A stretch of DNA of 64,000 bases from Antedon bifida. Its lineage: Eukaryota; Echinodermata; Crinoidea; Comatulida; Antedonidae. The first letter of the stretch is position 1, and each line of letters begins with the position of its first letter. The DNA is taken from NCBI GenBank assembly GCA_963402885.1, contig OY727103.1, positions 3,503,501-3,567,500 on the forward strand. Reading direction: 5' to 3'. A model generated the notes under the pieces. That model worked only from the letters and a program-made list of their open reading frames with translations. It ran no database searches and was not told where the DNA came from. This document shows, in pieces, positions 1 to 64,000 of the stretch. The translations under genes were made by a program, and so were the position numbers.

Positions 1-269
1 TCTCCAATTTCATGCTCAGGGGGCCTAGCGTCCTGTACCTTCGCCGCCGATGTCTCATCCTGTCCCTCGCCAGGGTGTTGGTCAAAAGGTACTTCGTCCT
101 TGTTCTTTACTAAATTCTCTCGATTAAGTGAAGAACACCCACAGTCTTGTTCTTCTTTTGAATTAGTGGCATCGACATCTGTAAGCACTTCGGAAGAACA
201 AGCATTTACGAATAAACAGAGTGAAAATATAGAAAACAACAAATTCACTTTTATCGTGGAGGCTGCCAT
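1..269 (-). CDS. SUMF1: Putative SUMF1 (formylglycine-generating enzyme), N-terminal coding part, continues off the left edge
   Basis: Read on the minus strand, an ATG at 269-267 opens a frame that stays open for 89 codons to the window edge. The product starts MAASTIKV, then has a hydrophobic stretch (about residues 8-24) typical of a signal peptide, then an acidic stretch and Asp-Cys-Gly-Cys at residues 42-45. SUMF1 oxidises a cysteine in newly made sulfatases to formylglycine in the ER; its vertebrate N-terminus has a signal peptide followed by a Cys-Gly-Cys motif used for ER retention and disulfide contacts. The catalytic domain would lie outside the window, so the call rests on this motif plus location: human SUMF1 is the divergent neighbour of ITPR1. 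The first exon may end before position 1; an AAG/GTACAG donor-like site lies inside the frame. It could be another secreted protein. Confidence 0.6.
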   Translation of the reverse strand, partial: MAASTIKVNLLFSIFSLCLFVNACSSEVLTDVDATNSKEEQDCGCSSLNRENLVKNKDEVPFDQHPGEGQDETSAAKVQDARPPEHEIG

Positions 270-272
270 CTT
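261..272 (-). promoter_or_regulatory. YY1-like motif overlapping the SUMF1-like start codon
   Basis: Minus-strand AAGATGGCAGCC contains the start codon and differs by one base from the YY1 core AAGATGGCGGC. YY1 sites overlapping the translation start are a known feature of some housekeeping promoters. The Ala-Ala codons alone could produce the match by chance. Confidence 0.35.
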
Positions 273-1028
273 TGTTTGCAATTTATTTACAGCAAGAGGG
301 CGCTGTGTAATGTTTTGAGAACTATATTTTTATTTACATAATTTAGAAAAGCAACAATAAATAAATAACCTGTTATTTTACAAAAGGGAAACTTTCAGAA
401 TAAATGTGTAACTCTAATAAATCTATCCGTTTGTTGAATATCCTTCTTACGTATTCAAAAGACACTTGAAGTTATTAAAAACATAGGAGGATTATTCCGC
501 CGTGCGCATGTGGGCTGTTTGTTGTTACTTTTTTGATTGATTGGAGAGCAGCAACAGGCGATTGTGTGAGCGGTGCATCGTGTCGACGGATTGACTGTTT
601 TAGAGATTAAAAAGTGATTTCCTTTATCCCTAAAGGAACTTATAAGCACATTATATAAATGCTTTTGTGTATCTGTATTCGTTTTTGTAACGCAAGGTAA
701 TAAGATAAGAAAAGATTGACGTAGGTTAGCCTGGTCTTCTTAGGCCTAACCTAGATTTTGTTCACGACTTGGCTGCTTGTTGAGCTCGGTGGCAGTGCGT
801 GCACCCCGGAAGTGTTGACTGTTGTCTGCAGCCTACAATTATAGCCTAAAAATGATGTGACTTTAATTTTCGTTTAATGAACAATAGTTTATGCAGCGAT
901 ATAACTATGTGATGAAAAATCAGCTATTGGATTGGAATTAATAAATCAGGCACAAAAATTATTGATTCTCAAAAAAGGAAAGCAAGTTGTTTAATAGAAA
1001 CCTGGATTTTTAGGACCCAGCAGAGAGG
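270..1028. promoter_or_regulatory. Compact divergent promoter and 5' UTRs between SUMF1-like gene and ITPR
   Basis: Only about 760 bases separate the two divergent start codons, so the region must hold both promoters and the 5' UTRs. Visible signals are an ETS/GABP-type site CCGGAAGTG at 806-814 and an imperfect inverted repeat at 722-755 (taggttagcct / aggcctaaccta). CpG content is locally higher around 500-600 and 775-815. No clear TATA box at a sensible distance was seen. A pyrimidine-rich stretch ending in acccag just before the ITPR start could be a 3' splice site of a non-coding first exon, as vertebrate ITPR1 has. Promoter function is inferred from gene arrangement. Confidence 0.6.
806..814 (+). 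promoter_or_regulatory. ETS/GABP consensus site
   Basis: CCGGAAGTG is the consensus bound by GABPA and related ETS factors, which are enriched in bidirectional promoters. It lies 215 bases upstream of the ITPR start codon. Binding is not shown, only the sequence match. Confidence 0.4.
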
Positions 1029-2118
1029 ATGGGGGAATTGTCGACCACAACCAGCAGCAGTTTCTTGCATTTTGGAGATATTGTTTCATTATATGCAGAA
1101 GGAAGTGTTAATGGATTTATCAGTACACTTGGGTCAGTATTTTGATTTTTTTTACAAATCCTACTACACAAATACAGTAGAAAAATAAGTAGTATTTTAA
1201 AGTATGATGCTAAATAATAATTATTATTATACAGTACATAGGCTTAGTTAATTAACTATAATAAACCCTACCAAATGGAACAACGTTTGGAAATAAAATG
1301 TGTATTTTCACTACAAATTTATCTGAATGTAATGCACTGTTACAAAATGGAATTTACAGTATATATCTGTATACATTTTATATTTTTTTATATATATTTT
1401 TTTTATAGACCTATATTGAATGTAAATTTGCCACAATTTGTTTTTTTTTCTGCAATGCCATTAAAAGAAATTTTAACCAGAATTGAATTAGACATGTTAT
1501 TTACTGTCGCTTTTGATTGCATCACGGATGCGTGTTTATTTTGAATTAATCCACAGAAGAAGATATTACACTTACAGATTTCGATATTATTCTTGGCCAT
1601 TTCTCAAAGTAGACCTGTTGATGTTTATTAAATAACATTTTTTTTTTAGTTTTCTGATATTTCATTTATTGAATTATGAATATGTAAAATATATTTTATG
1701 TTACGTTCGGTAGAGCTAAAAAAATATTCAAATCAACATTGTCGTCATCGTTTTCATGCTTATTTTATGTAGTTTGGTTGATGACAGATGTGTTGTTCAG
1801 CCAGATGCAGGGGACATCAGAAACCCACCTAAAAAATTTAGAGGTGAGACCAGCAAATTTTATTATTTTTACAGTATTGTATTTAGTGAGTGCAGAATGT
1901 GTTTAGGCTTTAGGCTATTCTCACTCCTGGTTATTTTCATTGGTGACTGAATAAATATTATTAATTATAACACATGCAATAATAATATCTTGTTTATTTC
2001 AGATTGTCTTTTCAAAATTTGGCCCATGAATCGGTATGCTGCTCAGAAACAGTTCAGAAAAGCAGCCAAGCCTCACATTAATTCAGCATCAGATGTTGCC
2101 CTGCTTACCAAACTACAG
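1029..2118 (+). CDS. ITPR: ITPR exons 1-3: suppressor domain, first part (residues 1-97)
   Basis: Exons 1029-1132, 1773-1843 and 2003-2118. Exon 1 encodes [20 protein letters not shown] and then the LYAEGS-NGFIST block. Exon 2 gives [10 protein letters not shown] and the NPPKKFR motif, and exon 3 [18 protein letters not shown]. These are the first strands of the N-terminal beta-trefoil that lowers IP3 affinity and couples ligand binding to the pore. Phases are 2, 1 and 0 at the exon ends. The N-terminus is four residues longer than vertebrate ITPR1. Intron 1 (1133-1772) is AT-rich with poly-T runs and no recognisable content. Confidence 0.96.
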
Positions 2119-5100
2119 GTAAATAGAACAAATAATGAATGTTTATGAGTTGAATAACAAAGATATTCTCTCCAGTCAATGAATATAAAATAGTCATTAT
2201 TTTATAAACACGCCTACTCTGCCAGGTCCAATGGAGATAGTGTTCTTTAACACAAAACTTGCCAATTTCACCTCAATTATTATGATAGACTGGCTAAATG
2301 TGGCACTCGGATTAATTTAGTTTTGCAGACTAGGCCTGTTATGTAGTGCATTGAGATAGTAACATTGAATTATTATTACTTTCTTTAACCAATTAATGGG
2401 ATGAACAAATGGCACATGAAATGGTATATTTACATGTACAGTAATCCGAATAACGAACCAAAAAGACACACAATTCATTGGGATAGTAACATTGAATTAT
2501 TATTACTTTCTTTAACCAATTAATGGGATGAACAAATGGCACATGAAATGGTATATTTACACGTACAGTAATCCGAATAACGAACCAAAAAGACACACAA
2601 TTCTGTGAATCTGCCTGTTAGTGTTAAGATTTTAATAATAGTACATATACCGATTTATTCATAATGCCCAAGTCTAATTAATTTCTTAATTACTCAAAAT
2701 TCATAATAAATCTTTGCTATTTAATAGTACAGTATCTGTATCAATCAATATTACATTGTCCTTTAATACTGTATAGTGCGTGACTATACAAGTATCATGA
2801 TCTCAAAGTCTGTAGTGAATTTTCCTGTATACTTTATTCAGTCATATTATTTATAATAATAAAATAAAATTATTTCATTTCTAATCTGTCACTTGAAATA
2901 CCATGAATTTCCTATATTATAATCCACTAAACTATTATAATAACAATGTTGTACAGTACTAAGTATACTGAAAATGTATTAAGAGTTATTCAGAGTTAGA
3001 CACTAGTAGTAGTGTACTAACCCTTTTATAATAATATAATAATTTATTTGGAAGCTACACTTTTGAAACAGTGGCACACTTCTTGAATGAAGGTGCGTCC
3101 AGAGTAAAAGTAAAAGAGAAAAAAAAATGATTTAACAATACTGGATAGGGGTTGATAGTTGTTTTTGTTATACTTTTCTCTATGTAATTCATTAATTGTT
3201 ATATTTTATATTGTTTTTGTGAAGGATGCACCTTTGTACTAAGTGTGCCACCGATCTAAAGGTGTACAGTAATTCCGAATAAATAAATAAATAAACTTCC
3301 TTCCTTCAGAGTAAAACACATACTGTTTATACTGTGCACACATTTTAAATCAATGTTTATTAATAAATACTGTATTGCAAAAAAATATCTGTTAAAACAC
3401 CAGAAATAAAATATCGACAGTTACTAGGATCTTCTACTGTTATTTTAAAAGTACTGTATGACAAGTACATTATAATGCCATGCTCAAGTATGTATATATC
3501 CCATAATGCAATAGTAGATTCCATACAGTAATACAGTAGATAGATAGATAGAAGTAAGACTGTATAATCTGCTACTAGAAATACTAGGGTACTATATGTT
3601 CAAATCCATGGAGTTACACTTCCGTATCGCAAGCAAAGTCATATTATAATATTAATTATTACTGTATCATAACAGCAAAGTTTTCAGACTCGCTTCACTT
3701 AAAATTAAGTGTCACAGATTTTAAGTTAGGTGATGCAATGTACAGTACACTAAGAAAATGATCGTCTGAAAGTAGAGTTTCCCCCAGTCTACAAAAAATC
3801 TAATTTGTACGTGGAATAGTTTTTGGAATGGTCCCAAACATTTCCAGTTTACAGCTGTAAGGTCGGTAAACACTAACTCAAATTTGAGCACGCGACTGCA
3901 GCCATGTACATATGGCCTTGTTCTAGAATGTGCATCAATTTAGAACGTAATTAGTACTGTATGTTGGCTGGTAAAGCTAAGCTCCAATTACCGAGATCTT
4001 TTAAAAATATCAAACTACCTCTATCTAGACTGTAGATTTAGGTCAGACGCAACGTAAGAAAATGCCCTTCCGAAAGTAGTGTCTTCCCCATGTCTCCAAA
4101 AAATCAAAATTGCTTATGTTTTGTACATGGAATAGTTATTACATGGTCCCTGGATATTTCCATTTCTACTACATTTAGGACGTATTAGTAGTACTGTTGG
4201 CTGGTAATGCTAAGCTCCAATTACCGAGACCTTCTCAAAATATACCTCCAGCTATGGTGCAATTAGCTACCAATTTAATATGAAAATCAATAGAACTTTA
4301 AGTATGATTACGTCTTAACAAGAAGCTCTTTGTGGTGATGCAGTATTTTTCATTTGTGATAATGCAATTATAATGCACTTATTCCAACATTAATCAACTT
4401 GTACGCTTGAAGTGCTAAATGATCGGAAAGGAAAAGACATTTAATAGACAAGCCTTCCAACTAAATGTTACAGTCAACTCTGTCTTAGTTGACCTTGCGT
4501 AAGTCGAATAATTACGAAGGCTGAATTTTTATATGAAAGTTGCCTAGCTATTTTGTGTCAGGGACACTTTGTTGGTCCCGAAGATATCCCCTCAATAGTG
4601 GTTAGAGAGGCCTACAGTGCTATGTTTTTTTAAAAATCCAGGCATGATTAATAATTGTTTATTTAATTTAAAGCCCTGTTCCTACGTTTTTTATGAAACA
4701 AACTACAGTTAATCAATATTGATAGAAATACTTTTATTGTCAAATTTTGTTTCCTGTCATGATCAACAATTTCTCATTTGTATTTATAACAGCAACAATA
4801 CATTGTATTGTTTTCATGAATTGTAGATAATTATTATGACAATAAATCAATATCGATAGACAATGTATGTCTGTGTTGAATACAGATTATAGTATTATGT
4901 CTATGGGCAGCCATTAGGGTCAAAATAACCAAAAGTATTGTTAAAACACCTTTGCATGAATTAATGATCCAAGAAATTTTTGTAAATATTTTTATAAATC
5001 AATATCGATGGACAATACTTGTCTGTGTTGAATACGGATATTATAGTATTATGTCTATGGGCAGCCACTAGGGTCAAAATAGGCAAAAGTAATCCTAAAC

Positions 5101-8100
5101 TAGAATTTAATTCGTCACTTTGACGAATTATAGGTGATCATTTTTATCATTTTACTGAAATTAATTTTTTTTAAACATGCACGTACGTTAACATACGATC
5201 GGAAAATGTTGATGTATGCCATCCTATTATATGCTTATAGTGCTGAGTTGTGCCTATATGCCATATACAATATGTACAGTATATACTGTATATCTATATA
5301 CAGTGTAGCATAGGTGAAATTACTGGACACACATGTTCTAATTTTTTGGCATGATGACGTTATCAAACTAAACTTTAAGATGACAATTTCGAAAGATAAT
5401 TAATTGAGCAAAAGAATATAAGATTTGAAAAAAAATTTGGCACGTAGAAGCGCTGTACGCGCTCTTTGAATTGTGTATAACTTTGACGAAAAATATGAAA
5501 AAACTACTTTTTCACTTCAACTGGCCATATGTTAACGTCACAACATCCGATAGGCTTAATTTTTATATGAATTAATATCTACATTTCATCAGTTTTCATA
5601 ATAAATTATAATCATCAAGGTAACCTTCAATTCTGAAGAGCTGTAAGATATTCAAATTTACTGCGAAGGTGAAATTACACGGCCTACGTTATTCAAGTTT
5701 TTACGCGTGATGACGTCATTAAAATGAAGATAGTGTCAACTCATGATAAAGATAATTAATTAAGCAAGCACATACTGAAAGTTGTGCGAAATTCGAGCAC
5801 ACATAACCAAGATGCGCTCTGTTGAATGTGATAATCTACACAAAAAGATAACAAATCCTAATTTTTAAATTCAAGTGGCCATTTGATGACGTCAAAACAT
5901 TTTGTACGTAAAATGTGTACATGAATTCATATCTACAACTCAATGGCTTCCAGAATAAGTTAAAAAAATCGGGGGTCATCTTGCATTCTGAAGAATTATT
6001 TTCATTTTAAAAAAGACCTATTTTTCACCATTTTCAGAACTTTTGTAAAATTAATGTGCGCATTTTGTCATTTTTAACGTGCTCGTATAGCATTATTTTA
6101 AGTCGGAACTGACTCAAATTTGGTGAATGTACTAAGGATGGTGAGTAGAATGAGATTTGTAAAAAAAAATCATGTTTTTTACGCTTTTTAAGTATCGCGC
6201 GCGCAAAATTTTTTTTTGCGCAGTAATTTTTGGAAACACGCAAATGGCCTAATTCATGCTCTAAATTGATCAAAACCTAATTTTGCGCGTTTTAAATTTT
6301 TAGCGCGCGATTTCACATGCATGACCTTGAAACGCGCAACTTTTTATTTGCTAATATTTTTACCCTTGATCTGAAGTTTACGTGTAGTGAATTCCATTAA
6401 TATGTGATAATGAATTTTGGAGATATGATTGATAATGTGATTTCGCAAAATGGCGTATAAATGTCGTCACGGATGAGTGATCACGCTGGAAAGCTTATTA
6501 GGATTAAGTTATATTATTTGAAAGATATTCTGAAATTTTTGTAATCATTGACATTAAACTTTTTTAGATAATTGTTACACAAAATAGTGTACAGAAACAA
6601 TAAAAAGAAAAACTAGAATTTAATTCGTCACTTTGACGAATTATAGGTGATCATTTTTATCATTTTACTGAAATTAATTTTTTTTAAACATGCACGTACG
6701 TTAACATACGATCGGAAAATGTTGATGTATGCCATCCTATTATATGCTTATAGTGCTGAGTTGTGCCTATATGCCATATGCAATATGTACAGTATATACT
6801 GTATATCTATATACAGTGTAGCATAGGTGAAATTACGGGACACACATGTTCTAATTTTTTGGCATGATGACGTTATCAAACTAAACTTTAAGATGACAAT
6901 TTCGAAAGATAATTAATTGAGCAAAAAAATATAAGATTTGGAAAAAAATTTGGCACGTAGAAGCGCTGTGCGCGCTCTTTGAATTGTGTATAACTTTGAC
7001 GAAAAATATGAAAAAACTACTTTTTCACTTCAACTGGCCATATGTTAACGTCACAACATCCGATAGGCTTAATTTTTATATGAATTAATATCTACATTTC
7101 ATCAGCTTTCATAATAAATTATAATCATCAAGGTAACCTTCAATTCTGAAGAGCTGTAAGATATTCAAATTTACTGCGAAGGTGAAATTACACGGCCTAC
7201 GTTATTCAAGTTTTACGCGTGATGACGTCATTAAAATGAAGATAGTGTCAACTCATGATAAAGATAATTAATTAAGCAAGCACATACTGAAAGTTGTGCG
7301 AAATTCGAGCACACATAACCAAGATGCGCTCTGTTGAATGTGATAATCTACACAAAAAGATAACAAATCCTAATTTTTAAATTCAAGTGGCCATTTGATG
7401 ACGTCAAAACATTTTGTACGTAAAATGTGTACATGAATTCATATCTACAACTCAATGGCTTCCAGAATAAGTTAAAAAAATCGGGGGTCATCTTGCATTC
7501 TGAAGAATTATTTTCATTTTAAAAAAGACCTATTTTTCACCATTTTCAGAACTTTTGTAAAATTAATGTGCGCATTTTGTCATTTTTAACGTGCTCGTAT
7601 AGCGTTATTTTAAGTCGGAACTGACTCAAATTTGGTGAATGTACTAAGGATGGTGAGTAGAATGAGATTTGTAAAAAAAATTCATGTTTTTTACGCTTTT
7701 TAAGTATCGCGCGCGCAAAAACGCATTTTTGCGCAGTAATTTTTTGAAACACGCAAATGGCCTAATTCATGCTCTAAATTGATCAAAACTTAATTTTGAG
7801 CGTTTTAAATTTTTAACGCGCGATATCACGCGCATGAACCTACGTGCGCGTGCGTTTTTATTTGCTAATATTTTTACCCTTGATCTGAAGTTTACGTGTA
7901 GTGAATTTCATTATTATGTGATAATGAATTATGGAGATATGATTGATAATGTGATTTCGCAAAATGGCGTATAAATGTCGTCACGGATGAGTGATCACGC
8001 TGGAAAGCTTATTAGGATTAAGTTATATTATTTGAAAGATATTCTGAAATTTTTGTAATCATTGACATTAAACTTTTTGAGATAATTGTTACACAAAATA

Positions 8101-11100
8101 GTGTACAGAAACAATAAAAAGAAAAAAAAAAAAAATAATAATAAAGATTTTATACAATAACAATAGGTGATCATTTTATTCTAAATGATCACCTAACTAG
8201 AATTTAATTCGTCACTTTGACGAATTATAGGTGATCATTTTTATCATTTTACCGAAATAATTTTTTTGCATGTACGTTAACATACGATCAGAAAATGTTG
8301 ATGTATGCCATCCTATTATACGCTTTAGTGCTGAGTTGTGCCTATTATATGCCATATACAATATGTACAGTATATAATGTATCTATATACAGTGTAGCAT
8401 AGGTGAAATTACGGGACACACATCATGTTCTAATTTTTTGGTATGATGGAATTATCAAAATAAACTCGAAGATGACAATTTCGAAAGATAATGAATTGGG
8501 CAAATAAATATAAGAATTGGAAGAGAATTTGGCACGTAGACGCACTGTGCGCGCTCTTTGAAATTTGTATAACTTTGACGAAAAAGATGAAAAAACTACT
8601 TTTTAACTTCAACTGGCCATATGTTAACGTCACAACATCCGATAGGCTTAATTTTTATATGAATTCATATCTACATTTCATCAGCTTTCATAATAAATTA
8701 TAATTATCAAGGTAACCTTTAATTCTGAAGAGCTGTAAGATATTCAAATTTACGGCGAAGGTGAAATTACACGACCTACGTTATTCAAGTTTTTACGCGT
8801 GATGACGTCATCAAAATAAAAATAGTGGCAGGTCATGAGAAAGTCAATTAATTGAGAAATCACATACTAAAATTTGAGCGAAAATCAGGCACAAATTATT
8901 AGAGATGCGTTCTATTGAATGTGATAAAATATGACAAAAGAGAAAAAAAACTTAATTTTAAATTCAAGTGGCCATTTGATGACGTCACAACATTTTGTAC
9001 GTCAAATGTGTACATGAATTCATATCTACAACTCAATGGCTTCCCGAATAAGTTAAAAAAAATGGGGGTCATCTTGCATTCTGAAGAGTTATTTTCATTT
9101 TAAAAATGCTTTATTTTTCACCATTTTCAGCACTTTGATGCAATTAATTTGCGCATTTTGTCATTTTTAACGTGCTCGTATAGCGTTATCTTAAGTCGGA
9201 ATGGACTCAAAATCGGTGAATGTACTAAGAATTGTGAGTAGATTGTGATTTATACATCAAATTTTATTTTTTACGCTTTCTAAGAATCGCGTGCGCAAAA
9301 ACGTGTTTTTGCGCAGTAATTTTTTGAAATGCGCAAATGGCCTAATTCATTCTCTAAATTGATCAAAACTTAATTTTGAGCGTTCTAAATTTTTAACGCG
9401 CGATTTCACGTCCATGACCTTGAAACGCGCAACTTTTTATCTGCTAATATTTTTACCCTTGACCTGAAGTTTACGTGTAGTGAATTTCATTAATATGTGA
9501 TAATGAATTATGGAGATATGATTGATAATGTGATTTCACAAAATGGCGTATAAATGGCGTCACGGATGAGTGATCACGCTGGAAAGCTTATTAGGATTAA
9601 GTTATATCATTTGAAAGATATTCTGAAATTTTGGTAATCATTGACATTAAACTTTTTGAGATATCTGTTACACAAAATAGTGTACAGAAACAATAAAAAG
9701 AAAAATAAAGATTTGATACAATAACAATAGGTGATCATTTTATTCTAAATGATCACCTAAAAATAAAAAAAATAAAAAAAATAAAAAAAATAATAATAAA
9801 GATTTTATACAATAACAATAGGTGATCATTTTATTCTAAATGATCACCTAAAAAACACCATGCAATAGTTTATGATCGGCAAGATACAGTATCATTCATC
9901 AGTGAGTTAAATAATTGAGACGTTTTCAATACACAGATTTCTACAGTATATTGATTTTGGTACTGCTTCACCTTGTTCTATACAGTAGCACGGAGTAAAA
10001 GAATGACTCCATGGTATACAGTGTAGTAAAGTCTAACTTCAATACACAGTACCGAAACCATACAAATGTGGGTATGGCTTGGAAAGACATTAACCGCAAT
10101 CTCATCTAAGGATGTCACACTTGTACCATGACGTCAGCACTACAGTATGTTTTACAATTCATATACTAAAAAGCATAGGATAGATTCCTTTATCTCTGTG
10201 TATGGTCAAGTTGAAAGAGTAACAACACTCAGCATGAGGGTTGATAGCATTGTTGTAGTAGATTACTCTATCAATTGGGTTGTTTTGATAAGAACTCCAT
10301 AAAAGTTTACATAAACTGAAGACTATTCATACAGTATCAATTCACCCAGTTATTGTACAGTAGGCGTGAGCATACACATTTAAACTTTGCGTTTACAATC
10401 TTCTACAATCATAGTCGGGCAATAATATTAGAAAGTGGTTTCAATGACCTCTATTGTATGCTTTGTGTTATATTGTGCCCTCAGCGTTTATATTACAGTT
10501 TTTGCGCTAAGAGGTACTGTACAGTATATTGTGGCATTTGCGCTTAATATTGAAGCATTTGCACTTATAATGTAGCATTTTCACTTATATATTGCAGCAA
10601 TTGCATTTATATTGCAGCCTTGGCGCTTATATTGCAGCATTTGCGCTTATATTGCAGCAATTGCGTTTATATTGCAGCCTTGGCGCTTATATTGTAACAT
10701 TTGCGCTTATATTGCAGCATTTGCGTTTATATTGCAGCCTTGGCGCTTATATTGCAGCATTTGCGCTTATATTGCAGCATTTGCGCTTATATTGCAGCAT
10801 TTGTGCTTAGCAATTATATTTAAATTTCCATATGACCATGTCTGTCCCTCTAGTGGATTGAGGAAAGGGGTTGATGCGGTTAATCCATTCCTTTTCTGTA
10901 ATCATAAATTATCAGTACAGAGTCACTTTTGATTTAGAATTAATTGGCTTGAATATTAGTTGAAATCCTAAACTTAATAAAATATTGCATTACAATCATA
11001 ATGGGATGAACGCGTCGAACAATCTCTTAAATTTTCATTACTCCACTGAGCACCATTCATTCGATAAACGTGTAGGTTTCAGTAAATGACATTTCATATT

Positions 11101-14100
11101 AAAACCATTTGAATGACGTACAGTACCAATCAATATTATGTCATTTAAAATCAAATACACACGCTTTACTTATCACAGTATGTGATATTCAATTGTTAAA
11201 TGGTGCATTAGTAATAGTAGCAGTTAGTAGTACTGTAATGTAATTGCAGGAAATCCAAAATGATTTTACTGTATTGTATACTACAGTTACTGCAGTTAAC
11301 AAGTACAACTACATTTTACTGTAACAAATTTACTGCAATAAACAGTGTGTACTCTATGCTCAACAAAACTAGATACAGTAATTGTAAAAACAAAAATTGA
11401 TTTACTGCAGTAACAGCAGTATAATATTTTTACATGGTCTGTTTTGTTATGTCTCCCTACAGTACTACTTATTCATTAGTACAGTATAGTATGAGAGCTA
11501 GTACTTTACACTACAGTATGTAATTGACAGTAGTAGTGTACAGCTTACTATATACTACTACTATATAAATAATTTTATCCAGAAAAAATGTAATAAAAGT
11601 AACACAAAGGAGACTTTAAAGTATAGACTCATTATATTGTTTTCAATACATACATTATATTTTATAAACAGAAATCAGAAGATTAATAATCTATCTTGGC
11701 TACTATAAATCTAGTTTTGTACCACTGTACTGTATGTCATACAATCCATATTTGTTACGAAGGAAATGATAATTTAATAATTACCATCCATCATCGCTGA
11801 ATGAACACTGATTACCACTTTTTTTTCTGCTCGTCTAATGCACGACAGCTTGATGCATTTTTATCCAGTAGTGATTAAGGTGTGCTTATGTCGACACGGA
11901 ACTCAACTCAACTGTGTCGACATTAAGCACTCAAAGCAACTGGACGTAACTGACCGCAACTGACAGGCACATAAAAAACGTCAACACATATAGTTCCTTT
12001 CAGCAAGGCAATCTAACAACAGGATGCTGAGCTCCGGAGATCAAAGGGTTAACCTGTGGCTGCGACTTATCATGTCCATGCCCCTTAATAAATAATACGA
12101 GAATACACCATAGAGAATGTACATAGTATGTAGTTAGTACAGTACTGGTATTTGTCGCAGCCAGACATAAGATCAAAAGACTGTTACGAGTTCCTATCTT
12201 GGCAAGGCGAGATCAGTGTCCTGTTGTTAGATTTCCTTGCTTTCATTCAGTTGCCCATGTATAAGCGCTCGAACATCTAGTTCGATTAAGTTGCTCAAAG
12301 TCTAGATACTGTAAGCGCTCTCACGCAGCTACGTGAGTTCATTTAAGTTAGGTTGAGTTTAAGATCGCCTTTAGACATACAGTAGTGTACATTTCAAGTC
12401 ATGGTATTCAGTACTTTATAGGTAGTGGGCAAACATTTGTAATAGGTTATTTGTCTAAAGTAAATCACTATACTACTAAGGTGTGGTGATACGTAGTTGT
12501 TATTAACTTACAAAGTTCATTTTTTTGGGTTCAATGAACTAAAGAACACTCAGTATAGGCAAATGCAGGAACATACATAGCCAGTCATTATACAACCTGA
12601 GAGAAAGTATACCCAATGTACAGTGCATCAAGGTTGGGCAAGATCAGTGGCCGTCAATCACACTTAAGTGAGATATTTCCCTAATATTAAGTATTTCACT
12701 TAACTCAATAAATACTGTATTTAAGTATTTCCCTTAAATTATGTTCATTTTTATTTTAATATGGCCACTGGCCAATAGTACAAAAACCAAAGCAAAATTG
12801 AAAACAAAGTTGATGGTGCTGGATAGCAATATATACAAACAGTAAAGTACAGACCAATAGACTATAAGTATAATTAACAAATGATTGACATAAAACCATG
12901 AAGGAAAAAATAAATTATTTGTTATCACTTCCATGACTGATGTACACTTGAAACATTCTGTAATGTTTTCGTGATTTATCTCGCATAAAACATAAAAGAG
13001 TACTTGAATTTATCTACAGTACAGTACATTAATCCAAAGGTCCAATACTTCAAACATCAAAATATTTACAATTAACCCTCTCACACGATAGCCTTTCAAT
13101 CCTTGGATGCTTTACATTGGAAGTTAGTTATGTTTATTATGTGCCTAGCTTTTACCTGGATTAACTGACAATAGCCCTTGATCTCCCTGGGAAGAGCATA
13201 CCACCGTAATAATGTCACTTAACCTTTCGGATCATATACTGTACTCTTCCCCCCAGACTGAGGGGAAAAGGAACATGGATGAACTAGCCTGAAAGATTTG
13301 GTTATTGACTACATTGATAACAGCATGCATTGATTACTGTACAGTTCATACTGTAATATATGAATTGATTTGTTATGCTGTTTGATCATGGGATATGTGT
13401 CGCATTATAATGACATATTGCTTATTAGACAAACACCTTTTAAATCCCACAAATAAATCATTCCACATTATCTTCCACAGTATGCGCTAATAACCATATG
13501 ATTATGAAATAATTTTTCCATAATTATCGACCGTTTTTCTCTTATTTTTCAGAAAAAATTCTGATTGAGATATTATTTGAGTACATATGATATGTTTTAA
13601 CTGTTGTCTGTATGCAATACATTGTATAATTATGCAGAACACTACAGTGTAAGGTGCAATAACAAACCTAATTTCTATTCATATACAGTACTACAGTAAT
13701 GAAAATTAAGTTCAAATTTTATTGTGCTTATTCTGTACAATAATAATAAAATTGTAATTTCCCCGTCCTTTTTCTTTCTTAGGGCCTGTTTCTGCTGCAA
13801 ACTACTCAAAATACGGTATAAAAATTAGTACCCCGTTTCTGCTAACAATACTTCTTGGGTGGTCATGTTAAATTTCATCCTTTTTACCCAAATTGCCATT
13901 CATTTATTTGGTCAATAATTAAAAGTCGCAATAAAGGAAGTTTTACGCCTCACTTTCAACAGGCTAGCCCTAGTGATACAGATGTTGTGAGAGCACAGAA
14001 AACATCGTAATGGGGACAAGTAATTCGTTCCCTCCCCAAGTTATTGTCTTTTGCAATGTTGTACTACTTTCGCAGGCTCTTCAGCGTGCGAAAGTATTTT

Positions 14101-17100
14101 ACGGTATTTTCTTGGCAGCAGAAACAGGGCCTTACTGTATAAATGTTTTTAAGACTCCAGTTCCTTAAACAGTATTGTTCTTTTTTGTTTTCTTTGTTAA
14201 CTTTATTGTTTTTGTAATATACTGTGTATATTTTTTTCTTAAATGTTTATGAATAGTATATAATAGTCCACTTCATCATTGTTTACTTGATGCAATAAAG
14301 GAAAGGAAATGAAATGTTGCTGTGTAATAATATCAACCTTCTTAAACTATTTCAGTTTAAGAACATTTTTATGCTCTGCTGTTGCATGTCAGAAATTCAG
14401 AAATCTCTAATGACGATTTCAAATATATTACACGACAGCAGAGCTAATTTATATTCAAGACGGGCTATAAAACCAAAATGCATCTTGATATCATTTTAAC
14501 TCAAAATATTGTACTGTATTTAGGGACCATGTCAAACTACCCTACAGTACTGCAGTTACTGCAGTAACTTGGCTTTAACAAATTATTTAGAAACAATTTT
14601 TCATTAATCAGATTGCTTATTAAATAAATGCCCCATGAACCTCTAAATTGAAACAAACTTTGAATATTATTTATTAAAGGAAAATGTAGTTACTGCAGTA
14701 ATCTGCAGTAGAACAATTTTATTATGGTCCCTTTATCAGATATCATATTTACATTCATGTAATATAGTATAATAATTACTGCTTATCTGAAATCAAGCTA
14801 GAAATTGAAAATGTGTCTGTAATACCTGTATGACTGTCTAATTAGGTACCAGTGTAAAGCTCTGTCTACACTATCAAACTAGGTGTGATGTGCCCAAATA
14901 CGGTAGTAATATGCCCAAATATGGTAGTGATATGACATCATCATGTCCATATATGGGCACATCACATAAAGTTTGATAGTAATAGACAGAGCTTAAAATT
15001 GTTAAGGGATGGAGGAATGGTGAAACTGAAGCATTGAAGATTGAGTAACCAATACATACAGTATATAAATTATACTACTGATTGGGAACAAAAACAGGAA
15101 ACATTCTCTCTAAAAAGTATAAATAATAGTTTTCCAAAAGGACAAACTCCCGCCTTCAATTCTCCTACTGTACCCCCAAGTTCTACCGTATGCATAGATC
15201 TAAAATGTTTGAGCTGAGTGTCGGAGCCTATGGTAGATATAGTATTTCGCCCACAGTAGATATAACATTTCGCCCAGTCGGAAGTTTATTATTAATACCT
15301 CGTACTCTCTGTCAGCTTAATTTTACATAGGATACAAAAATGTTACCATACACATGAGAAAAAACAAAATATATAATGTTGCACTATTATAGTATGAAGA
15401 GGAAGAAATGCATCGGGCAAAATATCTAATTTTAAATTTCCAAATTCAAAGAATCTTAAAAGCTCTGTCTACTGTACACTATCAAACTTTATGTGACCAA
15501 AAAAAATGTGATATGCCCATATATGGACATGATATCACTACCATATTTGTGCATATCACTGCCATGTTTGAGCACATCACAGTCAAACTAGTTTGATAGT
15601 GTAGACAGAGATTAATATACATTAGTTGAGATTCATAATATGAAAGATGACTTGAGACTTTGAGATGAATAAGATTCATTATATATAATAAATATCTTTG
15701 TGACAGTGACATTTGGTTGAGTTATTGATTGTAATAAAGTTTTTGCATGCATATTGGCTTAGAATGTTTGTGTACTACTCCACGTCATTAGTAATAATCT
15801 TCACTTGTCTGTCATTATATAATCTAGGTTATCCCTTCAGTAGGTTCATCAACTGTGTTATTAAAATGATTAGCAGAGATCTTTATTCAAAATTTTGCAC
15901 ATTTTTTATGGAAGTCTGCAGAAAGGAAATCAATTCGTCATATGAATTATTAATCTTAAAAACTGATTAGAAATTAGAGTGCGTTTACTATAAATTACTG
16001 AACGAAAAATATATATCCTTTGCAGTAGATTTTAAATAACCAGTTAATGGCAGGAGAAATATGGTCGGTCTGAAAATTATATTTAATATAGTTTATTCGA
16101 CCGACCGACATTGTGAGCTATAGAGTCGACGCGACTAATAACATGGCATAGTGAAACATGAAATATCTATTACGATAATAACGATATATAGATGATGTAA
16201 TATATTAAATGTTTCTAAATCTTCTTGCTATAGTAATACTTGGGATTGGATAACCTAATCTACGGGTATTACAAGACAAATAGTTTCTTTACAATCTATG
16301 TCTGAAGATTAGGCCATAGGTCAGTAACAATCCATATTAGTACCAGTAAAGGCCAATTATAGTTCTATGAAATCCCCAAAGAAAAACACAACAGCATGAG
16401 GCTGTTAGTTGTTGACTTGTTTAACTTCCCTGGTATTCAACTGGCCAATCGTAACATACCTGTTTGAGGAAATTCTGTAGTAATAAAATGTTACCAAATC
16501 ACACCCTAAACTGTTGTTATTAATCTAAGATTTTACAGGGTTGTAATAAATATCACTGAAAATTGTTAAATATATCCGGAACTCAAACTGACACAACAAA
16601 TAAAGTGCAATTTAATTCAATCAATCAAGGGTTTATTCATGTTTTTGAGGGACAATACATCCTTTAAAAGAGCAATATTTAAAGATATATTATCCTTCAA
16701 AAACATGACAATTGAAGAATAATAAAATCAGACTTTGAATAGGCCATTTTACAGTTGTATTTAATTTCATCTGGGAAAAACCCACAAAATAATGATTTCA
16801 CTTTATAAAATGACAAATAACTAAAAAGTCTCAAGTATATGTCTGACACTAACAAAATGTTACTATTTTTTGCTTTATTTTGTTTTTATTTAGAGAAATA
16901 ATTTTGTTTAAATTCAATTTTTGGTCAAAGTGAATAGACTACAGTACTGTACAGTACGTGACATTAATTGTAAATGGATTGGAAAACATTTTTTTCTAAA
17001 CATTTTTTCGGGGGGACAATATAATCTTTAAAAAAAATTGGTTCTTTTAAATATAATATTGAAAATTGATATGGAAGATTATATTTATTGCATACTTATA

Positions 17101-20100
17101 ATTCCTTGAAATGTTGTCTGACTTGTAGCTCTAAGCATTTAAACAGCACTCATGCTACTTATCCTACTTATCCGCATCACATAACTTGTAAATCCTTAAC
17201 TATGCTAGTGTAATTCAAGTAAAGAAAGAATTATAATTGCCAACATCTCAATTGCAGTCAAGAATATATGTTTGTAATATATATAATATCAATATTATAA
17301 GAAAATAATAATAATTAAACATATTTCAATAAGTATTTGAAGAGACCAAGAGTGACGCTTGTGGGCTCAGAACAGTTTGTGAAAGTCCACCTACAGTTAA
17401 CTAGGGAAGTGTAATATAACAGTATTTTAGTCCCTTTTCCCCTACCCCAATACTGGCCTGAGTCCTTGGAGATGAACTCATAGAGAAATTTGCGCATTTA
17501 CTTTTTTATGTTTATTAATTTGTATCTTATTTTGCAGCATGCTGCCGATCTTGAAAAGAAACAAAATGAAACAGAAAATAAAAAGTTGATGGGATCCTGT
17601 ATTCAATATGGAACAGTGGTTCAGGTAATAACGATGGTGTTGAATTACTGTATATCAATGATTTATGATAATGATGATATGAATTATGATAGTATTGATA
17701 GTACACTATCAAATTTAGTTTGACAAAAAAGTGTGATGTACCCAAATATAGTAGCAATATGACATCATTGTGTCCATATATATGGGCACATCACATTTTT
17801 TGGTACATAAAGTTTGATAGTGTAGACAAAGCTTAATAATAATTAAAACCATTTCCTCCTTTTTTTATAGCTTCTTCATTTGAAGAGCAACAAGTATATG
17901 ACAGTAAACAAGAGGTTACCAGCTTTGCTTGAGAAAAATGCTATGAGAGTGACCCTTGACCCTTCTGGAAACGAAGGGTCTTGGTTTTATATTCAACCTT
18001 TCTACAAACTAAGGTCATTAGGCGACAATGTAAGTTGCAATAAAATAGGTGTTTGTCTGTCCTAAAAAATGACACTGTTGCTGAAATGTCCTGTGACACT
18101 CTTTACCAATGAGCCCTAAAATGTTCTGTAATGGTACAAAAAAGACCACAAACTATACATTGTTCCAGAAGGCGTGAGATGTTGAAACCACAGGTTTTTC
18201 ATTTTAATATTCCATATTTTGTATGATTGCTTTATAGGTGGTTGTCGGTGACAAGGTCATCCTAAATCCAGTAAATGCTGGTCAACCTCTCCATGCCAGC
18301 AATCAGGAGCTCGTTGACAACCCTGGATGTAAAGAGGTAAGCGCACTCCTTAAAGTTGTCATTGATGAGTGATAGTTTGATGATGTACAGTACCATACCA
18401 ACCAGATTTAACTAGTTCCAACCAGTTTCAACTTCTTTCGACCAGTTTTAATCAGAATAAGACATTTAATAGGGAACATTGTTTATTGTGCTAGTACAAA
18501 ATTGAGAGAAATCCCTACAGTAGTTTGAAATATCTACTACTACTAGGCAACAATGTATTGAATCATAATTTTTAGATTGTGTAGTTCAGAATTAAACTAG
18601 GATTATAAAGAAACCAAGATTTGTACACTATGAAATGCTTATATTGCACTAAATTGAGTTTTTGAATAACGTTTAGGCATTTCAAATAATTATTGCCATC
18701 TAAAAGCTGGAATGAACTTCCAAATGAATTAAAAATTAACTTTAAAGATTTTTCAATAACTTCATTCCAAAATACAATTAGTACTCAACATTTTTAACTG
18801 AATTTTTTGTTTTTCTAAAATTGATTGCTATTTTTAATGTATATTTAAAGACAACATGTTTCTTTTGGAACTTCAGTAACTACAATAGTTACCTAAATCC
18901 CAAGTTAAATCAATTATAAAATATTCAGACATCCCCTGGTCCACATCTTGGGAACCCCAGTAGGTGTATAAAATGGGGAACACACTCTAACCCGGTTAAC
19001 ATTCATTCATTCTTTTGTGGATGTTGACACATTCAGGCTTAACCTATGGTCACCTAGCCTCTCTAGAAGCCCATAACATGTGTTCAATATTAATATCGCT
19101 CAATAACCTCGGGCTCTGTCTATACAGTCATCCAAGTTTTTATTACGTTGGAGCATTGCGCACTCTCAATGGGAAATGAATTAAACATTATTTGGCGATT
19201 GCTTCTCAAGAAACCGAAATCAAATTAAATCTTGGATCATTAATAGTACTATGTTACACAGATTAAAATAATTAAATGTAAAAATAATGTTTTAATGGAC
19301 CCCAAGATAATTCAAAATAGTATTGTTTTTATGATATGCAATAAACTGCTTTTGTTTTATATTAACTAGCCATAAGTCATTTCTAAATTAAAAAAGTCAT
19401 AATGAATTAAATTGAAGTTAATAGTTAACTATAAATAAGTAGATTTCGCCTTATTTCAACTATGTACAGTAATAATAATAATACATTAGATGTACTGCAA
19501 AAAGTATGACTTGTGTGCTGTACTGTAAAACTAGCCATACAGTATGTACCTTTGCTAGTAGTAAAAACTGCCACGGGCAATATTGGCTCAGTACAGAGCA
19601 TCAAGTTTTACGCATCTAGACAATATCTGATTGGATTTGAATTTGTTAGGAAAATCTATTATAAAAAATACATACAAAATGATAAGCATAAATTACTGAC
19701 ATTCCAAATAATAACATTTATAAAATGGATAGCCCAAAAAGATTATTAACTTATTTCCATTGGAATCCTTTTAAAATTTAAAATAATTTAAAAACAATAA
19801 TAATAAAATCTGTTTAGATTTCGTTTTCAACAGTTTAAAACAAGCACTAACATAACTCTTAATGTATGCTACAATAATGCTCTGCGCCGTATACTTAATG
19901 TCTCTAGAAGTAGTAGTGCCAGTGCAATGTTTATTGAACATGGTGTCCCTTCCTTTAATGAGTACATGCGAAAATCTACCTATGGTTTCATGCAACGTAT
20001 GTTGAATAGTGGTAACATCCTTGTTGCTTGTGTTTGCAAACATATGCTCCATAACTCCAAAATGTATTGTAGATGGAGAAGCATTCTATACTTAAGTTTA

Positions 20101-23100
20101 GATTTTTCTTTTTCTGTTTATAAGTTTATTAATATGGATGATATTTCCGAAATAAAAAGAAATTGAATTGAATAACATAAATCTTATTTCTTATAATTTT
20201 ATTTTAGAAATTAAATAATAACAAATACAGTAAACATAAATTATGATAACATTTTCAGTAAGATTCCTTAATTTGTAGAACTTTAAAACATACTAGCAAT
20301 TTACGCGTCTTAACATTTAATAAGTGTAATAAATCAATTTGTTTAGAAGCCTCAGGAAATCGTCTGTCATTAAAATGCTGTGTTTACCATAATTAAAACA
20401 GTTATTTATCAAATGATTCTGACACTGAGTGTTATTTTGGTGACAGCAAAACATATTAAGTTGTTTTTGCCAATAATACATAATGCTACAGTGGTACAAT
20501 GGTAGAATGCCTAATATCAAGTAGAAGAGTCCGAGTTTGAATCTCAGTTGAGGAATTTTGTTAAATATTGCTGATTTTATCATCTTTATAAATTTTCTCA
20601 ATCATTTTTTTTTTTTTCTGTAGGTGAACGCAGTAAATTGTAACACATGTTGGAAAGTTTCACTATTTCTTGAAGATCGAGAAAATATGGATGATGTTTT
20701 AAAAGGGGTAAATAAAAATTTATGAACTACAATCATGTTGTCACTTTTTAGCTAAGTTAATTCCATGTCAATTATAGATCTGATAGGATTTGAACTGGTG
20801 ACCACGCAGTTACACAAAAGGTACCTTATCCATTAAACCACAGAGAATATTGATTCCATAGTATACAGTTCTTGCGATGGCATATCTACGGTAATAAAAT
20901 CAGACTGATTTTATTTTGTAATGATTTTTACTTCTAATTTGTCATAGGGAGATGTTGTCAGGTTGTTTCATGCAGAACAAGAAAAGTTTTTAACAGGAGA
21001 CGACTATAGGAAAGACAATTATGTATTTCTAAGAACAACGGCAAGAGCATCAGCTGCTGCTGCAACGAGTTCCAAGGCATTGTGGGAAGTTGAGGTAAAA
21101 ACTTTAATATTCAAGTTCACATTTATTTAGCCAAGAAAAAAAAATCAGCATGGATCTTACAAAAGAATACAAAAAAAACGTAATTCAAAATTTTAAAAAT
21201 ACATATAATTTATACATACATAAGGGTATGATTAGTATCTGATATGAGAATGTTGCTATGTCTGTGTAAGACAATTGATATCAATGTAATTTAAGCCTCG
21301 TTTCTTGATTACAAACTTGAGCAAAACTCCCAAATTTTTCAAGAAAAAATTTGCCAGAAAAACTGCAGAAAACAAGCTTGCAGAAGACTAGCACTTAGTA
21401 AATTTAAGCAATCTCCAAGTTTCCAAACAAAACTTTGGTAAAGCTTCATGATTCTCCCATTTGAGAGCATGGTTTGTGGACTGTACCATTTATGGAGAAG
21501 GCTGTTCAATGAATTTTCTAGTTTTCCAGTATATCTCGCTCTTCGTAGAGAATAAGGCATTTGTCGTTTTATCTGGGTAGTCTAGGCACGAAATACACTA
21601 AGATTTACAATACCTGACCATGCTACTTATGTCTACCTATTACAGGTTGTTCAACATGATCCATGCAGAGCTGGTGCTGGCCACTGGAATAGTTTGTTTA
21701 GGTTCAAGCATCTGGCCAGCGATATGTACTTGGCTGCTGAGGTAAATACATTCACTATGACATCAAATATACATAGATAATGCCAAATATGGTATAGTTC
21801 CTTCATTACATTGTTTTGTCTAGAATATATAAAGGTATGAATGTAGAGTAGATAAAAACATTTTATAATTTAAACAAAATGGTGTAATAGTTTGGTGTAT
21901 TATATCACATTTGAGCAATTGTCATGTTTTTTGTAATGCAACTCATTTCAGCTTCAGCTGGCAACTTGCAATATGTGTTTTATACCTGAATAAATAAATA
22001 AATAAATAAATAGGAAAAAACAAGTATTAGTAATACTTGTTGTTTCCTATTTATTTATTTATTTATTCAGGTATAAATACTATTACAAACAAATAAATAT
22101 TACTATTACTATATGGATGTGGGAACTAAAGTAGACAAAATAATACATTTTTTTTATATCAGATTTTAGCAATTTTTTTTGTAAGGCAACTCATTGCAGC
22201 TTTGGTTGCCAACTAGCAATATGTGTTTTATACCTGAATAAATAAATAGGAAAAAACAATTATTAGTATATGATATGGTATCTAAATTAGATTATATAAT
22301 AATCTTGACTATTGCACTTGTAGGATGATAACGATGCAGCGGCGGATCCAACAAGGCAGAAACTAAGAGGAACCAGTCGTGTTGGCTATCTGAAACCTAT
22401 TGAGCATGGGCATGACATAGCTTCCATATTTGAATTGGACCCTACCACTTTACAAAGAGGGGATTCATTAGTTCCAAGGTAAATATGCAAATGTTCTGTA
22501 ATGTGAAGAATCTGTATGTTGTTGAGAATGTTATCACTGACATTTCAGTTAATTGCTGATCATTAATGTTTTACGAGAGTTGCCGATGACTTTATTTGGT
22601 AAACAATGTACTGGTGACCTTTTACCTTTATATGCCGCACTTTCTATTCACTAATCTGATTGGTTAATAGTCATGGTATTTTGTTAACCAATCCCTACTT
22701 GTGAATAGCTTTTTTTTGGATTATGTGTTTCTGAATTCAATCAAAGACTATGTGTGATTTAAAAAAAAAAACTATAGTGTATTTTTGCAGTTTGTTTATG
22801 TAACTGCGATGTCTATGGTGGGAGAAACCGCCCATTATATCTCACAATTTGTCCTTTATTCATAGGAATTCATATGTTCGGTTACGTCATCTGTGCTCAA
22901 ATACATGGGTACATAGTACAGCTATTCCATTTGATAAAGGGGAAGAAAGACCAGTTATGCTAAAGGTAAGAAAAAAATAATGCTGTTGACTCGCCCCCAA
23001 ACATAACCTTTCTTGGAGTCCTAAATGTTCCACCACATTCTTCCCATTAAATTACATTTGGAATATGAGAAATTCTGGAAAACCAAACATAATTTAGCAT

Positions 23101-26100
23101 GTTTTTGTTTTCTAATTCTAAGCCTAAGCTTGTCGAGTATTTGGAGAGTTTGCTGAATGTTTTCTACTTGCACAATATTAAATTTATCACCTTTCCTGAA
23201 CACAACTTATGTTTTCTACTGCACAATATTTCAGCTTGTTTAGTTTATCTCTAAAAATGTTAAAAATCTGATCAGGAAGAGTGTTGCATTCAACAAAACT
23301 TTTAAATAAATTTGAATAGTCTTTTATGCGATCACCTGTATTCAAATTACGTTTTAAAGCTCTGTCTACACTATCTTTGACAAAAAAAGTGTGATGTGCC
23401 CACATATGGCAGTGATATGCTTAAATATGTCCATATATGGGCACATCACATTGTTTGTCGCATAAATTTTGATAGTGTAGATAGTTTTATAGAATAGAAA
23501 GCAGCTCTCTCAATACTATAAAAAAAATACAATCCATTACAAACCGTATACTGTATATATTCATCTTTTTAGGTCGGTACTGCCGAGGTGCGTGAAGACC
23601 GCGAGGCATTTGCAATTATTCCAGTCTCCCCTACGGAGGTGCGTGATTTAGATTTCGCTAATGATGCTAATAAGGTGCTGTCATCCATCGCTTCCAAACT
23701 TGAGAAAGGGTCAATCACTCCCAATGAACGCAGGTAAAATATTTCTATGTTTGTCTAAATTGTCTAATAATTGTTATGCTTTTTATATATTTTATTAAAT
23801 ATTGAAGGATACACTAAAATCTCATGTGGTGTGGTGAGTTTAACCAATCCTCTCACTTTTTGTTTTTGCTGTAAGGTTTGTGACCCAACTTCTCCATGAC
23901 TTGGTGTTCTTCGTTGCGTCAGAGACCAATCAAAATGGAGATCCATTCGCAGTTGTAGTCTCTGCACCTGAGAGAGACAGACAGAAGTTAATGAGGGAAC
24001 AGGATATATTGAAACAGGTATAAAGAAATATATTTTTGTATATCCTCTGGTATAATCGCACCTCCTTAGAACATGAAATTGGGCTAACTTTAGGAAACCC
24101 TGGTTCAGGAAAAAATTAGTGGTAACCATTTTTTGTAAAAACTCATATGAACTGGCTAGAGAAATCAGACATAAAGTAGGGGTGGGATTAGACCAGAAGT
24201 GGGATTATACCAAGGATATATGGTATATTTATTAGGTAGTTAGTATTATAATATTATTGGAACAGTAGTGTTCTAGTACCACATTTTTTTTATGCAATAT
24301 GTATTTTGTTTTCAATAACAGATTTTCAAGATTCTGAAAGCGCCTTTTGCTGATAGTGGAGAAGGGCCAATGTTACGCATGGAAGATCTTGCAGATGCTC
24401 GTCACGCTCACTATCGTACAATATGCCGACTCTGTTACAGAATCCTCAGACTTTCCCAACAGGCATATCGAAAAAACCAGGTTAGGCATCCTTACCATAA
24501 AAAATTTACTAATGCTCTGCCAACAGATTAACACCTAAAAGGCATTCGTTTGTCATCCCTTTCTCAGGGAACTCATAATACACTATCATTGATGACAAAA
24601 AGCTGGGGTGTGAGTATACTTACTCAGCTGCTTGTAGTTGGTGTTATTATTTTTTATTCGGCAAACTAGAATTATAGTACTTGCTTTGTTTGCTTGTAAG
24701 CATGATAGCGCCCACAAATTTCAAGTTATCATTCTGAAAATGTTGGTGTGCATAGGTGTATACTTAAAAAACATGTCACAAAAGCTTATTATATTAAAAT
24801 CTGACTTACCTGTATCTTCCATATGAGATATTAAATAGCACTGTATTCTTTTAACATTAATATCAAGTAGTGAGCCCTCTCTCTCCAAATATAGTTTTCC
24901 CTGATGTATTTTGCCAAGTACTGCACTCAGTTTCTGAGTGCTTTCATTTATTTGTATTGTTTGCATTATACAGGAATACATAGCCAAACAGTTTGGCTTC
25001 ATGCAGAAGCAGATTGGTTACGACGTCCTTGCAGAAGACACGATAACAGCGTTGCTTCACAACAATCGCAAACTTTTAGAGCAACACATCAGGGAAGACG
25101 AAATCGAAACCTTTGTCAGCTTAGTGCGGAAAAAGAAAGAGTGCAGGTAAGACAGTTCTTATTATTCTGTTAGGTCAAAGGGTAAAGTTCATCAAACCTC
25201 TTGGATACATATGATCAAGATACAGTAGAACCCATCATTGGTCCCAAATGTGTTACCTTAATAGTTCTGCCGTACTTCATCCATATTATTTCATATAATA
25301 ATATTATTTACTTATTTTAGTACAGTAACATTGAGGTCAGAGTTTAAAGGTCATCAAAACTCACGATTGCATATTGTCATTCAGATTGTTGAATTAGTAA
25401 AACTATGATATATAAATGTATTTTTTAATATAATATTTTGTTTTGTTTTTAGATTTTTAGAGTATTTGTCTGATTTGTGCGTATCCAATAACCAAGCCAT
25501 TCCAGTAACTCAAGAATTAATTTGCAAATCAGTTTTGAATCCAAAGAATGCTGATATCCTTGTACAAACTAAGTAAGTGAACACTGAAGATGAAACCCTA
25601 GTCCTAAAAATGGGAATAAAGCGCGGGCACCATTTACCGTACTTAAAGAGCCTACAATATCCACATGGGTTCGAGGCTGACTCGCTCCTAGTTCTTGTGG
25701 TGGAACAAGTCTCGGATAAAGACTATAAACCAAAGTTGGGGACCCAATTTGGAAACAAGCCTTTTGGATTAAAGTGTTATCCCCTGCTTTCCATGTTTTT
25801 TTTCAGGTTGATTCCAGTTCACACGCAAGAGGAAATCGAACTGGACGGTGTCGATGATAACGGCGATCCGATCATCGCGATTCAGGAAGACGAAGAGGAA
25901 GAAGTGTTCTTGATTTGGGATGAAAACTGTCTGAAGGGAATAGCAGAGTTGGCGCAAGGTGCTAAGGATAAAATTAGAGAAGACACCGAGATTCTGCGAT
26001 ATTATAGGTAGCTCACTAGTATATACTATAATTATATACTATAAGTATAGATAGCTAGGCACATGCCTGATACCACTAACTCCAATATCTTTGCAAAATT

Positions 26101-29100
26101 TTGTCCTATATCTATCGTATATCTTGGGGTATAATCCCACTTCGGATCTAATCCCACCCCCTTCTTTATGTCTGATTTCACATACAGGCATATCGTATAG
26201 TCCAACTTCTGGTCTAATCCCACCTCCTACTTTATGTCTGATTTCATAAACAGGCATATCCCCGGGTATAGTCCTAGTATTAACTTTTGGTCTGGATGTA
26301 GGCCTCTAGAATAGCCAGAGGACGATTTGTTTAATAGGGGTTTTACTGTAAATAAATAGTTACATATGTGTACAAGAAAATCATTTACTTAAAGGTAGCA
26401 AAACGATTTTTTTCAGGTACCAATTGGATTTATTTTCTCAAATGTGCTTGGACCGGCAATACCTAGCCATCAACCAAATCTCAAAAGATCTGGACATCGA
26501 TTTGATACTCCGATGCATGTCAGATGAGAGCTTGCCCTTTGACCTTCGTGCATCGTTCACACGTCTTATGTTGCACATGCACGTAGATCGCGATCCGCAA
26601 GAAACGGTGACAACTGTGAAGTATGCACGTCTGTGGTCGGAGATCCCAACGCAGATAACGATTGAAGAGTAAGTTTAAAATAATTTTTTATTTGTTTTAA
26701 GCGCTATTTTCATAGTGCTTTTTACAATTGCAAAAAATACTGTATCAGCAAAAATCCATCAGAAACAATAAGCACAGAAAAACAGTAAAACAATAATCAA
26801 TCCACATGATGTTACCAGTCATGATTGAATCCAACAACTTTATTTATAAACGGATGAAGCACTTGAATCACCAGATTAGTGTTTTTCACAAGGCCGTTAC
26901 TTACTATAAAACTATTTAAACAAGTTATCATTTACAGTACATGATTCAAAAACTATACAAAAAACAAAAAGAGACACAACTGATACAATTAAAAAAAAGA
27001 ATAGAATTATTGAATTGGATCAAACTATTTATATTTTATAGACATTATATAATTTTAAATTAATTTTATTTACAGTATTATCTAATTATTTTATCATTTC
27101 AGTTAATACATTCATTATAACTTCATTTAATTTCATCTCATTGCATCTGCTATTTCATATTGCGTGTTTTCTGTGTTTTTGTTTGTTTTGTATTGTAACC
27201 CGTTTTCTTTATTTCGTTTCTTAACGTTTATATCTGCCACATTTATATAGATATCATATGAAATAAAACACATTGAATGTACGTTTGTTCCTTTACAAAT
27301 TTGTTCTACTGAACACATCCATGGACATGGGGTAAAAAATTGACCAACATATTACTGGCAAAGTTTCAAACTAATTGAAAAATGAAATATTTGAAAAATA
27401 TCCATTATCTTGGATCCATTGTGGCGATGTGGCAGGTATACTCTCTATTCTATCTCACCACCTGTAAATGTTTTATGTACTGTAGCTTGTTCAAGCCTAG
27501 CTTTTCCATATTCCAGCTATTCCAGGCACATTGAATCCACCAAAAACCAAGTGTAAGATACTGCATGCATTCTTGCATTATATGCCTAGAGTAAATTACA
27601 GCATTTTTTGCAGCTAGAAATTGTGCATGGAAATTATTTATTATTTTATAGACTCGATTTTATCTGTGATTTAAAAAAAATGTTTATGTTATAATGTGGT
27701 ACAGTTAATATGGTAATTGTTTAGTTTTTCACCATATCTCACTGAAGAAAAATCAAAGAAAATTAAAAATAAGGAGGTAACCCTTAAGCTCTGTCTACAC
27801 TATCAAACTAGTTTGAAAAAAAAGTGTGATGTGCCCAAGTATAGTAGTGTGTATGCCTAAATATGTTAGTGATATGACATCATCATCATGTCCATATATG
27901 GGCACTTTTGTTGTTTGATAGTGTAGACAGAGCTTTAAGTAAGTAAGGCTTTCCTTTCCTCCCATGCTAGTAAGGAGATTTAAAGTTTTATATTAAAAGA
28001 TAAAGATTATATCATGCTTCAACTATCAAGTTTGGAGTACTACGCACAATATACTAAAAAATACTTTGAGCTAATCACAGATAGAATTAAGCATTATGAG
28101 GTTTACTAACAGTAATTATGTGATATTTTTGTTGGCAGGACAACAGAAAACTCAGACACCTTGTGCTGGGTCGAAATGACCAGAAAGGTCTTTTATTATT
28201 TTAAATAGTACATTAAAGAATTTTTGACTTTTTAAATGTAAGAAGTTTTGGTATTTAGACTGATGACTGTATTCGGTATTCGTACAGTTGAATGTATTAG
28301 AGATCATGTCAACATTATTGTACTGCAGTAACCACACATTTTTACTGCAATTAAATGTATAATTTTAGCTGTTGAACCAGTCATTGCAATAAACAAAAAT
28401 ATTCTTGCTATATAATTTTGTTACATAACAGATTAACGATTAAACAAAGTGTTACTGCAGTATCCGCAGTAGAATAAGGTTGACATGACTCTTTTACATT
28501 GTAGATTACATTTTAGACTAACCTATTTTACTGCTGTTTAACATTGAATACTTCTCTAAATTTTAAAATGTTAAAGCAAACAATTGTATAATATTGTTGA
28601 GTTGTATTCACCTATTTTACATAATATTACAATAAGAAATAATATGCGAACAATTTTATGTTGCCTATAGGTCATAAGAAATCAATTGAATTATAGTTTG
28701 AATTAATTTTATAAGCTTTTTTTTATACATTTGAATATTACTGTAGACAATTTTTGTTTTGAAATCTTTCATTAAATGAATAAGAAGTTTAATCATGCAT
28801 TACTAGTATTTAAATTTATAGATAACATTTCTGTTTGTTTATTATAATTTAGAATTCACAAATTGCATTTTATAATTGTTTGCTTCATCCTACCATCTTC
28901 TAACAAGTTTTGATACATGCTATGGTTTGAAAGAATAATAACAATGAATTTTTTATTAATACTTTATTATGTTTATTGTTGTTATTAATGTATTTATTAT
29001 TATTGTAATTTTAGTTTATTATAGGTATGTGCCTGAGACAATCACAGACAAATGGTTATGCTTGGTTCCCACTAGGACGCACCGCAAGTAATTTGACCAA

Positions 29101-32100
29101 TCACAAGCAATGGATTATCCAAGCCATCGCTTGCCATTGGTCAACCCACTTGCATTGAGCTTAAACAATGTTGTGAATCCTAGTGGGAACCAAGCTTTAG
29201 GTTGAGGAGAAAAGAGAAATTATGTTTGCAAATGGGGAATTAACATCAACACTAGGGTGCAAAATAAATTGTCCTTATGGCTCGAAAGGCCAGTGTTATT
29301 ATTAATAGTGTTGTTATTATTTGTATTATTTTTATAATCATGCAGCTATGATACTCATAATGAGGGTGGACAGCATGCAGGCGACGTCACTCCTAAATTT
29401 GCGGCGACCATTGACTTTGTGGAGGAATATTTGAGACACGGTTTTGTCGAACGTTATTCATTCGCAGATGTTGAACAAAATAAACTCACGTATGAGGTGA
29501 GAAAAGTTAAATTCTTATTCATCCAATTAAGTGGTTTGATATCTTCTATATCATATTAGAAGACGAAGAAATTTCTTGTTTTGAATAATTTGTTCTTCCT
29601 TATTAACATACAGGTGGTGAACTTAGCCAAGCATCTTATCTACTTTGGCTTCTACAGTTTTAGTGGGCTACTCCGGTTAACAGAAACCCTTTTGAAGATT
29701 CTTGACTTCACAACAGATACAAGGATACCGCTTAAAATGGCAGGAAAGGCAGACTTAGGTATTGTACCAATTATATTTTACTGTCTGTTTGTAATATGAA
29801 ATGAGTGCAGAATGTGTTTGGGCTTTAGCCTGTTCTCACTTGACATTCATGGGTAAAGAAATACTACTAATAATAATAATTGTATTATTATTACCAGTTT
29901 AATACAAATTATTAAAACATTTTGATCTCGGCACCAAGTTTATAAATATTTACTATTAAAAGGATAATACAGTAGCAAGACCCAGAGGTCGTAACCAAAG
30001 CAACAAGGAAGCAAATGCGATTGTTTTGTGAGCATGTGCATACAGACATTATGCTGTATTGCTTTGGTTGCCTTGTAGTTTAAGTAGAAAAGGTTTTTTT
30101 GTGGAAGTTGTAGAGTTTATTTATTAAAGACATCGTCATAGAATTGCTTTTATGCTTACATTTGAAGCTCTTCAAAACCATATCTTAAGCTCAAATATCA
30201 AACAAATGTTATGTGCCTGGCCCCCATATATGGACATGATGATGTCATATCACTACCACGTTTGGGTATATCACTTCCATATTTAGGCACATCACATTTT
30301 CATAGTGTAGACAGAGCTTAACATGGATATGTTCAAAATGCATTCTAATGATATTGAAAAAGTTTTAAAACTAAAAGGTAAGATGAAAGATAAACTTTCT
30401 AAAATTGTTTCCTTGACCAGAGCCTGAACCTCCAGCAGAAAATACAGGTGACTGATCTCATTTGCATAAATGTTATCATCTCTTATTATTATGTGGTTTA
30501 GTTACATGCATGTGGCTATAATATTTGTGTTGGTAGGCAAATCATATAGATGGGTAAACCTTAAAGACTATGTTGAAATAATTCTACATCTGCTTCAGTA
30601 CTATCTTTACTGCAGTAACTTAATTATTTAAAGGAAAAAAACTGCCAAAAAAATGTATTTTTTTATATTGATGAAATGACATTAGAATACTAATTACTGC
30701 AGTAACTGCAGTAACTGCAGTAGATTTATTTTCTCATAGTTGAAGTTAAGATATTTATAGGTGATTGGATAGTTAGCTACTGCTTAAGATGATGTCATCA
30801 GCTGTGTACCTGTGTTGTCTAAATTGTACAGCTTGTATTATGTTCGGTTGACTTGTACTGTCTTCGCTTTGGTGGCGGTATTATAGTTAAGCATGGTTTA
30901 TTAATAGTGTCTCCTCCAGTCATGTAAAACCAATTGTGTCACATTTTTCATTAATATTAATTTATTATCAGTAACATATTTATCAATGTCAAATACCTAA
31001 CCCTAATCCTCAGTGTCTACAAACATTACTGTATCATCTTCACTATTCCCATCATAATCTCAACTTTACCAACATCATTATCAATCTCTTCATGTCACGT
31101 CACTATCTGTTGGTCAGATGTTTCCCCTACTGTGATGTCATTTCTATACTTTATACTAAGTACATTGAGAACAACCAAGTAGCCAAGTAAAAGTCGAGAT
31201 CACTAGCCTTCCGTTGATACCTCTAGACCACTCAGCTTGCTGAGGTGGCTAGGGGTTAGATCAACAATTCTCATAATTATAGCTCTCTCAACACTATTTA
31301 TCAGTATCAGGTATTCATTACTTGGTTTAATCCTCCTCTTTTTACAATCGTCTCCTCCTCACCCTCTTCTCTCCTTCAACATAGCAAGCCCATTTTGATC
31401 GACTATTGTAACCATTCTGTTTTACCCTTCCTAGTACCCATCAAGCTGCTTCTTCATTGTTGCATATGTCACTATATCCTTGTGGGTGTTTCATCCCTAA
31501 TTAACAGCTTTATATTCCTATTGTTTTGTGGTGGTAATTAACATTTTGTATAGGATATAAGGTTATCTAATTTAGTAGAAAACATTTTATTGTGATGTGT
31601 TTCAAGTTGCCTTTCCTCCTTATTATGCCCATGTATGGTTGTCTATATACGTTGTTATAGTAGGTAATGTTGTTTAATATATGTGTTTTTGCCATGAATT
31701 TTAATATTTATAATACTACCACCATTGCATTCATACTCATTGTCATAATTTTTATCATTTATCATTATTATCTCTATGTCATCTTCAATCATTAGCATCA
31801 TTATTATCATCGTCATCATTATCATCTGCATTGTCATCATCATTAACATTTTCATCAACAAATTGCCATGAATTTTTCATCATTCTTATCATCATCCTAG
31901 CAATCATTACTGCCATTGTTTTTCATATCATTAAAATGTTATCTATTTCTTCTTTTCCTGTAGGAGGTAAAGGGAGTGTCCTAAGTTCTATCCAAGGAGT
32001 TGGCAATGTTATGACCCACATGGTCCTAGGCACCGGATTACCAATCCCAGTGGAGCCAGTCAGTGGGTCAGCCCCAGCAAAATCTCCTGAAAAACTAGGC

Positions 32101-35100
32101 CATAAGAAAGAGGATGAAAAGGTTATGGAGACAAAACTGAAGATTATTCAAATTTTAAAGGTACTGTGTAAAAAATACCCCTTTAGCATCCTGTACCAAA
32201 ACTTTGTGGTTAACACACACTGGGGCATACACCATACCATATGCATGCCCTGGTGTGTGTAAAGTCCTGTGTTTTGCCAGACAATGTAAAAGTGGTACAT
32301 AATAAATTGTATAAATTAATAATCTCCACTTCCTATTTTGCGAATCATTTTCCTACAAGTTACTCTAATTGTCTTTGTGTAAATAGGTGTATACTTACAG
32401 AACATGCATATTCTTTAACATATTATATATTCTTTTAACATGGGCCAAAATATCAACATGCAGCTTCTGTGGCAATATTTTGCCAAGTAATTCACTCAGT
32501 TTCTGACTCCTTTCATTTGTTTGTTTGTAGTTCATTCTAGATGTGAGACTTGATTTCCGGATATCTTGTTTACTGTCAATCTTCAAACGAGAGTTTGATG
32601 AGAATAAAGAACAAGACACTGATGGACTGTTGATTGACGGCACTGATGGACCAGGTACGTTTACAAATAAACATAGATGTACTATTTATGAAATATAATC
32701 AATCTAATGTGTGACCTAGAAGTGGGAAATGAATACATCTGCAATTTCTTTATTTTTTTTTTATTTTAAGGTATCAACTTGGATGCAATTGGAGACAAAG
32801 CTGAAACCATTTTTGAGGGAAAGTATGTACCAAACATTTTTTTTCTCAATACAACATTTATTCTATGTTTTGTTTGAAAAGCACTGTTTATATGAAAATG
32901 TTTTCTGAAAAAAATAAATTGATAAACAAATAATCTAAATTATTACAATGTAACTACAGAATGCAATTGTTAATTTTTCAAAACATATTTACACTTTATA
33001 TGCTTATTTGTAAAATTGTTTATAAATACTGTTGAAGCATTAATTACCTCCTTAATTTACCCGCTCTGCTGGAGCAGCTCTCAGGATTCCGATGCAGTAG
33101 ACCGTGACTTGTTTAAAGAGCAGCTCTATGTACGTTTGAACTCACTGAATTTTTCGCCCGTTGATGCGCGAATTTTACAGGGAGTGCTTAATCAGTACAT
33201 AGACATGGATGTTGTTCCTCAGTGAGTAAATCGACCAATCAGATTTGTTCTTTGCCTGGATAGTTACATTTATTATTGGGTTGAGGTTTGATCCTATGAA
33301 GCATCTTGCCCCCAGGTTTTTGTTTTTTATTCATTTTATATCTTGCAATGTAAATTTATGTTTTTTTATTAATTTTTTTTTTTCTGTTTGTTTTTGTTAT
33401 ATATTATTTGGTTACTTGTATTTGGTATGTTTTTATATAACTTTTTTTTGTATTTCTTCCCATATATAGAGTGGAAACAATTTATACTTTGTTCTAGTTC
33501 AGTTTAAAGATATATTGTCTCCTGAAAAAATGATTTTGTTAATTTTTTTTGTTGAATATGCCATTTTATTATCCTTGACAAAAATTCAAATTTGAACAAA
33601 TATATTTTCCTGAAAGAAACTTTAAATTAGGCTGTCATACTTTTTATAAAAGTGAAATCATAATTTGTTTCTTTCTTTTTTCTATTGAAGTGAATAATTT
33701 TTAAAACTGCAAAATGGCCTATTTAACATTTGATTTTAGTAATCTTTATAATTGTTTCATGTTTTTGGGGACAATACATCTTTGAATAGTAATTTTAAAT
33801 CCTGCTTTCAAGGCAGTGAATTATAAATACTTTTATGATATTAATGCTATATTACCAAAATTGGGAAGGAGGAGTTTGCGATTGGAAGATCCTATGGTTG
33901 GGTAGCCGAGTGGTTAGGACACTTGACTGTCATACAGAGAGACCCGGGTTCAATTCCCAGTTTACTCAGCTGTAAATGAGTACCTGGTTGAAAATGCTAG
34001 GGAAAAAAGGCGGCGTGGAAAGGAACTGGCCACCCTACCACATAATGCCGAGGCTTAGTACAATGAGCTCCTAACAGCTCATTCCCCTACGTTTAGAATG
34101 AACACGGGACTCACCTTTACCTTTTATGCCAAGGCAATGAACCACCATAAATGGTACTGTTACAATCATCTGCCAACAAATCAGTATTATGAAGGCTTTT
34201 CATTGCTTCTGAAATTACAATGTTTTCAAAATTTAATCTCAGAACGTAGACATGATTGTTCCATATTGTTTCATAGTCTTGTCATCATACATTGTGCAAT
34301 TGAAAACAACAAAAACCAAAAACCTGTCGATATTAATTTCTGGTATTGATGGAAGGCACAATGTAAAGATGAGTAGGTTAAGGTCATGGTTCAAATCTTA
34401 CTTTTATTTTCATGCGTGCATACATCTCTATAATAAGTTTATATCATTATTTTGCATGTACAGTATCTATATGAAAATATTTTCAATACGGAATATGCGT
34501 ATCCTTTATATGTTGTGCAATAATATGTATTTAGCATGATGGAATAAGCTAAAGTAGATTTATGATTGTACTCTAAATACAATTGTTGTTTGCTCATGAT
34601 TGAGATGGTCAAGTAAAGGTAGTGAGAGCTGGATTATACAGGTTATTCTCCCAAATTGTTTACTCACTAAACACCACAACACATAGCAGCAACCTTATTG
34701 CTTGTTTTTCAATTTATTCTCCCTTTTTCAACTACAAAAGAGCACTCATTATAGTGTGACTAGCCCATCACACTATTGAGTGAGTATATTACCAGACAGA
34801 AATTGTTGGCCTACAAAGAGTGTTTGGGAGAGTAGACTGTATAATGATTAAAAAGGGCACAAGATCAGGTAATATGAGGTAATAGAATGGTAAGTTCCAA
34901 TATAGAAATGGGTGCTCACAACAGGAACAGGTCCTTACAATAGTAAAGGCAAAGGCCACATTGTCCTAAAATCAGTTTAATACTGCTTTTATAAATAATC
35001 AAGGGATCATGGCAAAATATTCTGCAGTTACTGCAGTAACTATATTTTTTTACTGCAATAACAGATAATTTTAGTTTTAGCATAAAGGGTGGAAACATTT

Positions 35101-38100
35101 TGACTTGGTTCCTAAATTGGATATAAATTGTATTGTAGAGAATTTCTCATTCAACTTTATGAATGGTGATGCAACATTTTATTTTGATAATCAAATAATA
35201 TGGCTTATTTTGGTTGTAATGGTTTTATGTGGTATCTCCTTTTTCTCAATCTTTTACCTATTGTAGTATTTTTGTATGTTTTAGTTTGTTTGAAAACTTA
35301 ATAATGATAGTAATGTTTTGTTTTAGTGTTGACGGACCTGACCTTGATTTAGACGGCGATGGCGGTAGAATGTTTCTGCGTGTTCTTCTCCATCTTACCA
35401 TGCATGACTATCCGCCACTTGTGTCGGGCGCCCTCACACTACTCTTCCGACATTTCAGCCAACGACAAGAAGTGTTAAGCGCATTTAAACAGGTTTGAAT
35501 TTAAATCATGTTATGTTATGTTTGAACTGCTAAAAAAGAAAATACATAAATCTTAAAATGAAGTGTTGGAGGGAAATATATGAAAAGAAAGTTTTTCATT
35601 CAACATACTATGTTTCTATTAATTATTATCTTACGTGTTTATTACAATTAGTATTTTATTGAATATATAAATTATTGAATAAACGAATTGAATTGAAAAA
35701 AATGTAGATTTTTGGGATATTATTAAAATGAAATTTGTGTTTCTTATAGGTCCAGTTGCTAGTATCCAACAATGATGTTGAGAATTACAAACAGATCAAA
35801 GCTAATTTGGACGAGCTAAGGCTATTGGTGGAAAAATCTGAGCTGTGGGTATACAAGAGCAAATCAAGTGATTCAGATAAGAAGAAGAAGGACAAGAAAG
35901 ATAAAAAGGATAAGAAAGATGATGGAGGAAAGAAGGATAAAAAGAAAAAGTTACTGGTTGGTATTCTTTAAGCTACTTATAAGCCAATCAGAAAGAAGCA
36001 GTTTGTCTGACATCGTCATTCTCATGAATAAGTAATTAAGGAGTCAACTAATTTTTAAGCAATTTTTGATAAACCAGAAAGAAGCAATTTGTATGACATC
36101 ATGCTCACACTGTTGTTTGTGATATATTGAACGTTTACTATCTGAAGACATGATGACATCATATCACTACCATATTTGATAGTGTAGACAGAGTTTTATA
36201 TGAAGTATTTGTTTCTTTGTCAGCCTTTACCAACAACAGTTGCAGATGGTGATGTTGCCAACCTAGACCAAGGTCCTGCTCTTGATCCTGCCAGCATACA
36301 GAATTATAAAACTATTCAAAGCGTAAGACATTTTAAAGTCCTTTTATCTCTAGTTTGGTGGTTGTCGTACTTGCCAGGGTTCAATCATGACGTAGTGCAG
36401 GGTTGTAACTCGCGATTCTTTCAACTCCACTCCCTAAGCCTCAAAAAAGTTTATAAGTATGATAAATTATTAAATAATTTATCCATCCTGTAATTGGTGA
36501 GTTAAAAAAAATCTATTTATCCATCATAGGTCTTCACCCTGAAAGTGTGTAGAAGCCTATATATATTCTGTATTTATTTTATTATAAGAAGTTTGTTATA
36601 TGCTAATGTTGTAATATATTTTATTTTAGATTCTCATTCATCTGAAGAATCTATGTATTTCAAACAATGCAAACAGTAAAAAGAATCGAAAACATGAACA
36701 AAGATTGTTGCGCAATATGGGAGCACATGCCGTTGTCTTGGAACTTCTTCAAATTCCTTATGAAAAGGTAAGACATCTCTGGTATGCTCTTGACACAAGA
36801 AAGATACAGTAATATTATTATGGGGAGTGAACTTTAACTATTATTACTTACTACCTAATCATTCCTGTCAAAGCCTAATGGAGAAAAGGCCACAGGCATC
36901 TCCTTCCATTCTATACTGTTCTGGGAAAGTCTTGTAATAGTTTTCCAGCCAATCTTCCTCCTAAAGCCCTCCCGGGTTTTTCTTGGCTTTCACAGCATTT
37001 CAATGGTTTCATTGTAGCTGTTCAACTCTCTTCTATTTTTAGTTCACAGATGTTCGTATGCATGTTCTGATGAAGCTTGCTCATGAGTTCTTGCAGAACT
37101 TCTGTTATGGTAACCCATCAAACCAGGCTCTGCTACATAAGCACATAGACCGGTTCCTCACACCTGGGGTAAGTGTTGTATTGCGCCCAGGGCTACGAAT
37201 TTTCTGTAGTTGGTGGGTCTAGAACTTCTGTATGGTAACCTATCTACCCAGGCTCTATTACATACACTTGATAAATCGTGAGTGGTCCACCCTATTTATT
37301 AAATAAGTAGTTTCTCTTTTTTTAAATAAGAAGCCTGTGTAAATGTATAGAAAATTAACTGTATTTCTGTATTGCTAGGCCCTTCAAGCGCAAACCATGA
37401 GGCATATTTACATGGACAACACCCAGCTATGCAATGAGATCACCGAGAAGGTGGTACAACACTTTGTTCACTGTATTGAAACTCAGGGAAGACATGTTGA
37501 ATATATTAAGTTTCTGCAGACGATTGTGAAAGCTGAACAGTTTATTCGCAAGACTCAGGACATGGTCATGTCGGAGGTAAAAATGCCTTTCCATTTTTGT
37601 CATTCTTTCATGTTCCAATTCTTTGATCCTTAATTTCTCATCCATACTATTAAGAGCAGTTTCTCATTTTTCATGTACTCATTGTCATGTCTAGACTGAA
37701 TAGATTTTTTGCAAGAGTGAGTGTCCGAGTGGTTAAGAGAGTGGAACCGTAATTATGTAGTCATAACATCGGCAAGGGTTTAAGGCTCACTCCTTGGTTC
37801 TGGTGGTAGAACAAGTCTTCTTGGATGAGGACTATAAACCATAGGTCCAGTGCACTTTAAAGAACCTAGTACATTTTTCAAAATGAGTAGAGGGTTACCT
37901 GGTGTACTAGTACACACACACACAACCGCTAAGCATAACTGGGCTTATTGTGCAATTAGGAGTGGACCGTTTTAGAGGTGTTTACCACCTGTTGGTCCCA
38001 TTCTTTTATTTATTTATTTCAACAATATTTTATGAGGGTGGTCCATCCAGCATCTGCTGATCATTAGGGACCCACAAACAATACAAACAGTAAATACAAA

Positions 38101-41100
38101 ATAAACTATAAAAACACAAAATCAACAAAGATATAAAAAATAAATATACTGTATATTCACTAATGTTATGTCTATTTCTTTATAACAGATTTAAAATATA
38201 TAAGATAAATAAGAATTTGTGATAATGTCTACATATTGACTCGCATTCATTGAAATTATCGCGTTTACTACATTGTATGTTGCAACTACAAATTGTGCCG
38301 CATTGGACACTAAAATCTCTCGTTTGTAATTGTTTTTCATGGTTAGCTCATAAATGCAGGAGAAGATGTGCTCCTGTTTTACTCCGACAAAGCTTCATTC
38401 CAAATACTTATTGGACTTATGCAACACGATAAGGAGCGTATAGATGAAGAGAGCCCTCTATTGTACCACATCAACCTTGTACAGTTATTAGCCTTGTGTA
38501 CAGAGGGCAAGAATGTTTACACAGAAATCAAAAGTCATCATTTGCTTCCACTTGATGACATCGTTCAGGTTGTAACTCATGATGACTGCCTTCCTGAAGT
38601 AAGTGGTCTTAAGCTCTGCCTACAAGTGTGATGTGTTCAAATATGGTAGTGATTTGACATCATCATGACCATATATGGGCACAACACATATATTTGTCAC
38701 ATAAAGTTTGATAGTGTAGACAAGGCTTTAAAATATTTTTTTTTGGAACCAGTTTTATATTGTTAAATTAGAATGTAAATACTATAGTAGATACCCTCCT
38801 TTGGGACATGCCTATTCAGAAAACACTCATAATAAGGGAACACTGGCTTTGTGATATTGTACAATGCTGTGAATTCTCAAAATACTAGACACTCTTGGGC
38901 CAGGAATAAAAAACTCAAGGATAGAGCCTAAAATACACACTTGGGCTAGGGACATTAAATACCAGATACTCATGGCCTAGATACAAGGCAATCTTGGGCT
39001 ACTGTAGGTGTCGAAATTATCAAACAGATTTTTGAACCACCCCAATGCAATAATCTTTATCCACAAATCATACACACCATTAACCCACTACATATTTCTC
39101 CCTACCCCTCTCCCTGAATTATTTGACAACAAAATCTTTTTTTTAAAGGTGAAAAATGCGTATATATATTTTCTGAATCATTGTTACGTTGACACAGAAG
39201 TTGAGATGAAGGAAATTTATACTAGCCATCACATGTGGAGGCTGTTTGAAAACTTTCTAGTGGACATGGCCATGGTAAGACTTGATACTCATATTGTGTG
39301 ATTGCAAACCTATAACTAACATTATTTATAGTGGAGCAACTGTAAAATATAGACCTCCCAACTCTCCCCTTAATCGCAGGAGTTTCCCGATATATTAAGT
39401 CATCTTAACACAAAAGGTGCAGTTTCTGACCATTCTTGTTGATTTGGAAAACAACATACTAATAATGTATAAATGTATTATCTTGCCTTTACTTTGGAAA
39501 ACAACATACTAATAATGTATAAATGTATTATTGTTGCTAACTAAAGCTAAAACAATACCAAAGAACTTTCGGATCAGGTGCTGTTTTCTTAGTAGTGATA
39601 TAAATGTATTGTTAATCCATCTCAGAAATAGATATATATTGAAGCACAGTACTGTAAATCTCTGTCTACACTATCAAACAATATGTGACAAAAAGTATGA
39701 TGTGCCCAAATATGGATATGATGATGTCATATCACTACCATATTTGGATATATCACTACCATATTTGGGCACATCACACTTTGTTTGTTTAAACTAGTTT
39801 GAAAGTGTAGATAGAGCTTAACCATAGTGTATTTATTATCTGTTATCTCTTCCTTAGGTATGTAACGCAACCCATGATCGCAAGCATGCTGACATCATGT
39901 TGGAGAAGTACATAACAGAGACAGTGTGCAGCATCATAACTCAATTCTTTAGCTCGCCATTCTATGATCAAACAACCACTGTACAGGTGAGTGTTACCGT
40001 AATAGAAAGATTTTGATTTGTGACGATCATGGGTCATTGCGTGTATGTCAAGAACTTGGGACAGGCTTCATACCCTATTCCTTGACACTGTATTGATGGT
40101 TTCTTGGTCAGACGATGACCAACAAAGCATGAATGCATAGACAAATGGTTATCACAAATGGAAAGCTCTCTTAATTAACATCTCATAGTTTACAAACAAG
40201 AAAAGCAGTATTAGTACTTTACTGTATGTTGCTCACATACCTCTTTTTGAATGTGTTAAATTGGGTATGTATATTTTTTATATTTTTATATCATTGTTTC
40301 TCTGTTTTAGACTCGACAACCGATCTTTGTGAAGTTGTTACAGAGTGTTTTTAGAGTGTCGCAATGTGATTGGTTGTCTGGCCACCAAAAGTGCCAAGTT
40401 GAAACATGCATCAAAACCTTGACAGACATAGGTGAGTGTTGTAGGTCACTTTTTAAGCTTGGTTCCCACTAGGACACAACTCAATGATGTAAGCGCAATG
40501 CAAGAGTGTTGACCAATGACAAGCGACTGTTCGAATATTCCATCGCTTGTGATTGATCAAATTACTTGCACTGTGCTTATGTCCTTGCCTTGCGTCCTAG
40601 TGGGAATCAAGCACTAGAAACAAGAAACATAATTTTAATGCAACCAAATAAATTCTAAGGGTATGAAATTATGGTTGGCATTAACGATAGAAACAAAACA
40701 GATGAAGGTTGGAACACCAACCAAAGAGAGAGTTGTGACATTCCAGGCTGGGATGACTTGGGATGTGACACCAGGAAGGAGAACACTTTTGAGAAGTTGA
40801 TGCTGTTATGGAGTTAAAACAAGGCTGAAACTTTATCAAGCCCATGACGGATATTAATTAGACACTTTGCGATACATGATAGAACGAATTTGAAATGTTA
40901 ATTAATGAAGTCAGCATTTCTATTTATTTTTTCACTTTTAAATATTTCAGCGAAGAATCGTGGAATTGCAATACCAGTGGATCTAGATAGTCAGATCAAT
41001 AGCATATTTAAATCTGCTAGTATTGTTAAGAAACATACGCGACTGTGGATGAGTCAAGGCCGCATGAAGCGGGACTCAATGATACCGGTGTCCCGAGACT

Positions 41101-44100
41101 ACCGCAACATCATAGAAGGGCTACAGGTAAGTAGTCTGAACAGCAGCTATATAGTTTTTGCAGTAACGGTTATCATCATCATCGTGTGTTTTTTTGTCAA
41201 ATGAAGTTTGTAAAGCTCTGTCTGCAATATCAAACTTTGTGTGACAAAAAAACTTGATTTGCCCATATATGGAGATGATTATGTCATTTCACTACTATAT
41301 TTGGGCATATCACTACCATATTTGGGCATATCACTACCATATTTGATATTTATATACTCTTTTGTAGGATATTGTTTGTCTTTTGGAAGAACAATTACAC
41401 CCGCTGGTGCAAGCAGAATCGTCAGTCTTAGTAGATGTCCTTCATCGACCAGAGCTCCTCTTTCCCACTCACTCGGAAGCACGACAACGCTGCGAAAGTG
41501 GCGGCTTCATCTCGAAGTAAGACTTAAATGTCTTCGCATTTGCTTTCAAATAATCATGTTGTTTAGTATTAGTTCTACTGCATGTCACTAAAAGTTCTAT
41601 TAAATTGTTCTATTGCTTGTGTAAACATTGTGAAAAGGCAAGGCTGGTGACTGTTTAAGCAGCGTTGTACTCCACAGTCAAAATTGAGCACTGCCATTTT
41701 GACTGGCTTAGCCTCCTGCCATTCAATATTGATTGAAGATGGAAATAGCGGGTTAATTGAATTGTATTTGTTGAATAATAATTTATTTTATTTCATTTTT
41801 TGTTTATCATCGATAGGTTAATCAAGCACACAGAGAAACTACAAGAGGAGAAGGAACGACACCTATGCATCAAAGTACTACAAACACTTCGGGAAATGAT
41901 GTCCAGAGATATCGAATACAAAGAAAAGGTCAGTACAAATATGAATATTCATGATCAGGTCATGAATATTCAATTTTTAGAAAATGTCTATAAAATGGTG
42001 CTGCTAAATTTAAAATGTAAGAAATTCTATTGTTTTTTTATTCAATTTTACATTGCAAAACATACATACTATGAAACAATGAAATGATATGAATATATAG
42101 AAGTCACCAGTGGTGTAATGGTATGGACAAATATCAAACAAGAATCTGTGTTCAAGTCTTGGTCTCTCACAAGTGTATACAATGCTTAGAATACTCACTC
42201 AGTATGACCACAGTGAATACATGATAGTTTTAACAATATATGATATTAATATATTAATGAAATGTTCTGCTATTGTTAAAACTACTACAGCTATTTAAGT
42301 GATGTGAACATTTTTAGGATTACCCATAATGCATGGCAACAAAATGCTTATAATATTAATATAACATTTTATTAAAGCATGTTAACAAATGCATGTTGCG
42401 TAAAATGTAGAATATTTAGTTGTTTGATCAATAACTAAAGCTCTGTCTACACTATAACTAATTAGTTCGACAAAAAAGTGTGATGTACCCAAATATGGTA
42501 GTGAAATGCCCAATGGTGTCATCATGTCCATATATAGGCACTTCACATTTTTGTGTGGACAGAGCTTAAGTTTAGTATGACAATAAATGTTGAATATCGA
42601 ATGGTTTACAGTTTGATGCTTAACTTTAGTATCGTAAAAAGCAAAATATGTTTGTATTCTTGAAACTGAACATGTTAAGGCTTCAGATTTTTACCAAAAA
42701 TTTTATTTTCTCTCTACTCTAACCTAAAGGACGAGGATGATGAGTTTGGCATGGCAAGGCATCGTCAGATGCCTGTAAGCCTTATGAGGGTAAGATAACT
42801 TCACCTGGTCATAGCTTGGTGTGTGGCTAATGGGCGATAGCTTGTAAAACCATTTGTGGTATAAATCTTGGGTTAGATTGTGGTATGACCATTTGGTGTT
42901 GGTTTGTGGTACCAGCTTAATACCAGTAAATTGTGGTATGACCATGTCTATTTTATAGGTCGATTGAATGACCAATTGGTGGTGGCTTGTGGTCTCGCCT
43001 TAATACCAGTAAATTGTGGTATGATTATTGGTGTTCTGGTATTTCACCTCTAGACCAGATGGGGTTGGCGTGGGCCTTTTATCATCTGATTACACAATGT
43101 GAATTTTAAATGGGGTAATGCCATTATATGAAGAATTATACTAATGAAATGAATGCTAATATGCTTGGTCATTTTTGTATTAAATTAAAGTTTTTCCAAT
43201 ATTTATACTTGAGTTTTTAACATAAATTATAATCATTTTTTTTATTCATATTTCTCCATGACATCATGTATTCATGGCAAACTAAAACCAACATTATGGA
43301 AGTTGCAGTCCTTTATATTAATAAACATACATTTTATTCATATTTTCTGTCATTTTTACATATTTTTTATAATAATATATTTGCATGCATTCACAGACTG
43401 ACATAAACACACAATTTATGAGTAAAAACCAGCAGGAGGATGCCTTGCGGGTAGGTTATTTATAGATGTAATCATTTGTGTGAAATTTACCTTCATTATG
43501 ATAAACGTCGCTATTTTCACCAGCTTTATCAAAAGTAGTTTTAGTTTTTATTGATTCTTTATCTGTTGTACTGACTGAAATAGAAAAAGAATGTTATAGA
43601 ATGTAAATGTGTAATTACTTTATGTACTGTAGTAGTAGTTGTAATTCTTCCCTTATCCATGTGTTGTTACTTTCCTATATGCAGATTGTGTCTCTGTTTC
43701 AATACCTTTGTGACATTGTAGGCATCTTGATATTATTTGCTTGTTGAAAATGTTTTTTTTTTTTTTTAATTTGTGTTCACTAAAAGTAAATTAGATGTAT
43801 ACAGGCAAGGCATTTGACCAATCACAAGCGACAGATCGTATAATGAAACGCCTGTGATTGGTCACATTATTTGCATTGTGTTTATATCTTATTGAAAGCC
43901 AAGCCTAAAAAAGTACTGTACTTATGTATATTGCAATTCTGTATCATGTTTCTGTCACTATTTAAAAGACCTTCCAAATAAAAGACCCCACCCAAAAAAG
44001 ACACCTCCCAAAAAAGACCCCACCCAAAAAAGACACCTCACAAAAGGAATATTAAAGTATTGGTTCATTTGGCTTCTTCAGAAGACAGTTGTGGATGAAG

Positions 44101-47100
44101 AGCCAAAACCTGCAGACATTCTATATCTTATTTTCTTTCGCAAGAAACACATGGTGTATCGCAAGCATAACTTTACTAGTGTTTATTTATCATGCAGACT
44201 TTTAAACAATGTTAATAGTTGTTTAGAAACAATGTCATGGTGGTCCTAAACATGGTTTGTGGAGGGATACAATATGAATATAATAATATATTGTTGGTTG
44301 GTTAAGGTTTATTGATGGTGTGTGTGTTTTTTGTCTGTGGTAAACTAGTTGAAACTGGGATTTAGCGACAAATTTGGAGACTAATCAATCTATATTTCGT
44401 ATTGAATTATTATTGGGTTTAGAAATGGTTGATTAAAAAATACTAATACATTTATCAAACATTCTTGATATACACAAACTGGTACATAAATATTTGTGTA
44501 AGTTTTTTTGTTAAATTAAATAATGTGTTTAGAATTTGATATGTTGAAAAAGTACATGTTATATAACTACCAATTGTATTACAAATGTATTACATTTGAT
44601 ATAATGTTTTTCATGTTATTGAAAAAAGCTCAGTATCATAGATACAGTAAAACCCCCTAAGAGGAACCCCCTGTAGAGGGGATACTTTGCTTGGTGTCAA
44701 AGGTGTCCTATTAATAGGAGTTCTACTGTATTTTTTCTATTCATCACTGCTTTTAGCTAAAACATTTATACACATTTGTACACACACTACACTTCATTTT
44801 TATTCTTTACACAATTATCACAACATTGAAAATTATTTTAATTTTATCATTAGAAAATATAAAATTATAAAAATAATTATCGGTTTCTGAATAGGGGGAA
44901 AAACTACGTCAGAGTTTGTTGTTCCGTTATTATGGAAAAGCACATCCCCGTTACCAAAAGGAAGGCTCCTCACGGAAGGACAGTAGTGGCACGCAGATGA
45001 AGCAAACTCAATTGAACACGAATCATGGTACGATGGTGTTGAGCCGTGCGGAGATGTCAATGTCCCAAGTCCAAAACCAATTAGACGAGCAAGGCGCGTC
45101 AGATTTGGTCATAGACTTGGTTATCAATAACTCTAGTACGAAAGTGTTTCAGGAAAGTGTTGAACTTGGTATTGCGCTTCTAGAAGGAGGGAATATTAAA
45201 ATACAGGTTAGTATGGTACACAGTATCATAGACAAATACCATGATACAGTTTAACATGTGTGTCACATGTGAATCCTATATCATGAAATTGTTTGATAGG
45301 CTAAATACAGAGTGACATGTGACAGTGTACCTATGATACGGGCATCACATGTTGTAGATGTTATTGAATATTAGTACCATCATGTCATACAGTAGAACTC
45401 CTAGGGATTAGTTTCCTATGAAACAAAGAAGAGGAAATATATGTGTTCTACTGTTGATATTATACTCTATATGTATACAGTATGAAACTCTCTCTCAATA
45501 CTGGACACCTGTGTCTGGTTTTGTGGAAAGTTTGGTATTTGAAATGTGTTTTTAATGGTAGAAATGAATTTGGGACTTTTTGGTCTTTAAGAAAAGTCTG
45601 GGATTGGGAAAGTTTCTGGTTTTTAGAGAGTCAGGTATTGGGAGAGTTGTCTGTATACCTTTTTTATGACATATATTATATTGTATACTCTTGTCCATGT
45701 TTTGTTTTTTAGCAATCAATATTCAACCGCTTAACACGTGATAATGATTCGGACAAGTTCTACAAAGTGTTTTACGAGAAAATGCGTGAAGCGCAAACAG
45801 AGATTAAAGCAACGGGAACAGTTAATACGGGAGAAGGTATTGCAACGAAGGGCGCAGATTCTGATGGGAATACAAAGGATATTTCGTCAGGACGGTTAAA
45901 GAAATGTAAGAATTTTAAGTAACCAAAATTATATATTCTTTAAAGAACATTGTCATGAGCATATTAGCAAATGTAATTTAATATTGTGTATTTTTATTTG
46001 TTTTAGCTCGCATTCCAAATGGTGGTATCAGCGAAGAATTAAAAGAGCAGTTGGCTGATGCAGCTCTCCATACCAGCAAAGCCTTTGACGCAGTCCGTAA
46101 GGGTCGAGATGATGAAGGTGGGGGTGGAGGGGGTACAGCTATCGACATGGTTGAAAAAGGCAAAGATGAAGACCGCGACATGAGCCCAGAGATCAAGATA
46201 ATGCAGCCTATACTGCGCTTCCTACAACTGTTGTGTGAAAACCATAATAGAGATTTACAAGTAAGACTGGAAGAGCATTTTCAAGAACTGCAGTTACTTT
46301 ACTATTCGATCTTTAATCTGATTATGCAAATTTTAGCAAGTTTTTTGTGTAATTGTAAACTATAACATTGGAAAAAAATAATCTCATTTTGTTGCTGTAA
46401 AAATGTAATTACTGCAGTAACTGCAGTAAAATAATTTGATCTGAAGCTGTAAATGTAGTATTTTGGTTTGCAGTATAACTATGAAAACAACAGTACTACA
46501 GTTGAACCCCTATCCTACACCGTATGGACCAAAGAAAATGTCCATTGAATATGTGCGTCCCAAAGGTGGGATTCTACTTTACTATAATATGCCGTAGTTT
46601 CCATAACTACTCAAAATGTACATAAACTATAAGGATGGTTTTTGGTGGTTCTAAAGCCGATTTTCCACTAGGCGAAGTTGTTCGCGCGAATCCAACGTTT
46701 CGAAGAGAAAAAATCGTGAATAGCTATGACGTTCATGTTCCTCACGTGGTTGTTGAGCATTTCGTTTCGCATGAGTGCTCATGAAAGCGTCATAGCTCAT
46801 TTCCTGAGCTCTGATTGGTTGCGCAATATTTCACTTTGCAAAAAGTAGAAACAATTCGAACTAGTAAATTTCGCTGAAGCGAAAAAATCAAAGGAACTAG
46901 AATTCGTCGAAGAAGGGAGTATGACAGACAGAAACTCGAATGCGCATAGCATGGCGCTTTCGATTCGTGCGAACAAATTCGCATAGTGGAAAATCGGCTT
47001 AAGAACTGATGTTTGTTATGTCTGTTTTTCATGTCAGAAAATACTGTAGTTCAGTGTAATTGTTTAGTTTAGTTTTTCTAGAAGAAAAACCATTGCAATG

Positions 47101-50100
47101 AAGCAAGTCCTGTGTTTGACGTGATTGATTACTTTTTATTTGTTTCTCTTTGTCCAGAATTATCTACGCAATCAGTCCAACAAGAACAACTACAACCTTG
47201 TGTGTGAAACACTGCAGTTTCTTGACTGTATCTGTGGTAGCACCACCGGTGGTTTAGGGCTTCTGGGATTGTACATAAACGAACACAATGTCGCCCTCAT
47301 TAACCAAACATTGGAAAGTCTCACAGAATATTGTCAAGGCCCTTGTCATGAAAATCAGGTAATAATGATTAGTACACTGGTAGAACCTTGTAAATACATA
47401 GATGTTACACATACAACAATTGTCATCTCCAAATCCTTTGTGTTGAGCTGCAACCAAAAGGCACTAATTCCTCTATCCACAACTACAGAGACTAAAGCGT
47501 GGTTCCCACTATCGACGCAACGCAAGGACGTAACGCAACGCAAGTGAATTGACCAATCACAAGCGATGGCTTATTCGCTTTTGATTGCTAACTGTCTATA
47601 ACTTTGCTTGTCATTGGTTAAAACGCTTGCGTTGCGTTTACGTCCTTGCGTTACGTTCTAGTGGGAACCAAGTTTAAGATAGACCAGTACACCATTGTAA
47701 ACCCCTACTCTTCCAAAAGTTAGACTGTGTTCTTAAAAACTAGCTATTCATTTTAATCCATGAGAAGACCTGTTGTACCGTTAGAACTATGGTCAAGAAG
47801 AGACTTGAACATGTGCCTATTTGATGGCTGGGATTTGTGCCACCCCAGCCATAACTGCTTGGCAACTATTTTTAACTCCGGATGCCATTGTGCAATATCT
47901 TTATTTTATTGCATATGAATTGTAAATCATGTTTTGTTTTCCCAGAATGCAATAGCAATGCACGAATCAAACGGTATTGATATTATTATCGCGTTGATTC
48001 TGAACGACATCATTCCACTGAGTAGACATAGAATGGATCTTGTAATGCAGCTGAAAGTAAGTTACACGCTTAGCCCGTTGAGCACAAATAATTGACCGTG
48101 CATTATGTTATAAGTAAACTAAACAGTAATGCAACAGAAAGCACAAATATTTAAGAATTGTACCTTATGTTATTATATATAATTTTATTTTTATAGAACA
48201 ATGCATCAAAACTGTTACTAGCAATAATGGAGAGTAGACACGATAGTGAAAACGCTGAAAGAATCTTGTACAACATGACGCCAAAACAACTGGTAAAAAT
48301 TTGTAAAATTTTAGTTAAATATGTTTAAATATATCCTGAAATTGTGTTTTTTTTTTTTAGAAATGTGTTGACCTATGACCTTTGTATCCTGCAGGTGGAT
48401 GTGATAAAACAAGTGTATCAGCAAGAGCTCCAGCAGAACACAGAGGTAGATGAAGATGGCATCCGGTTAGCACCAGTAGAAGAGGGAACTTCACCCAGAA
48501 GAGTTGGACATAATATCTATATTCTAGCACATCAAGTATGACACATCTTGCATTTGTCCACTGGATGAGGCTATCCGCTTTAGTTAAACATTTTGTATAG
48601 GGCATAGTGGACCATGTTTGTAAATAATATTTGCTATCGGTATGGTGACTATACAACCAACATTGGATGGTTGTGTATTTTATTCTTCTGTATTGGCAAG
48701 GTCGACTGTTTAATCTTTTATGTACAGGGAACTAGGTACAGTAAAACACATGGACAACCGTACAGATAGAAAATCCATGCACAGTTGACCATGCTGAAAT
48801 GCACTTCTTTTTTTAAATAACCTTTTTGTAACCTACCGGTGATTTTTAAAAGTTAATTAATTAAATAGACAAACAAAGATTGATAAATAAAATAAAAATT
48901 GTAGATAGATAAATGAAATGCAAATTTAATTTTCTAGCTTTCTCAACATAACAAAGAACTTGGACAACTACTTAAACCAACCAATCTTGATGATCACAAA
49001 GCTCTCAAATATTATGCAGAAAACACCGCGCAAATTGAACTTGTTCGCAAGGACAGAACCATGGAGCGTATCGTTTTCCCTGTGCCGCCACTTTGCGAGT
49101 ACTTAACTCGCGAGACGAGGGAGAATCTATATTACTCAGCGGAGCGTGACGAGCAGGGGAGTAAAGTTTCCGACTTTTTTGAACGATCGGAAGACATGTT
49201 AATGGAGATGAAATGGCAAAAGAAACTGAGAAGTAATTAGTTTTTTATTACGTTTAACTGTAAATTATGCGTGCATGGTTAGTTGGCAAACCTAATGAAT
49301 GTAATATTTTATCATTGGTGCCTCTCTGATAATGAGGAAAGTTGAAAGAATTATTATGGCATTGTCATTATCTTTGTAATAATTCAATGCATTCCCTGTA
49401 GTCTGTCAAGTTCTGCATCACTGCTTTTCAATCTAACTACTTACCCATTGTATAATACGTAAAAACACAATACATTGTGAATGTAAAAATAAATTATTAC
49501 ATAGCGAAATATGCAAGACATTTGGATCATCCGAACTGCAACTGGTCAAATTACTTGCGTTGCACTTGTCCAAGCTGTAACTGAAGCTCTGTCCACACTA
49601 TCGAACTATTTTGGAAAAAAAAGTGTGATGTGCCCAAATATGGTAGTGGTGTGACATCATCATGTCTATATATGAGCACATCCCATTTGTTTTAGTGTAA
49701 ACAGCTTAATTCATGATTAATAAAGCCCTGTCTACACTATCAAACTTGATGTAACAAAAAATGTGATGTGCCCATATATGGGCATTGTATTGTTAGTAAC
49801 ATATTTGGCAATAACACTACCATATTTAGGTACATCACACTATTTTGTGAAACAAATTTTATAGTGTAGACAGAGCTTTATACACAAATAGTTTGGCATC
49901 ATGCATCAATGCCTGTAACACTTTGTCATAAGGGAATACATTCAATTAAGAGTTCCAATATATCTTTTACCATCTTGATATTAATAATTTTCCAGCTTGT
50001 TAAGAATAGCAGTCTGCTTTATACATTATGTAAAGTCATCCTTTGATTGGTTTTAGTTGAAGGAATTCAATTTCAATCATTTCCATATTAACGTTATGTT

Positions 50101-53100
50101 GTGCACAACTCGTGTAAATCTTGTGGATTTGCAATCTCTCAAACACTAATACATTCTTAAGTTACTTTTGATTCATGTATTTATGTCAAACCGTAGTTAA
50201 TACTGTCCACAATTCAGATATTAGTATTTTGTTGTCTGCAGCTGGTGTGTGAATCCAAACTGATTACTATTATCTTGTTCACTGTCTTTGTGGCTTTCTG
50301 ATGCTGTATATGTATTATATTTAAATCATACTTAATACTTTTTTTATTAACATTCCGTATCAATACAGTACATCTTTGTCTGGTTGTAGTCTGTGTATTA
50401 GTTTCTATGTCGGTTGCTATTTTGAATCATGCGTCCTACTTCTGTAAATCGGATATAATGTTTATTGTGTTTCAACTACAGGTTGACGAGTAATGAATTT
50501 TCTTGATGTTATCAAATGTACATGTAGAATACTTTTAAAACATTAGTTGATTTCAGTTTATTGCTGTTTAGTACATACTTTTAGTATATATACTATAAGT
50601 ATATTGAAAAGTGTGCTGTAACAGTGTAAGCTGGAGATGTTGCAGTGAGTTTGAATCTGTCTTCTACATTGTTAATAATAAAAAAAACTCAACAGTGATT
50701 TTCAGAACTAATATGTGTAAATGGTGTACTGCAAACTTTATTGCAAACATATTGTCCCGTGTTCATTTCACTAGAAAAGTGTTGTTATAACAGTGTATGT
50801 CCTGAGTAGGGGTAGGCCATTTAGTGTTATAACATATTTACTCATTGTCTCCTGAAGGAGGATTTGCAATGTATTCCAAAAATATTATTACAGCATGGCA
50901 CTGTATAGCCTAATGGTATCATGATAGGCCTGTGAAATCCCAACAATTGAGACTGTCAGTGTTAATGAAAATTATTATCACCATTAATTGAGCAGTGTGT
51001 CCATAAATGTCTAGCAGTAGATGTTTTATGCACTCTAGGAGTACACCTAAATTGAATAAATATTTGTTTACAGGTCGTTCACTCTTATACTGGACAAGTC
51101 GGCATATTTCACTATGGAAGAAGATTTCATTAAACCTTGCGGTGCTAATAAATTTACTTGTTGCGTTCTTCTATCCATTTGAAAAAGGAACTGGAGGTGA
51201 GAAAAAAAAAGAAAAAAAAGAATAATTGACAAAAGCAATTGCACACATAAAGACCTGTAGTAAGACTTTGTTTATATAGAGCATCTTGTGTATATGTGTA
51301 TATATTAGCTGGCCGGTTCTGTTTGGCTGTTTCTCCATTGAGATCCCGCACTGATATCGCATTGTCAGTTGTCAGTAATTTTTCTTTGGATCTGTATATT
51401 GGTGACAAAATGTACTATTTCTTGTTGGTTGTTTTGTAGGTATGCCTAAAATGAAATAATTTCAAATTGTAAAAAAAGTTACTTTATGAAATAAAATAAG
51501 GGGGTTTCAAACACTTTGTGTTCGTATAAGCAAGAAATCTGAATATATTTTAAGTTTTGATAGAGCTGTGAATATAAATATGTTTGAATGTGTTTATAAT
51601 ATTTTACAGAATTGGATCCTAAGCTATCTGGCTTAGTGTGGATTGCAATGTTTGTATCGTTACTCTCTGTGGTAATGCTACCAACTCCATCAGGCTATCG
51701 TATGCTAATTATATCCACTGTGTTCCGCATGATTTACTCGGTGGATATCTCATCAACGCTTGTTCTCCTCGGTTTAGTAAATGTAAGTTGTTGTTTGTAT
51801 TATTTTAAACCCATCTTGTGAACTGATTTCTTTAACTGGTGATGCACAAGAATAGGAGTTTTCAATCTCAAAACATTGTTATAGTACAAATAATGTGGTA
51901 AGATGTATTGGAGCTGTTGCTTGATAAACATGCTTGCCTTACATTAACAATCACAAGGTCAGGGGTTCAATTCTTACCTTGTGCCAGGTTTGTAAGTCAC
52001 AACTCTTTCAACTTCACTCCCTATGCCTCAATTAAGACTTAGTTTTTAAACATGATAAATTATAAAATCCTGTAATATGTGAGTTACTCACTGTTGGATG
52101 CGTATGAAATTAAAATAATAAGGCAGACGAAGAAATAATAATACAGAAGTGTTTAAAAATTGCAATGAGACATCTACTCGGTCCTTATCCGCCATTTTCT
52201 TGACAAATCGAGGAAGAAATTGTACTCAAAACTTATGTTTTAAGTTAGTTCGGCAACAAGATGAACGCATTTAAGAAGTTGTGAACTCATAAACACTGCC
52301 CTAAATAGTTGTGATGAACGCATGCACGTTTATACGCGTACTGCTGACTATCCCGCTCGACTAAGACAAGTTAAATAAAGATATTGTATATTCATAAAGT
52401 GTTTATTTTTTCATTTTATTCCTAGGAAACCATTTCCTTAGTATACATAATTTAGAAGTCCAATAGTCATTTAATACTAGCCTAGCTGTATTAGATTTCA
52501 CTGTATATAACATCCCAGCATCTATTTCAAAATGATGCAATAAATATGTGAGAAAACAAGCTCAATCTATATTAATATGTCAAGTATCTGTTCCTGGGAG
52601 ATTTCAGGCGATTTGTTACATTTACAAAGTAGTGCTTTGACCTCGTTCTGGGAAGTAGTGAGGTTTATTTACCTAAGGGTAGGCGAATTAATACCACGCT
52701 AATTAATACTGTGGCATTTTTCCAAGTTTATACCATAGACAAATGACTTATTTCTCCACGTATATAAAGATCAATTCCTAATTGTAACTGGACTGTGTTC
52801 CAAAAGAAAACTGTCCCAGGGTATTTCGGGAGTGAAGTTTTTTTGAAAGTTGACTGACATACTGTTATTCAAAAAACTGATGCTATACCAGCTAAGAGGT
52901 ACAGATACGTACTGTACAAATCAGAGTTCTTTCATTTGAAGATGGTAGTTATTTTAGAAGAATGTTTGTATGACTTACTTATTTATTCAACCTTATTTAA
53001 AGAGTGTATCTGAAATAGCTGCACTACAGCAGTACTGATGTGAAGAAGAAGTCCTCATTAAATGTTGAAATTGAAAGAAATGTTGAGGCATGGTAGCTTG

Positions 53101-56100
53101 GTGACATTATGCTTGCCTACCAATGTCAAAGTCATGGGATTCTTGAACTGTGAGAAAAGAATAAGTCATAACATAAATGACTAAAAGTTTAGAAATTCAA
53201 AATCTAGCTTCAGTCAAAATAATAGTGGAGCTGTACGTTTGTTAACATTTGTAAATAGTTTTGTAGTAAGTAAAGGCCTTGTGAAAAACACCAATCTGGT
53301 GATGCAAGTGTTGCATCCGTTTATAAATAAAGTTGTTGTTGTTGTTTGCTTTTTGATAGATATTAATTATATTCTAATTGTTTTTTATGTTACTTCAGGT
53401 TGTTATAAAGTGTATTTTTATAGTAAGTCTTCTCGGCAATAGGGGCCTAGGTAATCGTGGAATGCTGAGTGTATTCACGGACTCCAGTATCCTGTATCAT
53501 TTTCTGTTTTTAGCCTTCTGCTTTGGAGGAATTTGCTCAGAGGAATATATTTATAGTTTTTTGGTAAGTTTAATAATTTCCCTTTTGTTTTTTTCAAATA
53601 AAGACTTGACATTGATTAGAATAGCGATATCTGTACAATGTTGTAACCAGTAATCAATTAGGTGTTGTTATTTACTTTCGACAGCACCACTTAACCAGTT
53701 ACAGTAACTGTATGAGGTTGGCCTCCCCTTTATAGCGGAGTTTTTATCTAGTTTCGAGAGCACCAGTTACAATTAGACTCCTATATGTGGGATACGTGCA
53801 TTACCAGATTTCATACGTCAAATATGGTCCCTTGTACATTTGGAAGGAAAGTGTCGCCTTAATGGGAGTGTCCATTGAATAGGGGTGTCCCAAAGTAAGA
53901 TATATATGTACAGTGTTCCTGGATTCTGCTGCTAATCAAATGTAGGCTGTTTGTTCATACAAATTGCAAAAGTAAAAAGGCCTCGTAACAGGGTATTTGC
54001 TTTAACAACCTATATAACTCCATTTACACTTAATTGATGAAGACGGCTTAGTTTCTCATTTGAGTTAAGTGTTCGTTAAGTAACTGGAACATGCACATAA
54101 ATTTATATTTGTATGCTGCACACTATAAACTACATGTGGCTAAGTATGGCTATTAAAATCACTTTATTAAACATTGATCTACAAAAAAAGAGTGATATAA
54201 ATATATTGTCATTAAATTAATGGGTTGATTTATCCTATATATAGTATGAATAATGTATGTAATAAAGTGTCATTACTCTTTTGTAGGAAGAAATAGGTTA
54301 GGTTATATAACTATGAAATGATGGGTGTTGTGTAGTGTGTATGTATAATTTATTCATTAAAATGCTAATGTAGTATTTGAATTGTGTCAAATGTTAGTTT
54401 AGTTACAGATTTAGGTCTGGAACTACAGTTATACACAAAGTTATAAATTTGTAAAGCAGGAAGTGTATGTAGGTTGAAAATATAGTAAATTGTAGAAATC
54501 ACATAAAGATTATGCCTAAAAATAACAGGAAAAAAAATGCTGCTGTGGTTAGGACTATTGTCATGTAATATAACATTTGTTCCAATGTGTGTTATACCAT
54601 AAGAACACCATGACGCACCCCTTGGTAAAAAAAATTACTTACCTTTTGGTGACCCTGATGCACCAGTTTTGTAGAACAATGGTGCAGTATTACCATGTTG
54701 TTCATCATTTGGTGGGTGGTAAAGTGACGGAAATCGACACAACATTGTTTTGATGAGACGTACCAGTTAGGGTTTTTGATGCACCCTTGTGTCAATAATT
54801 ATTTGTAGATGACGCACCCCTCATGGGAGAGTTGTGTAGTGGGATAAACAATTGAAAAGTGCATACAAGCCACCATTAATAAGTATACATTGACATGCAC
54901 ATGCACATACGTCCACTGTCAACTACTGTATAAGAGTTGACATTTAGAGTGATTCTTAATACATAGATATAGGTAGATTATGAAGTGAAAAAACAGACAA
55001 GTCGTGGCTAAAAATAGAATCATTTATCAGAAAAATATGTTGTTGTTTGCTAGAGGTCAGGCGTTTTAATGTGCACTTTTGTCAGGAATAAAGGCACATA
55101 ATAATGTAATCAATCATGAAATTTAATGCCATATCTACATAGCTTAATTTTATGACATTACGCTTGGATAGTCTTCATATCATAATCCTAATAAATGCCA
55201 TTACTTTGGTTTAAAGGTCGGTGTAAGAATATCCTTGTAGTCATCTTGGTAGAAAATAAAGTTAGATTTGTTATAGCCATACTTTCTGTATTCTACTTGC
55301 CCAGTGGGCTACTGGTTTTTGAACAATCAGTGAACATTGAAAATTTACTGATATTGATAAGAATAGTGTCTAGGCTGACATCATACTTCTCTAGCACACC
55401 ACAATAGTTTGTATTAGGCAGAGTCTTGTAAGAAATTGACCTGTTGATGAAATCACCACAATATTTGATTCGTTCGTATCAGGTACATCATAACAATAAA
55501 TAACAGGTTAGCTCTGCCATCTGGCACACAAGTCTGATTCTTTATATAGCATTATATTGGTTTGAAATCTTCTGAAACCTATACATTTGTTTAGCTCCTA
55601 GATGTAGTGCGGCAAGAGGAGACGCTGCTAAACGTTATCAGATCGGTCACTCGGAACGGTCGGTCCATCATTCTGACCGGCGTACTTGCGTTAATTCTGG
55701 TGTACCTCTTTTCCATCGTGGGATTTCTATTTTTTCAGGATGATTTCCCAGTGGAGCCGATTGAACGAGGTAAGTAGGAAATTGATTTGAATGAATGAAT
55801 TATTTATTTGTATTGATTCAAAGATGTATATCAGAGGTACGTGGCGAAACTTTGATCCCATTAGGACGCAATGTGAAGACATAAGCAGAACTCAATCAAG
55901 TCGACGAATGACAAGCGTCAGTACGGTTAATCCATCACTTGTGATTGGTCAACTTGATTGCGTTGCTCTTACTTACGTCCTAGTGGGAACCAAGTGTTTG
56001 TAATACAAATTCATTTGCTGTTTCATGTAATTTGTAATTGCTGACACAAAATTTTCAAAAGTAATATTTATTTGTTATTAACATTTTAAACTTTAAATAT

Positions 56101-59100
56101 GAAGCATCTCAATTTGACATTTTCTATTTTGCCAATTTAATCATTTCATAAAATAATAACATTACATTAATACTATTTCTCAGAAGTGGTTGAGTCTAGT
56201 TATTGTTGGTATACATTAACGTTCATCTATAAATTATGTATGTGGTATAATGCTATGAATGGAAAGATGAAAAAGGTTCTTTCTGAATATACAATATAAA
56301 GAAAAAACCCAGCACAATCCAATTATTGAAATTGTCAAATGTTATGAGGAAATCTGAAATTCGTTTGCCTCATTACCCCGCGTTATTTTATAATTTGTTA
56401 TTAAGTTGCAAATTTTATGAGATAAAACACATTGCCGTAGGGTTTGAGATTTAAATCCACTGTAAAATCCATTTACACGTGCAGATATCGCATATAAATT
56501 ATCACCCAATGCAATTACCTAATCGATCAGTTGACTGGGTAAGGTCGGGAAAATACTAGATTGGATTGGTTTGGGGTTACTATAGATTTCCTGACTATTA
56601 ACATTCATAGCAATTTATTTTATACGAGATATTTTTTACTATTTGCATTGTATATTTCAAGAAATGTAAAAATGAGATCCATTTGGTTTTTACTGCGGAT
56701 GTAATGTATTAATAAAGGCCCTGCAAAATGAATAAGGTATAGAAATAACAACTTTAGTTCGAAGCAGATACAAAACTTATAAGTTGGTAAGGCCACTGCA
56801 AGTAATTTGACCAATGACACTCAATAGATCATTTGAACTGCTGTTTGTGATTGGTCAACTCAGTCGTATTGTGCCTACGCCATTGTGTTGCTTCCAATTG
56901 GAACCGAGGTCTTATAACATTAATAATCAAGCAAACATACACTACCACTCCCCATTAGACACTGTCTTATATATTTTTTCCATTTTAATTTATCATTGTT
57001 TATTTGTTTACCTCACTTCACCTCTTCATCCACTAGATATAGCTATTAAATTCACTGATGCAGCTTCTTCCACCCCCGTTGTTAATGTTTCCATGGCAAC
57101 ACCATCCAGCTTTCCTCCTAAAGGTATTATAAATCTTCACACACTTTTCAACAGGAAATAATTATAAGTTTCAGTAGTCGTTAATATAGTTGAATAATAA
57201 AAACACAATGGATCGTGTGCAAGTGTTTCTAGTGCAGGTACTGCAAAAACTACAGTTATACTGCAATATCATATCATTGTGATTTGCGTCAATGGCTAAA
57301 TTGTAGTCACTGCGATAACGGTGTGTAGTATGATTACCTAAAAGAAGGTTGCTAAATAATGGAACAAGATGAAACAAAACTTAGTTGCTGCAGTAACTGC
57401 AGGAGAAGTATTAGTACATGGTCCCTATATTTCTAGTACTAGTGGAGAAAATATGTAAAAGTACAGTGTGAGGAGTCAATGGGTACACAGGATTTATTTA
57501 ATAGTACTAGGTGTGCATAGTGCAGGAACAGGACTAGGCCCTGTACAAGCTCTCTTTATAGATAAACTGATTTTCATCATCTGAAGATTAATGTGTGCAG
57601 AAACACAAAGTATTTAAATATTCTGGATTGATAACCATTACACCTAGTTCATACATTATTTATAAATGTAAAAACATCAGCACATATAACTCTATTTAAA
57701 ATGTAAAAAGGTTGTTTTAAAGAAAGTCATTAATGTAGAAGTCGTAAATGCTAGTCATGAGCGGTTATAACATAATCTATGTGTTATATGCTACTTCATG
57801 CAGGCTTTGTTTGTGGTAATTACAAACATGATGAAATTTATATTGATCATTTTATATCACATTTGGATATAAAAATGTCTTGCACGATTTACCAACTGCA
57901 AATTAGAATTTGTAGCAAATTAGAATTTGTAGATCTCAACTTGAATTTGCGTGTGCTGTAGTGTAATAGTGGAACACTATGACGGTTTTGGTAACACAAA
58001 ATACGTAGAAATGTAAGAGATAAAATTGAAAGTATAGACATTTTGGTGAATGGATAGTTGGGGAGAATATTTGTACTTTGCCTCCTATAATTTTTTATAT
58101 GAAAGTTCAGTAATAAATCTATTGTTTTGTAGTTATTAATATAATTTTCTTGTTTTCCATTGTTTTGTAATTGCCATACTTGACCAAGTAGTATACCCCA
58201 TTATCTAAAAACTCCCACCGTACTGGAACACATGTATGATCTGAGTATATTAATGAAATGGTTAGAATGTGAACTACTGTAAAACATGAGACCGAAACGA
58301 GGAAATGGAAAAGATACATAAAAGATACAATTTCCTGCTTGTATACACTATCAAACTAGTTTGACAAGGAAAGTGTGATGTTATATGGCCAAATATGGTA
58401 ATGATATGACATAATCATATTGTATGGGCACATCACATTTTTGTGACACATAAAGTTTGATAGTGTAGACAATGCCTGACCCAATGGGGATACTACTACG
58501 TCAAATATGGTAATTAATACTTGTTGCTCTTCTTTCTCACGTTGCTTTTTATACCATGCCTTTTCACTCCATCCATTGTAGTTGAAGAAGGCTATTGTTC
58601 GGCCGGCAACTGCTCTAACATCACCTTACCAGGCACCACTACTCCAGGTAAAAAGTGCTTCCATACCATAAATAATGTTCTCTCACAAAGAATAATTTAA
58701 TTTGGGCAAATGCATGATAAATAAATCTTCTGCAATGTAGTAGAAATGATAAAGTAACAAAGATTACAGGCAACCAGTCCAGAATATGAATTCTTCTATA
58801 CTATTCTATATTAAGAAATTTTAGTACCGTATTGTTTCTAAGAAACGTCCCGCCCCTAATAAACGTAATTTTGGATGTTAAAATGTACCTCCATTGAAGG
58901 CCCCCCCCCCCCCTTTTTTTTTTGTTTTGAGAAAATGGCACGCCCCCCTTTAAGTTTATTAGAAACAATACATTATTTACACAACTTGCGTAACGCAAAA
59001 CAACGTAGCTACAAAATGTTGCTTTTCGAGAAAAATTGAATTGAAGTTTGAGTGTTTGCATTTCAGCAACAAATTAGCGTAATAATGTGAAATTTTGCAT

Positions 59101-61275: not shown

Positions 61276-61326
61276 TGAATGGACCAAAAGGTTAATGAAC
61301 GGACCAAAGAGTTATTGAACGGATGG
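61254..61326 (+). repeat. 20-bp tandem repeat straddling the ITPR stop codon
   Basis: Units aatgaatggaccagagggct (61254), aatgaatggaccaaaaggtt (61274) and aatgaacggaccaaagagtt (61294), then a partial fourth. The first unit encodes the last residues; the stop codon forms exactly at the first unit junction. Because 20 is not a multiple of three, units after the stop are free to vary. Confidence 0.85.
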
Positions 61327-62725
61327 CTACTAAAGTAGTTTCAGAATAGTACTAGAAGATGTGTTGAGTTCTAATGCAACTGTTAGCTGTAGTACATGTC
61401 CTAGTGGTTTCATATATCATAAAGGCGAAAAGTTGGGGGAGAGTTTGATACATATATCTAGCAGCATTTGGCAATAAATAAAGTATACATGTATTATGAG
61501 TCATAGCAAAGATCAAATATATAGGAAATGTTTATCCCTGGCAGAAGAGGTCATGTTGAAATTAGATATTTAATTTTACCAAAACGCAGTATATTTTTCT
61601 AGTAATTTTAGTAATATAGAAGAGTGATATAGTCTATAAAATATATATTTACTAGATTGTTTATGGATACCTTGAAGTATGAGAATCAAGTGGATTATTT
61701 ATGAAAGTAATTGAAATATAATAGTAAGTTATAAAGTGTAGGAGGTGAATGATATGTACCATCTTTGGTTATGTCACCTGTTAATGTTTTGTATAGGTAA
61801 TATATTTGAAATTCGAAATGTACAAATTATGTTTTGTATATTGTTATGAAATACATAGTTAATCAGATAAATGAGGTAAATGTAGTTATCGAAAGGAATG
61901 TATAAGTTAGGTCTGAATACAATTTGGTTAAGAGTAGAATGCTATATTAGGAAATATTTATTTGCTGAAAGGGAGTTGTGTTGATCTACTGCTGACACTA
62001 AGAAGCTGTCGGAGGGCAAGACATTCTGTAATTGACTCATTTGTGTGTAGTTTTTCCGGTATTTTTGGAGTTAATGGTTAGGTGAAATATAATCACAGCA
62101 AAACCAGGTTCGAATGTAATATTTGAGGTCATAAAAGAATGATGTGAAAAAGAAGTTGATCGATATGATAATTAGGACAAAAAATGTGGAAAAACAAAGT
62201 TTTTTTATAATGAACACTTTGTAATTTGGACATAATATGTGTTAATGTTACTGTTATGTCTGTATGTGTGTATGTATATGTTATAACAGCTGTTAATGTT
62301 TGTCTTTTGTTTAATCATCTAATTGATGAACACATATTATTCCATAATATACCGTATTGTTGAAGAAGTAATACACCAGTCATAGTAATATGATATGATA
62401 CTAATATGAATAGCACCGAGGAAGGGCTGGTGGGTATAAGAAAGTTCAGCAATTTATTAGTGGCTATTGTCTTCATTTATGTATTGTTTTCATTAATTTT
62501 CATTCATCTTAATACTGTGTATATCTGAACGTCTAATATGCATTTGTTAATAAATAGTGACAAATTATTTACCATTGAAGTTGTTGTCAGTAATGATGTA
62601 TTTGTAAATGTTTTTATATTCTTTCTTTATACTAATGTACTTGGTTGCAGGCGAGTACAGCCTGGATCGTGTACTGTACTCCATTGCCGTTGAGAGATGA
62701 AATAAAAAGGATTGCTTTATGATAA
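61276..62725 (+). other. ITPR: Probable ITPR 3' UTR with candidate poly(A) signals
   Basis: No further coding block follows the stop. AATAAA motifs occur at 61473-61478, 62549-62554 and 62701-62706. The last is followed by a T-rich stretch, and the first would give a UTR of about 200 bases. Which is used cannot be told from sequence alone. Confidence 0.5.
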
Positions 62726-64000
62726 CTATGTTTAATATAAGACATTCATTTTGCACCTGTATTCATTGTTATTAGCCTCACAGCACTCATAATTATGTGT
62801 TATGTAATAATGTATGATTTGAAATGTTGTCAGTTTCTTGTGAATTCCTAGATCCAGTATAAACAGTATGTGTCTATAACAGATCTTAATAACATTTGTG
62901 AAACTCCTGCACATGTATGTTGACATTAGGTTGAGAATATGTCGTATGGAGATGATCATCCACTGCAGTAACATTGTGTTCCCTGAATAGTAATGATTGT
63001 TGTTGGTTGAAGAGGCTGAAATGATGAGAAACGAAAATAGTTACTGCAGAGGATGAAGGATGACAGGGTTGAAGTATTGTTTTGTAGGGGTTCAGCTAAT
63101 GGTGTAGATTATTTACTAGCAGGAATTGGGAAGGAGAGCTGGATACAATAGTAGGCCGTGTGAGGAATGTAGAGAAGAAATATAAATGAAATGAAGTGAA
63201 TTTATATGTGATTTTGTGAATGAATATACATTGATATCTGTTGTAGAATGTGGTTGTTGGAACATGGAATGCACTGAAGGTACTGTTACCAGTCACCAAA
63301 ACCGAACACCATAATCATAATGGGTGTGGAGGTGTTGTAATTTGTTGTTTATATCTTAAAGGGGTACCATATTTTGGAAACTTATCAGATTGTGGTGGTC
63401 AAGGTAGCAAGAAGTGGGAGCCGATGTCAAGATATCCTTTAAAGGTTTATCGTAGACGATGAAATCAGTATCTATATATATATATTACAGTAGTAGAATT
63501 GTTAGTGAAATATAAAGAGGTTATGAATCAATATAATGTATGTGTCAGAGGTGAAATTGTCGGAAACATAAGACGGCGCCAAGCAGAAGGAGGGAGCCGG
63601 CGGGTGACAATGTATCGTTTATTGAAAGGTTGAAATGAGTGTAAAAACGACAAAGGTTACTGTAAATGGGAAGGAAGTGTCGGTATGTAATTTACTGGTG
63701 GGGATGTAAATGTCTACATAAGGAAATGGCGCATGGCGGAAGCAGTGTAATAGGGTATTGGGATTTCCCGAACTTGTGACGTACATTTGTGAGCAATAAC
63801 GCATAGTTAAGCGGAACGTAGAATGAAAACCTGTAAATGGCGCGTTGGCTTTTACGTGGTGATATGTTCAATGTCATGTATGAGCTTGAGAAAAGAAAGT
63901 AGTGGTAGACCTACACTGCACTGTAGGACGGGGAAAAGATATCCGACGTAGTGCAATATGTTGCAAGTATGGTGATAGACGTTTTTTGAATTAGTATTTG
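62726..64000. other. Downstream flank without recognisable gene
   Basis: Open frames here are short and show no family resemblance. The 70-codon + frame at 63250 and the overlapping minus frames after 63600 look like chance. Base composition becomes more G-rich on the + strand (gtg/gga-rich) after 63000, which could mean the UTR of another transcript or a repeat; nothing firmer is visible. Confidence 0.4.

What the first reader, a model, noticed from the sequence alone, without database searches (positions are those of the whole stretch)
1..1031. Head-to-head SUMF1-ITPR gene pair, as in human 3p26
The minus-strand start at 269 and the ITPR start at 1029 are only 760 bases apart. The left protein has a signal peptide and a Cys-Gly-Cys motif like SUMF1, and human SUMF1 and ITPR1 are adjacent and divergent. 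Microsynteny kept from an invertebrate to human, with the promoter region shrunk to under 1 kb, suggests a shared bidirectional promoter.
Basis: partly seen in the sequence, partly recalled or inferred. Interest (0 to 1): 0.8.

Follow-up and report, generated by a model that had tools for sequence, protein, structure and literature searches.

The report
Head-to-head SUMF1 and ITPR gene pair
In this echinoderm-like genome the sulfatase-activating enzyme gene SUMF1 and the calcium-channel gene ITPR lie back to back with only 759 bases between their start codons, the same adjacent, divergent order as in humans, so the pair has probably stayed together since a very old common ancestor, perhaps because the two share a promoter region.

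Summary
The minus-strand ORF starting at window 269 runs off the window and, in the same exon and frame, enters an FGE-sulfatase domain. An 8-exon GT-AG model (C16:3499275-3503769, minus) encodes 406 aa, identical to solved FGE at 186 of 284 core residues, with both active-site cysteines and the N-terminal Cys-Gly-Cys: SUMF1. A separate gene on contig C7 looks like SUMF2. The plus-strand gene from 1029 is an inositol trisphosphate receptor; the one other receptor-domain hit in the genome reads like a ryanodine receptor. Mitochondrial code suggests an echinoderm; 11 large contigs suggest a crinoid (recalled). Published human SCA15 deletions fit the same divergent order. Not shown: start sites, co-expression, a shared promoter, or the arrangement in intermediate animals. 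The gap holds NRF1-like, ETS and YY1-like motifs (8 of 2000 shuffles as rich; partly post hoc). 'Shrunk' is unsupported, since the direction of change is unknown. No human 3p26 neighbour was seen, but only ten nearby ORFs were scanned. A sound, modestly interesting case of likely deep microsynteny with a plausible, untested bidirectional promoter.

The parts
1..269 (-). First part of SUMF1 exon 1: ATG (267-269), signal-peptide-like segment, Cys-Gly-Cys motif. Exon 1 continues left to C16:3503251; the coding part of the gene ends at C16:3499275, about 4.2 kb left of the window
270..1028 (.). 759-bp region between the two start codons; candidate shared (bidirectional) promoter plus both 5' UTRs
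265..272 (-). YY1/TISU-like AAGATGGC that overlaps the SUMF1 start codon
   Evidence: motif recalled
501..510 (.). NRF1-like core CGTGCGCATG (pattern matched on both strands, +503 and -508)
   Evidence: motif recalled
805..813 (+). ETS/GABPA-like site CCCGGAAGT
   Evidence: motif recalled
1029..1132 (+). ITPR coding exon 1 ([35 protein letters not shown]), donor GT at 1133
   Evidence: boundary read by eye
1773..1843 (+). ITPR coding exon 2
   Evidence: boundary read by eye
2003..2118 (+). ITPR coding exon 3; Ins145_P3_rec domain
   Evidence: boundary read by eye
20948..21127 (+). ITPR ORF with MIR domain (exon ends not set)
24319..24528 (+). ITPR ORF with RIH domain (RYDR_ITPR; exon ends not set)
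45982..46362 (+). ITPR ORF with RIH_assoc domain (exon ends not set)
60450..60656 (+). ITPR ORF of the C-terminal part (exon ends not set)
60774..61232 (+). Last ITPR-like coding ORFs seen (C-terminal tail, two ORFs)
   Evidence: likeness to the ITPR tail recalled; Pfam gave only two sub-threshold, non-ITPR hits for the first of the two

Best explanation
This is an intact SUMF1 (formylglycine-generating enzyme) gene and an ITPR gene in divergent, immediately adjacent order, most likely inherited as a unit from the common ancestor of echinoderms and vertebrates. The 759 bp between the start codons would work as one compact open promoter region of the ordinary housekeeping type (NRF1, ETS, YY1-like sites, raised CpG around 400-700), firing divergently and giving SUMF1 leftward and ITPR rightward. 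Shown: both genes, their orientation, the gap. Supported by literature passages: the matching human order. Inferred: shared ancestry of the linkage, and the shared promoter.
For: SUMF1: PF03781 matches by exon left of the window on the minus strand; 8-exon model with GT-AG at all 7 introns and an in-frame stop; solved FGE (human by recall) 455.8 bits, E 1.1e-135, against SUMF2 at 243.7 bits; 186 of 284 aligned residues identical; both catalytic cysteines kept in GGSFMCHESYCYRYRC; CGC at residues 43-45 and a hydrophobic N-terminus, like the human exon-1 extension whose C50/C52 are functional (PMC7279497, passages). A second FGE gene on C7 lacks cysteines in the active-site segment (read by eye). 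ITPR: exons 1-3 to IP3R1 9e-44; MIR, RIH, RIH_assoc; C-terminal ORF to IP3R 1.2e-23; in the genome scan 3 of 4 Ins145 hits lie inside the window and the fourth reads like RyR. Human order: SCA15 deletions removed ITPR1 exons 1-10 plus half of SUMF1 in one family, and all of ITPR1 plus SUMF1 exon 1 in another (PMC12668824, passages). Promoter-like motifs: 3 of 8 motif types tested occur in window 260-1034, reached by 8 of 2000 dinucleotide shuffles.
Against: No start-site, RNA or chromatin data. CpG o/e of the whole gap (0.87) is not exceptional: 20% of 1031 local tiles reach it. 55 of 5152 overlapping tiles in the 264-kb region hold 3 or more of the 8 motif types (5 of them overlap this gap), so the motif content is unusual but not unique; two of the motifs had been noticed by eye before the scan; 5 of the 8 types are absent from the gap. 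In Amphimedon such motifs mark promoters in general. Candidate splice sites in the gap mean the ITPR 5' UTR could be spliced, so the start-site distance is unknown. No other animal genome could be searched; chance re-adjacency is not formally excluded. No wider human neighbourhood was seen, and direct searches for it did not complete.
Confidence: 0.6

Rival explanations
1. The linkage is ancestral, but what holds it is not a shared promoter. ITPR cis-regulatory elements lie in or beyond SUMF1 (a bystander or genomic regulatory block arrangement), so rearrangements between them are selected against; the short gap here is only local compaction.
For: In human an active ITPR1 enhancer confirmed by reciprocal 4C spans SUMF1 intron 8 and SETMAR exon 1/intron 1 (PMC11508295, passages). 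Human SUMF1 is 106 kb long (PMC7279497, passage).
Against: The other confirmed human ITPR1 enhancer lies on the opposite side, in BHLHE40-AS1. In this genome the SUMF1 coding gene spans only 4.5 kb with introns of 157-998 bp, so there is little room for distal ITPR elements inside it; elements further left were not tested.
Confidence: 0.2
2. The linkage is ancestral but neutral: the pair survived because divergent neighbours separated by a few hundred bases are rarely broken without damaging a promoter, with no co-regulation of the two genes.
For: Head-to-head pairs under 1 kb are common: more than 10% of human protein-coding genes (PMC3552671, abstract in listing) and 32.2% of fly genes are given as transcribed from bidirectional promoters (PMC4773876, passage).
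Against: In human the gap is much larger (recalled), which short-gap inertia alone would not protect; not testable here.
Confidence: 0.15
3. Independent adjacency: the two genes came together separately in the echinoderm and vertebrate lineages.
For: No intermediate genome was examined; the neighbours identified here differ from the recalled human 3p26 genes.
Against: For two single genes among roughly 20,000 (gene number assumed), the same adjacency and orientation twice is very unlikely by chance.
Confidence: 0.05
4. The left ORF is not SUMF1 (SUMF2, a pseudogene or an unrelated secreted protein).
For: The 89-aa stub alone matches nothing in Pfam or the PDB.
Against: Full-length intact model, both catalytic cysteines, SUMF1 over SUMF2 by 212 bits; a separate SUMF2-like gene exists.
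Confidence: 0.01

Closest known systems
Human SUMF1-ITPR1 locus, 3p26
   Same: Adjacent and divergent: published deletions, taken together, remove ITPR1 from exon 1 on and SUMF1 from exon 1 on (PMC12668824, passages).
   Different: Human SUMF1 is 106 kb with 9 exons (PMC7279497, passage), here 4.5 kb with 8 coding exons; the human gap is recalled as about 26 kb against 759 bp between start codons here.
Human SUMF1 / FGE enzyme
   Same: FGE-sulfatase domain, active-site cysteine pair, hydrophobic signal-like start, N-terminal CGC in exon 1.
   Different: Longer N-terminal extension (the match to FGE begins at residue 114; 406 aa here against 374 in human).
Bidirectional promoters of compact animal genomes (Drosophila, Amphimedon)
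   Same: Head-to-head genes under 1 kb apart; NRF1 and YY1/Kozak-like motifs are reported in Amphimedon promoters (PMC4773876, passages).
   Different: There start sites are mapped; here only start codons are known. That paper reports Sp1 and G-box motifs as more frequent in bidirectional promoters, and neither pattern occurs in this gap; overall it saw no major difference in motif abundance between uni- and bidirectional core promoters, so the motifs do not prove bidirectionality.

Membership tests
SUMF1 (formylglycine-generating enzyme) | FGE-sulfatase domain PF03781 over its full length | tested here: met
   3.2e-80, profile 3-254 of 255
SUMF1 (formylglycine-generating enzyme) | Two active-site cysteines (human C336/C341; numbers, and their absence from SUMF2, recalled) | tested here: met
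   Residues 361 and 366, aligned with cysteines of solved FGE
SUMF1 (formylglycine-generating enzyme) | Closer to SUMF1 than to SUMF2 | tested here: met
   455.8 against 243.7 bits; no tree built
SUMF1 (formylglycine-generating enzyme) | N-terminal extension with CGC in exon 1 | tested here: met
   CGC at 43-45 in exon 1; function from PMC7279497 (passage)
SUMF1 (formylglycine-generating enzyme) | Cleavable ER signal peptide | tested here: inconclusive
   Hydrophobic stretch 8-21; no dedicated predictor run
ITPR (IP3 receptor) | IP3R N-terminal, MIR, RIH, RIH_assoc and C-terminal regions in order on one strand | tested here: met
   of 9 window stretches sent to Pfam 4 hit such domains, 5 did not; ion-transport region not tested; no complete exon model built
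ITPR (IP3 receptor) | IP3R rather than RyR | tested here: met
   18 of 18 PDB sequences matched by exons 1-3 are IP3 receptors; the C-terminal ORF scores 85.7 bits to IP3R against 40.3 to RyR
Bidirectional gene pair | Opposite strands, 5' ends facing | tested here: met
Bidirectional gene pair | Transcription start sites less than 1 kb apart | tested here: inconclusive
   Start codons have 759 bp between them; transcription start sites not known
Bidirectional gene pair | One shared regulatory region drives both genes | not testable with these tools
   No expression or chromatin data; motif content only
Conserved microsynteny with human 3p26 | Same two genes adjacent and divergent in human | tested here: met
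   From literature passages on deletions; the human genome was not searched
Conserved microsynteny with human 3p26 | Other 3p26 neighbours nearby | tested here: inconclusive
   10 ORFs of the 264-kb region were scanned (7 left, 3 right of the pair): HSP20, profilin and PP2C over the cut-off, one I-set below it, 6 without a hit. Searches for PF01743, PF01532, PF02190 and PF00003 did not complete
Conserved microsynteny with human 3p26 | Present in intermediate taxa | not testable with these tools
   No other animal genome was available to search

The most novel reading that the evidence does not exclude
SUMF1 and ITPR form an ancient animal divergent pair kept because their products work in the same compartment and are co-dosed: an ER-luminal, calcium-binding (recalled) enzyme retained by ERp44 through its CGC motif (PMC7279497, passage), and the ER calcium channel that ERp44 also binds (recalled for IP3R1). 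One bidirectional promoter would set both; human SCA15 deletions would then disturb a conserved regulatory unit rather than two unrelated neighbours.
Probability: 0.1. Interest if true: 0.7.

Novelty: new member of a known kind. Interest (0 to 1): 0.4.

Why it matters
If the linkage is ancestral, a human disease region (SCA15 deletions can span both genes) would rest on a gene pair dating to the echinoderm-vertebrate ancestor, and the compact invertebrate form would let one test directly whether the two genes share a promoter and why they stayed together. It also shows the CGC-bearing N-terminal extension of FGE, which a review calls a feature of FGE from higher eukaryotes only, in an echinoderm-like invertebrate.

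Tried and rejected
Rejected: the left ORF as SUMF2, a pseudogene or an unrelated secreted protein. Weak: a CpG island as proof of a promoter; over the whole 759 bp it is ordinary (20% of 1031 tiles are as high), with only the 400-700 part raised. Undecided: a non-coding first ITPR exon; candidate donors and acceptors in the gap score like real SUMF1 sites. Led nowhere: literature searches for the pair as microsynteny or head-to-head (0 papers, 4 papers, 121 papers of which 12 listed; none relevant by title), for the assembly by its size (5 papers, none an echinoderm by title) and for Antedon bifida. NCBIfam gave 8 families for the SUMF1 model, each well below its curated cut-off; paper not held. 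One search stopped on a script error after its first figures and was redone. The C11 FGE-like exon was first read on the wrong strand, then on the right one (GFHDTFGNAWEWT, with a stop at its second codon), and not followed.

Recalled, from no call: motif patterns, splice-site weights, gene names of the mitochondrial ORFs, the RyR likeness of the C14 ORF, karyotypes, the human gap of about 26 kb, the human neighbour list, and that the best PDB chains are human FGE. The SUMF1 exon ends were chosen by eye with the known FGE protein in mind and then checked by frame and splice letters. The echinoderm reading rests on the mitochondrial code (AAA at conserved Asn sites, AGR at Ser sites), which flatworms share; crinoid rests on 11 large contigs (314.67 of 315.56 Mb; lengths, sum).

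Full report
What was claimed.

Observation. The ATG codons are at 269 (minus) and 1029 (plus), with 759 bases between them. The 89-aa stub inside the window matches nothing in Pfam or the PDB, so the test lay to the left.

Left gene. The window is G000:C16:3503501-3567500. A six-frame PF03781 scan of the own genome gives 7 exon matches: 3 on C16, minus strand, within 4 kb of the window, the nearest at 3503251-3503430; 3 on C7; 1 on C11. Exon 1 runs without a stop from the window ATG into the domain; its part of the profile is positions 3-61. An 8-exon model was read from the sequence: all seven introns are GT-AG, the frame is kept, and it ends with a stop at C16:3499275. The 406-aa product matches solved FGE (human by recall) over 284 residues (E 1.1e-135, 455.8 bits) and SUMF2 less well (243.7 bits). 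Identity is 186 of 284. Both active-site cysteines are kept. CGC lies at residues 43-45. A review states that C50/C52 of the human exon-1 extension are needed for sulfatase activation and ERp44 binding (PMC7279497, passages only). The C7 gene has FGE-type exons whose active-site segment holds no cysteine (read by eye; no search against SUMF2 was made). So the left gene is SUMF1.

Right gene. Exons 1-3 (1029-1132, 1773-1843, 2003-2118, boundaries read by eye) match IP3R1 at 9e-44; 18 of 18 PDB sequences matched are IP3 receptors. Of 9 window stretches sent to Pfam, 4 hit IP3R/RyR-type domains above cut-off (Ins145_P3_rec, MIR, RIH, RIH_assoc), 4 had no hit and 1 had only sub-threshold, unrelated hits. 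The C-terminal ORF at 60450-60656 hits IP3R best. The genome scan for PF08709 gives 4 hits: 3 in this gene (one with a stop inside the matched stretch, as happens when introns are ignored) and 1 on C14 whose ORF reads like a ryanodine receptor (likeness recalled). So ITPR appears single-copy within the limits of that scan. A complete exon model was not built.

Which animal. The first 10,000 of 15,844 bp of contig C27 read as mitochondrial (gene names recalled); AAA falls at conserved Asn sites and AGR at Ser sites, as in the echinoderm and flatworm code. An ORF that looks like nad6 lies on the other strand from the rest, which argues against a flatworm (recalled). Eleven contigs hold 314.67 of 315.56 Mb; 11 chromosomes point to a crinoid (recalled).

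Comparison with human. A case report states that deletions removed ITPR1 exons 1-10 with half of SUMF1 in one family, and all of ITPR1 with SUMF1 exon 1 in another (PMC12668824, passages). Taken together, contiguous deletions of that form imply that the two 5' ends face each other. Human distances were not examined here.

The gap. Motifs found: an NRF1-like core at 501-510, an ETS site at 805-813, and a YY1/TISU-like element over the SUMF1 start codon. Three or more of eight motif types occur in 8 of 2000 shuffles of window 260-1034 and in 55 of 5152 overlapping regional tiles, 5 of which overlap this gap. Two of the motifs were noticed before the scan, so this is supportive only. The other five types tested (NFY, SP1, CRE, E-box CACGTG, RONIN) are absent. 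CpG o/e is 0.87 against a regional mean of 0.64 (20% of 1031 tiles are as high), peaking at 1.34 in 401-600. In the sponge Amphimedon NRF1 and YY1/Kozak-like motifs mark promoters in general; Sp1 and G-box motifs were more frequent in bidirectional ones, but overall no major difference in motifs was seen (PMC4773876, passages). So the gap looks like a promoter; whether it is one promoter or two is open.

Why the pair stayed together. Preferred: a shared compact promoter region (about 0.6 for the whole statement). Rival: ITPR enhancers in or beyond SUMF1. In human one confirmed enhancer of ITPR1 spans SUMF1 intron 8 and SETMAR exon 1/intron 1; the other confirmed one lies on the far side, in BHLHE40-AS1 (PMC11508295, passages). 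Here SUMF1 is only 4.5 kb, which weakens that for this genome. Neutral inertia and independent adjacency remain possible. 'Shrunk' assumes a direction of change that nothing here shows.

Wider neighbourhood. Of 10 ORFs scanned in the surrounding 264 kb, 3 hit above cut-off (HSP20, profilin, PP2C), 1 just below (I-set), 6 not at all; none of the four is a recalled 3p26 neighbour. The 10 are a selection: one search listed 67 high-scoring ORFs outside the pair. Direct family searches for 3p26 genes did not complete.

Print status. Five searches combined SUMF1 with synteny-type, head-to-head or echinoderm terms: 0 papers; 0; 4; 121, 12 listed; 238, 10 listed; the last three did not require all terms. 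One search combined SUMF1, ITPR1 and bidirectional promoter (61 papers with two or more terms, 20 listed). No listed title addresses the pair in invertebrates; only one open-licence library was searched, so this does not show that it is unpublished.

Verdict. Observation confirmed; interpretation partly supported; a new member of a known kind (a probably ancient divergent gene pair); interest 0.4.

Noticed in passing
L012 (G000:C7:4284105-4287300): A SUMF2-like gene on the plus strand; the segment that corresponds to the SUMF1 active site (LRGGSYIDTKDGSFNHMTRV) holds no cysteine (by eye).
   Followed up: partly
L006 (G000:C11:13450245-13450382, minus): A third FGE-type exon (GFHDTFGNAWEWTVDNFNGYPGF) with a different look from SUMF1/2; gene not traced.
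   Followed up: no
window 2349-2602: A tandem duplication in ITPR intron 3: two copies of 127 bp, 98% identical.
   Followed up: partly
G000:C16:3478867-3479007 and 3483017-3483433: Two neighbouring profilin-like ORFs left of SUMF1; the second hits PF00235 at 9e-25, the first was judged by eye.
   Followed up: partly
G000:C16:3624728-3626765 and 3635936-3637973: Two sets of five ORFs 11.2 kb apart with the same translations as printed: a recent duplication or repeat.
   Followed up: no
L051 (G000:C14:18036826-18036954, minus): Ryanodine-receptor-like exon ([37 protein letters not shown]), the only Ins145 hit outside this ITPR gene in the genome scan.
   Followed up: partly
L030 (first 10,000 of 15,844 bp of G000:C27): Mitochondrial contig that reads well under the echinoderm code; the recognisable genes are on the minus strand except one that looks like nad6.
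   Followed up: partly
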